From Kangiella sp. (GTDB lineage: Bacteria; Pseudomonadota; Gammaproteobacteria; Enterobacterales; Kangiellaceae): a stretch of 64,000 nt of DNA. The notes beneath the pieces are model-generated. The model did no database searches and had not been told where the DNA came from. It worked only from the letters and a program-made list of their open reading frames with translations. Shown in pieces: positions 1 through 64,000 of the stretch. Within the stretch, counting starts at the first letter, position 1. The number at the start of each line of letters is the position of its first letter. Location of the stretch: contig JANQSG010000018.1 of NCBI GenBank assembly GCA_028284185.1, positions 303,642 through 367,641 on the forward strand, in the 5' to 3' direction. The position numbers were made by a program, and so were the translations under genes.

Positions 1-1395
1 GCCATTGCTGATAAATTAGAAGCTGAAAATAAGGGCAATAAGACGATAAATTACCGTTTGCGTGACTGGGGAGTTTCGCGTCAGCGTTATTGGGGTGCGC
101 CAATTCCAATGGTCAATTTGCCTGATGGTTCGGTAATCCCTGCACCAGAAGATCAGTTACCAGTGCGTTTGCCGGAAGATGTAAAAATGGATGGTGTTAC
201 CAGCCCATTGATTGCCGATAAAGACTGGCAAAAAACACAAGTTGATGGGGTTGAAGCTATTCGCGAGACGGATACTTTTGATACTTTTATGGAATCCAGC
301 TGGTACTACGCCCGCTATTGTTGTCCGGATTTTGATCAAGGTATTTTGGATCCGGAAAAAGCCAATTATTGGTTACCCGTGGATCAATATATTGGTGGTA
401 TTGAACACGCTACTATGCATTTGCTGTATTTCCGTTTCTTCCATAAGTTGCTGCGTGATGCGGGTTTTGTAAATTCTGATGAGCCAGCCAAGCGTTTGCT
501 ATGTCAGGGTATGGTATTGGCCGATGCTTTTTATTATGTGGATGATAAAGGTTCTCGCCAGTGGGTTTCGCCATTAGAGGTCGAGGTTATCGAACGCGAC
601 GATAAAGGTCATATTACTAAAGCAGTCGATGCGGCTGGTCGTGAGGTGACTCATGCTGGTATGACTAAAATGTCAAAATCTAAAAATAATGGTATTGATC
701 CTCAGTCAATGGTGGACAAGTATGGTGCTGACACCATGCGTCTGTACACTATGTTTGCTTCACCGCCGGATCAAACCCTGGAGTGGCAGGACTCGGCTGT
801 GGAAGGCTCTTTGAAGTTTTTGCGCCGCTTGTGGAAATTGGTTTATAGCCATTTGCAAAAAGACGCTGTGCTGTCGATTGATGCAGCCAGTTTAAATAGT
901 GAGCAAAAGGCATTGCGTCGTAAGACTCATGAAACCATTGCCAAAGTGACCGATGACTATGATCGCCGCCATACCTTCAATACGGCTATTGCAGCGGTAA
1001 TGGAACTGCTAAATCATGCCGCCAAAGCGGAAGAGTCGAGTGCGCAGGATCGAGCAGTATTGCAGGAAGCGCTAGAAGCGGCAGTTTTATTGTTGTCGCC
1101 GATCACACCACATATCTGCTCTGAATTATGGTCAGCGCTGGGTCATGAAACTGAAGTGGTCAATGCGCAGTGGCCTGTGGCCGATAAAGCGGCTATGGTG
1201 CAGGATGAAAAACTGATCGTGGTGCAGGTGAATGGTAAGGTGCGCGCCAAAATGATGGTGGCGGCTGCGGCTACTAAAGATGAAATCGAAGCTTTGGCGT
1301 TGGATAACGATAATGCGAAGAATTTTATTGATGGCCTAACGGTACGTAAGGTGATTGTAGTTCCTGGCAAGTTGGTTAATATAGTAGCTAATTAA
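1..1395 (+). CDS. leuS: Leucyl-tRNA synthetase, C-terminal part (5' end outside window)
   Basis: Charges tRNA-Leu with leucine in the cytoplasm. The open frame runs in from base 1, so only the last 464 residues are visible, a little over half of a typical class Ia LeuRS of about 860 residues. Visible marks are the class I signature KMSKS at 667-681, the family-typical stretch [14 protein letters not shown] upstream of it, the tRNA anticodon-binding helical domain, and the small C-terminal domain ending near VNIVAN. It is the first gene of a plus-strand run; lptE starts 26 bases after its stop, the usual gammaproteobacterial leuS-lptE-holA order. Certain apart from the missing start. Confidence 0.98.
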
Positions 1396-1421
1396 TTATT
1401 GAATAGACTATTGGGTTGATA

Positions 1422-1913
1422 ATGAAAAAGCTTTGGTTAATTGGACTTTTAATAGCGGGCAGTTTGCTGGTTGTTAGCTGTGGTTTCCAGTTAAGAGGTC
1501 AAGGATTTGATTTGCATCAAACCCAGGTTTGGTTATTAACCAATAATCCTCATGCTAATTTTGAGCGTGCTTTGAAGCAGCGTTTAAAAACTCAGGGTGG
1601 TCAATGGGTCGATTTGGTTGAAGAGGCCGATCTGCAATTGGCGATTGACGAGTATTTTACCGAAGAAAGAGTCATTGCACGCGACAGTAATGGTCGTCCC
1701 AGCGAATTGGAGTTAATTTTCAAGCTAAATTACCGATTAAAATCTAATACAGATACTTCTGAGCAGTCTGATCAAGAGCTAAGCAGTCGGCGTGAATTTG
1801 CCTTTGATCGCAACTTAGAAACGGGCCAGGAAATGGAAAAACAGCGTCTGGTGAGTGATATGCAGCAAGAAATCATCAGTCGCTTGCTACTGCAAATGGC
1901 CAAACTGGATTAA
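1422..1913 (+). CDS. lptE: LPS-assembly lipoprotein LptE
   Basis: Outer-membrane lipoprotein that plugs the LptD barrel during lipopolysaccharide insertion. The 163-residue product has a lipoprotein signal peptide with lipobox VVSC (Cys20) followed by GFQLRG, the characteristic start of mature LptE. The ATG at 1422 is preferred over an in-frame TTG two codons upstream because it gives a normal Lys-Lys signal peptide. Position between leuS and holA is the standard one. The rest of the protein is weakly conserved in this family, so the lipobox context and synteny carry the call. Confidence 0.94.
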   Translation: MKKLWLIGLLIAGSLLVVSCGFQLRGQGFDLHQTQVWLLTNNPHANFERALKQRLKTQGGQWVDLVEEADLQLAIDEYFTEERVIARDSNGRPSELELIFKLNYRLKSNTDTSEQSDQELSSRREFAFDRNLETGQEMEKQRLVSDMQQEIISRLLLQMAKLD

Positions 1914-1943
1914 CGGCTGAATTAAGCTTGATAAGGCATTGTA

Positions 1944-3014
1944 TTGAAATTATATCCCGAACAATTAGCACAGAACCTACAAAGTCTGAAGCCAGTCTAT
2001 TTGGTGGCTGGAGATGAACCATTACAAAAAATGGAAGCTGCGGATAAGATTCGAGTTTTTGCTAAATCCCAGGGTATTTTAGAGCGACAGATTTTAGAAG
2101 AATCGACCAATAAAAATCCACTGGCCGATCAGGCCGGAACCTTATCCTTATTTGCTGAAACCCGCCTGCTCGAATGGTATTTCGATAAAAGTATCAAGAA
2201 GGCCTTTGGTGAGCAGATCCATGACTTTTTAGAATCAGGCAGTCAGGATATTTTATTGTTAATAACGCCAAAATTGTCTAATGAAAAACGGACCGCTTGG
2301 TATAAAGCGGTTGAAAAAGCAGGTATTGTAGTCGAAGCATGGCCGATTCCGGCTGAACGTTTAGCAGGTTGGTTAAACCAAAGAGCTCGCAGTTTAGGCA
2401 TAAAATTAGATAGTTCGGCGGTACCGGCTTTGATCGAACGCTGTGAAGGTAATTTGCTGGCAGCCCATCAGGATCTGCAAATGCTAGCATTATTGGCTGG
2501 CGAACAAACTGTGACCAGCGATAATATTAAGCAGTATGTGGGGCAAAATGCGCGCTATTCCATTTATGAATTGTCCGATGCAGCCTTAATGGGGCAAGCG
2601 CCTAGAGCCTTACGCATGCTGAATAGTTTACAGGCCGAAGGTGTTTATCCGCTGCCATTAGTCAATCAACTAACCCGTGAGTGTCAATTGCTAGCCACTT
2701 GGTCTGAGCAGGTAGAAGCAGGTTCAAGTCTGACTGAAGTGATGCAAGGTTCTCGGCTTTGGCCTAAGCGGCAAAAACTGCTACAAGCAGCTTTTCAGAA
2801 AGGCAGTAAAAAGAAGTGGTATGCCTTATTGCAGCGTTTAAGTTTTATTGATAAATCCGTCAAAGGTCAGGCCAATGGTGATATTTGGCTGGAATTGGCG
2901 CAGGTGATTAGTTTGCTGGCTGGAACCAATCCTTTTAAAGCCAAAGCAGCCACTAACGCTACTGCTGGTCAGATCCACTCCATGGCCGATATGAAAAAAT
3001 CACTGGGTTTATAG
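1944..3014 (+). CDS. holA: DNA polymerase III subunit delta
   Basis: Clamp-loader subunit that opens the beta sliding clamp. At 356 residues it matches the family (E. coli HolA 343). The N-terminus contains the family pattern PVYLVAGDEPLQ, followed by the AAA-like lid and the C-terminal helical collar region. It begins with TTG at 1944, preceded by ATAAGG at 1931-1936, which serves as ribosome binding site. It lies between lptE and nadD and is probably cotranscribed. No truncation or frameshift. Confidence 0.95.
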   Translation: MKLYPEQLAQNLQSLKPVYLVAGDEPLQKMEAADKIRVFAKSQGILERQILEESTNKNPLADQAGTLSLFAETRLLEWYFDKSIKKAFGEQIHDFLESGSQDILLLITPKLSNEKRTAWYKAVEKAGIVVEAWPIPAERLAGWLNQRARSLGIKLDSSAVPALIERCEGNLLAAHQDLQMLALLAGEQTVTSDNIKQYVGQNARYSIYELSDAALMGQAPRALRMLNSLQAEGVYPLPLVNQLTRECQLLATWSEQVEAGSSLTEVMQGSRLWPKRQKLLQAAFQKGSKKKWYALLQRLSFIDKSVKGQANGDIWLELAQVISLLAGTNPFKAKAATNATAGQIHSMADMKKSLGL

Positions 3015-3024
3015 GGTTTTTCTT

Positions 3025-3675
3025 ATGTCAGAACAAACCAAACCCATTCATATTATTCTAGGCGGTACTTTTGATCCCTTGCATTTTGGCCATTTGCGTA
3101 TGGCGCAGGAAATGCTCAATCAATTTCCGCGAGCTAAGGTAGCTTTAATGCCAGCGGCTTATCCGCCGCATCGAGCTCAGCCTGGCGCCAGCCCTGAGCA
3201 GCGAATCGAAATGCTGCAGCTGGTATTAAGCGATGTTCCTCAGATCCAAATCGATAGTCGCGAACTGGAACGTGAGGCACCCAGCTATAGTGTGGTTACT
3301 TTGCAGGAGATTCGTCGGGAAATCGGTGACGATTGTTTGATATTTCTAATGGGTACGGATGCCTTTTCCAAACTGGATCAATGGTACCAATGGCGTAGTT
3401 TGCTGGATTTAACCAATATTTTAGTGATTGGTCGCCCTTCGAGTGGTTTGCCTGCGGAAGGAACCGTTGCCGAACTTTATCAGCAAAAAGCAGTAGAGAA
3501 TATTAAGCAATTAGCCGAGCATGCTCATGGTCGAGTAGGTTTTTACCAAATGCCACAACTGGATATTTCTTCAACTTATATTCGTGGGCAAATAAAGTGT
3601 GGAAAATCACCACGCTTTTTATTACCAAGTGTTATACTGAACTATATAAACCTTAATCATTTGTACCAAGATTAA
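3025..3675 (+). CDS. nadD: Nicotinate-nucleotide adenylyltransferase
   Basis: Converts nicotinate mononucleotide and ATP to deamido-NAD in NAD synthesis. The 216-residue protein starts with the nucleotidyltransferase motif GGTFDPLHFGHLR, with HFGH at residues 20-23, and has the second signature ISSTYIR near the C-terminus. Length agrees with E. coli NadD (213). Ten bases separate it from holA and four from rsfS. The kynurenine genes at 42-55 kb drain a potential NAD precursor toward catabolism, so NAD here may be made by the aspartate or salvage route through NadD; that link is inference. Confidence 0.96.
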   Translation: MSEQTKPIHIILGGTFDPLHFGHLRMAQEMLNQFPRAKVALMPAAYPPHRAQPGASPEQRIEMLQLVLSDVPQIQIDSRELEREAPSYSVVTLQEIRREIGDDCLIFLMGTDAFSKLDQWYQWRSLLDLTNILVIGRPSSGLPAEGTVAELYQQKAVENIKQLAEHAHGRVGFYQMPQLDISSTYIRGQIKCGKSPRFLLPSVILNYINLNHLYQD

Positions 3676-3679
3676 CCTG

Positions 3680-4045
3680 ATGCAGCCTGAGCAATTAAAA
3701 GATTTTGTAATAGACCGTTTAGAAGATTTAAAAGCCAAAGACATTAAAATACTGGATGTAAAATCCATCAGTTCGATTACTGATTATATGGTGATCTGTA
3801 GTGGTACTTCGAATCGCCATGTAAAATCTATTGCACATAACCTAATTCGTGAAATTAAAGATCAAGGATTGATGCCATTAGGCATTGAGGGTGATGATGT
3901 GGCTGAATGGGTTCTGGTGGATTTAGGTGATCTGGTGGCACATATCATGTTGCCGCAAACTCGTGATTTTTACCAGTTGGAAAAATTATGGGATCCTAAA
4001 TGGCAAGATGCTGCAGAGCCAGAATCATCTGGGCTTTATTCTTAA
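3680..4045 (+). CDS. rsfS: Ribosome silencing factor RsfS
   Basis: Binds large-subunit protein uL14 and blocks subunit joining in starvation or stationary phase. The 121-residue DUF143 protein has the family stretches KAKDIKILDV, SSITDYMVICSGTS and the C-terminal W-x-LVDLGD-x-VAHIM pattern. It starts four bases after nadD, the usual gammaproteobacterial arrangement followed by rlmH. No oddities. Confidence 0.96.
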   Translation: MQPEQLKDFVIDRLEDLKAKDIKILDVKSISSITDYMVICSGTSNRHVKSIAHNLIREIKDQGLMPLGIEGDDVAEWVLVDLGDLVAHIMLPQTRDFYQLEKLWDPKWQDAAEPESSGLYS

Positions 4046-4056
4046 GTTTTCTTTCA

Positions 4057-4527
4057 ATGCAACTTCGTTTAATTACCGTTGGACAGAAGATGCCCAGTTG
4101 GGTGGAGCAGGGCTATCAAGAATACGCCAAGCGTTTTCCGCGTGATTTTAAGTTGGAACTTGTTGAAGTTAACGCTGCCAAAAGAAGCAGAAATGCGGAT
4201 CTGGAACGAATCAAGCAACAAGAAGGCGTAGCCATTTTAGAAAAAATTAACTCGGCAGATTGGGTCGTGGCGCTTGATGTTAAGGGCAAAAAGTTTACTA
4301 CGCCACAATTGGCTCAACAGATTGAACATTGGCAGCAACACCATCCGAGTTTAGTCATGATGATTGGTGGCCCGGAAGGTTTATCAGCAGCTTGTCTTGA
4401 GCGTGCTAATCAAAAATGGTCTTTGTCCGATTTAACTTTTCCGCATCCGTTGGTGAGAGTTATTCTGGCAGAAACTTTATATAGAGCTTGGTCAGTGACA
4501 GTCAACCATCCGTACCATAGAGAGTAA
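4057..4527 (+). CDS. rlmH: 23S rRNA pseudouridine(1915) N3-methyltransferase RlmH
   Basis: SPOUT-fold methyltransferase acting on pseudouridine 1915 of 23S rRNA in assembled ribosomes. The frame is open from 4000, but the start is set at ATG 4057 because MQLRLITVGQKMPSW is the conserved N-terminus, giving 156 residues against 155 in E. coli. The SAM-binding knot motif IGGPEGLS and the conserved C-terminus HPYHRE are both present. Eleven bases follow rsfS. Function and start are secure. Confidence 0.96.
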   Translation: MQLRLITVGQKMPSWVEQGYQEYAKRFPRDFKLELVEVNAAKRSRNADLERIKQQEGVAILEKINSADWVVALDVKGKKFTTPQLAQQIEHWQQHHPSLVMMIGGPEGLSAACLERANQKWSLSDLTFPHPLVRVILAETLYRAWSVTVNHPYHRE

Positions 4528-4540
4528 AAACTGAAACTTG

Positions 4541-6478
4541 ATGTATAAGAAGCAAGCGATTAAAGATTATGGGCGTGAAATTTCGATATTTTACGCCCGC
4601 TCGGTGATTGCTTTAATTATTGTTGTACTTTTGTTGTTCCTACTTTTATTTCGCCAGTTTAAATTACAGGTTTTAAACTACGAATCCTATCAAACTCAAT
4701 CGGAAAATAATCGGATCCAGGTAAGACCAGTGGCCCCTATTCGAGGTTTGATTTTTGATCGTAATGGAGAGTTGCTTGCTGAAAATCGGTCAATATTTGC
4801 TTTGGAAATTACTCCCGAGCAGATTGGGCGTAAAAAAATGGACGATACTTTATTGCGTTTGAGCCAACTGCTGGATATCGATCAAAAGCAAATTGATGAG
4901 TTTAAAGAGCAAATCAAGTTTCGTTCCAAATATAAATCCTATCCTATTAAAAGTAAGCTCACTGAAGAACAGGTAGCGTTATTTTCTGTTAATCGTCATT
5001 TATTTCCCGGGGTCAGCGTGGAAGCACGGCTGGAGCGTTATTATCCGCATGGTGAAGATTTAGTACACGCTATTGGGCGTATGGCTGCGATCAATAAACA
5101 GGATTTAGAGAAAATGCAGCAAGAGGCTGAAGACACCCAGGATTTCTCTAAGCTCAACAATTATGCCGCCACAAATAAAATAGGTAAGTTAGGGCTTGAG
5201 CGTTATTATGAGCAGCAGTTGCACGGCACGGTGGGCCAGGAAAAAGTTGAAACTGACGTTAGAGGCAGGATCGTAAGAGTTTTAACTCGACAGGATCCGG
5301 ATGCAGGTAAAAATTTGCACTTGTATCTGGATTATAAGTTGCAACAAAAAGCCAATCAAATATTAAAAGAGGCAGGTGCTCGTGGCGCTGTGGTTGCTGT
5401 GGACCCCTCTAATGGTGGTGTTTTGGCTATGGTCAGCCAGCCGTCGTACGATCCTAATCTGTTTATTGGAGGTATCTCACAAGCGGATTATTCAGCATTA
5501 ATTAATTCTGAAGATAGACCTTTATACAACCGAGCGGTGCAAGGCACCTATGCTCCTGCGTCAACCATAAAGCCCCATCTGGCTTGGCTTGGCTTACAAC
5601 AAGGTGTGATTACCGAGTCTACCCGGATTGCCGACCCCGGATGGTTTTCGCTACCGAATAACAAACATCGTTACCGAGACTGGAAGCCTTGGGGACATGG
5701 TGCCAGCATGAATGTATTTGATGCAATTGTTGAGTCCTGCGATACCTATTTTTATGATTTATCGGTACGTCTAGGCATTAACACCATTGCAGAAGGCATG
5801 CGTCAGTTTGGTTTTGGCGAAAAAACCGGCTTGGATATTGTTGAAGAAAAACAGGGCATTATGCCTTCACGCGACTGGAAAAAAGTGGTTAGAAAAGAGC
5901 CCTGGTATATGGGAGATACGGTCAATATTGGTATTGGTCAAGGCTTTTGGACGGCAACACCATTGCAGCTAGCCAATGCCAGTGCGGTATTAGCGAACGA
6001 TGGTATCCGCTATAAATTGCAATTGGTTAAAGGATTTTCTGAGAATGATGTAGTGGAAGCCATTATTCCGGAGATGGCTCATGAACAAATAGTTACTGGT
6101 GATGGTCGCTGGCTGGATTTAGTTAAGTCATCGATGTACCAAGTCACCCAACCACCTAAAGGTACGGCCAAGAGCGCTTTTGCTGATGCTTCATTTACTG
6201 CTGCTGGAAAAACCGGCACCGGACAAGTCAAAAGTATTGCTCAAGACGAAACTTATGATGCAGAAAATGTTGAAGACAAGTTTAAGGATAACGCCTTATT
6301 TATTGGTTATGCCCCTTATGAAAAGCCGCAGATTGCGATTGCTGTAGTGATGGAAAATGCTGGTGGTGGAGGTGGTAATGCTGCGCCAATAGCGCGTGAG
6401 TTGATGGAATTTTATTTGACCACTAATAATTTTATTCAGTCACAACAAGTCGCTGAACATCAGCCGGAGGCTAACTGA
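4541..6478 (+). CDS. mrdA: Penicillin-binding protein 2 (elongation transpeptidase)
   Basis: Class B PBP that crosslinks peptidoglycan during side-wall elongation together with RodA. It has one N-terminal membrane segment (about residues 22-41), the dimerisation domain with RGLIFDRNGELLAEN, and a transpeptidase domain with active-site STIK (Ser341), a downstream SCD motif and KTGTG (Lys557). ATG 4541 is chosen over the adjacent TTG at 4538. The stop overlaps the rodA start in TGATG, indicating translational coupling. The 645-residue length is normal. Confidence 0.97.
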   Translation: MYKKQAIKDYGREISIFYARSVIALIIVVLLLFLLLFRQFKLQVLNYESYQTQSENNRIQVRPVAPIRGLIFDRNGELLAENRSIFALEITPEQIGRKKMDDTLLRLSQLLDIDQKQIDEFKEQIKFRSKYKSYPIKSKLTEEQVALFSVNRHLFPGVSVEARLERYYPHGEDLVHAIGRMAAINKQDLEKMQQEAEDTQDFSKLNNYAATNKIGKLGLERYYEQQLHGTVGQEKVETDVRGRIVRVLTRQDPDAGKNLHLYLDYKLQQKANQILKEAGARGAVVAVDPSNGGVLAMVSQPSYDPNLFIGGISQADYSALINSEDRPLYNRAVQGTYAPASTIKPHLAWLGLQQGVITESTRIADPGWFSLPNNKHRYRDWKPWGHGASMNVFDAIVESCDTYFYDLSVRLGINTIAEGMRQFGFGEKTGLDIVEEKQGIMPSRDWKKVVRKEPWYMGDTVNIGIGQGFWTATPLQLANASAVLANDGIRYKLQLVKGFSENDVVEAIIPEMAHEQIVTGDGRWLDLVKSSMYQVTQPPKGTAKSAFADASFTAAGKTGTGQVKSIAQDETYDAENVEDKFKDNALFIGYAPYEKPQIAIAVVMENAGGGGGNAAPIARELMEFYLTTNNFIQSQQVAEHQPEAN

Positions 6479-7611
6479 TGTTCAAGCCATTGAGTCAACA
6501 GCCGACCAGTAACACCCATAAGGCTAGTCAGAGTATTTTGTGGCGACTACATCTTGATGCGCCATTGTTGCTAGGGCTTTTAATGCTAATGGGTTTTGGT
6601 TTACTGGTGATTTATAGTGCTGGTGGTGAAAACTTAGGATTGGTAAAACGTCAGCTGGTCAGGTTGGGTTTTGGTCTTGGCGTGATGTTTGTGATTGCGC
6701 AAATTCCGCCAAGAATTTTAAAGATGTGGGCGCCACTACTCTATATCGGAGCCATTGGTTTTTTATTAGCGGTGTTGCTGTTTGGTGAGTCCAGCAAAGG
6801 TGCACAGCGCTGGATCAATATCGGTATTCGCTTTCAACCTTCAGAAATAATGAAATTGGCTATGCCATTGATGGTTGCCTGGTATTTCGCTGAGAAGCCA
6901 CTGCCGCCTAACTTTAAGCAATTAATGATGGGGTTAATTCTGGTAGTGGCACCGACGATGATGATTATGTTGCAACCGGATTTAGGCACTTCGTTACTGA
7001 TTGCTTCATCAGGCCTATTCGTTATTTTCTTTGCCGGGATTCGCTGGCGTTATATAGCTTCGGCAGTGATAGCGATTTTGATTCTCGCGCCGATTATGTG
7101 GTTTTTTGTCATGCATGATTATCAAAAAGGACGGGTGCTGACTTTTTTGAATCCTGAGCGCGATCCACTGGGTGCGGGTTATCATATTATTCAATCGCAA
7201 ATTGCCATTGGCTCTGGAGGAGCTACGGGTAAAGGCTGGCTCAAAGGTACTCAATCACAATTGGAATTTTTGCCGGAACGGCATACCGACTTTATTTTTG
7301 CGGTATTGGGCGAAGAGTTTGGTTTGCTTGGTGTGGCTATCTTATTGACTCTGTATTTGTTTGTTATTATTCGGGGTTTGCAAATCAGTTTGCAAGCACA
7401 GGATACTTTTAGCCGGTTGTTAGGCGCCGCCATAACCTTAATATTTTTTGTTTATTTATTTGTAAATATCGGCATGGTTAGTGGTTTATTGCCTGTGGTC
7501 GGTTTACCATTGCCTTTAATCAGTTATGGCGGCACTTCAATGGTGACCTTGTTGGCAGGTTTTGGTATTTTAATGGCTATCAAAACCCATCGCCGTTTGC
7601 ACTCACGTTAA
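6478..7611 (+). CDS. rodA: Rod-shape SEDS glycosyltransferase RodA
   Basis: Integral-membrane peptidoglycan polymerase, partner of PBP2. The 377-residue protein has about ten hydrophobic segments and the SEDS signatures: the loop with FAVLGEEFGLLG and the C-terminal block LPLPLISYGGTS. Its ATG overlaps the mrdA stop by one base. Presence of both proteins in a rod-type cassette with mltB, rlpA and dacA suggests a rod-shaped cell. Confidence 0.97.
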   Translation: MFKPLSQQPTSNTHKASQSILWRLHLDAPLLLGLLMLMGFGLLVIYSAGGENLGLVKRQLVRLGFGLGVMFVIAQIPPRILKMWAPLLYIGAIGFLLAVLLFGESSKGAQRWINIGIRFQPSEIMKLAMPLMVAWYFAEKPLPPNFKQLMMGLILVVAPTMMIMLQPDLGTSLLIASSGLFVIFFAGIRWRYIASAVIAILILAPIMWFFVMHDYQKGRVLTFLNPERDPLGAGYHIIQSQIAIGSGGATGKGWLKGTQSQLEFLPERHTDFIFAVLGEEFGLLGVAILLTLYLFVIIRGLQISLQAQDTFSRLLGAAITLIFFVYLFVNIGMVSGLLPVVGLPLPLISYGGTSMVTLLAGFGILMAIKTHRRLHSR

Positions 7612-7645
7612 TTGTTTTATTGATAATGAATTTAAGGAAATACTA

Positions 7646-8686
7646 GTGGTTAAAACAATCGTTTCTTTTTTAGTAGCGTCAAGTTTGATGGCAAGTCCTG
7701 TTTTTGCCGAAAAAAAGGCACCCACTAACGCCAAAGATTTTGCTGTTTATATGGCCAAAAAGCATGGTTTTACTCAGGATTATGTGGCCCAAGCTTTAGA
7801 AAAAGCCGAAAAACGTCAAAGTATTCTGGATGCCATGAGTCGTCCGGCAGAAGGTAAAGACTGGTATCAGTATCGTCCAATTTTTATGACAGAAAAGCGC
7901 ATCAAACAAGGTGCCGATTTTTGGAAAAAATATCAAGCTACCTTAGCAAAAGCGGAACAAAAATTTCAGGTTCCGGCAGAAGTGATCGTTGCTATTATCG
8001 GGGTGGAAACTTTTTATGGCAAGATACAAGGTTCCTATCCTGTGATTGAAGCTATCAGTACTCTGGCTTTTCATTATCCAAAACGCGCCAAGTTTTTTGC
8101 CAGTGAGCTAGAGCAGTATTTTATTCTTGCCCGTGAACAAGTTTGGTCTTTGGATAAGCCACTAGGTTCTTATGCTGGCGCTATGGGCATGGGACAATTT
8201 ATTCCTAGTTCGTATCGTCATTATGCGGTAGATTTTGATGGTGATAAAGCAATTGACTTATTTGATAATCCGGTTGATGCCATTGGTAGTGTGGCTAATT
8301 ATTTCCATAAACATAAATGGATCTTAGGCGAGCCTGTTGCCGAGTTTTTGCCCAAGCTAAAACTACAGCATGCAAAACAGTTTCATAATGATCAGTTAAA
8401 GCCTAAATTTTCTACGAGGCAGTTAAAAGCTGCAGGGGTTAAATTTGATAGTCGCATCACCCAGGACAATAAAGCAGGTATTTATCATTTCAAGCAAAAA
8501 AACTCAGTAGATCACTGGATTGGCTTTCATAACTTTTATGTCATCACGCGCTATAATCGTAGTCCCATGTATGCTATGGCGGTGCATCAGCTGAGTCAGG
8601 AAATTAAAAAAGAGTATCAGGCATTAACTCAGGGAAAAGCCCAGAAAAAAGTTCAAAAAACAGTGACTAAAGAGGTGACTGAGTGA
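7646..8686 (+). CDS. mltB: Membrane-bound lytic murein transglycosylase B
   Basis: Cleaves the MurNAc-GlcNAc bond in peptidoglycan to give 1,6-anhydro products. The 346-residue SltB3-type protein has a signal peptide with probable cleavage after residue 21 (VFA) and the catalytic glutamate in GVETFYG (Glu121), followed by the family block GSYAGAMGMGQFIPSSYR. The start is GTG at 7646 with AAGGAAA upstream. There is no lipobox cysteine, so despite the family name it looks periplasmic rather than lipid-anchored. Its stop overlaps the rlpA start. Confidence 0.94.
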   Translation: MVKTIVSFLVASSLMASPVFAEKKAPTNAKDFAVYMAKKHGFTQDYVAQALEKAEKRQSILDAMSRPAEGKDWYQYRPIFMTEKRIKQGADFWKKYQATLAKAEQKFQVPAEVIVAIIGVETFYGKIQGSYPVIEAISTLAFHYPKRAKFFASELEQYFILAREQVWSLDKPLGSYAGAMGMGQFIPSSYRHYAVDFDGDKAIDLFDNPVDAIGSVANYFHKHKWILGEPVAEFLPKLKLQHAKQFHNDQLKPKFSTRQLKAAGVKFDSRITQDNKAGIYHFKQKNSVDHWIGFHNFYVITRYNRSPMYAMAVHQLSQEIKKEYQALTQGKAQKKVQKTVTKEVTE

Positions 8687-9555
8687 GTATGCTAAAAAAA
8701 CTGTTAGCTATTTCAGGTTTGGTGGTTATTTCTGCTTGTACTACGACTAACCTTCAAAGCCCAGGCAGCCAAGAGCCGCTTGATCGCAGCATTCCCGACT
8801 CGGCTCCTACCGATGATGATCGTTCTTTTAGTCGTGGTACGCCAAGAGAGCCGCGACCAAGAATTGAAGTTAAAAGCCGCTATGGCAATCCACCTTATTA
8901 TGAGCAGGATGGTAAAGTGTATCATGTGCTTGATAGCGCGGATGGTTATATTGATGTGGGTATTGCCAGTTGGTATGGCAAAAAATTTCATGGCCGTCGT
9001 ACTTCTTCTGGCGAAATTTATGACATGTATCAATACACTGCTGCGCATAAAACGCTACCTTTACCCAGTTATGCGCGTGTGACCAATCTGGATACTGGCG
9101 AAAGTGTGGTTGTAAAAATTAATGATCGTGGTCCCTTTGTTAAAAATCGTTTGATTGATTTATCTTATGCTGCGGCCAAAAAACTGGATTATCACAATAC
9201 CGGTACTGCGCGAGTTGAGGTGCAGGTTCTGGCATCACCCAGAGCAACAGGTGTTGGTGCGACTTATGAACGCGGTGAGTTAATTATTCCACCGATTAAA
9301 GAACAAAGCTCAACCCCAGAGTTATTCGTGCAAGTGGGAGCTTTTAGTGATGCCTTAAGAGCCGATACTTTGGCTGCGCGATTGGGTGAATTTTTTAAAC
9401 AACCGATACAGGTTACGGCATTTAAAAATGCACAAGGTTTGTCGTTAAATCGGGTAAGGATTGGACCATTAGTCGATGGCAAAATGGCGGAGTCGATTTT
9501 ACAACAATTGCGTCAATATGATTTGGGAACTACGCCTAAATTAGTAACCGAATAA
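8683..9555 (+). CDS. rlpA: Septal ring lytic transglycosylase RlpA
   Basis: Outer-membrane lipoprotein with a double-psi beta-barrel (about residues 75-180, containing IASWYGKKFHGRRTSSGE and INDRGPF) and a C-terminal SPOR domain (about 210-288) that binds denuded glycan. The His and Asp in these two motifs correspond to those needed for lytic transglycosylase activity in Pseudomonas RlpA. Lipobox ISAC has Cys19. GTG 8683 is preferred over ATG 8689 because AGAGG at 8671-8675 is spaced 7 bases from the GTG. Overlaps mltB by four bases. Confidence 0.93.
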   Translation: MSMLKKLLAISGLVVISACTTTNLQSPGSQEPLDRSIPDSAPTDDDRSFSRGTPREPRPRIEVKSRYGNPPYYEQDGKVYHVLDSADGYIDVGIASWYGKKFHGRRTSSGEIYDMYQYTAAHKTLPLPSYARVTNLDTGESVVVKINDRGPFVKNRLIDLSYAAAKKLDYHNTGTARVEVQVLASPRATGVGATYERGELIIPPIKEQSSTPELFVQVGAFSDALRADTLAARLGEFFKQPIQVTAFKNAQGLSLNRVRIGPLVDGKMAESILQQLRQYDLGTTPKLVTE

Positions 9556-9570
9556 ACTGAGAACTGATCG

Positions 9571-10734
9571 ATGAAGTCCAGCTTAAAAACTTCAATAAAA
9601 AATATTTTCTGCATAGCAAGCTTATTCACTGCTTGTGTGAGTTTTGCTGCCAATCAGCCAGCACTACCGAATATCGAAGCTAGGTCATTTTTATTGATGG
9701 ATTATCAAACGGGTAAAGTTCTGGTCGAGTCCAATGCTGACATGGCATTGCCGCCAGCCAGTTTGACCAAAATCATGACCAGTTATGTTATTTCCGACGA
9801 GCTGGCTAAAGGAAACATTGCAACTACCGATAAGGTTTTGATCAGTGAAAATGCCTGGGCACAAAATCCTAAATTAAAAGGTTCTTCCTTGATGTTCGTG
9901 GAAGTGAATAAATATGTGTCGGTGGATGATTTACATAAGGGTATTGTCATTCAGTCTGGGAATGATGCCAGTATTGCTATGGCCGAATATATTTCCGGTA
10001 CCGAAGATGCTTTTGCCGATCTAATGAATGTTCATGCTAAAAATCTGAGTATGGATTCGACTCACTTTGAAAATAGCACTGGTTTGCCTGCGGATGGACA
10101 TCTTACAACAACGCGTGACTTGGCTAAGTTATCACGCGCACTGATCCGGGACTTTCCTGAAGATTATTCGATTTACGCAGAAAAAGAGTTTACTTATAAC
10201 CAGATCACCCAGCAAAATCGTAATGATTTACTAAAAGATAAAGGTCTGTTGGTTGATGGTCTGAAAACTGGCCATACTGAAGAAGCGGGTTACTGTTTGG
10301 TCTCTTCAGCGTTAAAAGATCAGATGCGTCTGATTGCGGTGGTGATGGGCACTGAGAGTAAGGCCAAAAGAGCTAGCGAGAGCCGCAAACTGCTTAATCA
10401 TGGTTTCCGTTTTTATACCAATGTAACGCCTTTTAAGGGCGGTAAGACATTAAAAAAGGCGCGCATTTGGAAAGGTCAGGTTAATGAGTTTGCTGTGGGG
10501 CTGGCTCAAGATGCGCAGCTGGCAATTTTAAAAAGTGATAAGGAAAAGTTAAAAGCAAATTACATCTTAAACCCTGAAATTATTGCGCCAATCAAAAAAG
10601 GGCAAAAGGTCGGCGAGGTCTTTTTTAAGATAAATAATCAGGAAATTCAGCGTATGCCTATGGTCGCTTTACAAGATGTGGAAGAAGCCGGATTTTTAGG
10701 TCGTATGTGGGATTCAATTAAATTGTGGTTTTAA
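9571..10734 (+). CDS. dacA: D-alanyl-D-alanine carboxypeptidase (PBP5/6 family)
   Basis: Trims the terminal D-alanine from peptidoglycan pentapeptides in the periplasm. The 387-residue protein has a signal peptide ending near residue 26 and the serine-peptidase triad motifs SLTK (64-67), SGN (129-131) and KTG (232-234), followed by the PBP5 C-terminal beta domain. The last residues (GRMWDSIKLWF) form an amphipathic tail that anchors PBP5-type enzymes to the membrane. Part of the elongation cassette. Confidence 0.96.
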   Translation: MKSSLKTSIKNIFCIASLFTACVSFAANQPALPNIEARSFLLMDYQTGKVLVESNADMALPPASLTKIMTSYVISDELAKGNIATTDKVLISENAWAQNPKLKGSSLMFVEVNKYVSVDDLHKGIVIQSGNDASIAMAEYISGTEDAFADLMNVHAKNLSMDSTHFENSTGLPADGHLTTTRDLAKLSRALIRDFPEDYSIYAEKEFTYNQITQQNRNDLLKDKGLLVDGLKTGHTEEAGYCLVSSALKDQMRLIAVVMGTESKAKRASESRKLLNHGFRFYTNVTPFKGGKTLKKARIWKGQVNEFAVGLAQDAQLAILKSDKEKLKANYILNPEIIAPIKKGQKVGEVFFKINNQEIQRMPMVALQDVEEAGFLGRMWDSIKLWF

Positions 10735-10750
10735 TGGCCTTAGGTTCTAA

Positions 10751-11653
10751 ATGTCTATTGCTTATTTAAATGGCAACTTTGTTGCTCTGCAAGATGCCAA
10801 AGTCTCGATTTTAGATCGAGGCTTTTTGTTTGCGGATGGGGTTTATGAAGTGATCCCTGCTTATGCTGGCCAATATTTTCGTTTTGATGAGCATTTGGAA
10901 CGATTAAATCGAAGTTTAGCGGCGATCAAGATGGAGCTGGTTCTGAATATTGATGAGTGGCGGCAGATTGCTGAACAGTTGCTTGAGAAAAACCAGCAAC
11001 TCAATGCTTCGCTTTATTTACAGGTAACTCGAGGGACTTATTCCAGCCGTAGTCATGAGTTGCCGACTCAGTTGCAGCCAACTATTATGGCGATGATTTC
11101 ACCTTTGCCACAAGTTGCGCAAAATCTTGATTCTAAAGTGGCAGGTATTTCAGCTATTACCGCTCAGGATATTCGTTGGCAGCGTTGTGATATTAAATCC
11201 GTAGGTTTGCTGGCCAATTGTTTGTTATTGCAACAGGCGCTTGAATCTGGAGCGGACGACACCATATTAGTGCGTGATGGTATGGCTATTGAAGCTACGG
11301 CGAGTAATTTATTTATATTCAAGGATCAAAAGGTGATAACGCCACCTTTAAACCAACAAATCCTGCCTGGAGTGACCCGTGATTTCATTATCATGCTGGT
11401 TAAAAAGTTAGGGTTCAGGCTGGAGCAAAGAGCCATTCCGGAGACTGAGCTGTTACAGGCTGATGAAATCTGGTTGACTAGTTCAACTAAGGAAATTCGT
11501 CCGGTGGTACGGTTAAATGATGCTAAAATTGCTGATGGCAAAGTTGGTGCTATCTGGCATCAAATCAATGAGCTTTATCAACAATTGAAGAAAGCGCTGT
11601 ATCAGGGGCAATTAACAAACATAGGTGATATATCCGATGAATCAAAATTATGA
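10751..11653 (+). CDS. dat: D-amino-acid aminotransferase (class IV, PLP)
   Basis: PLP enzyme of the branched-chain/D-amino-acid aminotransferase fold. ILDRGFLFADGVYEVIPAY near the N-terminus is typical of D-alanine aminotransferase; the PLP lysine is Lys149 in CDIKS. The 300-residue length is a little above the usual 280-290. It sits between dacA, which releases D-alanine, and ybeD, so a role in D-alanine/D-glutamate interconversion is a reasonable inference. 4-amino-4-deoxychorismate lyase (PabC) is a related alternative, but the active-site context favours D-amino-acid transamination. The 3' end overlaps ybeD. Confidence 0.85.
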   Translation: MSIAYLNGNFVALQDAKVSILDRGFLFADGVYEVIPAYAGQYFRFDEHLERLNRSLAAIKMELVLNIDEWRQIAEQLLEKNQQLNASLYLQVTRGTYSSRSHELPTQLQPTIMAMISPLPQVAQNLDSKVAGISAITAQDIRWQRCDIKSVGLLANCLLLQQALESGADDTILVRDGMAIEATASNLFIFKDQKVITPPLNQQILPGVTRDFIIMLVKKLGFRLEQRAIPETELLQADEIWLTSSTKEIRPVVRLNDAKIADGKVGAIWHQINELYQQLKKALYQGQLTNIGDISDESKL

Positions 11654-11906
11654 CCGAGACAAGTTGTGGGAATTTCCTGCAGATATTTGCTTTAAAGTGA
11701 TGGCGGTTAATCGCGATGGTATTCATTTAGAGGTTCTGGAAGTGGTGCAGCGTCATGTTGTGCATGAAGATTCTCCTGCCAGTCAGTTAAGCCGTAATGG
11801 CAATTATGTGTCTTTATCTTTTAATATTCGAGTAGAGTCGAAACAGCAGGTGGATGCTTTGTATAAAGAGGTTTTCACTGTAGATGGCGTTAAAATGATG
11901 CTCTAA
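11637..11906 (+). CDS. ybeD: YbeD/DUF493 family protein
   Basis: Small cytosolic protein with a ferredoxin-like (ACT-like) fold, conserved beside lipB in gammaproteobacteria and implicated in lipoate metabolism only by association. The 89 residues carry the family blocks LWEFPADICFKVM, LEVVQRH, GNYVSL and the ending VKMML. ATG 11637 is chosen over an in-frame GTG at 11625, giving a length close to the E. coli protein (87). It overlaps the last 17 bases of dat. Confidence 0.93.
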   Translation: MNQNYDRDKLWEFPADICFKVMAVNRDGIHLEVLEVVQRHVVHEDSPASQLSRNGNYVSLSFNIRVESKQQVDALYKEVFTVDGVKMML

Positions 11907-11936
11907 TCAAACCAACATCCGATTGAAAAAGTCATT

Positions 11937-12605
11937 ATGTCAATTGAACAAAACATTATTATCCGTGAACTGGATCGCCAGGATTATGTGCCGGTATGGA
12001 AAGCGATGCAACATTTTACCGATGAGCGTGATGAGTCGGTAACTGACGAAATCTGGTTGGTTGAGCATGATCCAGTCTTTACGCAAGGCCAAGCAGGTAA
12101 AGCAGAGCATGTTTTATTTCCTGGTGAAATTCCTGTAGTACAGGTGGATCGTGGTGGTCAGGTGACTTATCATGGCCCGGGTCAGCAAGTGGCTTATTTT
12201 ATGATCGATTTGCGTCGTAAGAATATGGGACCTCGTGATTTAGTCAGTGGTATTGAAAACGCGATTGTTGATATGTTGGTTGGCTATGGTATTGAGGCTG
12301 CGCCCAGAGCGGATGCACCAGGGGTTTATACCGATGAACAGAAAATTTGTTCGCTCGGTTTAAGAATTCGTAAGGGTAAGTCTTTTCACGGTTTGGCCTT
12401 GAATGTAAATATGGATTTGGAGCCCTTTGCCCGCATTAACCCCTGTGGTTATCAAGGTATGGTCATGACACAAATTGTGGATAAAGGCGGTCCTGATAGT
12501 TTGCAGCGGATTCAGCCAGATCTGATTGACCAATTATGTGACAAATTAGGTTATACTAGACGCCTTGAGCAAGCTGGGCTGCCGCAAGCTCTCACTATTG
12601 ATTAA
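11937..12605 (+). CDS. lipB: Octanoyl-ACP:protein octanoyltransferase
   Basis: Transfers octanoate from acyl carrier protein to lipoyl domains, the first step of lipoate synthesis. The 222-residue protein has the [11 protein letters not shown] motif, the catalytic lysine in [10 protein letters not shown] (Lys136) and the catalytic cysteine in RINPCG (Cys170), matching the Lys/Cys pair of E. coli LipB. Followed 13 bases later by lipA. Confidence 0.97.
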
Positions 12606-12618
12606 TTAAGAGATATTC

Positions 12619-13596
12619 ATGTCCGATCAAGTTAAAAAAGGACGCGTGACCGGAAAAGTGATTCCGGGACAAAAAATGCGTGCTGAAGATAAGATGGCGC
12701 GTATTCCGGTAAAAATTGTACCAACTGAAGAAATGCCGCGTAAGCCGGACTGGATCCGAGTGCGTCTGCCCAATGGTAATCAGATCACCAAGATCAAGGA
12801 TATGCTACGCAACAAAAAGCTATATACGGTTTGTGAAGAGGCTTCCTGTCCGAATCTGCCGGAATGTTTTGGCCACGGCACTGCGACCTTTATGATTATG
12901 GGTGATGTGTGTACCCGGCGTTGTCCTTTCTGCGATGTGGCGCATGGTCGTCCACTGCCTCTGGATCCACAAGAGCCACAAAACTTGGCTAACTCAGTAA
13001 AATCCATGGGTTTAAAATATGTGGTCATTACTTCGGTGGATCGTGATGATCTGCGTGATGGCGGTTCGGCACATATTACCGAATGTGTGAGAGTGGCGCG
13101 TGAGCACAATCCAGGATTAAAAATCGAAGTGTTAGTGCCAGATTTTCGCGGTCGTATGGATAAGGCATTGGATTTAATGGCTGATGGTTTACCGGATGTG
13201 TTTAACCATAATCTGGAAACGGTGCCGCGCCTCTATAAGCAGGCTAGGCCAGGTGCTGATTATCAATGGTCATTGGATTTGTTGAAGCGATTTAAAGCGC
13301 GTTATCCAGGCATTCCAACTAAGTCAGGTTTGATGATTGGTTTGGGCGAAACCAATGAAGAAATTATTGAAGTGTTAAAAGATCTACGTGCGCATGGCGT
13401 AGATATGTTGACGTTAGGTCAATATTTGCAACCCAGTAAATACCATCATCCGGTAATGCGTTTTATGCCGCCGGAAGAGTTTGATGAACTTGGGCGAATT
13501 GCTGAAGAAATGGGCTTTACCAATGTGGCGAGTGGGCCTATGGTGCGGTCATCCTATCACGCAGATCAGCAAGCTGCCGGCAAAAAAATCTCTTAA
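12619..13596 (+). CDS. lipA: Lipoyl synthase
   Basis: Radical-SAM enzyme that inserts two sulfurs into octanoyl chains on lipoyl domains. The auxiliary cluster cysteines are C72, C77 and C83 (C-x4-C-x5-C), and the radical-SAM cysteines are C98, C102 and C105 in CTRRCPFC. The 325-residue length is normal (E. coli 321). The stop codon lies inside the left arm of a large inverted-repeat element (13592-13719), so the final residues are partly encoded by that element. Confidence 0.98.
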
Positions 13597-13719
13597 ATAA
13601 GTGCTTTTTCACCGATAGCTACGTTGAAATATTTTATTACTTAGTCATGTATTATTTATACACTCCTGGCGTAATAAAATATTTCGTCTTGCTCTCGAAG
13701 AAAAACCATCTTATTTAAG
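13592..13719. repeat. Nested imperfect palindrome, MITE-like or terminator-like
   Basis: The outer arms CTTAAATAAG (13592-13601) and CTTATTTAAG (13710-13719) are exact inverted copies. Further in, TTTTTC faces GAAAAA, short CGA/AGC matches follow, and the inner arms at 13626-13640 and 13671-13685 are a perfect 15-bp inverted repeat (GAAATATTTTATTAC and its complement) around a 30-base centre. Overall the arms are about 49 bases and mostly complementary. TCT flanks both ends (13589-13591 and 13720-13722), compatible with a 3-bp target duplication but too short to prove insertion. The lipA stop codon lies inside the left arm. Confidence 0.6.
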
Positions 13720-13791
13720 TCTGAATGATTAAATATTTATTTAATCCAGTTATTTTAAGATAAATATAAAACCAATGGTTTCTGAGTTTTG

Positions 13792-13850
13792 CGTTTAGTT
13801 AAGAATGAGCTTGCGCCTTGATCATTAGCCGAAACAAACTTAACTAAACG
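13792..13850 (+). promoter_or_regulatory. Inverted repeat hairpin in the slyD leader
   Basis: CGTTTAGTTAAG at 13792-13803 and CTTAACTAAACG at 13839-13850 are a perfect 12-bp inverted repeat with a 35-base loop. The right arm ends at the GAGAA that should bind the ribosome for slyD (ATG 13859). The hairpin could be an mRNA structure gating translation or a DNA operator; the sequence alone does not decide. The AT-rich stretch at 13740-13775 just upstream could hold the promoter. Confidence 0.45.
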
Positions 13851-13858
13851 AGAAGATT

Positions 13859-14341
13859 ATGCAAATTGAAAAAGATAAGGTTGCCTTGATTGACTATACG
13901 GTCAAAACTACGGAAGGCCAGTTAGTGGATACCTCTGAGGGTAATGAACCGTTAGCGTTTTTGTGCGGTTTTAATAATATTATCCCAGGTTTGGAAAGTG
14001 CCTTAATGGGCAAGCAGGCGGGCGATCAGGTTTCTGTGGAAGTGCAACCTGAAGATGCTTATGGTCAACGTCGTGATGAGATGGTTAAAGAAGTGCCTTT
14101 AACGGCGTTTCAAGGGGTAGAAAAAATTGAGGCTGGAATGCAGTTTCAAGCGGAGTCTCCTAATGGTCCTCAGTTAATTATGGTTACTCAAGTAGATGGT
14201 GATATGGTAACGGTGGATGGGAATCATCCATTGGCAGGCATTGCTTTGAGTTTTGATGTAACGGTTAAAGAGGTGCGTGCAGCTTCTGCTGAAGAACTGG
14301 CGCACGGTCACATACACGGTGTTGGTGGCCATCATCATTAA
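13859..14341 (+). CDS. slyD: FKBP-type peptidyl-prolyl isomerase, SlyD family
   Basis: Cytosolic prolyl isomerase and chaperone. The 160-residue protein has the split FKBP domain with the inserted flap: VALIDYTVKTTEGQLVDTS, then the insert-in-flap segment around PEDAYGQR, then GNHPLAGIALSFDV returning to the FKBP fold. The C-terminus is short and histidine-rich (HGHIHGVGGHHH) without the Cys-rich tail of E. coli SlyD (196 residues), so nickel binding may be retained but is likely simpler. Single-gene unit with its own structured leader. Confidence 0.93.
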   Translation: MQIEKDKVALIDYTVKTTEGQLVDTSEGNEPLAFLCGFNNIIPGLESALMGKQAGDQVSVEVQPEDAYGQRRDEMVKEVPLTAFQGVEKIEAGMQFQAESPNGPQLIMVTQVDGDMVTVDGNHPLAGIALSFDVTVKEVRAASAEELAHGHIHGVGGHHH

Positions 14342-14343
14342 AC

Positions 14344-14370
14344 AAAGCTTTAAGCTGCTTTTTTATTTTG
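14344..14370 (+). terminator. Weak intrinsic terminator after slyD
   Basis: AAAGC (14344-14348) and GCTTT (14357-14361) form a short stem followed by a T-rich stretch, three bases after the slyD stop. The stem is only five base pairs, so this is tentative. Confidence 0.35.
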
Positions 14371-14434
14371 TCTCTGTTGCAATTAAAAACAATTAGCTTT
14401 ACATTAATTACAAATTGGCAGCGCCAAAATTATT

Positions 14435-15103
14435 ATGAGTAATATTGATCAACCTATTCTAATCAGTTTCAAGTTGTGTCCTTTTGTACAAAGGTCTGTT
14501 ATTACTTTATTGCATAAGAATGTTGATTATACGATTGAGTATATTAATTTATCCAAGAAGCCGGATTGGTTTTTAAATATTTCTCCATTGGGTAAGGTGC
14601 CTTTACTTAGAGTAGGCGATGAAGTTTTATTTGAGTCTGCGGTGATCAATGAATATTTGGATGAAATTTATGGTAAATCCTTGTTGCCAAAAGATCCTTT
14701 AAATAAAGCTAAACATAGGGCCTGGATTGAATTTAGTAGTAGTTTAAATAACGCTCAGCATCAGTTAACCCAAGCGCGTCGTGAGCAAACTTTCCGTCAG
14801 ATCCAGTTGGATTTAGCTAAAAAATTATCTACCTTAGAGCAGCAAGTCGATGCGCATGGTTTTTTTGCAGGAAAAGCATTTTCACTGGTAGATTCGGCTT
14901 TTGCACCATTTTTGATGCGTAGTCAGATTTTAGCTGATGAAACCGGTGAAGATTCACTGGAAGATTTTAAAAAGCTAAGCAAATGGCGTGATAATATATT
15001 GACGCTGGATGAAGTAAAAAATTCGGTAGTAGAGGATTTTGAAGATTTATATATCGAAGCTTTTTATGAACGAAATGGCTATTTAGTCGATTTGGCCAAT
15101 TAA
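14435..15103 (+). CDS. Glutathione S-transferase family protein
   Basis: Thioredoxin-fold N-terminal domain with CPFVQR at the active-site position and the glutathione-binding ESAVINEYLDE motif, followed by an all-helical C-terminal domain; 222 residues in total. The Cys in CPFVQR resembles omega/dehydroascorbate-reductase-type GSTs, which use cysteine chemistry rather than Tyr or Ser. SspA (stringent starvation protein A) has a related fold but a different N-terminus, so no symbol is given. Monocistronic, closed by a strong bidirectional terminator. Confidence 0.85.
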   Translation: MSNIDQPILISFKLCPFVQRSVITLLHKNVDYTIEYINLSKKPDWFLNISPLGKVPLLRVGDEVLFESAVINEYLDEIYGKSLLPKDPLNKAKHRAWIEFSSSLNNAQHQLTQARREQTFRQIQLDLAKKLSTLEQQVDAHGFFAGKAFSLVDSAFAPFLMRSQILADETGEDSLEDFKKLSKWRDNILTLDEVKNSVVEDFEDLYIEAFYERNGYLVDLAN

Positions 15104-15119
15104 AGCTTTACTTATACTG

Positions 15120-15145
15120 AAAAGCCGAGCAATTGCTCGGCTTTT
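15120..15145. terminator. Bidirectional intrinsic terminator
   Basis: A perfect 26-base palindrome (arm AAAAGCCGAGCAA, then its complement) lies between the GST gene (+) and the M48 protease gene (-). The GC-rich stem is flanked by A and T tracts on both sides, so it can terminate both convergent transcripts. Confidence 0.9.
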
Positions 15146-15166
15146 TGCTATAAAGACTTTTATAGT

Positions 15167-15991
15167 TTATAAACGGCAATTAGGCCTTTTGCCTTGTGCC
15201 CGAGCCTGCTGATAAATACCCATCGCCTGACTCATTTTGGAGTTCAAACGAGCAATTCGCGTTTGGTTTGAGGGGTGGGTGGACATAAATTCAGGTGGTT
15301 TACGCCCTTGTGACATACGCGACATATTTTGCCAGACCTGCACACTGGCTCTGGGATCAAAACCAGCACGAGACATCAAAATCAAACCAATATCATCTGC
15401 TTCGGATTCATGATCACGGCTAAACTTTAAACCACCCAGTTGAGTAGCGACACCTAATAAACCCAAAACCTGTTGTTTTTGTTGAGTTGGTTCACCGGCT
15501 AAAATTGCCCCTACTTGTAATGCAGTATTGCCTAAAAACTGATTCGACATACGTGCATTACCGTGTTTTGCCCAAACGTGACCAATTTCATGACCAATTA
15601 CCGAAGCTAATTGATCCGGAGTATTAGCGATTTTGAACATACCAGTATGCACACCGATCTTGCCGCCAGGTAAAGCAAAAGCATTTGGGGTTTTTTCCAG
15701 GAAAACACTGGTTTCCCATCTAACGTTTTGCATTTTGGCTTGATTGCCATAGACACGGCGATCTTCAATTAATAATTCCGGTAATAAAGCACTTACCAGG
15801 CACTGAACGTATTGATTGCTGCGGGGGTTAGTATCCAGTTTTTGGCTCTTTTTCATGGAAGTGAAAGCTGCTGCACCCATTTGGCTCATTTGGCTGTCAG
15901 GGAAAATTTTGACGTATTTTTTGCCTGTAGGCGAAGTGGCGCAGGCAGAAACCAATAAGGATAAAATCCCAATAAAAATGATTCGATTCAT
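15167..15991 (-). CDS. M48 family lipoprotein metalloprotease (LoiP/YggG-like)
   Basis: Zinc endopeptidase of the periplasmic face of the cell envelope. Lipobox VSAC gives a lipidated Cys17. The zinc motif HEIGH (134-138) is complete, and the third ligand is in HESEADDIG. The 274 residues match single-domain M48 lipoproteins such as LoiP, which is linked to envelope quality control. It is divergent from the GcvR-like gene. Assignment to M48 is secure; the physiological substrate is not visible. Confidence 0.9.
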   Translation of the reverse strand: MNRIIFIGILSLLVSACATSPTGKKYVKIFPDSQMSQMGAAAFTSMKKSQKLDTNPRSNQYVQCLVSALLPELLIEDRRVYGNQAKMQNVRWETSVFLEKTPNAFALPGGKIGVHTGMFKIANTPDQLASVIGHEIGHVWAKHGNARMSNQFLGNTALQVGAILAGEPTQQKQQVLGLLGVATQLGGLKFSRDHESEADDIGLILMSRAGFDPRASVQVWQNMSRMSQGRKPPEFMSTHPSNQTRIARLNSKMSQAMGIYQQARAQGKRPNCRL

Positions 15992-16181
15992 AATGACTCC
16001 ATTTGCCTTATTCTAAGGTCGAATCTTCATACTAGCTCTAATTGAAAATGGAAACAATGAAATCGAGCAAGTTTGACAATTGCTTGCAATTTATTTCAAA
16101 ACGGTCATCTTATTGGTTGAAAAACAACCATAAATCTAGTAGTTTTAAGTTAGCTAAAACCCAATATATGGTAATAATAAG

Positions 16182-16790
16182 ATGAATTTGGATACAAATA
16201 AGGGTGCTGGGGGTAGGAGTGTCAAGTTAGATAAGGAAATCATATTAACGGTTTATGGCAATCGCCATGAGTCGATTTTATTGACCATTTCTGAAATTTT
16301 ATATCGCTTTAAAGGTATTTTTCTGAAAAGTGATTTTAATCGCATTGGGCATCAGTTTTCGGGACTTATGCATATTGCTATTAATCATATGTATCTTAAG
16401 CCTTTTATTGCCTGTCTCGACAGTTTGAGCTCCTTTAATGTCAGGTTCGATACTCAAATTTTGCAAAAGCAAGAGTCTCAGGAACTACAGGAGCAAATTC
16501 GTTTTAATTTTGAAGTTTGGGGGGAAGAAGACTCTGAATTTCGACTAAAGTTGATGCAGCTGCTAACTCGACATCACTTGGTTATTGAATCGGTAAAAGA
16601 TTCTATTAAGCTTGATGCTTCCGGGATTGCACAATTTAACAGTCAGATTTCAGTGGCCACCAGTTTTGTGGTGGATGAACAGGAGGTTGAAGAAGATTTA
16701 CAAGCTTTAACGGAAGGTAAATCCATTACAGTCATGTTATTAAACCAGGAATTAGCCGATGGGGAGCTTGATTTGCAGGAAGCCATCTAG
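16182..16790 (+). CDS. GcvR-like tandem ACT-domain protein
   Basis: The 202-residue protein has two predicted ACT domains (about residues 18-95 and 105-185), the first opening with IILTVYGNRHESILLTISEIL. Layout and length resemble GcvR, the glycine-cleavage repressor partner in E. coli, but similarity is modest. No gcv genes are nearby. The upstream divergent region holds a TTGACA at 16073-16078 that could be a -35 element and a small hairpin (TGGTTG/CAACCA, 16114-16130). A regulatory amino-acid-sensing role is inference. Confidence 0.65.
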   Translation: MNLDTNKGAGGRSVKLDKEIILTVYGNRHESILLTISEILYRFKGIFLKSDFNRIGHQFSGLMHIAINHMYLKPFIACLDSLSSFNVRFDTQILQKQESQELQEQIRFNFEVWGEEDSEFRLKLMQLLTRHHLVIESVKDSIKLDASGIAQFNSQISVATSFVVDEQEVEEDLQALTEGKSITVMLLNQELADGELDLQEAI

Positions 16791-16818
16791 TCAGTGATTG
16801 CTTCCAGGTCTTTAGGAT

Positions 16819-17265
16819 TTACTCTTCGGTTTCTTTACCATCTACAATAAAACCGATTTTTCTTTCCGGTACTTCTGCCGCAATTTTCTCAATGTAGCAC
16901 AGTAGTTGCATATTTGACTGGTGTGTTAAAATCATACAAGGATTTCCTGCTACATGACCTTCAATGCGAATGCCATGAAAAGACTCCTGGGCTAATCGAG
17001 AGACGTTGATTTGCATACCGCCAGATAAAATAGCGGTTATAGCAGGTTGTGCATCCGCAGGGGTGTTTTGGCGCCATAAGCGTATGGTATTGGCCAAGCT
17101 ACGGATCAATTCTCCAGAAGAACGGTAGTCATTAATTTCCTGGTGTGCCATATTAAGTTGATCGATTTCTAATCGAGGTGGTGCAACGTCTGGGTGGATA
17201 TTCTGAAAAATTTCCACGTCTTGTGGTTGGCGCTGTTGGATAATGGTTTTATATTGATCGTTCAT
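16819..17265 (-). CDS. Hypothetical protein, 148 residues
   Basis: I do not recognise the family. ATG 17265 is preferred over an in-frame TTG two codons upstream, although no clear ribosome binding site precedes it. The protein is soluble-looking, with no signal peptide or membrane segment. Its C-terminal half has alternating hydrophobic residues with one run around GNPCMILTHQSNMQLLCYI. It converges on the GcvR-like gene with a 28-base gap and diverges from dedA. Codon use looks like its neighbours, so it is probably a real gene. Confidence 0.7.
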   Translation of the reverse strand: MNDQYKTIIQQRQPQDVEIFQNIHPDVAPPRLEIDQLNMAHQEINDYRSSGELIRSLANTIRLWRQNTPADAQPAITAILSGGMQINVSRLAQESFHGIRIEGHVAGNPCMILTHQSNMQLLCYIEKIAAEVPERKIGFIVDGKETEE

Positions 17266-17380
17266 AAACAAAGTTCGTTATCGGGATTGTTAAGAAAGAT
17301 AAACGACTCATTGCTAATAAGCAAGGATTGACCAAACAAAAGCTATCGACATTTGCAGTAAATTTGTTCATGATGCGGCC

Positions 17381-18142
17381 ATGGAACAGATGGTTGAAAA
17401 TTTATTAAACTGGATCAGCGCTAATCCGCATTGGGCGGGTTTAGCTGTGTTCTCAATTGCCTTTTTAGAATCTTTGGCTATTGTAGGGTTGGCCGTTCCT
17501 GGTTGGTTATTACTGGTGGGTGTGGGTTCTTTAATTGGTGGTGGCCATCTTAATTTTTGGCTAATCAGTTTGGCGAGTTTTACCGGTGCAGCGTTGGGAC
17601 AAGTCGTTTCTTATTCCGTCGGTTTTTATTTTAAAGATAGAATACACCATTGGCCCTGGGTGCAAAGACATCAAAGTATGTTGAGTAGAGCAGAAGATTT
17701 CTTTAAACGACACGGTTTTGCCGGCATTTTGGTGGGGCAGTTTATAGGCCCTATCCGGGCCGTAATTTCTTTAATTGCAGGTATTTTGGCGATGCCAGTC
17801 AAACGTTTTGTTATTGCTGTGATTTTAGCAACTTTAATTTGGGCGCCAGCCTATTTAATGCCAGGAGTAGTGGTTGGTGCTGCACTAACTTTCGATAAAC
17901 AGCAAGTCTGGATTTTGTTGAGTTGTATTATTTTAATGGCCATGAGTTTATGGTTAATGGGGCGATTTTTGATCGATCAGCACAAAGCCAAAAAATCCGA
18001 AAAAGAATTGCCGGCTAAACGTCGTTGGGTGTTTATCAGTATGCTGGTATTGTTAGCAAGCATCATAAGTTTTTTAGGGATAACCGATTATGGCGGTTTA
18101 ATGGTTGAGCTTGGACAGAAGATTTGGGAGTTAATTAGTTGA
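17381..18142 (+). CDS. DedA family membrane protein
   Basis: Polytopic inner-membrane protein of the DedA/SNARE-associated family, whose members flip or recycle polyprenyl-phosphate and phospholipid carriers. The 253-residue protein has the family blocks FLESLAIVGLAVPG and GQFIGPIRAVISLIAG, the latter with the conserved G-x-F-x-GP-x-R arginine, then hydrophobic segments through the C-terminus. Its stop overlaps the start of the LysE-type gene in TGATG, so the two are translationally coupled. Confidence 0.9.
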   Translation: MEQMVENLLNWISANPHWAGLAVFSIAFLESLAIVGLAVPGWLLLVGVGSLIGGGHLNFWLISLASFTGAALGQVVSYSVGFYFKDRIHHWPWVQRHQSMLSRAEDFFKRHGFAGILVGQFIGPIRAVISLIAGILAMPVKRFVIAVILATLIWAPAYLMPGVVVGAALTFDKQQVWILLSCIILMAMSLWLMGRFLIDQHKAKKSEKELPAKRRWVFISMLVLLASIISFLGITDYGGLMVELGQKIWELIS

Positions 18143-18795
18143 TGCTTAATGAGCTTTTTTCCACCTATTGGCAGGAATTTTTAGTGATTGCCTCAGCGCA
18201 TATTCTTGCTGTAGCCAGTCCTGGCCCGGATTTTGCGATTGTTATGCGGCAAAGCTTAGTCTTTGGGCGTAAACCAGCCATTATAACCAGTATTGGTATA
18301 GGCTTGGCTATTTTCGTACATGTAGCGATCGCCTTGATTGGTGTGGGTGCCTTGATTAAAAGTACCCCCTGGTTATTTACCAGTATTAAGATAGCTGGAG
18401 CCTTGTATTTAGGCTATATCGGTTTTCAGGCAATCCGAGCAAAGAAACCTGATGGAGAACAAAAAAGTTTGGAAACTTCTTCGTCTGAAACCATGCCTTT
18501 AATCAGAGCTTTTCGACAGGGGTTTATTACCAATGTACTGAACCCTAAAGCAACGCTTTTTTTCTTTTCACTATTTACCAGCCTGGTTAACGTAACCACG
18601 CCGCTTAAAATTCAGACCTTATATGGAATCTGGATGGCGTTTGCCACCGGCGCTTGGTTTATCACTTTGTCCTTTCTATTAAGTCATAGAAAGGTACGGC
18701 AGTTTTTCGCTAATTTTGGTTATTGGATCGACCGAATTTTGGGCGTGTTTTTAATTGCTCTGGCTTTCATCCTGGTGTTCGCTAAGGTCAATTAA
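18142..18795 (+). CDS. LysE/RhtB family amino-acid exporter
   Basis: Inner-membrane efflux protein of 217 residues with about six hydrophobic segments and the family signature ASPGPDFAIVMRQSL near residue 25, plus the internal NPKATLFF motif. Substrate cannot be told from sequence; RhtB-type members export threonine, homoserine or similar amino acids. Start ATG 18142 overlaps the dedA stop. The 3' end overlaps the convergent cpxA stop by four bases. Confidence 0.9.
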   Translation: MLNELFSTYWQEFLVIASAHILAVASPGPDFAIVMRQSLVFGRKPAIITSIGIGLAIFVHVAIALIGVGALIKSTPWLFTSIKIAGALYLGYIGFQAIRAKKPDGEQKSLETSSSETMPLIRAFRQGFITNVLNPKATLFFFSLFTSLVNVTTPLKIQTLYGIWMAFATGAWFITLSFLLSHRKVRQFFANFGYWIDRILGVFLIALAFILVFAKVN

Positions 18796-20213
18796 TGGTT
18801 TAACTGGTTTAAAGGAAGTTGGATGGTTACTTTTAATCCGGTTTTAAGACCGCAATCCTTACCATTGATTGCAGTAATGGTACCGCCATTAGCTTCAATA
18901 CCCCGTTTGGCAATTGCTAATCCAAGTCCGGTACCGCCAGAACTTCTTTCTCTAGCCTCGGTAGGTCGATAAAAAGGTTCAAAAATTTTATTAATGTGTT
19001 TTACATTAACGCCATTACCGTGATCATGAACTTCTATGAGTAAAAAATTAGGAATTCTACTTAAGGTGACAGTGACTGCTGTTCCGGTGGCAGTATGTCG
19101 AATGGCATTGCGTAAAATATTTTCAACCGAGCGAGATAAAAGACCATAATAGCCAAAAAATTCAATTTCTTGTTCTGCTTTGAAATTAACTGCTTTATTG
19201 TTTGCCTGTGCTTCGAATTGAGCATCCTCAATTAAGACTGACAATAAATGATTGAGCAGAAACTGTGATTTTTCTTCGTAATAATGACCGCGTTCCAAAG
19301 CAGCAACTTGCAGCAATTCGCCGATCATTTCATCAAGCCTTTCTATTTCAAGTTCAATCCGCTCCAAATGGTTCTGATTTTCTTCAGTAGCTTTATTAAG
19401 AGCTAGGCCTGAGGCGATTTGCATGCGTGTTAATGGTGAACGCAGTTCATGTGAAACATCACTTAACAAACGTTTGTGCGAATGGATCATTTGGTCAATC
19501 TTATCCGCCATACGGTCGAAGTCTTCGGCTAAATCGGTAAATTCATCATGGCGTTTGCCCATAAAATCCTGAGCACGAGTATTGAGTTGTCCCGCAGCAA
19601 AGGCGCGGGTGGCCTTTTGCAGTTGATGAATTGGGCGAGTGAGGTACCAGGCCAGGCCAAAACAAACTAAAGCACTAATACCAAGAGCAGCTAAAATATT
19701 CCAGATAGAGGTAGAGTGATAAATATAAGACAGTACGGTATAAAAATGTTTTTTGCTTTTTTTACTTAAATAAAGTTGGTAGTGCTTCCCTCGATTATAA
19801 ACAATTTCCGGGCCATAAAAGCTAAAGTTAGCGTCATTAACGGTGGCCAGTTTCTGTGTTCTTTTATTAAAGGCGCGTAATTTATAAAGAGCTTCTGGCA
19901 CATCACGATCAAATAAATCCTTGCCATATTTATCCAATACATAAGCATTCGATAGAATTTTTCGAACCTTTTTGGTTTGTAGCATTTTTAGTTCTTGGTA
20001 TTCGTCAATTAAACGCTTTTGTTGAATTAAAATAGCGGTTTTTCTTAACTCGATACGCTCGATTCTTTCGATAGGAACTAGCCGGCTTTCTTTTTCAGAA
20101 AAGCTATAAAGAAAAATAATGGTTGCCAGTACCGTTAAGGTAGCAAGCCAGAACCATAAAAAAATCTTCCAAAAAAGATTGGGGCGGGCGACTTTACGAA
20201 TCGAGAGAGACAT
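18792..20213 (-). CDS. cpxA: Envelope-stress sensor histidine kinase, CpxA-like
   Basis: Inner-membrane sensor of 473 residues: TM1 at about 15-37, a periplasmic domain to about 165, TM2 at about 171-191, a HAMP linker, the phospho-acceptor His255 in SDVSHELRSPLTR, the N-box NILRNAIRHT, and ATP-lid motifs DHGNGV and GGTGLGLAI. The DHp sequence matches CpxA. It overlaps the upstream response-regulator gene by 20 bases, and the divergent gene is a CpxP/Spy homologue, as in enterobacterial cpxRA-cpxP. The periplasmic part is too divergent to predict signals. Confidence 0.9.
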   Translation of the reverse strand: MSLSIRKVARPNLFWKIFLWFWLATLTVLATIIFLYSFSEKESRLVPIERIERIELRKTAILIQQKRLIDEYQELKMLQTKKVRKILSNAYVLDKYGKDLFDRDVPEALYKLRAFNKRTQKLATVNDANFSFYGPEIVYNRGKHYQLYLSKKSKKHFYTVLSYIYHSTSIWNILAALGISALVCFGLAWYLTRPIHQLQKATRAFAAGQLNTRAQDFMGKRHDEFTDLAEDFDRMADKIDQMIHSHKRLLSDVSHELRSPLTRMQIASGLALNKATEENQNHLERIELEIERLDEMIGELLQVAALERGHYYEEKSQFLLNHLLSVLIEDAQFEAQANNKAVNFKAEQEIEFFGYYGLLSRSVENILRNAIRHTATGTAVTVTLSRIPNFLLIEVHDHGNGVNVKHINKIFEPFYRPTEARERSSGGTGLGLAIAKRGIEANGGTITAINGKDCGLKTGLKVTIQLPLNQLNH

Positions 20214-20892
20214 ATTGATAACCTACGCCACGGACAGTTTTTATTCGTTCTTCACCTTTATCATCTGTACCCAGTTTGCGCCGTAAATTACTGATATGCA
20301 TATCAATGCTGCGATCATAGGGTTCCAGTTTTCTACCCAAACAGTTTTCCGATAATTGATCGCGATCGACTAATTGACCTGCATGAGACATAAGCAGGTA
20401 TAAAATGTCAAACTCAGTGGCGGTAAGTTTTATTACCTGGTTGTCCTGTAAAACTTCTCGTGAAGCGGGATTAATATAAACATCCGCAATATGAATTGAT
20501 TCAAGTTTGCGATTTCTGGCTTTATAAATATTTTCGGTACGGCGTAAAATAGAGCGAATACGTGCGGTTAATTCACGGGGATTACAAGGTTTGCCAATAT
20601 AATCGTCAGCACCTAATTCCAGTCCCACAATTCGATCAATTTCATCGCCACGCGCCGTCAGCATCAGAATAGGAATTTGTGATTCTTTACGAACTTCTTT
20701 TAATACTTCAAAACCATTAAGATTCGGCAACATCACATCCAGAATCATTAAATCAAATTCCTGCGATAAAATCAGTTTGGCAGCAGTGCTGCCATCATGG
20801 GCCAAATAAATTTCAAAGCCTTCATTACTCAGGTATTCTTTAAGGAGTTGACAAAGTTCAGTATCATCGTCGGCCAGTAACAGTCGAGCCAT
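20194..20892 (-). CDS. cpxR: Response regulator, CpxR-like (OmpR family)
   Basis: Two-domain regulator of 232 residues: a receiver with acidic pocket ADDD (7-10), phospho-acceptor Asp52 in LDVMLP and a conserved KPC switch lysine, followed by a winged-helix DNA-binding domain ending in VRGVGYQYV. It is the first gene of the cpxRA unit. Three TTTAC half-sites lie 80-106 bases upstream of its start, so autoregulation and control of the divergent cpxP-like gene are likely. Confidence 0.92.
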   Translation of the reverse strand: MARLLLADDDTELCQLLKEYLSNEGFEIYLAHDGSTAAKLILSQEFDLMILDVMLPNLNGFEVLKEVRKESQIPILMLTARGDEIDRIVGLELGADDYIGKPCNPRELTARIRSILRRTENIYKARNRKLESIHIADVYINPASREVLQDNQVIKLTATEFDILYLLMSHAGQLVDRDQLSENCLGRKLEPYDRSIDMHISNLRRKLGTDDKGEERIKTVRGVGYQYVSLDS

Positions 20893-20950
20893 AGTTGCTA
20901 TTTATATTCTTAATAATAAACCCAATACTATCATGAATTTGGCCGATTTT

Positions 20951-20998
20951 TGTAAAGATTAGTCAGCAGTCTTTACAGGACTTTTACTAAACCTTTAC
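20951..20998. promoter_or_regulatory. Putative CpxR operator: three half-sites spaced 11 bp
   Basis: TTTAC (GTAAA on the minus strand) occurs at 20972-20976, 20983-20987 and 20994-20998, exactly 11 bases apart and so on one face of the helix. A fourth GTAAA is on the plus strand at 20952-20956, forming TGTAAAGA/TCTTTACA with the first. The enterobacterial CpxR box is two GTAAA half-sites with about five bases between, close to the six seen here. The location between cpxR and the cpxP-like gene supports the call. Confidence 0.75.
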
Positions 20999-21125
20999 CC
21001 AAAATAGATACTTTCCATGACTTAAAAGAGTATAGTGGCTTCTATCACAAAAGATTGTGATTTGATTCTTGCTATTATTACCCTTAGTGAAATGAATCAA
21101 TTAGCTACTACTTCAGGAGACACAA

Positions 21126-21617
21126 ATGAATAAATTAAAGAAGGTATCAATAGCTGCGGCACTTTTGGCATCTGCTGGCGCTATGTCAATGACCGCAATA
21201 GCGGGCCCCGGCCATCATCATGATAAAAAAAATCACTATAAACAAAAGTTATATAAGAAACTTGAATTGACGGAAGCACAAAAGGTGCAAATCAAAGCTA
21301 ATAAGGAGCAGCGTCATGCGCAAATGAAAGTGACTAAAGAGCGTATGCGCACTCTCAAGAAGCAGATTAATGAAGTGATGCAGCAAGAAAATTTAGATCA
21401 GGCACGCTTGCGTAGTTTATTACAACAAGAAGCTGATCTTAAAGCCGAGAAAATGGCACAGAAACATGCAGCAGGTAGAGAATTTAGAGCTATGTTGAGC
21501 GATGAGCAAAGGGTTAAGTTGGCCGAATTTAAAGCTCGCATGAAAGAACGCAAAGTAATGCGTAAAGAAAAGCGTGAGGCTCGTCGAGAAGCGCGCAGAT
21601 CTAGTAAAACAGAATAA
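21126..21617 (+). CDS. cpxP: Periplasmic chaperone, CpxP/Spy family
   Basis: Secreted 163-residue protein with a signal peptide cleaved near AIA-GP (about residue 27), then a histidine-rich stretch (GHHHDKKNHYK) and a long, highly charged helical region. The LTxxQ family motif appears as LTEAQ and as a second, degenerate LSDEQ. CpxP/Spy proteins inhibit CpxA or act as ATP-independent chaperones. The position divergent from cpxRA across a phased operator favours CpxP over Spy. The strongly basic C-terminus may be of low complexity. Ribosome binding site AGGAG lies just upstream. Confidence 0.85.
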   Translation: MNKLKKVSIAAALLASAGAMSMTAIAGPGHHHDKKNHYKQKLYKKLELTEAQKVQIKANKEQRHAQMKVTKERMRTLKKQINEVMQQENLDQARLRSLLQQEADLKAEKMAQKHAAGREFRAMLSDEQRVKLAEFKARMKERKVMRKEKREARREARRSSKTE

Positions 21618-21661
21618 GTCATATTTTAACTACCTTAAAATTTCTCCTAAGAAATGAATTT

Positions 21662-21688
21662 GCCACTGTATTACAGTGGCTTTTTTTT
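21662..21688 (+). terminator. Intrinsic terminator after cpxP-like gene
   Basis: GCCACTGT (21662-21669) pairs perfectly with ACAGTGGC (21673-21680) around a three-base loop and is followed by eight T residues. Confidence 0.92.
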
Positions 21689-21714
21689 GTTAGCATTAAG
21701 CTCTATTTCCATAA

Positions 21715-22554
21715 ATGAGTAACCCCTTGCGATTTTATTCTGATCAAAAGTGGCTGATCGAAAGTCCTGAATTACTGGAATTGGATCAAACAATTAGTGC
21801 GCAAGCTTTGATTGAAATGCTGGAGGCCACTCATGGTTTTGATTTTACGAATACGCATCGTATCGGCGTTTATTTCGAGCAGTTATGCCATCATCTGATT
21901 CAAGCAAACCCTGATTTTGAATTGTGTTATAAAAATCAGCAATTAATAGTCGATAAGCATACTTATGGTGAATTTGATTCCATTATTTTTGATAAAAAGC
22001 AACAGGAAACTATCCACCTTGAATTAGCCGTTAAGTTTTATTTGCAAATTGGCAATGGGGACAAGTTGTCAGACTGGGTTGGCCCCAACTTAAAAGATAG
22101 ATTTGATCATAAAATAGAAAGATTATTTGAACATCAACTCAAGCTTTCCAAGTTGCCACAGGCCATTGACTGGCTGATAGCAAATCAAATGAGCATAGAA
22201 CAAATTCGATTAGTCACAAGAGGTCGTTTATTTTATCCGTTTAAATCATTTATGGGAAAAAGGTTTTTATATCCACCGGAAGTTAATAAGTGTCATGCAA
22301 AAGGTTTCTGGATTGAGCAGAGTGAATTAGTTGAATTTTTGCAGGCTAATCAGTTTGACTGGTACCAATTGCCCAGATTTTACTGGCTGGCAGAGATTGA
22401 AAAAATAGATGAGCAGCTCATGCCAGTAGAGCAGGGCTTTTCAGGTTTTAGTTTACAAAAAATTGTGGCACTGAAAAATGGTAAAGAAGTAATGCGGGGC
22501 TTTGTGGTCAATGATGACTGGTTACACAAAGCCCGGCAGCGAATATTGGATTGA
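21715..22554 (+). CDS. DUF1853 family protein
   Basis: Conserved gammaproteobacterial protein of unknown function; 279 residues. The family blocks GEFDSIIFD, HLELAVKFYLQ and WVGPNLKDRFDHKIERLFEHQL are present. The acidic and E-x-A-x-K pattern resembles PD-(D/E)xK nuclease cores (D in EFDSI, then E-LAVK), which is my inference. It converges directly on acs with no spacer: the two stop codons are adjacent. Confidence 0.85.
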   Translation: MSNPLRFYSDQKWLIESPELLELDQTISAQALIEMLEATHGFDFTNTHRIGVYFEQLCHHLIQANPDFELCYKNQQLIVDKHTYGEFDSIIFDKKQQETIHLELAVKFYLQIGNGDKLSDWVGPNLKDRFDHKIERLFEHQLKLSKLPQAIDWLIANQMSIEQIRLVTRGRLFYPFKSFMGKRFLYPPEVNKCHAKGFWIEQSELVEFLQANQFDWYQLPRFYWLAEIEKIDEQLMPVEQGFSGFSLQKIVALKNGKEVMRGFVVNDDWLHKARQRILD

Positions 22555-24498
22555 CTAGAGTTTATTTTTGATTAAATCTTCAACCACTGATGGATCGGCC
22601 AGGGTTGAAGTATCCCCCAAATTTTCCAGTTCATTTTCGGCAATTTTGCGCAGGATGCGGCGCATAATTTTTCCTGAGCGGGTTTTAGGCAAGCCTGGTG
22701 CCCATTGAATTTTATCCGGCTTGGCGATGGGCCCAATTTCTTTAGCCACATAAGCTACCAGCTCCTGGGTTAATTCCTCTGATGCTGCAACCCCTGTCAT
22801 TGGTGTGACATAGGCATAAATTCCCTGACCTTTGATGTCGTGTGGGTAGCCTACCACGGCGGCTTCGGCAATGGCGGGATGCAAAACTAAAGCACTTTCA
22901 ATCTCGGCAGTGCCTAGACGATGTCCTGAAATATTGAGTACATCATCCATGCGGCCAGTGATCCAGTAGTAGCCATCCGCATCGCGGCGCGCACCATCAC
23001 CAGTAAAATAGTAGCCAGCATATTGCGAGAAATAAGTATCAAAGAAACGTTGTTGATCACCATAAACGCCGCGCATCTGGCCTGGCCATGAGGCTTTCAT
23101 AACCAAACTGCCACTGGCTTCACCTGCTAGCTCTTGGCCACCTTTATCTAGGATTGCAGGTTGTACACCAAAGAAAGGACGTGTGGCTGAACCAGGTTTT
23201 AGCGGTGTTGCGCCAGGCAGAGGAGTGATCAGAATACCACCAGTTTCGGTTTGCCACCAGGTATCGACAATCGGGCAGCGTTCTTCGCCAACCACCTTGT
23301 CGTACCATTCCCAGGCTTCGGGATTAATCGGCTCGCCGACGGTGCCGAGTAAGCGTAAAGACTGACGTGAAGTGGATTTAACCGGTTCGTCACCTAGAGC
23401 CATCAAAGCGCGAATGGCGGTGGGTGCAGTATAAAAAATATTAACCTGATGCTTATCCACCAACTCCCAAAAGCGCGAGGCTGTTGGATAGTTAGGAACA
23501 CCTTCAAAGACTAAAGTTGTAGCACCATTAGCAAGAGGGCCATAAAAAATATAAGAATGACCTGTGATCCAACCAGCATCAGCGGTACACCAATAAATAT
23601 CGCCATCATGATAATCAAATACGTATTTATGAGTCATGGCAGCATAAAGAATGTAGCCGCCGGAAGTATGCAGAACGCCTTTAGGTTGGCCGGTGGAGCC
23701 TGAAGTATAGAGAATAAAAAGTGGATCTTCCGCATTCATAATTTCAGGTGTACACTCTGATTCCATCTCCTGCTTTAACTGGTTGTAATCAATATCGCGT
23801 TCATGATGCCAGGCAATCTCTTTACTTATACTTGAATTACGATGTTTAACTACGAATACCGAATGCACCTTGGGACAGCCCTCCAAAGCAATATCCGTAT
23901 TAGTTTTTAGAGGAATGCTTTTGCCACCACGCACACCCTCATCAGCAGTGATTACTACGCGACAGTCACTATCCAAAATACGGGTTTTTAAAGCTTCTGG
24001 AGAGAAGCCGCCAAAAACTACTGAATGCACTGCGCCAATACGGGCACAGGCTAACATGGCATAGCCTACTTCAGGGATCATGGGCATATAGATACAAACT
24101 CTATCGCCTTTTTTGACGCCGCGACTTTTTAGCGCATTGGCAAAGCGACAAACTTCATCGTGTAATTCTTGATAGGAAATATGCTTTTGCTGATCAGGTT
24201 CATCGCCTTCCCAGATAATGGCGGTTTGTTCGGCTTTGTTGGTTAGGTGTCTGTCAATACAGTTATAACTAACATTAAGTTTGGCTCCCTCAAACCATTT
24301 GATGGAAGCTTTTTTGTAGTCAATATTTTTGAGGGTATGCCAGGGCTCAAACCAGTCTATAAATTCATTGGCCATGCGTGTCCAGAAACGCTCAGGATTC
24401 TCAATCGACTGCTGATACATTCGTTGATAAGTTTCCTCATCAATATGCGGCGTATGCGCAGTAATTGAGCGAATAGGGTAGGTTTTAACCTCGGACAC
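22555..24498 (-). CDS. acs: Acetyl-CoA synthetase
   Basis: Activates acetate to acetyl-CoA through acetyl-AMP. The protein (about 647 residues, E. coli 652) has the AMP-binding P-loop [11 protein letters not shown], the WWQTETGG motif and the regulatory/catalytic lysine motif [13 protein letters not shown] near the C-terminus, the usual target of lysine acetylation. GTG at 24498 is chosen over TTG at 24504 because GGAG lies eight bases before the GTG but only two before the TTG. It is divergent from a DUF2971 gene. Confidence 0.96.
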
Positions 24499-24581
24499 TT
24501 GCAATTCTCCATAACGGTATTATTAATATAATATGCAATATAGAAGAAGCTAAGATCAATAACAACCCATGGAGAATTAAA

Positions 24582-25394
24582 ATGAGGCTAGAATATTTCT
24601 TAGATGAAGAGTTTAAATCGTTACTTGAATCGAAAGATTCAATTTTCCACTACACAACAAACAAAGTTGCTTTAGAGAATATTCTTTTTAACTCAAAGTT
24701 AAGACTCTCTCCATTTAATAGTACAAATGATCCTTATGAGTATAAATATAAAATGTTTGGTGTTATTGGTTGGGGCTGGGATGAAGAGTGCAGATCTAAA
24801 TTAGGAGAGCTTACATACAAAGCTAATACTCTTGTAAGAGACTCTAAAGTTATTTCATTCTGTCAGAATGAGTTTGATGGAGACTTAATTTCCAGATCAG
24901 GATTTTTAAAGTCTCGAGTATGGTCTCAGTATGGAGAAAACCATAAAGGTGTTTGTCTTGTATTTTCTAAAGAAAAAATACTAGGATTAGTAGAGCAGTT
25001 GAATTGTGAGCTGAAGTATTTTGATAAAGTCGAATATAAACCATTTAGCAGTCTTGATAGGTCTTTTAATAGTCTAAGGGTAAATAAAAGTGATTTTGAA
25101 AGTAATGAAATAGCAAATCTGGTTAAATCCCATATAAATAATAATTATTCTAGTTTGTTCTTTTCAAAAGAAGTTGATTATAAAGATGAAACTGAATTTA
25201 GAGTGGTTGTAGTCGATGAGATCGCAGGTTCTTTGTATATAGATATTTCAACCGCTATTACCGCTATTATTTTGGGTGATAATATGCACGAAATTTATTT
25301 TGATGCATATCAAAAATTAAGCGATAAATATAATATTCCTTGCAAGAAATTACATTGGGAGTCTACAAGATATCACCTCATAAATTTAAAGTGA
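24582..25394 (+). CDS. DUF2971 family protein, probable accessory gene
   Basis: 270 residues with the family pattern IFHYTTNKVALENILFNSKLRLSPF near the start, FCQNEFDG in the middle and SRVWSQYGENHKGVCLVF downstream. DUF2971 proteins are widespread but sporadic and of unknown role. This gene is visibly more AT-rich than its neighbours, has its own ATGGAGAATT ribosome site, and its 3' end overlaps the convergent panC by 17 bases. All fit recent acquisition. The ribosome site is a mirror copy of the sequence before acs. Confidence 0.8.
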   Translation: MRLEYFLDEEFKSLLESKDSIFHYTTNKVALENILFNSKLRLSPFNSTNDPYEYKYKMFGVIGWGWDEECRSKLGELTYKANTLVRDSKVISFCQNEFDGDLISRSGFLKSRVWSQYGENHKGVCLVFSKEKILGLVEQLNCELKYFDKVEYKPFSSLDRSFNSLRVNKSDFESNEIANLVKSHINNNYSSLFFSKEVDYKDETEFRVVVVDEIAGSLYIDISTAITAIILGDNMHEIYFDAYQKLSDKYNIPCKKLHWESTRYHLINLK

Positions 25395-26223
25395 TATTAT
25401 CAATCAATCGAACCTTACCCATATAGCAGCCCAGCAAAATCACTAGTTTTTTGTCGTCAGACTTTGCCAGGTCTAAAGTTTCCTGATTAGTAATATTAAA
25501 ATAATCCGGAGTAAAGCCAAGAGCAGCAAGGTTTTTATTAGCTTCTTCTTCCAGTTTACGGAAATCGCGACGACCAGTTTCAATTTCGGACTTTGCCCAC
25601 TGCAAGGTTTTGTAGAGATTACTGGCATGATCTTTTTCTGCTGCCGATAAATAACCATTGCGAGAGCTCATGGCAAGGCCGTTGGCCTCCCGCACAATTG
25701 GTGCACCAATAATTTCGATAGCAAAATTAAGATCGGTCACCATGCGGCGAATAATAGTGATTTGTTGGAAATCTTTTTCGCCAAATACTGCACAATCGGG
25801 ATCTACCATATTAAAAAGTTTGGTCACCACAGTGCAGATCCCACCAAAAAATACCGGGCGCGAAGCGCCACAATGCAGCTTATCCAGTTCGGCAACATTG
25901 ACTGAAGTGATATTAGGCCATTTGGGATACACTTCTTCCATATTAGGCGCGAATACGATATCGGTGCCTCTGGCTTCCAGCATTTTGCAATCCTGATCCA
26001 GCGTTCTTGGGTAAGAGTCGAAATCTTCACCGGGCCCAAATTGAGTAGGATTAACAAATAAACTTACCACTACAATATCCGCATGCTCTTTAGCAACATC
26101 AACCAGACTTAAGTGGCCTTGATGCAAATTACCCATAGTCGGTACAAAACCAATCTGCTTGCTGTCCTGGCGATGGGCATTTAATTCAATTTGTAATTCT
26201 GCAATGGTGTTTATAACGATCAT
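25378..26223 (-). CDS. panC: Pantothenate synthetase
   Basis: Ligates pantoate and beta-alanine using ATP. The 281-residue protein begins with the HIGH-type motif in FVPTMGNLHQGHLSLV, then has VVSLFVNPTQFGP, FGEKDFQQ and MSSRNGYLS. It is the last gene of the folK-deoxynucleoside kinase-panB-panC run, separated from panB by a palindromic repeat. No panD is in the window. Confidence 0.97.
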   Translation of the reverse strand: MIVINTIAELQIELNAHRQDSKQIGFVPTMGNLHQGHLSLVDVAKEHADIVVVSLFVNPTQFGPGEDFDSYPRTLDQDCKMLEARGTDIVFAPNMEEVYPKWPNITSVNVAELDKLHCGASRPVFFGGICTVVTKLFNMVDPDCAVFGEKDFQQITIIRRMVTDLNFAIEIIGAPIVREANGLAMSSRNGYLSAAEKDHASNLYKTLQWAKSEIETGRRDFRKLEEEANKNLAALGFTPDYFNITNQETLDLAKSDDKKLVILLGCYMGKVRLIDNITLNL

Positions 26224-26245
26224 ATTTATGTGTTATTCCAAATGT

Positions 26246-26318
26246 GTCATTGTGAGCGAAGAATGAGCGCGGCAATCTTATTGAACAGATTGATTCGTCA
26301 TATATTCCTCGTAATGAC
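26246..26318. repeat. Imperfect palindromic repeat between panB and panC
   Basis: GTCATTGTGAG (26246-26256) faces CTCGTAATGAC (26308-26318), nine of eleven bases complementary, and an inner perfect pair CAATCT (26273-26278)/AGATTG (26287-26292) lies inside. The wording GTCATTG-GAGCGAA-GCAATCT matches a type of dispersed palindrome seen between genes in several proteobacteria, which is from memory. As RNA on the minus strand it would separate panB from panC translation. Confidence 0.6.
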
Positions 26319-26328
26319 GATTGAGGTG

Positions 26329-27123
26329 CTACTCAAATGAATGTTTATCAGTAGGGAAATTCTGCTCTTTCACTTCATTATGATAAAGCGCAATGGCATC
26401 CTGAATCGAACCATTGGCATCAGCCATAAAGTTGCGCACAAATTTAGCCTGGAATGGCGAAATGCCAAGCATATCGTGTAACACTAGCACTTGCCCATCC
26501 ACATCTACGCCGGCACCAATCCCCATCACCGGAATTTGCAAAGATTCAGTAATTAATTTGGCTAATTCACTCGGCACACATTCCAAAACCAGCATCCGAG
26601 CACCGGCTTTTTCCAGTGCTTTAGCATCCATTAACATTTTCGAGGCAGTTTTATCATCCCGTCCTTGAACCTTAAAGCCACCTAGCGCATCGACTGACTG
26701 CGGCGTTAAACCTAAATGCGCACACACTGGAATACCACGTTCAGTCAATCCAGTAATGGTATCATAGAGCCATTCGCCGCCTTCGAGTTTCACCATTTGC
26801 GCACCTGCTTGCATAATGGCTGCGGCAGTATCATAGGCTTGTTCAGGTGTTGAGTAAGACATATAAGGCAGATCGCCCATAATCAAACAATCCGGACTGG
26901 CATTGGCCACACAGGCGATATGGTACTCCATATCTTCCAGAGTTACCGGAACCGTGGTTTCCTGACCTTGAATCACATTACCCAGTGAATCACCCACCAA
27001 AATTATCTCTATTCCAGCATCCGAAATGATTTCAGCAAAAATTGCATCATAAGCGGTTAGGCAGGAGAATTTCTCGCCCTGTTGCTTTAACTTTTCGATA
27101 TGATTAATGGTGATCTTCTTCAT
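26329..27123 (-). CDS. panB: 3-methyl-2-oxobutanoate hydroxymethyltransferase
   Basis: First step of pantothenate synthesis, making ketopantoate. ATG 27123 (MKKITINHIEKLKQQG) gives exactly 264 residues as in E. coli PanB; the frame is open further upstream, but those residues have no family match. Motifs include LTAYDAIFA, LVGDSLGN, GDLPYMSY, AHLGLTPQSV and GIGAG. Metal-binding Asp residues are in VGDS and GDLP. Confidence 0.97.
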   Translation of the reverse strand: MKKITINHIEKLKQQGEKFSCLTAYDAIFAEIISDAGIEIILVGDSLGNVIQGQETTVPVTLEDMEYHIACVANASPDCLIMGDLPYMSYSTPEQAYDTAAAIMQAGAQMVKLEGGEWLYDTITGLTERGIPVCAHLGLTPQSVDALGGFKVQGRDDKTASKMLMDAKALEKAGARMLVLECVPSELAKLITESLQIPVMGIGAGVDVDGQVLVLHDMLGISPFQAKFVRNFMADANGSIQDAIALYHNEVKEQNFPTDKHSFE

Positions 27124-27154
27124 AAAACAATACCTATTAATACGGCTGGAACCA

Positions 27155-27823
27155 TTAGGCTGGATGGGGATTAAAGTAATTTTTACCACGAGTGGTGCGA
27201 GCGATTTGCTCCAGCAGTAGATTGAAATCTGCTTCGTTTTCTACTAAATCCAGGCCTGATGCATTGACAATCAATAAAGGCGACTCATCGTAATAATAGA
27301 AAAAGTCAGTATAAGCTTCGCAAATTTTTTGCAGATAATCTTTTGTTATTTGATTTTCTATTGAGCGACCACGCTTTTTGATGCGCTCCATTAAAACATT
27401 CACTGGGGCTTGCAGATAAATGGTTAAATCAGGTTTGGGAGAATCAATGGTCAGGTTATCGTAAACCTGTTCATATAAACGCAATTCATCAGAATCTAAA
27501 GTTGAACGGGCAAACAAACGATCTTTTTCGATTAAATAATCGGCCACACGAACTGGTGCAAACATGTCCGATTGGCGCACTTCCTGCAGTTGGCGTACTC
27601 GTTGGAACAAAAAATACAGCTGAGTGGGCAGAGCTCCAGTTTTAGGATCCTGGTAAAAGCGCTCCAAAAAAGGATTATCTTCTGCCTGCTCTAAAATCAG
27701 TTCAGAACCTAACACTTCAGCCAGTTTGCGTGCTAAAGTGGTTTTTCCTACCCCAATGGGTCCCTCCACCGCTATGAAGTTGTGTTTTATCAGGTTTGGG
27801 ATTTGATGATCAATGCTCACCAA
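27155..27823 (-). CDS. Deoxynucleoside kinase family protein
   Basis: P-loop kinase of the deoxyadenosine/deoxyguanosine kinase family: Walker A GPIGVGKTT near residue 20, ERF and DRLFA (the DRS-like catalytic region) and the lid with RIKKRGRSIE. The 222-residue length is normal. It overlaps folK by 14 bases and is followed by panB, a gene order seen in other gammaproteobacteria. Substrate preference (dAdo or dGuo) cannot be told from sequence; a role linked to folate or pantothenate is not implied by chemistry. Confidence 0.88.
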   Translation of the reverse strand: MVSIDHQIPNLIKHNFIAVEGPIGVGKTTLARKLAEVLGSELILEQAEDNPFLERFYQDPKTGALPTQLYFLFQRVRQLQEVRQSDMFAPVRVADYLIEKDRLFARSTLDSDELRLYEQVYDNLTIDSPKPDLTIYLQAPVNVLMERIKKRGRSIENQITKDYLQKICEAYTDFFYYYDESPLLIVNASGLDLVENEADFNLLLEQIARTTRGKNYFNPHPA

Positions 27824-28358
27824 TGTCTCTCCATTCGAGTTTTTGTAAATTATAATTTGAGCAATGCTTTAGCCATTCACTGACTTTGCTATCGTCTGGT
27901 AGCGTCAAGTCAGGGCTAATTTCCAGCAGTGGTGTTAACACAAAATCACGCTCTTTTAATCCACTATGCGGAACCACTAAACGACCATCGCTCATGTCAC
28001 TAGTGATGATTGTATGATCGTAGAGCAAGATATCCAAATCTAAAGTGCGTGCTCCCCAGCGTTTTTCACGAATTCTTTGGTGTTTATTTTCAATGGTTTG
28101 CAGCTTATTCAGTAATGCTAAAGGCTCTAGTTTGGTCATCAGTTTGGCAACAGCGTTAATATAATCCTGCTGCTGATCGGCATTATCGCCAAGAGTCATA
28201 GGGGATGAACGATACAAACTGGAATAGGCTAATAGATAGGAATTGGGAAGCTGATCCAGCTCTAACAAAGCTTGAGTTACCTGGGTTATTGGTTCTTCAA
28301 GATTGGAGCCCAGACCAATATAAACAATATGTATGGAGCTATCTTTAGATTTTTCCAT
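27810..28358 (-). CDS. folK: 2-amino-4-hydroxy-6-hydroxymethyldihydropteridine pyrophosphokinase
   Basis: Folate-pathway enzyme pyrophosphorylating hydroxymethyl-dihydropterin. Family motifs are YIGLGSNLEEP, RWGARTLDLDILLYD (with the Mg-binding DxD) and VPHSGLKERDFVLTPL. ATG 28358 is chosen over TTG 28361. It begins three bases after the pcnB stop, the classic pcnB-folK coupling. Confidence 0.97.
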   Translation of the reverse strand: MEKSKDSSIHIVYIGLGSNLEEPITQVTQALLELDQLPNSYLLAYSSLYRSSPMTLGDNADQQQDYINAVAKLMTKLEPLALLNKLQTIENKHQRIREKRWGARTLDLDILLYDHTIITSDMSDGRLVVPHSGLKERDFVLTPLLEISPDLTLPDDSKVSEWLKHCSNYNLQKLEWRDIGEH

Positions 28359-28361
28359 CAA

Positions 28362-29639
28362 TTAATGACTCGCTCGGCTTTTACGCTTGCGTGGACGGCG
28401 CTTTTGCCCTTTGGGCTTATTCTGATTAATCATTTTAATACGCTGCTCACGGCTGGCTTCCTGAAATTCAGTCCACCAATCGGCGAGTGGCTTTAAGCTT
28501 GGGTCAACTTCAGCACGCAATACTAGAAAATCATAGCCAGCTCTAAAGCGTGGGTGATCCAAGACGCTCCAGACACGCTTGCCAAAATTAAATTTCAAGC
28601 GCAGCTGTAACGCCCAAATATCCTGCATCACCACTGCATAGCGTTTCATAATGGAAATGGTTTGGCTTTGCTCATTAATAGTCGGGTTGAAGCTCTTATA
28701 AAAAGCATCGTTAAAATGCATGCCCTTATTCACCAGCTTGTCAGTACGTTGCATTAATGATTGCCATAGCATCACGGCCAATAAAAAGGCAGGATTGATG
28801 GACTTGTCTTCATTAACTCTTCGATCAGTATTTTCCAAAGCCAGTGCAACAAATTCAGCAAAATCATCATTGTGTATAATATGCTTGCTGGTCTGTGGGA
28901 ATAAATACTCTAATAAACCAAAGGACTTTAACTGGTTAAAGGTTCTTTGTGCACGACCTGCCAGGAACATTTTTTTATATTCTTCCCATAGACGGGCAGC
29001 AGGAATGCCTTCTAACAGATACGCCATATCATTAATGGGTTTGGCGGTATTGTCTTCAATGGTTAGATTTAGCTTACAGCCTAAACGCACTGCTCTAAGC
29101 ATCCGCACAGGATCTTCTTTGTAACGCTCCACCGGATCGCCAATCATTTTTAATTGGCGCTTTGCTAAATCTGCAAGGCCACCACAATAATCATGAATGC
29201 TAAAGTCAGCAATATTGTAATAAAGCGCATTCACCGTAAAATCGCGACGAATGGCATCTTCTTCAACCGTGCCATAAACATTATCGCGTACTATCATGCC
29301 ATCATTACGCTGTTTAATGTTATCGTCACAATGAGCGCGGAAAGTAGCAACCTCAATAATATCGCGACCATACAAAATATGGGCTAAACGAAAGCGCCGG
29401 CCAATAATGCGACAATTACGAAATAATTTTTTGACTTCTTCTGGTGTAGCATTGGTGGCAATATCAAAGTCTTTTGGACGCAAACCCAACAAAATATCAC
29501 GCACGCCACCGCCCACTAAAAAGGCTTGATAACCGTCTTTATGCAGGCGATATAAAACCTTAAGTGCATTCTCGCTAATAAATTCGCGGGAAACCGAATG
29601 TTGATCGCGTGGGATAATATGTTGGTTGGGTTTTGGCAT
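28362..29639 (-). CDS. pcnB: Poly(A) polymerase I
   Basis: Adds 3' poly(A) tails that mark RNA for decay. The 425-residue protein has the nucleotidyltransferase core GGGVRDILLGLRPKDFDIATNA (shown in parts: GGGVRD, DFDIAT) with catalytic aspartates, RRFRLAHI, RRDFTVNALYY, and a basic C-terminal tail (PKGQKRRPRKRKS) typical of PAP I. It is somewhat shorter than E. coli PcnB (about 465). The upstream neighbour gluQ is separated from it by a small secreted-protein gene. Confidence 0.96.
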   Translation of the reverse strand: MPKPNQHIIPRDQHSVSREFISENALKVLYRLHKDGYQAFLVGGGVRDILLGLRPKDFDIATNATPEEVKKLFRNCRIIGRRFRLAHILYGRDIIEVATFRAHCDDNIKQRNDGMIVRDNVYGTVEEDAIRRDFTVNALYYNIADFSIHDYCGGLADLAKRQLKMIGDPVERYKEDPVRMLRAVRLGCKLNLTIEDNTAKPINDMAYLLEGIPAARLWEEYKKMFLAGRAQRTFNQLKSFGLLEYLFPQTSKHIIHNDDFAEFVALALENTDRRVNEDKSINPAFLLAVMLWQSLMQRTDKLVNKGMHFNDAFYKSFNPTINEQSQTISIMKRYAVVMQDIWALQLRLKFNFGKRVWSVLDHPRFRAGYDFLVLRAEVDPSLKPLADWWTEFQEASREQRIKMINQNKPKGQKRRPRKRKSRASH

Positions 29640-29645
29640 TAGAAT

Positions 29646-29990
29646 CTAATCAGATACTGTTAAGTATTTAAATCCGCGAATGGTATTGTAAGTCTGACCA
29701 TCAAATGAAGCACAGCCATCTGAATACCCTTTGATTTTCTTCTTAGCTGTATAAGCAGATAAAAGTAGAGCGTATGCTTTATCGTAATTAGGGTCTGTAT
29801 CACGTAGTACCACCGCATGCGACTTAGTACAATTATTCGGGTTTCCCCAGCCATCTGCATATAAAAAGAAGCCTCCTGTTTGGAAAGCGACCATGTCGGC
29901 CGTGTCAGTATTTACCCAACCTCCTGCTTTGCTTTGCAATGAAAATAAGAGTGTGGATACTAAAAAAGTAGAAAGAATTGCTTTTTTCAT
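29646..29990 (-). CDS. Small secreted protein, possibly B-subunit-like fold
   Basis: 114 residues with a clear signal peptide (cleavage near SKA-GG, residues 20-24) and a mature part of about 92 residues with two cysteines (C54, C93) able to form one disulfide. The pattern DPNYDKAYALLLSAY ... YSDGC ... IRGF is reminiscent of small secreted proteins related to the B subunit of subtilase-type AB5 toxins, but the match is from memory and weak. No A subunit is nearby. It lies between gluQ and pcnB, which are normally adjacent, and has its own AT-rich upstream region. Confidence 0.65.
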   Translation of the reverse strand: MKKAILSTFLVSTLLFSLQSKAGGWVNTDTADMVAFQTGGFFLYADGWGNPNNCTKSHAVVLRDTDPNYDKAYALLLSAYTAKKKIKGYSDGCASFDGQTYNTIRGFKYLTVSD

Positions 29991-30020
29991 TTTTTGCTCC
30001 AGAATTTTTTATAAATATCT

Positions 30021-30884
30021 TTAGTTTATGAATTGAGATTCTAATATTTTTTTAGGCTTCATTGATTGACTTAGCCAAAAGGTATCATACCCCAAAAACT
30101 TCAAAGCCTTAATCAATAGTTTACTAGCATTTTCTGGCTCTATAGCTTTGGCGCCATGTTGTTTGCAGAGTTTATGGCCGTCTTTATCTAACGCTAATGG
30201 CAAATGGTAATATTCTGGCGGGGTGGCTTTAAGCGCTTCATATAAACGCAATTGGCGGGGCGTTGAATCGAGTATATCCAGTCCACGAACCACTTGATTA
30301 ATACCCTGATCGATATCATCGACTACTACCGCCAATTGATAGGCTATGAGTCCATCTTTGCGTTTGATAATAAAATCTTCTTCATAAATAGACTGATCAA
30401 AGGTGCATAAACCTTCAATGCCGTCTTTAAATGAGTAGTCGCCATTGCCATGTCGTATTCGCCAGGCAACGTCATGAGTTTTAGGACTATTTAAAGAGCT
30501 AGCTAAATTTTTATTGGCGCAAACATTGGTATAGATGCGATCATTACGCTGTTCAAATATTTGTTTACGGGTGCAATCACAAGCGTAAACTAAATCTTGG
30601 TGACGTAAGTCATTAAGAATTTCCTGATAGCGATCAAGGCGTGTACTTTGATAAAGCACTTCGCCATCCCATTCAAAGCCAAAGGCTTCGAGCTGTCTTA
30701 AAATTTGATCGGCAGCGCCAGGAACCTCACGTGGCGGATCAATGTCTTCAATTCGGACTAGCCATTTTCCACCAACAGCTTTAGCAATAAGGTAAGAACC
30801 AACCGCAGCAATTAAAGAACCGAAATGGAGTGGACCCGAAGGTGAGGGTGCGAAGCGACCAACAACTGATTTATTTTGAGTCAT
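30021..30884 (-). CDS. gluQ: Glutamyl-Q tRNA(Asp) synthetase
   Basis: Truncated GluRS paralogue that glutamylates queuosine in tRNA-Asp. 287 residues with GRFAPSPSGPLHFGSL (HIGH-type), the zinc-binding CDCTRKQ region followed by VCANK, and the second class I signature. That signature reads KLCKQ here instead of KLSKQ: serine replaced by cysteine, a small but notable change in an ATP-binding loop. There is no anticodon-binding domain, as expected. Follows dksA on the minus strand. Confidence 0.95.
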   Translation of the reverse strand: MTQNKSVVGRFAPSPSGPLHFGSLIAAVGSYLIAKAVGGKWLVRIEDIDPPREVPGAADQILRQLEAFGFEWDGEVLYQSTRLDRYQEILNDLRHQDLVYACDCTRKQIFEQRNDRIYTNVCANKNLASSLNSPKTHDVAWRIRHGNGDYSFKDGIEGLCTFDQSIYEEDFIIKRKDGLIAYQLAVVVDDIDQGINQVVRGLDILDSTPRQLRLYEALKATPPEYYHLPLALDKDGHKLCKQHGAKAIEPENASKLLIKALKFLGYDTFWLSQSMKPKKILESQFIN

Positions 30885-30913
30885 TGGTCACCTAATTTAA
30901 TAACGCTTTGAAA

Positions 30914-31357
30914 TTAACCGTATTGACGCTCTTTAATTTCGTCAAGGGTTTTGCAGTCGATACACATTTCTGCCGTTGGGCGTGCTTCAAGACGGCGAAT
31001 ACCAATCTCAATGCCACAGGATTCGCAGAAACCGTATTCTTCTTCGTCAATTTTAACGATAGATTGAGAAATCTTTTTCAACAACTTGCGCTCACGGTCA
31101 CGTGTACGTAGTTCTAAAGAAAACTCTTCTTCTTGTGAAGCGCGATCCACTGGATCGGGGAAGTTAGCGGCCTCATCCTGCATGTGATGCACGGTACGAT
31201 CCACTTCTTCCATCAATTGCTTTTTCCAGGTTTCCAGAATGGTTTTGAAATGCTCATATTGAGCATCATTCATGTATTCTTCGCCTTTCTTCTCGGCGTA
31301 AGGCTTGATCCCTAGCTTTTCTAGGGTTGCGTTAGTTGCAGCTTTTTTTCTTGGCAT
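30914..31357 (-). CDS. dksA: RNA polymerase-binding transcription factor DksA
   Basis: Binds the RNA polymerase secondary channel and works with ppGpp to adjust rRNA and amino-acid promoters. 147 residues (E. coli 151): coiled-coil with the DPVDRASQEEE tip (Asp residues of the DxxDxA motif) and a C4 zinc finger CESC...CIDC. Order dksA-gluQ-(insert)-pcnB-folK is the conserved gammaproteobacterial arrangement. Confidence 0.97.
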   Translation of the reverse strand: MPRKKAATNATLEKLGIKPYAEKKGEEYMNDAQYEHFKTILETWKKQLMEEVDRTVHHMQDEAANFPDPVDRASQEEEFSLELRTRDRERKLLKKISQSIVKIDEEEYGFCESCGIEIGIRRLEARPTAEMCIDCKTLDEIKERQYG

Positions 31358-31392
31358 CTAATTCAATGCTCCATAAAAAAATGGTCAAACAA

Positions 31393-31521
31393 TCATTCTT
31401 TGCTGGTTTTTTGTCTATTCCAATAGGCAAGACTTAAAACAGCAAACAGGGATAGTATCCCTATGAATGACAATTGAAAAGCACTATTTGTTAAAAAATC
31501 GACAATTCTTAGGCTCTTCAT
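31393..31521 (-). CDS. Small single-pass membrane protein, 42 residues
   Basis: Short frame MKSLRIVDFLTN...KTSKE between sfsA and dksA with one hydrophobic segment (about residues 15-34, FQLSFIGILSLFAVLSLAYW). A GAG lies 8 to 6 bases before the ATG. The frame is 43 codons with its stop, ends 36 bases before dksA and starts 15 bases after sfsA, so it fits the gene spacing of this run. Product identity unknown; conservation must decide. Confidence 0.4.
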   Translation of the reverse strand: MKSLRIVDFLTNSAFQLSFIGILSLFAVLSLAYWNRQKTSKE

Positions 31522-31535
31522 CCTAACTCATTGAT

Positions 31536-32282
31536 TTATTTAAGAATAAATGGCAATGAATCTTGCAGAATAATTTCTGCGGGGCTGATATGGGTGCGAT
31601 AAACCAGGATTTCAACCCCGGAATCAATTGCTTCGGCTAATATTTGTGCATATTTGGGATCGATATGCTCGGCGGGACTCACAGATTCGATACCGGAGTG
31701 TTGAACCAAAAAGAATAAAACGGCTCTTTGGCCTGACTTGGCTATGGTCATTAATTCTCGTAAATGCTTTTGGCCGCGAGTAGAAACCGCATCAGGGAAG
31801 AAACCACGACCTTTTCCCAGTTCTTTTCTATCAATAGTTTCTTCAAGCAAAGTCACCGTTTTGATTTCAACATAGCAATCTGGCTTGTTATCGGCAGTTA
31901 GCAACAAATCAATACGGCTATTCTCTTCACCATATTTTACTTCTTGCTTTATTGAATCATAACCTCGTAGTTCTTTAACCACGTCATATTCAATGGCTTC
32001 GATCACCAATTGATTGGCAAGATGAGTATTGAGGCATATCCAGTGCCCGTCTAGGCTATGGCTGGAAATCCAGGTGTATTGATATTTGCGTTTTGGATTT
32101 TTAGAATCCAGCAAATATACTGTATCGCCTTCCGACCAGCAGTTTTTCATGGAGCCAGTATTTGGGCAATGAACGGTGAACTCACTTTTTTCTCCATCGG
32201 GTTCGGTGTGAGAAACATCAGCCAAAAAGCGTTTATAACGTTTGATTAAGGTTGCTTTTAGTAATGGTGGATTAAATTGCAT
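31536..32282 (-). CDS. sfsA: Sugar fermentation stimulation protein SfsA
   Basis: DNA-binding protein of the SfsA family, 248 residues, with the family blocks RYKRFLADV, VHCPNTGSM, RIDLLL, YVEIKTVTL and FPDAVSTRGQKHL. The acidic RIDLLL ... EIKT arrangement is the nuclease-like PD-(D/E)xK core noted for this family. It lies close to two small membrane-protein frames, one on each side, on the minus strand. Confidence 0.96.
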   Translation of the reverse strand: MQFNPPLLKATLIKRYKRFLADVSHTEPDGEKSEFTVHCPNTGSMKNCWSEGDTVYLLDSKNPKRKYQYTWISSHSLDGHWICLNTHLANQLVIEAIEYDVVKELRGYDSIKQEVKYGEENSRIDLLLTADNKPDCYVEIKTVTLLEETIDRKELGKGRGFFPDAVSTRGQKHLRELMTIAKSGQRAVLFFLVQHSGIESVSPAEHIDPKYAQILAEAIDSGVEILVYRTHISPAEIILQDSLPFILK

Positions 32283-32284
32283 TA

Positions 32285-32458
32285 TTATTTTGGTAGATAG
32301 AGTGTATTGATAGTTTTACTGTGGGCAAAAGATGGTTTTGGAGTGGCAATCCTGGCTTCCTCTACTGAGAATTTAGTTAAATTGTAATAGACATAGGCGG
32401 CAATGATTGCAATGATGATTAATGTGATTAGAATTTTAATCCAAATAAATCTTTTCAT
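32285..32458 (-). CDS. Small membrane-anchored protein, 57 residues
   Basis: Frame MKRFIWIKILITLIIIAI... has one strong N-terminal hydrophobic segment (residues 5-24) after a basic start, then a short polar tail ending NTLYLPK. It begins ten bases after the Rieske gene stop and ends two bases before the sfsA ATG. Spacing, orientation and a plausible signal-anchor suggest a genuine small gene in the same transcript. No family recognised. Confidence 0.5.
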   Translation of the reverse strand: MKRFIWIKILITLIIIAIIAAYVYYNLTKFSVEEARIATPKPSFAHSKTINTLYLPK

Positions 32459-32468
32459 TTTATAATTC

Positions 32469-32798
32469 TTACTCTGCTACAAACACTTTGCCGTTTTCGA
32501 CTTCGAGCGATACATCAGATAGTCGAGCACCAGCACAAGGGCCGGCTACGCACGCACCAGTCTCAGGTTCAAATAGGGCACCATGAGTAAAACACATCAG
32601 ATAGGCCTGGTCATCGGTCATAAACTGATCTTCCTGCCAGTTGAGATCGGTGCCAGCATGGGGGCACCGATTGATATAACCATACACATTCAAACCGCGG
32701 CGAACCACGATTAAAGTACGATCCTGGTTAGGATCCGGGTGTGGATAGGATCTGGCTTGTCCATCTTCAATATCTGTGACCATACAAATGTGTGACAT
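32469..32798 (-). CDS. Rieske-type [2Fe-2S] ferredoxin-like protein
   Basis: 109 residues with both Rieske ligand pairs, CPHAG and CFTHGA (C-x-H and C-x2-H). ATG 32798 is chosen because AGGA lies seven bases upstream; the frame is open further. It has no membrane segment, so it resembles soluble Rieske ferredoxins of dioxygenase electron chains or nitrite-reductase small subunits. No partner oxygenase is adjacent, so the electron acceptor is unknown. Confidence 0.9.
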   Translation of the reverse strand: MSHICMVTDIEDGQARSYPHPDPNQDRTLIVVRRGLNVYGYINRCPHAGTDLNWQEDQFMTDDQAYLMCFTHGALFEPETGACVAGPCAGARLSDVSLEVENGKVFVAE

Positions 32799-32907
32799 GG
32801 CTTTCCTCAAATTGGAGCAGTAAACTTTTTTAATTTTATGGTTAAATGTGCGATAGTCGCGATAAGATTCGATTTTACCAATAAAGCCATAGGACGCAAC
32901 TTCACCA

Positions 32908-33738
32908 ATGAAGTCCCTGTTAATTATTTTTAGCCTTTTAGTGCTTGTTTACGCCATATATTGTGGCGTTTTTTATGTACTTCAACGCAGTATTCTGTTT
33001 CCTGTGAGCCAACTGCCTGCTCATAACGCCGAATTGATTGAGCAAGCTGGTGGGGAATTGGTTCGCCTGGATTTTTCTCAGGGGCAGTTTGAACTGGCCT
33101 ATTTGCCGGCTTTGGTAAAAAAATCTACACAAGCACCGGTGATTTTATTAGCGCACGGTAATGGCAATATTATGGATTCCTGGGCAAATGTTATGGATTT
33201 TATGCGCAACAAAGGTTTTGCGGTGGTGTTGGTTGAATATCCTGGCTATGGTCGCTCTGATGGCCAGCCTTCCTACCAGTCCATAAAAGAAACTATGGCT
33301 TTGGCCTATCAATGGCTTTTAGCTCACCCTGATTTGGATAGTGGGAAAATTACTCTGATTGGTCGCTCTATGGGCGGTGGTGCAGTTTTATCGTTGTTTG
33401 ATGGAACTATTGGTGGAACTGTTGATGAGACCAATCAGCCTTACCGTTTGGTGTTAATGTCCACCTATTCGAGTATTAGCGATTTGGCGAAAGCGCGATG
33501 GTTGCCAAGTAGTTTGATCAAAGACCCTTTTGATAATGTTACCCAGTTAGCCAAATATCAAGGCAAGAGTTACTTGATTCATGGTAAAAAAGACAAAACA
33601 ATTCCTGTTAAATCCTTAAAGAAATTATTGGCGGTGGCTCAGCAGCCTGAATATAGAGTTTATGCTGGTGGCCATAGTGATGTGCCGGATGATTGGCAGG
33701 AATTCTGGCGGGATATAGCTGATTTTATTGAGAATTAA
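32908..33738 (+). CDS. Alpha/beta hydrolase, membrane-anchored
   Basis: 276 residues with an N-terminal hydrophobic anchor (about residues 3-25), followed by an alpha/beta hydrolase fold: oxyanion region LLAHGNGNIMDSW, YPGYGRSDG, nucleophile elbow GRSMGG and a C-terminal HGKKD...GGHSD supplying the acid and histidine. It resembles the ABHD13/BEM46 type. Substrate unknown. Transcribed divergently from the Rieske gene. Confidence 0.88.
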   Translation: MKSLLIIFSLLVLVYAIYCGVFYVLQRSILFPVSQLPAHNAELIEQAGGELVRLDFSQGQFELAYLPALVKKSTQAPVILLAHGNGNIMDSWANVMDFMRNKGFAVVLVEYPGYGRSDGQPSYQSIKETMALAYQWLLAHPDLDSGKITLIGRSMGGGAVLSLFDGTIGGTVDETNQPYRLVLMSTYSSISDLAKARWLPSSLIKDPFDNVTQLAKYQGKSYLIHGKKDKTIPVKSLKKLLAVAQQPEYRVYAGGHSDVPDDWQEFWRDIADFIEN

Positions 33739-33810
33739 GTTTTTCAGAGGCTGTTACTTTATTCGAGCTAGTGTAAAATGACTCCAATTTTAGAGATTTA
33801 CGATTAATCG

Positions 33811-34398
33811 ATGACGGATAATAGTCGCTTGCAAGCCAGACTTCCCACTGCATTTGCTGAATTCACCATCCATGCTTTGGACTTGGGGGATGGTAAAGAG
33901 CATGTAGCTTTAACTTTGGGCGAATGGCGTGAGGCCGATGCAGTTTTAACCCGTATTCATTCTGAATGTTTAACCGGCGATGCATTGTTCAGTTTACGCT
34001 GCGATTGTGGTTTTCAGTTGAATGCGGCTTTACAAAAAATTGCTGAAGCGGGCTCCGGTGTTTTATTGTATTTGCGCCAGGAAGGTCGAGGCATTGGTTT
34101 AACCAATAAAATCCGTGCCTATTCGCTGCAAGATCAAGGCATGGATACGGTTGAGGCCAATGAGCATTTGGGTTTTGGTGCCGATGAGCGTGATTTTAAG
34201 GTAGCAGCAAAAGCACTCAAACAATTAGAGATTGAGCAGATCCGTTTAATGACCAATAATCCGCGTAAGGTGAGCTCCATGTGCGAGGCTGGAATTAATG
34301 TGGTGGAGCGAGTTGCCTTGCAGTTTGGCGAGAATCCGCATAATGAAAACTACTTATCCACTAAGCAGTCCAAGTTAGGTCATCTTTTTAACAAATAA
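33811..34398 (+). CDS. ribA: GTP cyclohydrolase II
   Basis: Opens GTP to start riboflavin synthesis. 195 residues with the zinc cysteines in [18 protein letters not shown], the [14 protein letters not shown] motif, [16 protein letters not shown] and RLMTNNPRK. Single-domain enzyme, not fused to RibB. Length matches E. coli RibA (196). Upstream region is short and AT-rich; no FMN riboswitch was recognised before it. Confidence 0.97.
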
Positions 34399-34418
34399 AT
34401 TAACCCTAAGGAATTTTG

Positions 34419-35687
34419 ATGAGTTTACAAGTATTTCTATCAGAACAAGAAGCCGATAATGTATGGCAAGGCAACTTAGTTAGTTATGGTCAAAGCCAGG
34501 CGACCATTCACAGTCTCGATCCTGAGTCGATACAAATGGCTGCTCGCAAACTGGTAACTAATGGTGTTTCTGATTTTGAATTACAAGGCGATTGGTCCCT
34601 GGAAAATCAGTGGGCCTTCTTTCAGGGTTCTTATGATCCAAAAATTGATGTGCAGCTTGAGTATGCCGAGTTAGCGGATGATGAGGCTCGCGAGTTGGAT
34701 GCGCGGGTGCAAGTCAGTCGCTGGATCCGCTCGATGGTTAATGAAACACCAGAGATTTTGGCGCCACAAGTATTAGCCCAGGAAGCTGCTGATTTTATTC
34801 AAAGCTTAGCACCAGAGAATGTTTCCTACGAGATTGTAGCTGGTGAAGATTTGGAAAAAGCAGGTTATATCGGCACCTGGGAAGTTGGGCGCGGCAGTAC
34901 CAGGCCACCAGCAATTTTGAAATTGGTGTTTAACCCTACAGAAGAGCCTAATCCTGTACCAGCAGCAGCTTTGGTAGGCAAGGGTATTACCTTTGATAGT
35001 GGTGGTTATAGTATTAAACCCAGCGCTGGCATGTTGAATATGAAAGCGGATATGGGCGGCGCAGCAACTATTGCTGGCGCTTTAGGTTTGGCTATCTTGC
35101 GAGGTTTGGATAAACCAGTGCACTTGTATCTATGTTGTGCTGAGAACCTGATTAGTGGTCATGCTTATAAGTTAGGAGATATTTTAACCTACCCTAATGG
35201 GGTAACGGTTGAAATTAAAAATACTGATGCTGAAGGTCGAGTGGTATTAGCCGATGGTTTATTATTGGCTTCGGAGTCGGGTGCGCCGACAATTATTGAT
35301 GCTGCTACTTTAACTGGTGCCGCGGTTACCGCTCTTGGTGAAGATTATAATGCAGTATTTGCGTTAGATGATATGGCACGTAGTGAGTATTTAGGGATGA
35401 CCCAACTGGAAAATGAACGCCATTGGCCATTACCATTAGAGCTATTTCATGCCAATAAATGTGCTTCCAGTTTTGCCGACACGGCTAACAGTCGTCCGGT
35501 AAAAGGTGGTGGTCCAGGTGGTGCCTCTAATGCCGCAGGTTTCCTGTCCCGTTTTGTGCGCGATGAAGGTAAAGGTTGGTTGCATATTGATCTTGCAGCT
35601 GCCTATAACGAAAGTGCCAGTAGCAAATGGTCAGCAGGTGGTACGGGCATTGGTTTTAGAAGTATTGCCCGTTTGCTTTTAGATTAG
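34419..35687 (+). CDS. pepB: M17 leucyl aminopeptidase (PepB-like)
   Basis: Cytosolic dimetal aminopeptidase. The 422-residue protein has the M17 core GKGITFDSGGYSIKPS, MKADMGGAA, NTDAEGRVVLADGL and a metal-binding Asp/Glu set in those motifs. Length and the short N-terminal domain match PepB (427) rather than PepA (503). ATG 34419 is chosen over TTG 34416 because AAGGAA at 34408-34413 is well spaced. Its stop overlaps the convergent GNAT gene by four bases. Confidence 0.93.
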   Translation: MSLQVFLSEQEADNVWQGNLVSYGQSQATIHSLDPESIQMAARKLVTNGVSDFELQGDWSLENQWAFFQGSYDPKIDVQLEYAELADDEARELDARVQVSRWIRSMVNETPEILAPQVLAQEAADFIQSLAPENVSYEIVAGEDLEKAGYIGTWEVGRGSTRPPAILKLVFNPTEEPNPVPAAALVGKGITFDSGGYSIKPSAGMLNMKADMGGAATIAGALGLAILRGLDKPVHLYLCCAENLISGHAYKLGDILTYPNGVTVEIKNTDAEGRVVLADGLLLASESGAPTIIDAATLTGAAVTALGEDYNAVFALDDMARSEYLGMTQLENERHWPLPLELFHANKCASSFADTANSRPVKGGGPGGASNAAGFLSRFVRDEGKGWLHIDLAAAYNESASSKWSAGGTGIGFRSIARLLLD

Positions 35688-36229
35688 TCTAAATAAGTGC
35701 ACTCTTCTTTTAGCAGAGTATAAAGGGGAGTGTCGTGATATTTGCCATTAAGAAATTGATTTTGCCTTAGTGTTGCTTCACGGATATAGCCAGACTTCTC
35801 CATAATTCTAATAGAAGCTTTATTTTCTAGGAATGGAGGCCCCCAAAGTTTATTATATCCAAGCTCTTCGAAAGCGAATTGACTGAGCCGGGTTAAAGCT
35901 TCTGTTCCGTATCCTTTTCCATGAAATACAGGTAAGAAAACCATGCCCACTTCCGCTTGCTTGCTTAAATGATTTCGGGTGATAAGTCCACATACACCAA
36001 TGGCTTGGCCTGATTCTTTTTCTGAAATAACTAAGTTCAAAAAATGTTTAGAGCTGATATTCCACGGTTTTAATTGGGCTTCAAAAAGTTTCTCTGCATA
36101 ATCATCGGATAGCGGTTTCGCTATAAACTGCATTACTTTAGGGTTTGTGTATAAGCCCACGTAAAGTTGTTTATCGGATAGAGTGATTGGTCTAAAATTA
36201 AGGTGTAAGCTGCTAAAGTTGAAGTTCAT
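35684..36229 (-). CDS. GNAT family N-acetyltransferase (RimJ/RimL-like)
   Basis: Acetyl-CoA-dependent acetyltransferase of 181 residues. The family block GMVFLPVFHGKGYGTEAL contains the acetyl-CoA-binding R/Q-x-x-G-x-G/A equivalent (HGKGYG), followed by N-x-ASIRIMEKSGY at the C-terminus. Overlaps the pepB stop and is divergent from the borosin methyltransferase gene, so it is unlikely to be part of that operon. Acceptor substrate unknown. Confidence 0.9.
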   Translation of the reverse strand: MNFNFSSLHLNFRPITLSDKQLYVGLYTNPKVMQFIAKPLSDDYAEKLFEAQLKPWNISSKHFLNLVISEKESGQAIGVCGLITRNHLSKQAEVGMVFLPVFHGKGYGTEALTRLSQFAFEELGYNKLWGPPFLENKASIRIMEKSGYIREATLRQNQFLNGKYHDTPLYTLLKEECTYLD

Positions 36230-36257
36230 AAATAATCAAGTTTTATGGCAGTTTCCT

Positions 36258-36285
36258 TTGAATTTCGGGACAGCCGTGGTAAATT
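36258..36285 (+). promoter_or_regulatory. Candidate promoter of the borosin operon
   Basis: TTGAAT (36258-36263) and TAAATT (36280-36285) match sigma-70 -35/-10 elements at four of six bases each, spaced 16 bp, and lie 30 bases before the methyltransferase ATG. This is the best-looking promoter in the short divergent gap, but it is not strong. Confidence 0.3.
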
Positions 36286-36315
36286 TTGCGGTCATTCTGT
36301 AATAAAAATAACTAG

Positions 36316-37104
36316 ATGGCAACTGATAATCACAAAGGTAGTTTGGTTTGCGTGGGAACTGGCATGAAGCTGGGCGCGCACATTAGTCCAATTTCAAGAA
36401 GTTATATTGAAAATGCTGATGTAGTTTTTATGGGGGTTTCTTCTGGCTTAGTCGAGCTTTGGATTCAAGAAATGAATGGTGATGTCCGAAGCCTACAACC
36501 TTATTATCAAGAAGGGAAATCCAGGCTGAAAACCTATAAAGAAATGGTTAAAGTAATGCTTGATGAAGTTCGTAAAGGCAAAAAGGTTTGCGGTGCTTTT
36601 TATGGTCATCCCGGGGTATTTGCCTGGGCTCCGCATAAGGCTATTGAGCAAGCCAAAGCTGAAGGTTTTAAGGCACATATGGAGCCGGGAATATCGGCAG
36701 AGGACTGTTTGTATGCAGATTTAGGCATTGATCCTGGCACCTATGGTTGTCAACATTACGAAGCGACGCAGTTTTTATTGTACAAAAAAAGAATAGAATC
36801 GACAGCTTACCTTATATTATGGCAAATTGGTTTGACTGGAGATCTGGACTTAACGCAAAATAATGCCAAAAAGGATTATCTTGAAGTCTTGTTGGACTTG
36901 TTAGTAAAAGACTATAGACCAGAGCATGAAGTAATTATTTATTCTGCATCATTAACCGCATTAAATAATTTCAGTGAGAGAAAAGTCCCACTTATGTCGC
37001 TGCCTAATGAAAAATTGAGTATGAATGATACCCTAGTAATTCCCCCAGCAAAGAAGATGCTGAGAAATGAGTTATTTGTAACAAAGTTAAATGAAATCGT
37101 TTAA
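36316..37104 (+). CDS. Split-borosin peptide backbone alpha-N-methyltransferase
   Basis: 262-residue SAM-dependent methyltransferase of the tetrapyrrole-methylase fold whose sequence follows the catalytic domain of the fungal borosin enzyme OphMA: GSLVCVGTGMKLG, YYQEGKSRLKTY, EVRKGKKVCGAFYGHPGVF, PGISAEDCLYADLGIDP and YEATQFL. Residues Tyr64, Arg70, Tyr74 and Tyr96 align with OphMA Tyr66, Arg72, Tyr76 and Tyr98, the active-site set. Unlike OphMA it has no C-terminal substrate extension; the substrate appears to be the next gene. It has a weak ribosome site, against a strong one for the precursor. Not a cobalamin or siroheme enzyme: no such genes are near and the peptide-methylating motifs are specific. 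Confidence 0.9.
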   Translation: MATDNHKGSLVCVGTGMKLGAHISPISRSYIENADVVFMGVSSGLVELWIQEMNGDVRSLQPYYQEGKSRLKTYKEMVKVMLDEVRKGKKVCGAFYGHPGVFAWAPHKAIEQAKAEGFKAHMEPGISAEDCLYADLGIDPGTYGCQHYEATQFLLYKKRIESTAYLILWQIGLTGDLDLTQNNAKKDYLEVLLDLLVKDYRPEHEVIIYSASLTALNNFSERKVPLMSLPNEKLSMNDTLVIPPAKKMLRNELFVTKLNEIV

Positions 37105-37110
37105 ACTACC

Positions 37111-37116
37111 AAGGAG
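37111..37116 (+). promoter_or_regulatory. Strong ribosome binding site of the precursor gene
   Basis: AAGGAG ends six bases before ATG 37123 and is near-consensus. The methyltransferase ATG (36316) has no comparable site, which would favour excess precursor over enzyme. Confidence 0.8.
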
Positions 37117-37122
37117 TACAAT

Positions 37123-37431
37123 ATGTCAAAAGTAATAGAATTAATTGAGAAGCTAGGTCAAGATTCAACTCTTGAAGTTAGTGAAGCCTCATTAAAAGAA
37201 ATGTCGGAAGTTTTCGAGTTAAGTAGTGAAGAAGAGCAGGCTCTAATTTTGGGTTCTGATGAGCTTGAAAAAATAATGCAAACTAACCCTAATATCATGG
37301 CAGTATTTTTTCCTGCGGAAGATGATGATTCAGAGGGTGATGATTCAGAGGGTGATGATTCAGAGGGTGATGATTCAGATGAACAAGGAGAGAATGAAGA
37401 ATCAAAACTACAGTATTTGCATATAGCTTAA
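37123..37431 (+). CDS. Borosin precursor peptide with acidic repeat
   Basis: 102-residue acidic protein 18 bases after the methyltransferase. Residues 1-55 form a helical region resembling the borosin-binding domain of OphMA and of SonA: LIEKLGQDS, then LSSEEEQALILGSDELEKI. It is followed by a short hydrophobic stretch IMAVFFPA (58-65), in the place where the core peptide begins in bacterial split borosins, then three exact copies and one partial copy of DDSEG, and a hydrophobic C-terminus KLQYLHIA. Either hydrophobic stretch may be the methylated core; the first is favoured by position. No signal peptide. Confidence 0.8.
   Translation: MSKVIELIEKLGQDSTLEVSEASLKEMSEVFELSSEEEQALILGSDELEKIMQTNPNIMAVFFPAEDDDSEGDDSEGDDSEGDDSDEQGENEESKLQYLHIA
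37324..37380 (+). repeat. 15-bp tandem repeat in the precursor gene
   Basis: GATGATTCAGAGGGT occurs as three exact consecutive copies (37324-37338, 37339-37353, 37354-37368) plus a fourth truncated copy to 37380. The unit length keeps frame, encoding DDSEG. Perfect DNA identity implies recent or ongoing copy-number change. Confidence 0.97.
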
Positions 37432-37444
37432 GAGAGTAAATTTT

Positions 37445-39175
37445 GTGAAAAAATATTCTTTATTCATTTTAGTTCTACTGAGTTTATCGCTATCTAGTTC
37501 TTTACTAGGTAGCGATTCAGTATCGAAACAACTAAAAAGAGCTGACTCGATTCGGAGCTCTGATACTAAAGAGTTTTGGATAATCATAAATGAATTAAAG
37601 AATAAAGAATTAGGATCCAAATATAATAAAGATTTTTTATTATATTTAGAGGGATATGGGCTAGGTTTTTCTGGCCACTTTGATAAGGCAATAAAAATTC
37701 TAGAAGGCTTAAATGACGAGTCCGTAGATAAGACACTGCGATATAGAGCTGGGATTTCAATTGTGAACTCTCTAATAGTTCCTAAAAAATACACAGAGGC
37801 ATTAGAGGCCTTAGAAAACACTTTAGTGCTATCAGAAGAAATTGATGATACAGACATCAGAAATGGTGGCTATATAATGGCAGCTATTACCTATAATCAA
37901 GTGGGGCAATACGAACTTGGTTTATATTTTTCTGATAAGTTACTGTCAGAAGGTGTCGTAGGTAGAGAGAAGTGTTTTTCAGGACAGTTGAAATTAGAGG
38001 CCCTACATAAATTAAAAAAAAGCTTGGACGACACTCCGTTGGCAGACGAGATTATTAAGCATTGTATTGACTTAAATGAGTTTGTAGTTGTTGGGTTTAT
38101 TCGAACGTACTTAGCAAAGCAACTACTTGAAAATGGACAGTATGATCAAAGTAAATTACTATTAGAGCAGACCTTAGAGTTGGCAAAAAATAGTCGTTAT
38201 CCTCGTTTGATTTCAGAATACTATTCACTTTTAGCAGTAACCTACTGGAATTTAAATGAGCTAGATTTGGCTCGGCAGTTTGCAAGTCAAGCATTAGCTT
38301 TAGACCAAACATCTAGGTATGCAGATCCAGCAATACAAGCAAATAGGGTTCTATATCAAGTCAATAAAAGTGAGGGAAATTATTCTGAAGCTTTGGAGTT
38401 CCATGAAGAATTTTTAAGTGCACATAAAGCCAGTATGGATGATCTTGCGACAAAGCAGTTAGCTTTTCAAGTTGTGAAGCAGCAAACTTTAGAGAAAAAC
38501 AAACAAATACAGTTGCTTAATAAGCAAAACGAAGTCTTAAAACTTGAACAGGACCTCGCAAAAAAAGAAGCTGCTAATAATCGTTTGATTGTTTTATTAT
38601 TGGTCTTCATTTTAGCTTCTGGAGCTTTTTGGTCCTATCGCGTTAAACGTAATCAGGTTAAATTAAAGCACCAATCAGAAACTGATCTTTTAACAGGAGT
38701 TTGCTCTCGGCACCATTTTTATTCTTTATCTCGTCAGAATCTGGAGTATGCAAGTAATAATAACCAGGAAGTCAGTTTTATCTTATTTGATATGGATAAC
38801 TTTAAATCGGTGAATGATAGTTATGGCCACTTAGTTGGGGACTGGGTACTTAAGAAGGCAATTGAAGCTAGTCGTCCTTGTTGGCGTCAGAATGATATTG
38901 CAGGTCGTTTGGGTGGTGAAGAATTTGCCATTATGTTGCCTGCTTGCAGTTTAAACAAAGCAACTGAGATTGCTGAAAATTGTCGGAAGGCCATTCAGTC
39001 AATTGATACCACAGAATCAGGCCATAAATTTAGTATTTCGGCTAGTTTTGGTATTACTAACAGCAAAGTATCAGGTTATCAATTGCGTGATTTAATCGCT
39101 GATGCCGACAGAATCATGTACCAAGCCAAAGCTGCTGGTAAAAACCAAACACTGAAAGTGACCCAAAAAGGTTAG
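37445..39175 (+). CDS. Membrane diguanylate cyclase with extracytoplasmic TPR-like sensor
   Basis: 576 residues: signal peptide (residues 1-22), a long helical-repeat domain with TPR-like pairs (about 60-345, e.g. GQYDQSKLLLEQTLELAK, LDLARQFASQALAL), a coiled-coil, one membrane segment (379-397) and a cytoplasmic GGDEF domain with GGEEF (490-494) and an inhibitory I-site RQND (481-484) five residues before it. It should synthesise c-di-GMP with product inhibition, controlled from the periplasm. Start is GTG 37445, 13 bases after the precursor stop, so it is probably in the borosin operon. The N-terminal part is AT-rich like the borosin genes. Confidence 0.9.
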   Translation: MKKYSLFILVLLSLSLSSSLLGSDSVSKQLKRADSIRSSDTKEFWIIINELKNKELGSKYNKDFLLYLEGYGLGFSGHFDKAIKILEGLNDESVDKTLRYRAGISIVNSLIVPKKYTEALEALENTLVLSEEIDDTDIRNGGYIMAAITYNQVGQYELGLYFSDKLLSEGVVGREKCFSGQLKLEALHKLKKSLDDTPLADEIIKHCIDLNEFVVVGFIRTYLAKQLLENGQYDQSKLLLEQTLELAKNSRYPRLISEYYSLLAVTYWNLNELDLARQFASQALALDQTSRYADPAIQANRVLYQVNKSEGNYSEALEFHEEFLSAHKASMDDLATKQLAFQVVKQQTLEKNKQIQLLNKQNEVLKLEQDLAKKEAANNRLIVLLLVFILASGAFWSYRVKRNQVKLKHQSETDLLTGVCSRHHFYSLSRQNLEYASNNNQEVSFILFDMDNFKSVNDSYGHLVGDWVLKKAIEASRPCWRQNDIAGRLGGEEFAIMLPACSLNKATEIAENCRKAIQSIDTTESGHKFSISASFGITNSKVSGYQLRDLIADADRIMYQAKAAGKNQTLKVTQKG

Positions 39176-39294
39176 AGCTGCCATTATTTGCCCTATTTTG
39201 TCAGTTTACTTCTATAAATTGTAAGCTCGTCTTTGATATGATTGTTACCGTATTCGCATTGCTTGGCTTTACTGAGGAGTAAGCCAGATTAATT

Positions 39295-41565
39295 ATGGCT
39301 GCAAAATCATCAAGAAAATCAACTGGAAAAGTAAAATCAGGCTTTTGGCTAAAAGTCCGTAAGGGGGTTTTCAGGCTTGTAATTTTGGGTTTGGCGTTTC
39401 TTTTTTTGTTGGTTATTTATTCTGATTCCCAGATAACAAAACAGTTTGAAGGAAAGCGTTGGCAATTGCCGGCAAAAGTTTATGCACAACCACTGGTATT
39501 GGCGGAGGGTAAGGCTCTAACACCGACACGGTTAAGGCAAGAACTTCAGCTGTTGGGTTATCGAAAGACGGTTAAAGCCAACCGTGCTGGTGACTATGAA
39601 AATTATGGTGACTATTTTTATATCTATATTCGTCCTTTCCAATTTTGGGATGAATCTGTAGCTGCGCAAGAGATAGCGTTTCGTTTAACTAATGGCAAGG
39701 TTGCAGAGTTAAAAGATCATGTCAATGGTGAGCCATTACAGTTAGCACGACTTGATCCTTTGCTAATTGGACAAATTTATCCGAATCATCAGGAAGATCG
39801 TTTGCTAGTAAAGTTAGAAGATTTGCCTGAGCATTTACAGCAAGCTTTGCTGGTAACTGAAGATAAAGACTTTTATCAGCATCATGGCATTTCTTTAAAA
39901 GGAATTGCACGTGCGGTTTGGTACAACATTAATAATGATGGTCGTGCTCACGGCGGTAGCACTATCACCCAACAATTAGTAAAAAATTACTTTTTAACCC
40001 GGGAAAGGAGTCTTTGGCGAAAATTTCGTGAAGCTATTATGGCCATAACTTTGGAGGCGCGCTATGAAAAGGATGAGATTTTACAAGCCTATTTTAATGA
40101 GGTTTTTTTAGGTCAAGAGGGTAATAGGGCCATTCATGGGGTCGGGCTTGCCAGTCAATATTATTTTGATAAGAATGTTCAAGATCTAACGGCCGCTCAA
40201 TCAGCTTTATTGGTTGCTATTTTAAAAGGCCCAGCAGCTTTTGATCCCTATCGCAAACCTGAAAATGCTATGAAACGGCGTAATCTGGTGTTGAAACTAA
40301 TGATGGATAAAGGGGTTTTAACTGAGGCTGAATATCAAAATCAACTAGCAACTACTTTGGCGGTAGTTAAGAAACCTAAAATACGGCTATCCAAAGTGCC
40401 TGCTTTTATGGATTTGGTAAAGCGCCAGTTAAAACAAAATTACTCAGAGGAAGAATTAAATTCAGAAGGCCTCAGAATTTTTACTACACTGGATCCAGTG
40501 GCGCAGCGTTACATGGAAAAACGTTTAAGCCAGGCCATCAGAAAAGTCGAACAAAGCCATCAGATAGAAGCTGATACTTTACAAACAGCGGTGATTATCA
40601 CGGAAGCTAAAAGTGGAAAAATTCTGGCTTTGGCGGGCGATAGAAAGGAAGGTTATTCGGGTTTCAATCGAGCGCTGGACGCTAAGCGGCAGATTGGTTC
40701 TGTGATTAAGCCTTTTGTCTTAGCAGCGAGCCTCGAAAAATCATCAAGAATAAAACTGAACAAACAGATCTTGGATACTCCAATGGACCTGAAACAACGT
40801 GATGGCAGCCATTGGCGACCCAAAAATTATGATGGTAAGTTTCATGGACAAGTAACCTTGTTTGAAGCCTTAAGTAAATCCTACAACATTCCAATGGTTA
40901 AGCTGGGTCAAGAAATTGGTAATGAATATATTGCAGGTTTTATTGAAGCTATGGGTGTGGATAAGGTTCGAGCACTGGACGCTTTACCATTAGGTGTTTT
41001 GGAATTATCACCATTGGAATTAGCCGAACTGTATCAAGTTTTAGCCAGTGGAGGTTTGAAAATTAAACCATCAGCGATTGAAGCGGTTACCGACAATCAA
41101 GGTGGTTTATTAGAGCGTTACCCGATTAATGCACAGAGGGTTATGTCAGATAGTTATAATTACTTAGTCAAAGCCAATATGCTGGATGTGGTGGAGACAG
41201 GAACGGCAAAGAAACTAAAGCAGCGAATTCCCTGGACCAAGTTTGCTGGTAAAACAGGAACTACCAATAACTTAAAAGATTCTTGGTTTGCTGGTTTTAG
41301 TAATGAACACTTGGGCGTGGTTTGGGTCGGGCGTGATGATAATAAAGCGGCCAGAATTAGTGGTTCAACCGCTGCGCTACCGGTCTTTATTGATATCTTT
41401 GAAGGAGTTAATACCGAGTCATTAAAACTGGGCTATCACCCTGAAATCGAATGGCGTTTGATTGATCTAGATTCGGGCAAGTTAGCTAGTGATGGTTGTC
41501 AAAGAACCGCTAGTATGCCTTTTACTTACCAAACGGCACCGAAAGAATATGCAGTTTGTAATTAA
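39295..41565 (+). CDS. mrcB: Bifunctional penicillin-binding protein 1B
   Basis: Class A PBP that polymerises and crosslinks peptidoglycan. The 756-residue protein has a short basic cytoplasmic tail, a membrane segment (about 28-46), a UB2H-like domain (about 70-160, the LpoB-binding module of PBP1B), a GT51 domain with VTEDKDFYQHHGIS and GGSTITQQLVKN, and a transpeptidase domain with active Ser469 in GSVIKPF, SKSYN and KTGTTN. UB2H distinguishes it from PBP1A. No lpoB-like gene is adjacent. Confidence 0.96.
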   Translation: MAAKSSRKSTGKVKSGFWLKVRKGVFRLVILGLAFLFLLVIYSDSQITKQFEGKRWQLPAKVYAQPLVLAEGKALTPTRLRQELQLLGYRKTVKANRAGDYENYGDYFYIYIRPFQFWDESVAAQEIAFRLTNGKVAELKDHVNGEPLQLARLDPLLIGQIYPNHQEDRLLVKLEDLPEHLQQALLVTEDKDFYQHHGISLKGIARAVWYNINNDGRAHGGSTITQQLVKNYFLTRERSLWRKFREAIMAITLEARYEKDEILQAYFNEVFLGQEGNRAIHGVGLASQYYFDKNVQDLTAAQSALLVAILKGPAAFDPYRKPENAMKRRNLVLKLMMDKGVLTEAEYQNQLATTLAVVKKPKIRLSKVPAFMDLVKRQLKQNYSEEELNSEGLRIFTTLDPVAQRYMEKRLSQAIRKVEQSHQIEADTLQTAVIITEAKSGKILALAGDRKEGYSGFNRALDAKRQIGSVIKPFVLAASLEKSSRIKLNKQILDTPMDLKQRDGSHWRPKNYDGKFHGQVTLFEALSKSYNIPMVKLGQEIGNEYIAGFIEAMGVDKVRALDALPLGVLELSPLELAELYQVLASGGLKIKPSAIEAVTDNQGGLLERYPINAQRVMSDSYNYLVKANMLDVVETGTAKKLKQRIPWTKFAGKTGTTNNLKDSWFAGFSNEHLGVVWVGRDDNKAARISGSTAALPVFIDIFEGVNTESLKLGYHPEIEWRLIDLDSGKLASDGCQRTASMPFTYQTAPKEYAVCN

Positions 41566-41576
41566 CAAGATTTCTT

Positions 41577-41999
41577 ATGTTTAAACTGGATCCAATTTTA
41601 GAAAATGACACCGTATATCTTGGGCAGTTTGCACTATGTCAGGTTTTATTAATGAATGACTGCCAGTACCCGTGGCTGATTTTAGTGCCACAAGTTGCTG
41701 ACGTATCGGAGATCTATCAATTATCGAAAGCGCAAAGGCAATTATTAGAACAAGAATCTAATTTTGTTGCAAAAACCATGAGCCAATTATTTAACGCAGA
41801 CAAGATGAATATCGCAGCGCTTGGCAATGTTGTTGCTCAATTACACATACATCATATTGTACGCTTTAAAACTGATACCGCATGGCCAGCGCCGATTTGG
41901 GGGAAGTTGCCAGTAAAGCCTTATTCTGAGGAAAAATTGCTGACAATGAAAACAAAGTTGCTGGAAACGTTTCGACAAAATCCAAGTTTCACACAATAA
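41577..41999 (+). CDS. HIT family protein
   Basis: Histidine-triad nucleotide hydrolase-like protein of 140 residues. The triad region reads QLHIHHIVR, close to the H-x-H-x-H pattern, and the N-terminus has DCQYPWLILVP, typical of diadenosine polyphosphate hydrolase-like HIT proteins. Starts 11 bases after mrcB and is probably cotranscribed. Substrate not predictable. Confidence 0.88.
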   Translation: MFKLDPILENDTVYLGQFALCQVLLMNDCQYPWLILVPQVADVSEIYQLSKAQRQLLEQESNFVAKTMSQLFNADKMNIAALGNVVAQLHIHHIVRFKTDTAWPAPIWGKLPVKPYSEEKLLTMKTKLLETFRQNPSFTQ

Positions 42000-42052
42000 A
42001 AAAGCTCCTGCCTGATAAGAGGTTCACCTAATCTGGAGCTTTTTTATCAGGC
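41998..42052. terminator. Terminator with two crossing stems (copy 1 of a repeated element)
   Basis: AAAAAAGCTCC (41998-42008) pairs with GGAGCTTTTTT (42035-42045), an 11-bp stem with T-rich tail, terminating the HIT gene and, on the other strand, the M28 gene. GCCTGATAA (42010-42018) pairs with TTATCAGGC (42044-42052), crossing the first stem, so the two are alternatives or a pseudoknot. The loop contains AGGTTCACCTAATCTGGA, which recurs in altered form near 59530. Confidence 0.8.
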
Positions 42053-42058
42053 AATAAT

Positions 42059-43090
42059 TTATGGCCGTGTGAAATTAAACTGTGGATTTTCCAGCCACTC
42101 AATTTGAGTATCTTGCGGTAAGCTTTTAATGGCATTGGCGATTGCCAATGAAAAGTCAGTTAAATTATCAAAATCAATAACGCTCATATCATCGCCTACC
42201 TGATGATAATGTGGTTGACCTTTCCAAATTGAAATGGCGTGTACGGGGATCCCTTTAATATCAGCTTTTTGGTGTTCCCGAAAAACCTGATTAGCTTTTT
42301 CACGCGTCATATCCATTAAAGCAAAAGGTGCATTGTCTGAGCGCATAAAGAGCATCTGTTGCGCAAAAGGGTCTTCGCCAAGCTGCCAACCCTGTTTTGT
42401 CATTTGTTTTTTCATTAGCGGATAAAGGGAAGAGTAACTAAATCCAGTCATCCAGGCCGTTTTTTTATCGCTTTTTGAACCGACTAGTTCAAACATAAAG
42501 CCGGATTCAATTTTTGATAAGTTCACTAGAGGATTTTCAACAAAATATTTTGAGCCTAATAGTCCTTTTTCCTCCGCATCCCAGGCAGCAATGATGATAT
42601 GAAAAGGCAGTTTGGGAGTTTTTGACAATTCACGTGCAATTAATAAGGAAGCGACTACACCACTGGCATCATCATCGGCACCATTAAAGATCTGATCGCC
42701 CTCTAGTTTTGAATTAACGCCAATATGATCATAGTGAGCGCCAATAATAAAATAGCGATCATTGTCACAGTGACAATCGATATAGCCTATAATGTTAGCA
42801 GCTGTAAGCTGACCATTTTTGCCATCGACTTCAAATTCTTGCAGCAGTGATTTGGTTTTTGGCAGAGGCTTAATACCATAGTCATTAAAACGTTGGACTA
42901 ACCATTTTTGGATAGCCGCCATTGGCACAGAACCGGTTTCACGTCCCAGTTTATCGTCATCGGTTAAATAAGCCATCATTTGTTCAGCAGTTAATTTTAC
43001 GGGTACTGGTTTAATAATGGATTTCTGTTTGGCGCAAGCAGCAATAGCGATGCTGGCAAATGCTATTAAAAGAATCAGCTTTTTTATCAT
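42059..43090 (-). CDS. M28 family zinc peptidase, lipoprotein
   Basis: 343-residue peptidase. Signal peptide with lipobox IAAC (Cys19), then the M28 zinc ligands in GAHYDHIG, GADDDASG and AWDAEEKGLLGSKYF, and further acidic and His residues downstream. Likely an aminopeptidase or related exopeptidase in the envelope. It overlaps kmo by four bases, so it is the last gene of the kynurenine operon; the reason for this linkage is not evident. Confidence 0.9.
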   Translation of the reverse strand: MIKKLILLIAFASIAIAACAKQKSIIKPVPVKLTAEQMMAYLTDDDKLGRETGSVPMAAIQKWLVQRFNDYGIKPLPKTKSLLQEFEVDGKNGQLTAANIIGYIDCHCDNDRYFIIGAHYDHIGVNSKLEGDQIFNGADDDASGVVASLLIARELSKTPKLPFHIIIAAWDAEEKGLLGSKYFVENPLVNLSKIESGFMFELVGSKSDKKTAWMTGFSYSSLYPLMKKQMTKQGWQLGEDPFAQQMLFMRSDNAPFALMDMTREKANQVFREHQKADIKGIPVHAISIWKGQPHYHQVGDDMSVIDFDNLTDFSLAIANAIKSLPQDTQIEWLENPQFNFTRP

Positions 43091-44463
43091 GGCAAATACT
43101 CTGCAGAGATTGGCTCCAATTTAGTAACCAATTGTTGGGCAAGTGGCCAGTTTACCTGATCCAATGACTCAATATCAGCAGATAATTGTTGCAAAATGTT
43201 TGCCTGAACCTCACCACGAGACTGTGCCATGGCATAAGGGATATGATGAAACATCACCATCGAATAGCGAGGAATAAACTGTTTTGGGAATTGTTTTTCT
43301 AATTCAAAAGCAATGGCTTTCTTTAAATGGAATTTAGAGTCGCGGACGACATCGCGCATTTCTACATAATTTTCTAACGCCATATCGGCAATAGCATTGG
43401 CATTATCAATGCGGGCTTTCTCAAATACTGGCATAACTTGTTGCCAATCGTCTTGATAACGGTTGAGTATGGAGTTTAGTTCCGCACAATCTTCAAAACC
43501 ACAGTTCATACCTTGCCCATGAAAAGGCACCACGGCATGAGCCGCATCACCAAAAATTAATGCATTTTCATGATACCAGTTTTTACTGCGTACTGTGCCT
43601 AAGATGCCCGTTGGATTTTCAAAATAAAGATCGGTCAGGTTAGGAATTAAGTCATAGGCGTCTTTAAATTGAGTCTTAAAGAAAGTTGCTACTGATGCTT
43701 TATCTTGCAGCTGCTCAAAACTCACTTCACCTGTTTTAGGCATAAACAGGGTGACGGTAAAATCACCTTCCAAGTTTGGAAGCGCAATGAGCATATAGCC
43801 ACCGCGAGGCCAAATATGCAAGGCCTCCTTTTCGATTAGATGAGCATTATTTCTGCCCGCAGGAATCGTCAGTTCTTTATAGTTATGTTCCAATAATTCA
43901 GAAGAAAAATCACCAAAACCACTAGTTTCCATTAAACGTCGGACTTTTGAGCCGGCGCCATCGGTACCGAGTAATATATCGAACTCATGAGTTTTATTCT
44001 GATCAGTTTCCCAGGCATTAACCACGATTTGATTATGATTAAAATTAATATCCTCAACTTTATGCTTAAAGTGAAAAGTGACATTGCCAGTAGTTTCTGC
44101 TTCATCACGTAATAAACTGACCAATCCAGCGCGAGAAACTGAATAAATAACCTCTTCCGGTTTTTGTCCATAAGACTGGAACTGCAAATTACCTTCAATA
44201 TCATGCAACATCCGGCCTTTCATGGGAATAAGCAGCTTTTCAACTTTATCCATCATGCCTACTTGTTGTAATGGACGGATACCGCGATTGGCTAAAGCTA
44301 AATTAATGGAGCGGCCAGCTGGAATTTTTTCTTTACGAATATCAGGTAGTTTTTCAAAAACAGTTACTTTATAACCGCGCTGTCCCAAATAGATACTCAT
44401 TAAAGAACCAACCAGGCCGGCTCCAACGATGGTAATATCTTTATTAAGCTTAGCGTTATTCAT
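43087..44463 (-). CDS. kmo: Kynurenine 3-monooxygenase
   Basis: FAD- and NADPH-dependent hydroxylase forming 3-hydroxykynurenine. 458 residues with the Rossmann motif IVGAGLVGSLMSIYL, the GR-S-NLALANRG stretch that binds substrate, and the second FAD motif GDAAHAVVPFHGQGMNCGFEDC. Its start codon shares a base with the kynU stop (TAATG). It provides 3-hydroxykynurenine to kynU. Confidence 0.96.
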   Translation of the reverse strand: MNNAKLNKDITIVGAGLVGSLMSIYLGQRGYKVTVFEKLPDIRKEKIPAGRSINLALANRGIRPLQQVGMMDKVEKLLIPMKGRMLHDIEGNLQFQSYGQKPEEVIYSVSRAGLVSLLRDEAETTGNVTFHFKHKVEDINFNHNQIVVNAWETDQNKTHEFDILLGTDGAGSKVRRLMETSGFGDFSSELLEHNYKELTIPAGRNNAHLIEKEALHIWPRGGYMLIALPNLEGDFTVTLFMPKTGEVSFEQLQDKASVATFFKTQFKDAYDLIPNLTDLYFENPTGILGTVRSKNWYHENALIFGDAAHAVVPFHGQGMNCGFEDCAELNSILNRYQDDWQQVMPVFEKARIDNANAIADMALENYVEMRDVVRDSKFHLKKAIAFELEKQFPKQFIPRYSMVMFHHIPYAMAQSRGEVQANILQQLSADIESLDQVNWPLAQQLVTKLEPISAEYLP

Positions 44464-45773
44464 TATTCAAGCTCCAGGCTGCTTTTTAAAATAGCAACAA
44501 ATTTATAGCAATCTTCAAAGGAGTTATAAAGTGGTACGGGTGCAACTCGGATCACGTTAGGATGACGGAAATCGCAGGTAACACCAGCCGCTTCGATACG
44601 ATCGAAAACGGTTTTACTGTCGAGTCCATGCAGATCGACCACTAAGGATAATTGACAGCCAGAGGCTTGTGTTTCTTTTGGAGTTAAAATATTAATGTCT
44701 TGTGCAAGTTCTTGCTCTAACAGTTGGCGCAAATAGCCAGTTAATTTAATCGTTTTGGCTCTTAATACTTCAATACCGCCTGCTTGCTTTATGGTATCCA
44801 GAGAAGCACGAATAGCGGCTAAAGATAGAATGGGTGGATTGGATAGCTGCCAGGATTCTACCGATTCAATAGGCATAAAATGATTTTCCATACGGAAACG
44901 CGATTCTTTGTCGTGCCCCCACCAACCAGCAAAGCGTGGCAATTTATTATTTAAATATAATTCTGATGAGTGGTGTTTTTCATGTATAAAACAACCAGCC
45001 ACCGATCCTGGTCCTGAGTTTAAATATTTGTAAGAACACCAAGCAGCAAAATCCACATCCCAGTTATGCAATTGCATTGGAATATTGCCAGCTGCATGAG
45101 CCAGATCAAAACCGACCTTGCAACCTTTGGCATGGCCTGCTTCAGTAATGGCCTGCATGTCCAAAACCTGCCCGGTGTAATACTGAACACCTGGCAACAT
45201 AACTAAAGCAATTTCTTCGCCATGTTTTTCAATTAAAGCTAAAAGATCTTCGGTTCTTAAAGTGTCTTCACCATCACGCGGTTTAGCTAATAGCATGGAA
45301 TCTTTTGGATCAAAGCCGTGATAACGAATTTGTGATTCCACTGCGTAGTGATCCGATGGGAATGCATGATCTTCAATTAAAATTTTATTACGGGCTTTGG
45401 TTGGGTGATAAAAAGATACCATCATAAAGTGTAAGTTTGCGGTTAGAGAGTTCATGCAAACCACTTCTGAAGTTTTAGCTCCCACTAATTTCGCCGACTC
45501 TTCACTTAAAAACTCATGATAAGGCATCCAGGGGAAGTCACCTGAAAAATGGCCTTTAACCCCAAGTTTTTGCCACTGGCTTAATTCATAATTTAAATAT
45601 TCCTGGGTGCGTTTAGGCTGTAGACCAAGTGAATTACCGCAAAAATAAATTTCATCTTCACCGTTGGCTTGCTTGGGAATATGAAACTCGTGACACATAT
45701 GGTTTAAGTTATCCTGAGCATCTAACTGGCGTGCGTGCTCTTGTGAAAATAGTTTGGTTGAAAAAGTATTCAT
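44463..45773 (-). CDS. kynU: Kynureninase
   Basis: PLP enzyme cleaving 3-hydroxykynurenine to 3-hydroxyanthranilate and alanine. The frame extends upstream into the formamidase gene, but ATG 45773 (MNTFSTKLFSQEHARQLD) is the proper start, giving 436 residues. Motifs include NSLGLQPKRTQEYL, FDLAHAAGN and the PLP lysine in AAWCSYKYLNSGPG. Confidence 0.97.
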   Translation of the reverse strand: MNTFSTKLFSQEHARQLDAQDNLNHMCHEFHIPKQANGEDEIYFCGNSLGLQPKRTQEYLNYELSQWQKLGVKGHFSGDFPWMPYHEFLSEESAKLVGAKTSEVVCMNSLTANLHFMMVSFYHPTKARNKILIEDHAFPSDHYAVESQIRYHGFDPKDSMLLAKPRDGEDTLRTEDLLALIEKHGEEIALVMLPGVQYYTGQVLDMQAITEAGHAKGCKVGFDLAHAAGNIPMQLHNWDVDFAAWCSYKYLNSGPGSVAGCFIHEKHHSSELYLNNKLPRFAGWWGHDKESRFRMENHFMPIESVESWQLSNPPILSLAAIRASLDTIKQAGGIEVLRAKTIKLTGYLRQLLEQELAQDINILTPKETQASGCQLSLVVDLHGLDSKTVFDRIEAAGVTCDFRHPNVIRVAPVPLYNSFEDCYKFVAILKSSLELE

Positions 45774-45784
45774 ATAAAATGCTA

Positions 45785-46609
45785 TTATTTTATTTCCATT
45801 AAAGGGTAGAGTAGTGGGCGGCTGGGCGCTGCGTCCAGCTCGAAAGCAGGCACTTGTAAATTGAGCGCGTAACAACCGTCATTGGCTAAATCTGGTAGAT
45901 AAATCATTTCGGTTACGGTTCGATCAATCTTTGCTTCAGAATTAAGCTCATGGCTACCAGCTTGCAAATTCCAATAGTTATGGTGATTGCTTAAATGACC
46001 TTCATCATACATTTTATCCAGTGAGGGAAAATCCACTAACAGATGCTTGATTGGGCTTTTAGCCAACCATTGCATGGCTTCGAGTGTAAAGAAAGGGGGT
46101 TGTGCCTCATCGCTATAGATCACTGAAATTTTATGGGCATGATTTGGTAAAGTCCGGATCGCTAAAGCTTCGATTGAATTTAAATCATTTTGATTAATCT
46201 GCGTTTGTAGTTCTGCTAAATCAATCACCCAGTCATGTTCATCAAGCTCTGGAATATAAGAGTCTGAAGTTTCAGTTGCCACTTTGGGGGTTACGCTAAT
46301 CACCTGGCACAGGCTTAAACTATGAGTATGTATAGCGCCAATAGTTATAGAATCATTAACCAGATGATGAATTGATTCGGTATGGGTACCATTACAATGA
46401 GGTACCATCGAGATTTGATCCACATTGCAACTGCCGCCTTGTTTGGTATCACCAATAAAGCCACCGCCTTTTAACGGCTCGCAACTGGCAATGGGTGCGC
46501 CAAAATGGTTGGGTTGCTCGCCATTAAATTTTACTGGAATGGCTAAAGAAATTGGATGCTCTGTATCTAATTGATAAGTCTTGCCTTTAAATTCAGTAGT
46601 TAATTTCAT
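45785..46609 (-). CDS. Cyclase-family hydrolase, probable kynurenine formamidase
   Basis: 274 residues of the cyclase family (which includes bacterial KynB), with the metal-binding motif [12 protein letters not shown] in place of the usual H-x-GTHxDxPxH, and later D[11 protein letters not shown]. Position between ACMSD and kynU fits N-formylkynurenine deformylation. The motif is divergent (N before GTH, S-I in place of P), so activity is inferred from context rather than a perfect signature. It overlaps the acmsd stop by four bases. Confidence 0.75.
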
Positions 46610-47637
46610 GGTAAAAAGATTTCCCTATCAAGGTTCAACCACTCCAAAGCAGTGCCATGTAGCAAGCGATCATTAATGGTTTGCTCATAGTTCATGGACT
46701 GAATTAGTTTACCGGGTTCCAGCTCACCTAACGGGAATGGATAGTCAGTGCCTAATGCTAATTTTTCTGGGCCCATTAAATCAATTAAGTATTCCAACAT
46801 ACCTTTTTCATGCACTAGTGTATCGAGATAAATTTGTTTAAGGTATTTGCGTGGATTATGTGGATTATCCACTGCGGTAAGATCGGGTCGTACCTGAAAA
46901 GCGTGTTCAATACGACCAATTGCCGAAGGAAAGCCGCCACCGCCGTGAGCAAAAGCAATACGCAGTTTTGGCAGTTTTTCCAGGACTCCACCAAAGATCA
47001 TGGAACAAATAGCCAATGAAGTTTCCGCAGGCATTCCCACTAACCAGGGTAGCCAGTATTGCTCCATCTTTTCTTTACCCACCATATCCCAGGGGTGTAC
47101 AAAAATTGCCGCTCCAATTTCTTCAGCTGCCTGGAAGATTTCAAATAGATTTGGATCGTTCAGATTCCAGTCATTGATATGAGAACCAATTTGCACCCCG
47201 GCTAAACCTAACTCTTTAACACAACGTTCCAGCTCTTGAATTGCTAGTTTTGGTGACTGCATGGGTAGAGTGCCCAAGCCAATAAAGCGCTTTGGATACT
47301 GTTTTACAATGCCAGCAATATGATCATTAAGATAACGCGATAAATCTAAAGTATGCTCAGGCTTGGCCCAGTAATTAAACATGACCGGAACTGTCGATAA
47401 AACCTGGACATGCACTCCATGCTGATCACACTCATGCATTCGTACTTCTGGTGACCAGCAATTTTCTTCAATTTCGCGGAAAAACTTGCCATCGATCAGC
47501 ATGCGTGCACAACCGCATTTATGATGATCCAGAGAAACAAATCCACCATAACCATATTTTTCTTTTAAGTCCGGCCAATTTTCCGGCAGGATATGAGTAT
47601 GAATATCAATTTTTAACGAGCTCATGGATTTGGTCAT
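46606..47637 (-). CDS. Aminocarboxymuconate-semialdehyde decarboxylase
   Basis: ACMSD-type amidohydrolase that decarboxylates 2-amino-3-carboxymuconate semialdehyde, diverting tryptophan carbon away from quinolinate and NAD. Metal-binding [14 protein letters not shown] is at the N-terminus, then [13 protein letters not shown] and FVHPWDM, and [13 protein letters not shown] further on. ATG 47637 is chosen because GGAG lies eight bases upstream. About 343 residues. It overlaps haao. Confidence 0.95.
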
Positions 47638-47639
47638 AG

Positions 47640-48185
47640 TCACAGCTCCAATTTATTTTCTTTAGGCATTACGGTGCCACATTGATCACAAGTTCGATTT
47701 TCTTTACTGCCTAAAAAGCGTTCAAAAACCGGAAAGAAATCTTTTTCCACATTGGTTAAAGGAAACATTTCTTCATACAGCTTGTTATCACAACTTTCAC
47801 AGAACCACATTAAGCCATCCAGTTCGCCATCCAGACGTTTGCGCTCAACCACCAAGCCAATTGAGCCAGCAAATCGTACCGGTGAATGGGGTACTTTCGG
47901 CGGCAATAAAAAAACCTCACCAGCTTTAATCGGATAATCGACTTTTTGACCATTTTGAATAGTTTTTAACAGCATCTCGCCTTCAAGCTGGTAGAAAAAC
48001 TCAGGACCTTCATCGTAGTGGTAGTCGCGGCGTCCATTAGGCCCACCAACCACCATTACAATAAAGTCATCTTGCTCGAAAACCTGTTTGTTACAAACTG
48101 GTGGTTTTAGCAAATGGCGATGCTCATTGATCCACTGCTGGAAGTTAAAAGGTGGCATTGGTTTACTCACTATTTCTGTACTCAT
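47640..48185 (-). CDS. nbaC: 3-hydroxyanthranilate 3,4-dioxygenase
   Basis: Iron-dependent ring-opening dioxygenase. 181 residues with a cupin fold; the iron ligands lie in [17 protein letters not shown] (His and Glu) and PHSPVRF (His). The C-terminus carries a second four-cysteine site, CESC and CDQC, as in the bacterial rather than the human-type enzyme. First gene after the ridA-like gene. Confidence 0.97.
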
Positions 48186-48200
48186 AAGTCCTCCAGCAAA

Positions 48201-48617
48201 TTAATCAATAGTTGCGATACATTTTAATTCAATCGCAATAGGCGTTGGTAAGCAATTGATCTCAATAGTCGTGCGGCAGGGCTGGTTATCTGCAAAGTAC
48301 TCCGCATACACTTTGTTATAAGTCTTAAAGTCGTCTTTCATATTGGTCAGAAATACTTGCACATCGACTAATTGATTCCAGCTGGAGCCTGCATCTTCTA
48401 ACACCGCACGTACATTATCAAATACACTGCGGCACTGAGTTTCAATACAGTAATCCGTTATATTGCCGTCAGCGTCTAGTGTCACGCCGGGAATATCTTT
48501 AGTACCTTTTTGACGGGGGCCAACGCCGGATAGGAATAATAAGTTACCAACACGGCGGGCATGGGGGTATAAACCTACAGGTTCTGGAGCGGTGTTTGAT
48601 ACAATTTTCTCTGACAT
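48201..48617 (-). CDS. RidA-family protein, probable 2-aminomuconate deaminase
   Basis: 138 residues of the YjgF/YER057c/UK114 (RidA) family, with the ARRVGNLLFLSGVGPR start and C-RTTIEINCLPTPIAIELKCIA end. In the 2-aminomuconate pathway such proteins deaminate 2-aminomuconate, and the neighbourhood favours that over general enamine hydrolysis. It is the first gene of the minus-strand kynurenine run. Confidence 0.9.
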   Translation of the reverse strand: MSEKIVSNTAPEPVGLYPHARRVGNLLFLSGVGPRQKGTKDIPGVTLDADGNITDYCIETQCRSVFDNVRAVLEDAGSSWNQLVDVQVFLTNMKDDFKTYNKVYAEYFADNQPCRTTIEINCLPTPIAIELKCIATID

Positions 48618-48978
48618 ATATCTTCCTCAAAATGTCTATCTTTCGATGATACTTTGTTATAAGCCTTCTCAATTGTCGTTATTTACTGGAGTGAACGCCT
48701 AAATTTCGGCGGCTTATGCCTCGTCTCATCTTTATCTAGCCATTTTGAAACGAGTGCTGTATCTCTATTTGTTTATGTAAATATTAGTTAGTGGATAAAA
48801 AGCACTAGGATTTATAGGCGTGCGCAAATATTCACCTATAACAAATTGATGAAATAGGGCGTTAGTTCAGGATCCATTTGCAACCAGAGATGCTGGCAAA
48901 TATGGAACCTGAAGTTTTTTGATGAGGGAAATAACGCATACTGATCTTATAACTGATTTTGAAACTACTGTAAAGAAT
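48618..48978. other. Gene-free stretch upstream of the ridA-like gene
   Basis: 361 bases between the ridA-like gene and the DUF6058-like gene with no convincing frame. The ridA promoter should read leftward from here. The main structure is a terminator-like hairpin on the plus strand at 48866-48920 with no plus-strand gene before it. An imperfect TATAGGCG/CACCTATA pair near 48815-48840 is weaker. Confidence 0.6.
48866..48920 (+). terminator. Orphan hairpin with T-tract
   Basis: TTCAGGATCCATTTGC (48866-48881) pairs imperfectly with GCAAATATGGAACCTGAA (48896-48913), with CCAG/CTGG inside the loop, followed by GTTTTTT (48914-48920). It has the form of an intrinsic terminator, but no plus-strand gene precedes it, so it could end an unannotated small RNA or be a decayed repeat. 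Confidence 0.5.
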
Positions 48979-49611
48979 CTATAACTGGTAGAGTTCTTTT
49001 ACGAGATTGACACATCGTTCTCTTGAGCTGTTAGCTCTTTCATGTGGTGCAAAAGGAGAGCTAACTTGATCAAGTAGTTCTACGGCTTTTGATAAGGTTA
49101 ATTTTTCGGGGTCAGAAATTTCCTTGCGTGTTTGTCTTAACGTGATTTCATCAATGATCGAAATAGCAACTTCTTTAGCTGCAATTTCGGAGGCTAGCCC
49201 AGTCACAGTACAAAGGCCATAAATTCCGGAAAGAAAGTGCTTCCACTCTTCTTCTATATGGTTTTCAAGCTGCTCTTTTAATTGAAAAGCGACTAAACCA
49301 AACTCTTCGAGTGAGTTCATTTTCTCCTCGTATTCTTTAGCAAAAAATTTTTTTGCATTATTCTGATTGATAGTTTTGTCCTTTATTTTTGTTAACCAAC
49401 CTATGTATTGGTTAGGATAAAACTGGAGAAAGTTGTTTTCCTGATAGTCTCCAAAAAACGAGAGACACTTTATTTTAGTATCAATAGAGTATGAAGCCTG
49501 GGGCATGATTTCGTTTTTTTGAAATTGAACAAGTTCCTGAGATGACACTTTCGCTTGCTCTAGTAGCTCTTGTTCGGTAATAAAATAACGAAATAAATAG
49601 CTTAGTAACAT
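48979..49611 (-). CDS. DUF6058-like protein
   Basis: 210 residues. The C-terminal half carries HFLSGIYGLCTVTGLASEI, AAKEVAISIIDEIT and SSPFAPHERANSSRERCV, which I recognise as the pattern of DUF6058 proteins, a family sometimes annotated with natural-product biosynthesis. Six bases separate it from yajQ on the same strand. Recognition is from memory and function is unknown. Confidence 0.65.
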   Translation of the reverse strand: MLLSYLFRYFITEQELLEQAKVSSQELVQFQKNEIMPQASYSIDTKIKCLSFFGDYQENNFLQFYPNQYIGWLTKIKDKTINQNNAKKFFAKEYEEKMNSLEEFGLVAFQLKEQLENHIEEEWKHFLSGIYGLCTVTGLASEIAAKEVAISIIDEITLRQTRKEISDPEKLTLSKAVELLDQVSSPFAPHERANSSRERCVNLVKELYQL

Positions 49612-49617
49612 TGATTA

Positions 49618-50103
49618 TTAATCTCTAAAGTTCTTAAACTGAAATGGTTGGCCTAGTTCTGCGCCTTTGATTAAAGCAATGGCACTTTGTAGGTCATCAC
49701 GTTTTTTGCCAGTGACCCGAACTTCATCACCTTGAATGGCGGTTTGCACTTTCATTTTGGACTCTTTAATGGTTTTGACGATCTTTTTCGCCATATCTTT
49801 TTCGATGCCTTGCTTAAAAGTTGCAGTTTTATAGAAGGTTTTACCGGAATGAGTGGCTTCTTCGGCAATATCCAAAGCGGCTGTATCAATATTACGTTTA
49901 ACGCAGCACTTATAGAGCATATCGATCATCTGATCCACCTGGAAATCAGCTTCTGCGGTGATTTTTACAGCATCGCCTGTTAATTCAAAGCTGGCCTCAA
50001 CGCCGCGAAAATCGAAACGGGTGTTTAATTCGCGATTGGCGTTATCCACCACATTGGTAATCTCGTGTTTGTCCACTTCAGAAACAATATCAAAAGAAGG
50101 CAT
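49618..50103 (-). CDS. yajQ: YajQ family nucleotide-binding protein
   Basis: 161-residue member of UPF0234, with the signature [21 protein letters not shown] and a tandem ferredoxin-like fold. YajQ homologues bind c-di-GMP and nucleic acids in other bacteria; whether this one does is not visible. Notable in view of the two diguanylate cyclases in this window, but no direct link is shown. Confidence 0.95.
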
Positions 50104-50240
50104 AATTTTTCTCGGTTATAGATTAATTGGCATGATTATATGCCAAAAACAGCTAATGGGTAAAATGGCAACTAGTGAGATGACAAAACTATGCAGATTG
50201 GTAATAATCAAGTCACTTTGAATGACCCAATGGTAGAAAA

Positions 50241-52145
50241 ATGACCATAAAGACTATAACTATAGCGATATCAGCGGCTTTATTTTTAATGGCATGTGAG
50301 CAAGAGGCAGCCAAACCAAAACAGCCAGTGCAGGTGGTGAAAACTCAAGAAGTTAAGGTGCTTGATGAGGCTAAAATTAAAGCTCAAACAACAGAGAAAC
50401 AACAATTAGCCAAGCTTGATGCTATTTTCCAAAAAACAACGGTAGCTTTATTAAAAGCACGTCCTTTGAGTGCTACTGCTTTTGGTGTTTCTGAAGTAGA
50501 TGCTGGCGGTTATTTCAATGACCGCCTGGAGCGCTTTTCACCTAAAGCAGAGGCTGATTTACGTGCTGAACTGGCGGAATATGCAAAACAACTTAAGCAA
50601 ATGAAGTTTAGTGATCCTAAAGTGGATGAAAACCGCCAAGTGATGGCATCTATAGCTCGTTATTACTCTGGCGAACCCAATTTTGCTATAGGTTATATCG
50701 ATTCCTGGATGGGGCAGTCGGCTTTCGTGGTCAATCAGATTAACGGTCCGGCAATTGATATTCCCGGAACTTTAGTTAATAACCACGCTATCAATAATCT
50801 TAAGGATGCGGAAGACTATTTAACTCGTTTAGCGCAATTTGATCAGGTGATTGGTAGCGTTAATCAAAAGGTTTTGGCGGATGCGGAAAAAAACTGGATA
50901 CCTCCTAAGGTAATTATTGGTGGAGCTTTAAATTTCTTACAAGGCTTTACCAATGTCAAACCCGCAGAACACAGTTTGGTTTCAGGTTTTAAGGCTAAAG
51001 TGGATAAACTTGAGCTAGCTGGCGATAAGAAAGCTATGCTTTTAAATAAGGCTACTCAGTTAGTATCTGAAGTGGTCTATCCGGCTTACCAAGAGTTGAC
51101 TAAAACTATGCAGTCTCTATCCGATAAAGGCCGTCCTGAATCCGGTATTTGGGCACAGCCTAATGGCGCTGCCTATTATGCCGATGCAGTGCGTCAGCTG
51201 GGCGATACGGATATGGCACCAGATCAAATTCATGAGATTGGTTTGACAGAAGTAGCACGAATTACTAAAGAAATGGATGCCATTTTATCCGCTAATGGAT
51301 ACCAAGAGGGCACTGTTGGTGAGCGAATGGCCAGGCTGAATGATGAACCGCGCTTTTTATATGCAGATTCTGATGAAGGACGTCAGCAATTATTGGACGA
51401 CTTAAATGCACAGATTGCCGAAATTAATGAACGTATGCCTGAGCAGTTTGCTACCAAACCGCCTTATGAGGTAGAAGTTCGCCGTATTCCGGTAGAGCGT
51501 CAAGATGGAGCGCCGGGTGGTCAATATACTAATCCGTCATTAGATGGCTCACAACCAGGAGTTTATTGGATCAATTTACGTGATATGAAAGCCAATCCCA
51601 AGTTTGATCTTAAGACTTTAACCTATCATGAAGCTAACCCCGGTCATCACTGGCAAATTGCTTTAAATATGGCACAGGATGATTTGCCATTGTTGCGTCG
51701 TTTGGCGCCTTACAACGCCTATGTAGAAGGCTGGGCACTGTATTCCGAGTTAGTGGCTTGGGAAATGGGCATGTATGAGAATGATCCTTTTGGTGATTTA
51801 GGGCGTTTAAAGGCGGAGTTATTCCGCGCAGTACGTTTGGTAGTGGATACTGGTTTACACGCTAAGAAATGGACTCGCGAAGAGGCGATAAAATATATGG
51901 CTGAAACCACTGGTACCGCACAGTCTGATGTAGTTGCGGAAATTGAGCGTTATATGACTTGGCCAGGGCAAGCACTAGGTTATAAATTAGGGATGTTAAA
52001 TCTTGTGGCGCAAAGGGAAAAAGCCAGAAAAGCGTTTGGTGATAAATTTGATATCAAAGAGTTTCATGATTTGATCTTATTGGGTGGTGCTGTGCCTATG
52101 TCGGTGTTAAATAAAAAAATCGATAAGTGGATTGAAAGCAAATAG
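50241..52145 (+). CDS. DUF885 family lipoprotein, putative metallopeptidase
   Basis: 634 residues. Lipobox LMAC (Cys19) and a mature part of DUF885, with the zinc motif HEANPGHHWQ and the downstream EGWALYSEL glutamate motif typical of this peptidase-like family. It is the only plus-strand gene in the kynurenine region and is followed by the palindrome-flanked GIY-YIG gene. Likely surface or periplasmic. Confidence 0.9.
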   Translation: MTIKTITIAISAALFLMACEQEAAKPKQPVQVVKTQEVKVLDEAKIKAQTTEKQQLAKLDAIFQKTTVALLKARPLSATAFGVSEVDAGGYFNDRLERFSPKAEADLRAELAEYAKQLKQMKFSDPKVDENRQVMASIARYYSGEPNFAIGYIDSWMGQSAFVVNQINGPAIDIPGTLVNNHAINNLKDAEDYLTRLAQFDQVIGSVNQKVLADAEKNWIPPKVIIGGALNFLQGFTNVKPAEHSLVSGFKAKVDKLELAGDKKAMLLNKATQLVSEVVYPAYQELTKTMQSLSDKGRPESGIWAQPNGAAYYADAVRQLGDTDMAPDQIHEIGLTEVARITKEMDAILSANGYQEGTVGERMARLNDEPRFLYADSDEGRQQLLDDLNAQIAEINERMPEQFATKPPYEVEVRRIPVERQDGAPGGQYTNPSLDGSQPGVYWINLRDMKANPKFDLKTLTYHEANPGHHWQIALNMAQDDLPLLRRLAPYNAYVEGWALYSELVAWEMGMYENDPFGDLGRLKAELFRAVRLVVDTGLHAKKWTREEAIKYMAETTGTAQSDVVAEIERYMTWPGQALGYKLGMLNLVAQREKARKAFGDKFDIKEFHDLILLGGAVPMSVLNKKIDKWIESK

Positions 52146-52210
52146 ATTTGTGAAATTACTGTGCTTTTAAATAGAGGGATGCCCGTTTATTTTTAAGCTA
52201 TTTTGAAAAT

Positions 52211-52268
52211 GGATTCTAGCCTACGCTGAAATATAGGATTTACGAAATCCCAGCGTAGGCTGGGATCC
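52211..52268. repeat. Palindromic repeat upstream of the GIY-YIG gene
   Basis: GGATTCTAGCCTACGCTG (52211-52228) faces CAGCGTAGGCTGGGATCC (52251-52268), complementary at 16 of 18 bases around a 22-base centre. The core CAGCGTAGGCTGG recurs downstream of the gene at 52597-52610 in inverse orientation. Confidence 0.8.
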
Positions 52269-52284
52269 ACCCAAAGGATTTAGA

Positions 52285-52581
52285 GTGAATAAACAAGGAT
52301 TCGTTTACATTTTAGCTTCTGATTATAATGGCACTTTATATATTGATGCCACTACTGACTTGATAAAAAGAATCTATGAGCATAAAGAAGAGTTAGTAGA
52401 GGGCTTCACTAAGAAATATAAGGCCAAAACTCTTGTTTATTATGAAGTGTTTGATAACTACGAAGATGCATTTACTAGAGAGAAACACCTAAAGGCTTGG
52501 AAAAGAGAATGGAAGATAAAGCTCATTGAAAAAGCTAATCCACGTTGGGAAGACCTTTATAGCTCATTAATTAGTGGCTAG
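52285..52581 (+). CDS. GIY-YIG nuclease-fold protein
   Basis: 98-residue single-domain GIY-YIG protein of the YhbQ/UPF0213 type. FVYIL and LYI fill the two halves of the motif, Arg29, Glu66 and the AFTREKHLKAW helix are in place. The glycine after LYI is aspartate here (LYID), so the motif is imperfect and activity uncertain. GTG start at 52285 with AAAGGA at 52273-52278. Palindromic repeats sharing a core sequence flank the gene. Confidence 0.85.
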   Translation: MNKQGFVYILASDYNGTLYIDATTDLIKRIYEHKEELVEGFTKKYKAKTLVYYEVFDNYEDAFTREKHLKAWKREWKIKLIEKANPRWEDLYSSLISG

Positions 52582-52593
52582 CTTATTTGGTGG

Positions 52594-52613
52594 ACCCCAG
52601 CCTACGCTGGGGT
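52594..52613. terminator. Hairpin repeat after the GIY-YIG gene
   Basis: ACCCCAGC (52594-52601) pairs with GCTGGGGT (52606-52613) around CTAC. It lies between the convergent GIY-YIG and ALDH genes and shares its core with the upstream palindrome. It may slow or end transcription from both sides, although no long T-tract follows. Confidence 0.6.
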
Positions 52614-52636
52614 TTCTGATAGCGATAAGTAATAAT

Positions 52637-54079
52637 CTAATACTTTACACAAACATTTTTTGGTTCTGTAAAAAAGCGCATGGCTTCCAGACCACCTTCG
52701 CGACCAACCCCCGAAGATTTAACGCCACCAAAAGGGGTACGTAAGTCACGTAATAACCAGCAGTTAATCCAAACGATACCCGCTTCAATCTGCTTGGCAA
52801 CTCTATGAGCACGCTTTAAGTCATTAGTCCAAACACTGGAAGCTAAACCATATTGAGTACCATTGGCGAGTTTAATGGCTTCTTGTTCGGTATCGAACGG
52901 CATAATGGTACACACTGGGCCAAAAATTTCTTCCTGATTGGTATGGCATTGATTAGATAAACCTTCAATGACAGTGGGCTCGATAAAGAAACCATCTTTG
53001 CAGCGGCCGTCAAGGGTACGACGCTTGCCACCCGTTAAAATGGTGCCACCTTCTTGTTGCGCCAACTCAATATAAGACAGGATTTTGTTCATATGATCTT
53101 CAGATACGGTGGCGCCATGCTGAGTACTTGCTGCAAGCGGATCGCCAATGTTAATCTGCTGAACTTTTTCAATAAATGTGGCTTTAAATTTATCGTAAAT
53201 AGGGCGCTCAATATAAATTCGAGAACCGCAAAGGCAAATTTGTCCTTGATTGGAAAAAGCTGCTCGCACTACCTCGCTAACGGTTTCATCAAAATCGCAA
53301 TCGGCAAAAACTACAGTAGGATTTTTACCACCCAGTTCCAAAGAAAGTTTTTTAAACATACCCGCAGTGGCTTTGGTGATATGGGCACCTGTGGCCGAGC
53401 CACCAGTAAAACTAACCGCTTTGATTTTTGGATGGGTGGTGATGGGGCCACCTATGGAACCGCCAGTACCATGTAAAATATTTAATACCCCAGCAGGAAG
53501 TCCAGCCTCGATACACAGCTTGGAAAATAGGTAAGCGGTCATGGGTGTAACTTCCGATGGCTTGGCTATAACCACATTGCCGCAGGCCAGTGCCGGTGCA
53601 ATTTTCCAGGTAAACAAATACAGTGGAAAATTCCAGGGTGAAATACAGCCAACAATTCCAATGGGATCACGTAAGGTATAATTAATGGCCAGGTTGCCCA
53701 TAGCGTGACTTTCACTGGAAAATTGGGTGCCAGCATGGGCAAAAAATCGGATATTGGCTGATGATCGATAAATATCCACGGCTTTGGCAAAAGTAATAGC
53801 CTTGCCATTATCAATGGCTTCAGCTTTGGCCAATTCATCCGCATTGATATCAATTAAATCTGCTAAGCGGCATAAAATTTCGGCGCGTTTTTCAAGTGAG
53901 GTATTAGCCCAGTTTTCTTTGGCAGCTTCAGCCGCTTGAATGGCTAACTCCAGATCTGACTCAGTGGACTCTGGTACCAGCGAATAGACTCGCCCTGTTG
54001 CCGGCTCAACATTATCCAGATAGTTGCCCATTTGCGGAGCAACTAGTTGACCATTAATATAATTTTCAATTTTAATCAT
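52637..54079 (-). CDS. 2-aminomuconate-semialdehyde dehydrogenase (ALDH superfamily)
   Basis: 480 residues of the 2-hydroxymuconic/aminomuconic semialdehyde dehydrogenase type. NAD-binding SPWNFPLYLFTWKIAPAL, general base Glu in LELGGKNP and catalytic Cys in NQGQICLC, then EEIFGPV near the C-terminus. It oxidises the ACMSD product further; genes for the earlier steps lie at 42-49 kb. It is followed upstream by an SDR gene with 10 bases between. Confidence 0.9.
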   Translation of the reverse strand: MIKIENYINGQLVAPQMGNYLDNVEPATGRVYSLVPESTESDLELAIQAAEAAKENWANTSLEKRAEILCRLADLIDINADELAKAEAIDNGKAITFAKAVDIYRSSANIRFFAHAGTQFSSESHAMGNLAINYTLRDPIGIVGCISPWNFPLYLFTWKIAPALACGNVVIAKPSEVTPMTAYLFSKLCIEAGLPAGVLNILHGTGGSIGGPITTHPKIKAVSFTGGSATGAHITKATAGMFKKLSLELGGKNPTVVFADCDFDETVSEVVRAAFSNQGQICLCGSRIYIERPIYDKFKATFIEKVQQINIGDPLAASTQHGATVSEDHMNKILSYIELAQQEGGTILTGGKRRTLDGRCKDGFFIEPTVIEGLSNQCHTNQEEIFGPVCTIMPFDTEQEAIKLANGTQYGLASSVWTNDLKRAHRVAKQIEAGIVWINCWLLRDLRTPFGGVKSSGVGREGGLEAMRFFTEPKNVCVKY

Positions 54080-54089
54080 GTTTCAAAGC

Positions 54090-54878
54090 TTACAAACAAG
54101 AAGTACGGCCGCCATCCACGGGTAAGTTAATACCAGTAATGTAACTCGCAGCAGGAGAGGCCAAAAAGCCTACGGCATTAGCAAATTCTTCAGGCTCACC
54201 AAAGCGCTGCATGGGAATAATGGATTTTTCCTCGGCTTCCATTTCTTCAATAGAAATGCCTTTTTTAGCAGCTTTATTTTGAATAATGGATTCCAGACGA
54301 ACTGTATTGGTCGCTCCAGGCAATACGTTATTGACCGTGATATTAAACTGTCCCAATTCATTGGCTAAGGTTTTTGCCCAGTTGGCTACTGCGCCACGTA
54401 CGGTATTAGAAACCCCGAGGCCATTCAAAGGTTGTTTAACTGAGGTCGAAATGACATTGATAATCCGACCATATTGTTCTTGCTGCATACCGGGCAACAA
54501 TAATTTCATCAATTCATGATTACAGACCAGATGCTGGTTAAAGGCGGCTAAAAAGTTTTCCGTTTCAGCGATATGCGCAGGGCCAGGTGCAGGACCACCA
54601 GTATTATTAATTAAGATTTGAATAGTCTTGCCATTCTCAAGATAGTCACCAACGGATGCCTTAACTTGCTCCGGATAAGCAAAATCTGCCAGTAAAATAT
54701 CGTGCTTCTGACCTTTTGAGTTGTCAAGTTCAGCTCGCACTTCATCCAGACTGGCGCGATTGCGGGCTAACAATACTACATCGGCACCCTGCGCGGCTAA
54801 TTGAATGGCAATGGCTTTGCCCATCCCTTGACTGGAACCGCATACTAAAGCTCTTCGACCTATCAATTCTAAATTCAT
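54090..54878 (-). CDS. Short-chain dehydrogenase/reductase
   Basis: 262 residues with a Rossmann motif GSSQGMGKAIA, NNTGG structural motif, an Asn/Ser-type catalytic region with ISTSVKQPLNGLGVSNTVRGAVANWAK (catalytic Lys absent in the usual Y-x3-K spacing; SNTVRGAV occupies that place), and GVDGGRTSCL at the end. The absence of the usual YxxxK is a reason for caution about activity. It is transcribed just before the ALDH gene, as in the second block of kynurenine genes. Substrate unknown. Confidence 0.85.
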   Translation of the reverse strand: MNLELIGRRALVCGSSQGMGKAIAIQLAAQGADVVLLARNRASLDEVRAELDNSKGQKHDILLADFAYPEQVKASVGDYLENGKTIQILINNTGGPAPGPAHIAETENFLAAFNQHLVCNHELMKLLLPGMQQEQYGRIINVISTSVKQPLNGLGVSNTVRGAVANWAKTLANELGQFNITVNNVLPGATNTVRLESIIQNKAAKKGISIEEMEAEEKSIIPMQRFGEPEEFANAVGFLASPAASYITGINLPVDGGRTSCL

Positions 54879-54969
54879 CTGTTCATGTATCTTTTAGTCA
54901 CTAAAGCCTGTATTTAAGCATATTTCAGCGCTAAATTGAAAGTAAGCTTTTTGACAGGCGAAAGGGCAG

Positions 54970-56739
54970 TTATGCTAAATAATTGACTTGGTTACGACCA
55001 TTCTTTTTGGATTGGTACAGTGCTTTATCAGCACGTTTGAATAAAGATTCAAATGTATCGTCGGATTGTGAGCTACTGATACCAAAGCTACAGGAAATAT
55101 TGCTTATGGTATCGAAAGTATAATTATAAATGAGTGCTCGTAATTTTTCGGCCAGGATTTTTGCTGGTCCTGAAGTTGTGGAAGGGCAAAGAATGGCAAA
55201 TTCCTCTCCGCCCCAACGAGCCAGAACATCAGTTTTACGAATATTTTCGCTGACCAATTTGGCTAATTTTTGTAAAACATAATCACCAGTTAAATGACCA
55301 TAGTTATCATTGACTCTTTTGAAATGATCTACATCAAGCAATATTAGCGATAATTGTTCATTGTATGCAGTATGATATTGATAAGCATTTTCTAAATACT
55401 CACGATTAAAGATGCCCGTGAGCTTATCTTTATGAATTTTAGTTTCCAATAAACTGGTTTTGTTTTCCAGTTGCTTTTTATTATTAAAGCTATAAAACAA
55501 TAACAATAAAGATGATAAAAGATAAAATAAATAAGGTAGAAAATCAGGAAACCATAATTTGTTATATTCAGGTTCTTTTGGTTTAGGTAAAGGCTCTATT
55601 GCAACATTGAGTTTATTAAAGATGCTGGTTGCCGAATAGGTATTGTAAATATCACCGCCATACTCGCCCGGACTGCTTTGATTGAATTGAACGTATTGGA
55701 TAATGGAATTTTTATCCAGTTGATTGTGCATATCAAGCTTAATAAACATCCAGACTAATAAATGTGTTGCCTTCATAGATGGATGATTTGAATTAATTTT
55801 TCGAGAATATACGTTGGTTGTTGTTTGAAACTTTTGTTTGATCGTATTGCTCAGAGCCGTTAGGTTAAGATGATTACTAACAAAGTGTGCTTTGTCAGTG
55901 TTGGTTCCATTTTTAAGATACCAAAGTGATATAAAGGCACGAAAAATATTATAGCTATCATTGGCTTTTTTACCGCTTTGAGCACTATAGCTTTGTGTCT
56001 CAGGATCCCAGGCAGAACTTATATAGCTGATAACTTTATTAATAAACTCTTCAGAAAACTGTTTATTGGTATGTTCATAGATAGTTCCTAAAGCTCGCAT
56101 AGCAAAGGAAGTACATTTTAAACAAGAATTTCGTCCATATTCAGGGTAGTGTAAATCCCAAAAACCACCGTCTTTATTTTGATGGCTGATAATAAAATTT
56201 TTAATAGCAGTTAAATCAATGCTTTCTGAATCCAGAGCCGATAAGCTTTTTAAGCTTAAAACTGCATCCATAGTTGGGCGAATCCCCAAAGTATCGCCAC
56301 TTTCTGTAGCAAAACCCGCAACTTTGTTGCCATTCTCATCGTGAGTTTCTTGATAGTGGCTTAATATAAAGTCCCGAGCGGTTGATTTGTTTATAGTATT
56401 CAAACCATTTAACTCTGCTAATGTGGATAGCGCATAGCGAGTGGCTCTTAGACTATTAGCATTAAGTTGAGAGGGTTCATTGATGAGATCGGGGTTGATA
56501 ACAAAGTAACCATTAGTATTTTGACGTCTGGCTAGCCAAGCAATGGTTTTATCAGGCTCATAATAGATATTATTGATTTTATGCTTGGTCAGTGCAGTTT
56601 GGTATTGGCTGCTGAGCTTTTGGTTCTTTGATTGAGTGTTTTCACTATAAATATGCAAGCCTATACCTGCCACTAAAGCTATAATGGCTAGTGTCATATA
56701 GTAAGTAAAAGCTTGATTTTTATAAGAATTTTCGATCAA
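54970..56739 (-). CDS. Membrane diguanylate cyclase with alpha/alpha-toroid-like sensor
   Basis: 589 residues: TM1 (about 12-31), a large periplasmic domain (about 60-390), TM2 (about 396-417) and a cytoplasmic GGDEF domain with GGEEF (510-514) and I-site RKTD (501-504). The periplasmic domain has repeated motifs QNTNGYF (73-79) and HQNKDGGFWD (186-195) and paired helices, as in terpenoid-cyclase/prenyltransferase toroids. A toroid fused to GGDEF is unusual. It is a single gene between the SDR gene and hemL. Confidence 0.85.
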   Translation of the reverse strand: MIENSYKNQAFTYYMTLAIIALVAGIGLHIYSENTQSKNQKLSSQYQTALTKHKINNIYYEPDKTIAWLARRQNTNGYFVINPDLINEPSQLNANSLRATRYALSTLAELNGLNTINKSTARDFILSHYQETHDENGNKVAGFATESGDTLGIRPTMDAVLSLKSLSALDSESIDLTAIKNFIISHQNKDGGFWDLHYPEYGRNSCLKCTSFAMRALGTIYEHTNKQFSEEFINKVISYISSAWDPETQSYSAQSGKKANDSYNIFRAFISLWYLKNGTNTDKAHFVSNHLNLTALSNTIKQKFQTTTNVYSRKINSNHPSMKATHLLVWMFIKLDMHNQLDKNSIIQYVQFNQSSPGEYGGDIYNTYSATSIFNKLNVAIEPLPKPKEPEYNKLWFPDFLPYLFYLLSSLLLLFYSFNNKKQLENKTSLLETKIHKDKLTGIFNREYLENAYQYHTAYNEQLSLILLDVDHFKRVNDNYGHLTGDYVLQKLAKLVSENIRKTDVLARWGGEEFAILCPSTTSGPAKILAEKLRALIYNYTFDTISNISCSFGISSSQSDDTFESLFKRADKALYQSKKNGRNQVNYLA

Positions 56740-56840
56740 ATCAGAAAGTCAAAGTCAAATTTGACTTGGATTGTATGAAATTTAGCCTCTTGTTTCTATC
56801 GCAAAGTGTAAATTCTTATATTTTATTTGTTCAAAGGAAG

Positions 56841-58112
56841 CTATATACAACTTTTAAATGCAGTTAGAGTCATTTCCAGTTCTTTGTCACCATGCATTGA
56901 AGAAACAAATCCAGCTTCAAAGGCGGAAGGTGCCAAATAAATTTGTTGATTAAGCATGGCGTGGTAGAACTGTTTGAATTGGCCAATATCGCCATTGGCT
57001 ACTTGTTGGTAGCTGGTGATGGTTTGTTCTTCGGTAAAGAAAAAACCAAACATGGAGCCCACATGATTAGTGCTAAAGGCTACTCCTTTACTATTTGCAA
57101 TGGCTTGCATTTCGGTTACTAACTGATCGGTATAATCAAACAAGGGTTGGTAGAAACCAGTTTGTGAAAGTTCATTCAGTGCCGCCAGTCCTGCGGCCAT
57201 TGCAATAGGATTACCCGATAGAGTGCCAGCCTGGTACACAGGGCCAAGCGGTGCCAGGTGCGACATGATTGCTTTTTTACCGCCAAAGGCACCGACTGGC
57301 ATACCACCGCCAATCACTTTACCCAGACAAGTCATATCCGGTTTAATTTGGTAATAACCTTGAGCGCCATCAACACCCATGCGAAAACCGGTCATCACTT
57401 CATCAAAAATCAGGACGGCACCGTATTGATCACACAAATCACGTAAACCTTTTAAGAAACCTGCTATTGGTGGAATACAATTCATATTGCCAGCAATGGG
57501 CTCAACGATGATGGAGGAGATGTCTTCCGGGTATTGTGCAAACAGGGCTTTGACGGAGTCGAGGTTATTAAATTCAGCAGTTAGGGTGTGTTTGGCGAAA
57601 TCAGCAGGCACGCCTGGTGAGGTTGGTTCGCCCAGGGTTAAAGCACCGGAACCGGCTTTAACCAGCAGGCAATCGGCGTGACCATGATAGCAGCCTTCGA
57701 ATTTGATGAACTTATCGCGACCTGTATAACCACGCGCCAAACGTAGGGCGCTCATAGTAGCTTCGGTACCGGAGTTGACCATACGCACCATTTCCATTGA
57801 TGGGATCAGCGAGCAGATCTTTTCCGCCATTTCCGCTTCGATTTCGGTGGGTGCGCCATAACTTAAGCCTTTTTCGGCGGCTTTGATTACGGCTTCACGA
57901 ATGGTCGGATGATTATGTCCTAAAATCATGGGCCCCCAGGAACCAACATAATCTAGATAGCATGTGTCATCGGCAGAAGTAAAATAAGCACCATCGGCGG
58001 TTTTAATAAAAATTGGATTGCCACCGACACCATTAAAAGCGCGTACTGGAGAATTTACGCCACCAGGAATGTGTTGCTTGGCGCGAGCAAAAAGTTGTTC
58101 GGAAACAGTCAT
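56841..58112 (-). CDS. hemL: Glutamate-1-semialdehyde 2,1-aminomutase
   Basis: PLP enzyme making 5-aminolevulinate for heme. 423 residues with [32 protein letters not shown], and the PLP lysine in [17 protein letters not shown]. The C5 pathway is typical of gammaproteobacteria. It is separated from pyrB by 11 bases and may be cotranscribed with it. Confidence 0.97.
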
Positions 58113-58123
58113 AAGGTTGTCTT

Positions 58124-59134
58124 TTAAGATTTATTGGAATACCAGGTTACCGGTGCTTCGTATTGGGCCAGTTTATTCTCAACGCCCAGCACTAGGGCAA
58201 ATAATGCCATTCTAATCTTTACCCCATTATCGCTTTGGCGGAAAATGGCCAGATTAGGATTGCGGTTCAAGTCATCACTCAGCTCATTGGCTTCGGGGCG
58301 CGAATCCCTTGGTAGTGGATGCATAATAATAGTGTCAGGATTGCAGTATTGGTCATAAATTGGCTGCGTTAAACGATATTTACCGCGATACAAATTGGCT
58401 TCTTCCTGAGTATCAAAACGCTCCTCTTGTACCCTCGTCATATAAACTACGTCCTGGTTTTGCAGGCCGCTTGAAAAATCCTGAGTGATGGAAATACGAT
58501 GACCAGCATTTTCACAGATCGCCATGATTTTTTCCGGCATGGTCAAGGCATTGGGAGCCACAAAGGTAAATTCCATCTTAGGAAACAGGCTCAGGAGGCG
58601 GCTTAAAGAATGCACCGTACGACCATTTTTTAGATCACCCACCAGGGCAACTCTTAGTTTACTAGCGGGCTTGCCGAGTCGTTTCAGTTCGCTAAAAATA
58701 GTATAGCTGTCTAATAAGGCTTGAGTCGGATGCTCATTGGCGCCATCGCCACCATTTAATACTGGCACGCGGCTGCCTGCGGCAAACTCTGCAACGGAAA
58801 ATGCCTCAGAATGGCGCATCACTACCGCATCGGCATAGCCTGAAACTACCTGTGCGGTATCGAATAGTGATTCACCTTTGGATAAGGATGAAATGTCTAT
58901 GCCGACTGTTTCCATCACTTTGCCGCCTAGCAAATTAAAGGCACTGGCAAAACTGATTCGGGTTCGAGTGCTGGGTTCAAAAAATAAACTGGCCAGAGTG
59001 GCGCCTTCGAGCAGGGTGCTGCGCTTTTGACGACTGGTATAAGGAGCCATTTGTTCGGCCACGCGCAGTATATTCTCAACTGCTTCGCGATCAAACTGGT
59101 CAATGGATAAAATATGCTGCCCTTGAAATTCCAT
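58124..59134 (-). CDS. pyrB: Aspartate carbamoyltransferase catalytic subunit
   Basis: Committed step of pyrimidine synthesis. 336 residues with the carbamoyl-phosphate motif [12 protein letters not shown], the loop [12 protein letters not shown], and [16 protein letters not shown]. No pyrI follows, and the sequence is longer than E. coli PyrB (311). The upstream gap (59135-59306) contains GTTATT/AATAAC near 59160-59176, which I could not assign to attenuation. Confidence 0.96.
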
Positions 59135-59306
59135 AAAGTACCCAAACTATTGCTAGTGTTATTAGTAAATAACAAGAATTGGCGCAATTCTAGCACGAAC
59201 TTCAGCGTTTGTATTAGCTTATACTTCTTTGATGCTGGCAATCTGGTGCCAAATGGCTAGAATAGCGCTGAACAAGGTTTGCAAGATATGAAACTAGAGG
59301 TTGCTT

Positions 59307-59495
59307 GTGGAATTTAAAAAATACCGTTGCCTGGTATGTGATTTTATTTATGACGAAGAAGAAGGTTGGGAAGAGGATGGTATTGCCCCAGGTACTAAGT
59401 GGGAAGATATTCCTGACGATTGGTACTGTCCTGATTGCGGGGTTGGCAAAGAAGACTTTGAACTTATGACCGACGAATTTAAAAAGTCACTTTAA
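59307..59495 (+). CDS. Rubredoxin
   Basis: Small iron protein with two C-x2-C knuckles, CLVC and CPDCG, and the family sequence [31 protein letters not shown]. About 62 residues from GTG 59307, chosen because AGAGG ends six bases upstream; an in-frame TTG at 59301 lies too near. The partner (a rubredoxin reductase or an alkane hydroxylase) is not in the window. Confidence 0.95.
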
Positions 59496-59556
59496 TAACA
59501 GAATGATAAAAATACTGATTGACAAGAAGTTCACTTAACCTGGACTTTTTGTTATT
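59481..59556 (+). terminator. Terminator-like element (copy 2 of a repeated element)
   Basis: AAAAAGTC in the last codons of the rubredoxin gene (59481-59488) pairs with GACTTTTT (59543-59550). The loop contains AAGAAGTTCACTTAACCTGGA (given here split: GTTCACTTAACCTGGA), a variant of the loop at 42020-42037. TGACAA (59520-59525) can pair with TTGTTA, with one changed base pair relative to copy 1, which is compensatory. It ends the rubredoxin transcript. Confidence 0.6.
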
Positions 59557-59603
59557 ACCGTGTCACTGAAGATCTATTTCGAATTGCTAGCATGTTTATA
59601 GTT

Positions 59604-59631
59604 AAAAAAGCCCTTAAATAAAGGGCTTTAA
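59604..59631. terminator. Bidirectional intrinsic terminator
   Basis: AAAGCCCTT (59607-59615) pairs with AAGGGCTTT (59621-59629) around AAATA, flanked by A and T runs. It separates the rubredoxin gene (+) from yghU (-) and lies downstream of the rubredoxin terminator-like element. Confidence 0.85.
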
Positions 59632-59685
59632 TACTTTTTAACATTTTAAATCAATGGCCTTACATCCTTTGCCAATAAACATTTT

Positions 59686-60561
59686 TTATAACTTATCCTG
59701 GGTTTTTAGCTGAAAGTCTGAAGCATCATGTCGTTCATGTAGCTGCTCGTTTAATTCGCCCCAGGTACGATTTACCATTCGGCCACGTATTACTGCTGGT
59801 CGTTTTGCTATTTGTTTAGCCCAGCGCAGTAAATGAGTATATTGTTCAGCTTGTAAAAATTCAGCGGCATTATACACCTGATTCAATACTAAATTGCCGT
59901 ACCAGGGCCAAATAGCCATATCAGCAATAGTGTATTCATCACCACAGATGTATTGATTATTAGCCAGTTGTTTGTCCAAAACATCCAGTTGACGCTTGGT
60001 TTCCATAGTAAAGCGGTCAATACAGTATTCAATTTTCAGTGGCGCATATTGATAGAAATGACCGAATCCACCACCAACATATGGGGCGCTACCAACTTGC
60101 CAAAACAGCCAGGATAGAGTTTCTGCCTTTTGGTTTAAATCTGTAGGTAAAAAAGCATTAAATTTTTCGGCTAAATAAGCCAAAATAGCACCTGATTCGA
60201 AAATTCTTACAGCTTGAGTACCACTTTGATCAAGCAAAACCGGAATTTTTGAATTAGGATTAAGCTGAGCAAAACCACTACTGAATTGCTCACCTTCACT
60301 GATACGAATTAAATGAGCATCATACTCAGCTTCTTTAATACCTAAAGCGAGTAATTCCTCCAACATAATCGTTACTTTAACTCCATTGGGTGTTGCCAAT
60401 GAATAAAGTTGTAATGGATGTTTACCAACGGCCAGTGATTTTTGATGAGTCGCGCCAGAAACGGGACGGTTAATACTTGCCCATTTACCTCCACTTTCAC
60501 TGCTCCATTGCCAGATTTTAGGGACTTGATAATTTTTAGGGAAGTTTTCAGAATCAGCCAT
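59686..60561 (-). CDS. yghU: YghU-type glutathione S-transferase
   Basis: GST-fold disulfide-bond reductase family. 291 residues from ATG 60561, chosen because GGAG lies five bases upstream; the frame is open a few codons further. It closely follows E. coli YghU: SINRPVSGATHQKSL, LPVGKHPLQLYSL-type start, IMLEELLALG, GGGFGHFYQYAPLKIEY, RFTMETKR and LNEQLHERHDASDF. Converges on the rubredoxin gene across terminators. Confidence 0.95.
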   Translation of the reverse strand: MADSENFPKNYQVPKIWQWSSESGGKWASINRPVSGATHQKSLAVGKHPLQLYSLATPNGVKVTIMLEELLALGIKEAEYDAHLIRISEGEQFSSGFAQLNPNSKIPVLLDQSGTQAVRIFESGAILAYLAEKFNAFLPTDLNQKAETLSWLFWQVGSAPYVGGGFGHFYQYAPLKIEYCIDRFTMETKRQLDVLDKQLANNQYICGDEYTIADMAIWPWYGNLVLNQVYNAAEFLQAEQYTHLLRWAKQIAKRPAVIRGRMVNRTWGELNEQLHERHDASDFQLKTQDKL

Positions 60562-60630
60562 TGCATCTCCAATTTTAGATATTTTCACATTTTATTAATG
60601 AACGGATGGATTAATATTTGAATTATTACA

Positions 60631-60656
60631 AAAAAAGCACGATTAGGCGCTTTTTT
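60631..60656. terminator. Intrinsic terminator between yghU and erpA
   Basis: AAAAAAGC (60631-60638) pairs with GCTTTTTT (60649-60656). On the minus strand it follows the erpA stop (60673) and should end that transcript. Confidence 0.75.
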
Positions 60657-60672
60657 ATAGATTGGGACTTAG

Positions 60673-60999
60673 TTAGATAGTAAATGAGCTGCCACAACCA
60701 CAGGTTGATTTGGCCATTGGGTTATTGATTAAAAAGCGAGAACCTTGCAATCCTTCGGTATAGTCGATTTCAGAACCCATTAGGTATTGGTAACTTAAGT
60801 GATCCACTAAAACTTTAATACCATCTTGCTCAATGAGCATGTCATTCTCTTTCTGGCTTTCGTCAAAGCTAAAACCGTACTGAAAACCCGAGCAACCACC
60901 GCCGGTCACAAAAACCCGCAATTTCAACTCAAGGTTTTCCTCTTCTTCGATCAGGTTGCGAACTTTGCCGCTTGCTGCTTCAGTTACCGTAATGGACAT
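60673..60999 (-). CDS. erpA: Iron-sulfur cluster insertion protein ErpA
   Basis: A-type carrier that delivers Fe-S clusters to apoproteins. 108 residues from ATG 60999 ([10 protein letters not shown]), the frame continuing upstream without family match. [22 protein letters not shown], and the C-terminal CGCGSSF hold the three cysteines. It ranks with ErpA rather than IscA because of the [19 protein letters not shown] block. Confidence 0.95.
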
Positions 61000-61094
61000 A
61001 AATCTCGATTCAATTAAATTTAAGTATTTATTATAAAACAATATTGGGATCGACTGCTATGGATTCAAGCTTTTAATAAGGCTTTAAATTCAGT

Positions 61095-61547
61095 CTAATC
61101 AGCACTGATCCCAGCGGTTTTAGCAACATCATAGTCATTGTTGACTTCTTTTTCAGCTTCAGTCGAGTTTGACTGGTGCTCAAGTTTTGCGGTTTCACCT
61201 AAAGCTATCATTTTGCCATTAACTTCAGAGCCAGCATTCATTTCAATAACCCGGTAATGTAAATCACCTTCTACCCGTGCGCCTGGCTTGAGTTCCACTT
61301 TTTCTGAGGCATGCACGTCGCCTTTAACATGGCCAAAAACCACCACATAAGGCGCATAGATATTGCCCTTCACTATGCCATTAAGGCCAATAGATACTGA
61401 AGTTTCCTGGCTATGGTCGCTACGAATATCGCCAAGAATATCACCATCAACAAACAAATTGCCTTTGATATTGAAATTACCTTCAACCTGAGTGCCTTGA
61501 GCTATAATGGTGTCAATTTGATTGGTTTGTTTTTTACTTGCCCACAT
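61095..61547 (-). CDS. Bactofilin
   Basis: Cytoskeletal polymer-forming protein of 150 residues. The central beta-helix (about 15-115) shows repeated G-x-V/I-x-G-x-I steps such as GTQVEGNFNIKGNLFVDG and GARVEGDL. N- and C-terminal tails are short and polar. Cotranscribed with the DUF6776 gene, whose stop it overlaps by one base. Confidence 0.92.
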   Translation of the reverse strand: MWASKKQTNQIDTIIAQGTQVEGNFNIKGNLFVDGDILGDIRSDHSQETSVSIGLNGIVKGNIYAPYVVVFGHVKGDVHASEKVELKPGARVEGDLHYRVIEMNAGSEVNGKMIALGETAKLEHQSNSTEAEKEVNNDYDVAKTAGISAD

Positions 61548-62329
61548 TAGTTGTTATTACCTCCACTGGAATTTTGTGCTTGTTGTGTTGTTTTGTGGCT
61601 ATCCTCAGCAGTATTTCTTTTGGTATCTAAATTTCTGTCCCAACTAAAATCTTGCAAAATAGATTTCCCTTTTCGTCCAGAGCTGGTGACGATAACTCTA
61701 ATAAACTTGGGAACAAAGTCATTGGGAATACTGAAGCTGCCATTTCGAGCTTCCATAAATTTAAAGCGGAATTGGCGTTCTTTGGCTGTTACTGCCTCCA
61801 ATTCGTTAAAATTAATTTCTTTATCCTTACCTGCTTGGGTGCCCACTAAACTTAGCTCATATTTGCCGCTGATATTGGTGGTTTGCTGCTTGGCTTGAAT
61901 CAGTATCAAACGGTATTGATACTGATTTTCGTTGACGGGTTCCCAGTTAAAACTGGCGATTTGCAAACCGGATTCTACCGAGTCGGGATCAAAAATCCGC
62001 TGATAAGCTTGAACTTCTTTATTGCGATTATGCAACTTGAGCTCCAGATCAAAAGTATGAGCCCGCAGTTGCTGATTAATGGCTTTTTCCACCTCGTATT
62101 GCTGCTGCCAGCGAATGGCACTGGTATTGGCTTCTTTCAGGCTTTGTTGCAACTGATGATATTGTTGCTCGGCGGTTTCTGAAAAGTCATAGCGTTTTTG
62201 GTTCATCCAATAGCCAAGACTGATTGCCGCGACGAGAGCGGCAATTATCAACAAAATCATCGCCCAGTACCACTGACTAGAACGACGTTTTTTGATCACA
62301 TAATCGGGTTTATGGTCATCTTGGGTCAT
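61547..62329 (-). CDS. DUF6776 family membrane protein
   Basis: 260 residues: a basic cytoplasmic start, one membrane segment (about 22-42, WAMILLIIAALVAAISLGYW), a coiled-coil (about 52-115, rich in Q and E) and a soluble beta-rich domain, then a Asn/Ser/Gln-rich tail. Pairing with a bactofilin and erpA is conserved in other gammaproteobacteria, from memory. Suggested role is to anchor or interact with the bactofilin at the envelope; that is inference. Confidence 0.8.
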   Translation of the reverse strand: MTQDDHKPDYVIKKRRSSQWYWAMILLIIAALVAAISLGYWMNQKRYDFSETAEQQYHQLQQSLKEANTSAIRWQQQYEVEKAINQQLRAHTFDLELKLHNRNKEVQAYQRIFDPDSVESGLQIASFNWEPVNENQYQYRLILIQAKQQTTNISGKYELSLVGTQAGKDKEINFNELEAVTAKERQFRFKFMEARNGSFSIPNDFVPKFIRVIVTSSGRKGKSILQDFSWDRNLDTKRNTAEDSHKTTQQAQNSSGGNNN

Positions 62330-62503
62330 AAATTCTTGAAAGTATTTGTTCTTACAGCAACATTTACTTATTATGTAACTAATTGAATGTAATGGCTAAT
62401 TTTTTGACTGAAGCCACTATTTGTAAGTTTGAGGGTTAACTTGCCGCCCATTAGAGCAAAAAATCGAGACGAAGGGAATTGGCTTGGTAACAAGCTGTGA
62501 CAC

Positions 62504-64000
62504 ATGACATTAATTGACCGCTTACGATTAAAACTTGGTGGCTTCGATGCTTTGGCATTGATGGCGGTTATTGGCTTGATTTGCGGCATTCTGGCTGGTG
62601 GTTCCAATATCCTTTTTCGCTGGTTTACTGAATCCAGTATTGTCCTGTGGTTTCCTGATCATTTAAGAACTGGTGACGAGAAAGGCGATTTTGAAGCGGT
62701 TGGCTGGGTTTTTCGTTTAGCACTGACCACTTTGGGTGGTTTGGCAGTGGGTTTATTGCTACAAAAACTTTCTCCTGCGACTCGTCAAGTTGGTGTTTCG
62801 CATGTACTGGAACGTTTGAATTATCATCAGGGACATTTACCTGTTAAAAATGCTGTTGTTCAGTTTTTTATAGGTGGCTTGACCATCGCTTCAGGTCAGT
62901 CGGTTGGCCGGGAAGGACCAGGTATTCATTTAGGCTCAACTTCAGGCTCCTGGTTAGGACGCAAGCTGAAACTGCCCAATAACAGTACTCGTATTTTAGT
63001 GGGCTGTGGCTGCGCGGCGGCCATTTCTGCCAGCTTTAATACGCCGCTGGCAGGCGTAATTTTCGCTATGGAAATCATTGTGATGGAATATGCGGTTGCC
63101 AGTTTTATTCCAATTATTTTAGCTTCGGTGGCAGGTGCTGTTTTAACCCAATGGGCATTTGGAAGTGCGCCTGCTTTTAATGTTCCGGCGCATTTGGATA
63201 TCCAGTCTCTGTGGGAAATGCCTTACTTTTTATTGATTGGGGTTATTGGCGGAACGGTTGCCAGCCTCTTTATTTATTTAACCCGAAGAGTAACTCACTT
63301 TACTAAACAATGGCCAGTTTGGAGTAAAACCACTGCGGCTGGAGCGGCTGTGGGTTTGATTGCGATTGGTATTCCGCAAGTGATGGGGATCGGCTATGAC
63401 ACCGTTAATGGGGCTATTCATGATGAATTTACCTTCAAATTTTTAGTCATATTCTTAATTGGTAAATTTTTTGCAACGGTAATCTGTTCAGGACTCTCTT
63501 TGCCTGGCGGGGTGGTTGGCCCAACTCTGTTCATGGGAGCTATGCTGGGTGGGGCTATGGGCAATGCGGGGGCTAATATTTTTCCAGACCATGCCAGCTA
63601 TGAAGGCTTCTACGCCATTATTGGTATGTGTACTCTAATGAGTGCGGTTTTGCAGGCTCCACTAGCGGCTTTGATCGCTTTGCTTGAACTGACCAACAAT
63701 CCTAATATTTTATTACCAGGAATGTTTTCAATTGTTGTAGCTAATATGGTGGTAACTCAGGTCTTTAAGCAAAGAGCTTTCTGGGAAACCCAAATGGGTG
63801 ATCGGGGACTGGAAATTAAAACCAGTCCTATCAAACAGGTGCTGCGCAGTATTGGGGTTGCTGGCGTGATGGAGCGTCAGTTGGTGACTTTAGATCGTCA
63901 TAATGATGCTTTAGAACTGGAGTTAGCATTAAAAGATAATCCACGCTGGGTTTTGATCAAGGATAATGAGGACATTATTTCTCTGATGGTGGCTAGTGAT
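62504..64000 (+). CDS. CLC family chloride channel/transporter (3' end outside window)
   Basis: Polytopic anion channel or proton/chloride antiporter. The frame is open from ATG 62504 to the end, 499 codons so far. The selectivity-filter region GREGPGIHLGSTSG (GREGP motif), a C-terminal CBS-like region starting near DRGLEIKT, and GLSLPGGVVGPTLFMGAMLGG (the second filter motif) are visible. GSGIP, the usual first filter motif, reads GVSHV here, so ion selectivity may differ. Incomplete at the 3' end. Confidence 0.9.
   Translation, partial: MTLIDRLRLKLGGFDALALMAVIGLICGILAGGSNILFRWFTESSIVLWFPDHLRTGDEKGDFEAVGWVFRLALTTLGGLAVGLLLQKLSPATRQVGVSHVLERLNYHQGHLPVKNAVVQFFIGGLTIASGQSVGREGPGIHLGSTSGSWLGRKLKLPNNSTRILVGCGCAAAISASFNTPLAGVIFAMEIIVMEYAVASFIPIILASVAGAVLTQWAFGSAPAFNVPAHLDIQSLWEMPYFLLIGVIGGTVASLFIYLTRRVTHFTKQWPVWSKTTAAGAAVGLIAIGIPQVMGIGYDTVNGAIHDEFTFKFLVIFLIGKFFATVICSGLSLPGGVVGPTLFMGAMLGGAMGNAGANIFPDHASYEGFYAIIGMCTLMSAVLQAPLAALIALLELTNNPNILLPGMFSIVVANMVVTQVFKQRAFWETQMGDRGLEIKTSPIKQVLRSIGVAGVMERQLVTLDRHNDALELELALKDNPRWVLIKDNEDIISLMVASD

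Follow-up and report, generated by a model that had tools for sequence, protein, structure and literature searches.

What are the peptides of bacterial split borosins for? These systems are widespread (PMC11285071, in the text available), and according to the available part of PMC8429565, no bacterial split borosin had been tied to a final natural product by 2021. The locus that we describe lies in a 64,000-nucleotide stretch of DNA (the window, by which we mean the whole stretch that was analysed) from a 2.5 Mb host genome. Three genes on the + strand, separated by gaps of 18 and 13 bases, encode a methyltransferase, a 102-amino-acid protein, and a protein with a tetratricopeptide (TPR) part and a GGDEF domain. 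They are flanked by a divergent GNAT gene and by a penicillin-binding-protein-like gene that begins at 39295 (named by eye). Promoter and terminator scans of the locus gave nothing above shuffled sequences. The parts are:

35684..36229, - strand: GNAT acetyltransferase (Pfam Acetyltransf_3), divergent from the methyltransferase in the window
36316..37104, + strand: SonM-type alpha-N-methyltransferase, 262 amino acids, without a C-terminal clasp/core
37111..37116, + strand: Shine-Dalgarno-like AAGGAG ahead of the precursor, by direct reading
37123..37431, + strand: borosin precursor, 102 amino acids, with a leader (1-56) that resembles the borosin binding domain (BBD), a hydrophobic stretch from 57, and an acidic tail
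37291..37329, + strand: candidate core, NIMAVFFPAEDDD, from an alignment of 35 precursors
37323..37379, + strand: 15-bp tandem repeat of TGATGATTCAGAGGG in 3.8 perfect copies that encode the DSEGD tail (a perfect repeat was sought in the window's copy only)
37445..39175, + strand: candidate receptor, 576 amino acids, with a signal-like hydrophobic segment at the N terminus (6-22), a TPR region, a membrane span (381-397), and a GGDEF domain with GGEEF and RxxD

We lean slightly toward the view that this is a SonM-type (type IV) split borosin that comes with its own receptor: the N-methylated peptide would be a signal that is sensed by the periplasmic TPR domain of the adjoining protein. The observations behind this view are homology, gene order, co-occurrence, the swapping of output domains, and the co-variation of precursors with TPR domains. 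From gene order and co-variation we infer that signal and receptor belong together; methylation, processing, export, binding and signalling are predicted parts of the scheme.

The methyltransferase is closest to SonM, from the type IV split borosin SonM-SonA of Shewanella oneidensis (PMC8429565, available part). When we compared the window's enzyme to the PDB with phmmer, six SonM sequences matched at E = 4e-71 to 2e-70, OphMA, dbOphMA and MroMA matched at E = 2e-49 to 5e-45, and precorrin methylases matched at just E = 0.1-0.2. An earlier note, made from the sequence alone, had claimed that the catalytic domain follows OphMA and that the substrate part is missing. Both claims agree with what we found: Tyr64, Arg70, Tyr74 and Tyr96 do not vary in any row of two alignments, one of 21 rows and one of 55 (the latter built from natural read-through stretches of enzyme and precursor), and the protein ends before OphMA's clasp/core. 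The first three of these residues align to Tyr58, Arg67 and Tyr71 of SonM (phmmer alignment). The note had also asked how the enzyme groups, and it falls with SonM and OphMA, apart from the cobalamin/siroheme methylases. In a tree, it lies inside a supported clade of 36 enzymes, with SonM outside (100/98). The nearest relative (L115, 6667-7425) is 68% identical and, at 252 amino acids, ten shorter. In the read-through model, the leader was well predicted and the blocks that hold the core had pLDDT of 71 and 61; few rows of the fold comparison reach the precursor part, which gives that list no bearing on the precursor's fold, and OphMA alignments that extend into the leader have rmsd of 13-14.

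Homologous enzymes are present in 38 of 40 genomes from the window's family, the host included (E = 1e-20), and in 4 of 273 other genomes drawn from the class (profile search, E = 1e-25). At locus L216 (2440-5964), a borosin-like methyltransferase domain lies within an open frame of 1174 amino acids, and we found no TPR gene nearby.

As a single sequence, the precursor had no relative in the PDB above chance. A profile of 35 precursors (including the window's) gave SonA as the top 7 of 14 rows, with a best E value of 1.5e-4 across residues 1-56. The matched region of SonA is termed the borosin binding domain in the available part of PMC8429565. Behind the leader come a hydrophobic stretch from residue 57, a proline, and an acidic stretch. 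Pro64 is nearly invariant (at least 90% of the 35 rows), and in relatives too the acidic stretch stands behind it. A leader HMM, built from 43 seeds that were pre-picked on the methyltransferase strand but searched against both strands, found 132 precursor reading frames in loci L005-L114, and all 132 share the strand of their nearest methyltransferase, so it is very unlikely that the precursor is a chance reading frame.

These results bear out most of what the earlier note said of the precursor, including the binding-domain-like region and the hydrophobic stretch at the core position. Its contrast of a weak ribosome binding site for the enzyme and a strong one for the precursor also fits: none is evident before the enzyme, and AAGGAG precedes the precursor. 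It had wondered if the precursor is kept beside homologous enzymes, and a precursor lies within 1.2 kb of 92 of 98 enzyme genes. The acidic tail, which it had singled out as distinctive, turned out to be common among precursors of the window's clade. The note's split borosin of two genes holds for the enzyme and the precursor, but it overlooked two neighbours, the sensor gene that starts 13 bases behind the precursor and the acetyltransferase gene ahead of the enzyme.

An unfused borosin-family methyltransferase with the conserved Tyr/Arg/Tyr/Tyr, next to a separate precursor with a BBD, is among the features that characterize a type IV split borosin. Judging from these sequence comparisons, the locus is very probably a split borosin, and methylation by the logic of SonM is predicted and likely.

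Precursors at other loci vary. In Rhodanobacteraceae loci, including L036, L054, L048 and L067, the cores have Cys-Cys or a single Cys ahead of the Pro-acidic motif. A set of Dyella cores resembles PQxTQxPGHEEDE and has no hydrophobic stretch. At L166 (2895-8229), one methyltransferase has a precursor on either side, and behind each precursor stands a separate TPR histidine kinase; the second of these precursors matches Pfam LigA above its cut-off.

What is the third gene? Its GGDEF domain (Pfam, E = 7e-41) has GGEEF and RxxD intact, as a diguanylate cyclase should. Ahead of the membrane span, the only cysteines are Cys177 and Cys207, and both are conserved. Among the 100 sensors that are paired with a precursor (see below), a hydrophobic segment is present at the N terminus of 89, and a membrane span precedes the cyclase in every one. 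The hydrophobic segment and the span, together with the conserved cysteine pair, suggest that the TPR part lies outside the cytoplasm; its placement in the periplasm is a prediction from hydropathy and the two cysteines.

The sensor gene is a nearly constant companion of the enzyme and the precursor. We considered 98 enzyme genes with at least 2.5 kb of downstream sequence (leaving out 8 of 106, and not using the short-flank loci L005-L034); the loci were chosen by likeness to the window's enzyme, plus the window itself, and one set is the 80 kept of 571. A precursor lies within 1.2 kb of 92 of these genes, as noted above, and a TPR-GGDEF gene lies within 2 kb of 91. Conversely, 100 of 109 TPR-GGDEF genes follow a precursor, whose end lies -200 to 700 nt ahead of them (0-29 nt in 67 cases). 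GGEEF is present in all 100 of these paired sensors and RxxD in 93. Because the sensor regularly accompanies precursor genes across related bacteria, we consider the gene at 37445-39175 to be a strong candidate for the receptor.

Within the host genome, we found 15 GGDEF places, of which two are of the TPR type, and both adjoin a borosin enzyme. A search for the TPR part in eight of the remaining 13 gave no match. Another GGDEF gene in the window (54970-56739, - strand) has an N-terminal region that looks different by eye, and it is absent from the list of the sensor-profile search. The host's other borosin locus (L123, 5572-8360, on contig C11) has a SonA-like precursor (8142-8360), a TPR-GGDEF gene (6400-8133) and a methyltransferase (5572-6375), all on the - strand. 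The host also encodes a lone TPR protein with a signal segment (L221, 3872-4954, on contig C25), between a gene that we take to be gcvP-like and a conserved neighbour gene. At the same site, the congeners L151 and L156 have a precursor, a methyltransferase and a TPR gene, so the lone protein reads as a candidate orphan receptor, left or gained alone.

The association extends across precursor types in the window's family. A TPR sensor lies within 3 kb and on the same strand for 59 of 61 enzyme genes with several types of precursor. By output, 33 of these 59 sensors have GGDEF, 11 have a histidine kinase, and 15 have no output domain. Pfam confirmed the histidine kinase output for 12 proteins at 11 loci, with just the ATPase domain matched at L161. 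The two enzyme genes without such a sensor are L131 (3740-4537) and L168, where the contig ends 750 bases downstream. Three of the 33 GGDEF cases are at the tandem loci L116, L117 and L134, where the sensor nearest to the second enzyme is 2.6 kb away, past another enzyme. Near four distant enzymes that were sampled from the class (L143-L146), we found no TPR sensor.

As a broader sample, we searched 398 genomes drawn from across the phylum, using SonM as the query, and found the enzyme in 15. Among 16 enzyme places outside the host genome, 15 have an adjoining TPR sensor (12 GGDEF, 3 kinase); the sensor of L209 is divergent, and L216 has none. The three closest relatives of SonM (66-77% identity) have the order enzyme, SonA-like precursor, TPR-GGDEF. 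Looking from the other side, a sensor profile matched 12 of the 398 genomes at E ≤ 1e-50, and the enzyme is in 11 of these 12 vs. 4 of the 386 others (P = 2e-17, Fisher exact test). At E = 1e-15, the sensor is in 14 of 15 genomes with the enzyme vs. 7 of 383 others. This co-occurrence and the 59 of 61 above depend in part on selection, because the HMMs for kinase and TPR-only sensors were trained on proteins that were first chosen beside an enzyme (and then confirmed with Pfam), and because the sensor profile includes rows from genomes in the phylum sample (G662, G517 and G648).

We had also considered whether the TPR gene is a trait of loci with acidic tails (19 of 19 vs. 2 of 11 others). That contrast used the window's TPR part as the single query, with 1.5-kb flanks, and was a false negative: wider regions and Pfam show TPR genes at the other loci too.

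Nine loci (fewer than nine independent cases, because near-identical precursors in L036 and L060 and in L052 and L095, and sister enzymes in L036 and L054, recur) contain two pairs of precursor and sensor next to methyltransferase genes that the pairs share (two such genes at L082). Within these loci, divergence is 30-66% between the TPR domains and 5-38% between the cyclase domains, and in each locus the cyclases differ less. The differences between precursors follow those of their own TPR domain in 9 of 9 loci (mean r = 0.69, measured against all other precursors), while the relation to their own GGDEF domain is weaker (mean 0.25, positive in 8 of 9). To us, the two-pair loci look like a module in which the sensor and the peptide diverge jointly and the output stays common. 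TPR distances track the leader more closely than the core (partial correlation 0.79 vs. 0.28), so joint inheritance of adjacent genes may be all that the co-variation reflects. We looked for core-specific co-divergence with the TPR domain and did not find it; the short core is difficult to align.

Some sensors occur away from the enzyme. L219 and L221 have sensors and no methyltransferase in the stretch that was fetched. L220 (3527-5594, in genome G514) has a precursor and TPR-GGDEF pair, and the 9.5 kb fetched contain no methyltransferase; the enzyme of G514 is about 87 kb away on the same contig.

The scheme that we propose would work as follows. The methyltransferase would bind the precursor, a separate protein, by its helical leader and N-methylate backbone amides in the hydrophobic stretch (roughly residues 57-63, by homology to SonM and SonA). 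The modified peptide would be trimmed, perhaps by a pepsin-like protease of the kind found in related cassettes or by the host's unlinked copy, might be acetylated by the GNAT, and would arrive in the periplasm. There the TPR domain of the adjoining membrane protein would sense it and switch the cytoplasmic diguanylate cyclase, so that the peptide would set the level of c-di-GMP. Sensors of this kind at related loci have a histidine kinase instead, or lack an output domain.

Some further genes recur near the enzymes. A GNAT gene is near 50 of the 98 enzymes and, where present, usually adjoins the enzyme and shares its strand. The best matches of the window's GNAT are diamine/spermidine acetyltransferases, with a weak match to MccE (E = 6e-4). 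A pepsin-like aspartic protease lies ahead of the GNAT or the enzyme in 11 of 159 loci (two confirmed with Pfam). The cassettes with a protease are:

L170, 2643-7470: a compact series of protease, GNAT, enzyme, precursor and sensor genes
L065, L068, L103, L125, L126, L128, L129, L131, L132 and L208

The host's one pepsin-like protease is unlinked (L224, 3128-4498, on contig C7) and is similar to a cassette protease (phmmer, E = 4.5e-109). Pfam Asp is found in 3 of 15 genomes with the enzyme vs. 5 of 383 others (P = 0.002, Fisher exact test), and in none of 14 control genomes. These proteases are candidates for processing the peptide. No exporter was obvious by eye among the 23 gene clusters that are common to at least 6 of 119 loci. 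Upstream aminopeptidase-like and ribA-like genes (named by eye; 11 of 119 loci) look like local synteny at the genus level, so we did not count them toward the pathway.

Could the genes be explained in another way? The enzyme might be an ordinary tetrapyrrole methylase that happens to lie beside a chance acidic reading frame, and Pfam does assign it to TP_methylase. Sequence and fold comparison put SonM and OphMA far nearer than the cobalamin/siroheme methylases, and the 132 same-strand precursor frames and the match of the precursor profile to SonA (E = 1.5e-4) also contradict this, so we give it practically no weight. A more serious concern is that the product of a genuine split borosin acts elsewhere (in metal handling, antibiosis, or otherwise) and that the TPR-cyclase is a co-located regulator of production that senses another cue. 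After all, adjacency alone indicates functional linkage, not binding, and the TPR domain co-varies more with the leader than with the core. But a shared regulator would need neither a separate sensor behind each precursor of a two-precursor locus, with TPR parts that vary more than the cyclases, nor a precursor and sensor pair far from the genome's enzyme, as at L220. Both count against a shared regulator, and we consider it unlikely.

The precursor, modified or not, might instead be a small intracellular protein that regulates the methyltransferase or the cyclase, with no secreted peptide. This would suit the lack of an obvious recurring exporter (in the 23 clusters from 119 loci), the co-variation of the entire leader with the TPR domain, and the window's precursor, which by eye has no visible signal peptide. 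It does not suit a sensor with an N-terminal hydrophobic segment (89 of 100), a membrane span (100 of 100) and a conserved cysteine pair in its TPR part, and it seems quite improbable. Acetyltransferases can confer self-resistance, as MccE does, so one could also imagine an antimicrobial or toxic peptide, with the GNAT for self-resistance and the TPR protein as a sensor for immunity or stress. The GNAT genes near 50 of 98 enzymes and the weak match to MccE are in keeping with that. However, in about half of the cases no GNAT was found near the enzyme, the best matches are to diamine/spermidine acetyltransferases, and cyclase or kinase outputs would be odd for immunity. We view a toxic peptide as very improbable.

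Returning to a peptide signal with its own receptor, we propose more tentatively, and at a little less than even confidence, that SonM-type split borosins as a class are N-methylated peptide signals with dedicated periplasmic TPR receptors, whose output can be swapped between c-di-GMP synthesis and phosphorelay. The GGDEF neighbour is not wholly new to the literature, because a figure legend on borosin architectures, in the available part of PMC11395268, names a "GGDEF-sequence-containing domain". This was the only mention of borosin with GGDEF in the partial texts that we searched. Within the limited literature covered, no paper tied borosins to cyclic di-GMP or tetratricopeptides, and in one of the papers that mention borosins together with GNAT or acetyltransferase, the GNAT, in the text available, belongs to another class of RiPP.

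A dedicated sensor beside nearly all of the sampled SonM-type enzymes makes the function of split borosins directly testable. If the class reading is true, it gives bacterial borosins a function, and N-methylation, which is credited with improving membrane permeability, would have a role in the peptide signalling of proteobacteria.

How does this system compare to known ones? Like SonM-SonA, it has a separate enzyme and precursor; the enzyme is 47-49% identical to SonM with the same active-site residues, the leader is homologous to SonA's BBD with a hydrophobic stretch behind it, and the closest relatives of SonM also carry a TPR-GGDEF gene behind a SonA-like precursor. Unlike SonM-SonA, the window's precursor is longer and has an acidic repeat tail, a GNAT gene lies upstream, and the enzyme's clade of 36 excludes SonM. 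In contrast to OphMA and other fused borosins of fungi, the system is bacterial, without a fused clasp/core, and its precursor has its own gene.

In RRNPP receptors (Rap, PlcR and their kin), a TPR sensor is paired with a small peptide gene, as in the window's locus. The TPR profile matches many general TPR proteins, RapF and RapJ included (E = 2e-8 to 5e-6). RRNPP proteins are defined as cytoplasmic TPR regulators with an HTH or phosphatase part, whereas the window's sensor has an N-terminal hydrophobic segment, a membrane span and a GGDEF output, which places it outside that family. It is also predicted to be periplasmic and membrane-bound, with GGDEF or histidine kinase outputs among its relatives, it is proteobacterial, and its peptide is predicted to be N-methylated. 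We propose that the two share the same logic and belong to different families; by that analogy, and with the same less-than-even confidence as for the class as a whole, SonM-type split borosins would be a Gram-negative counterpart of TPR-based peptide pheromone systems.
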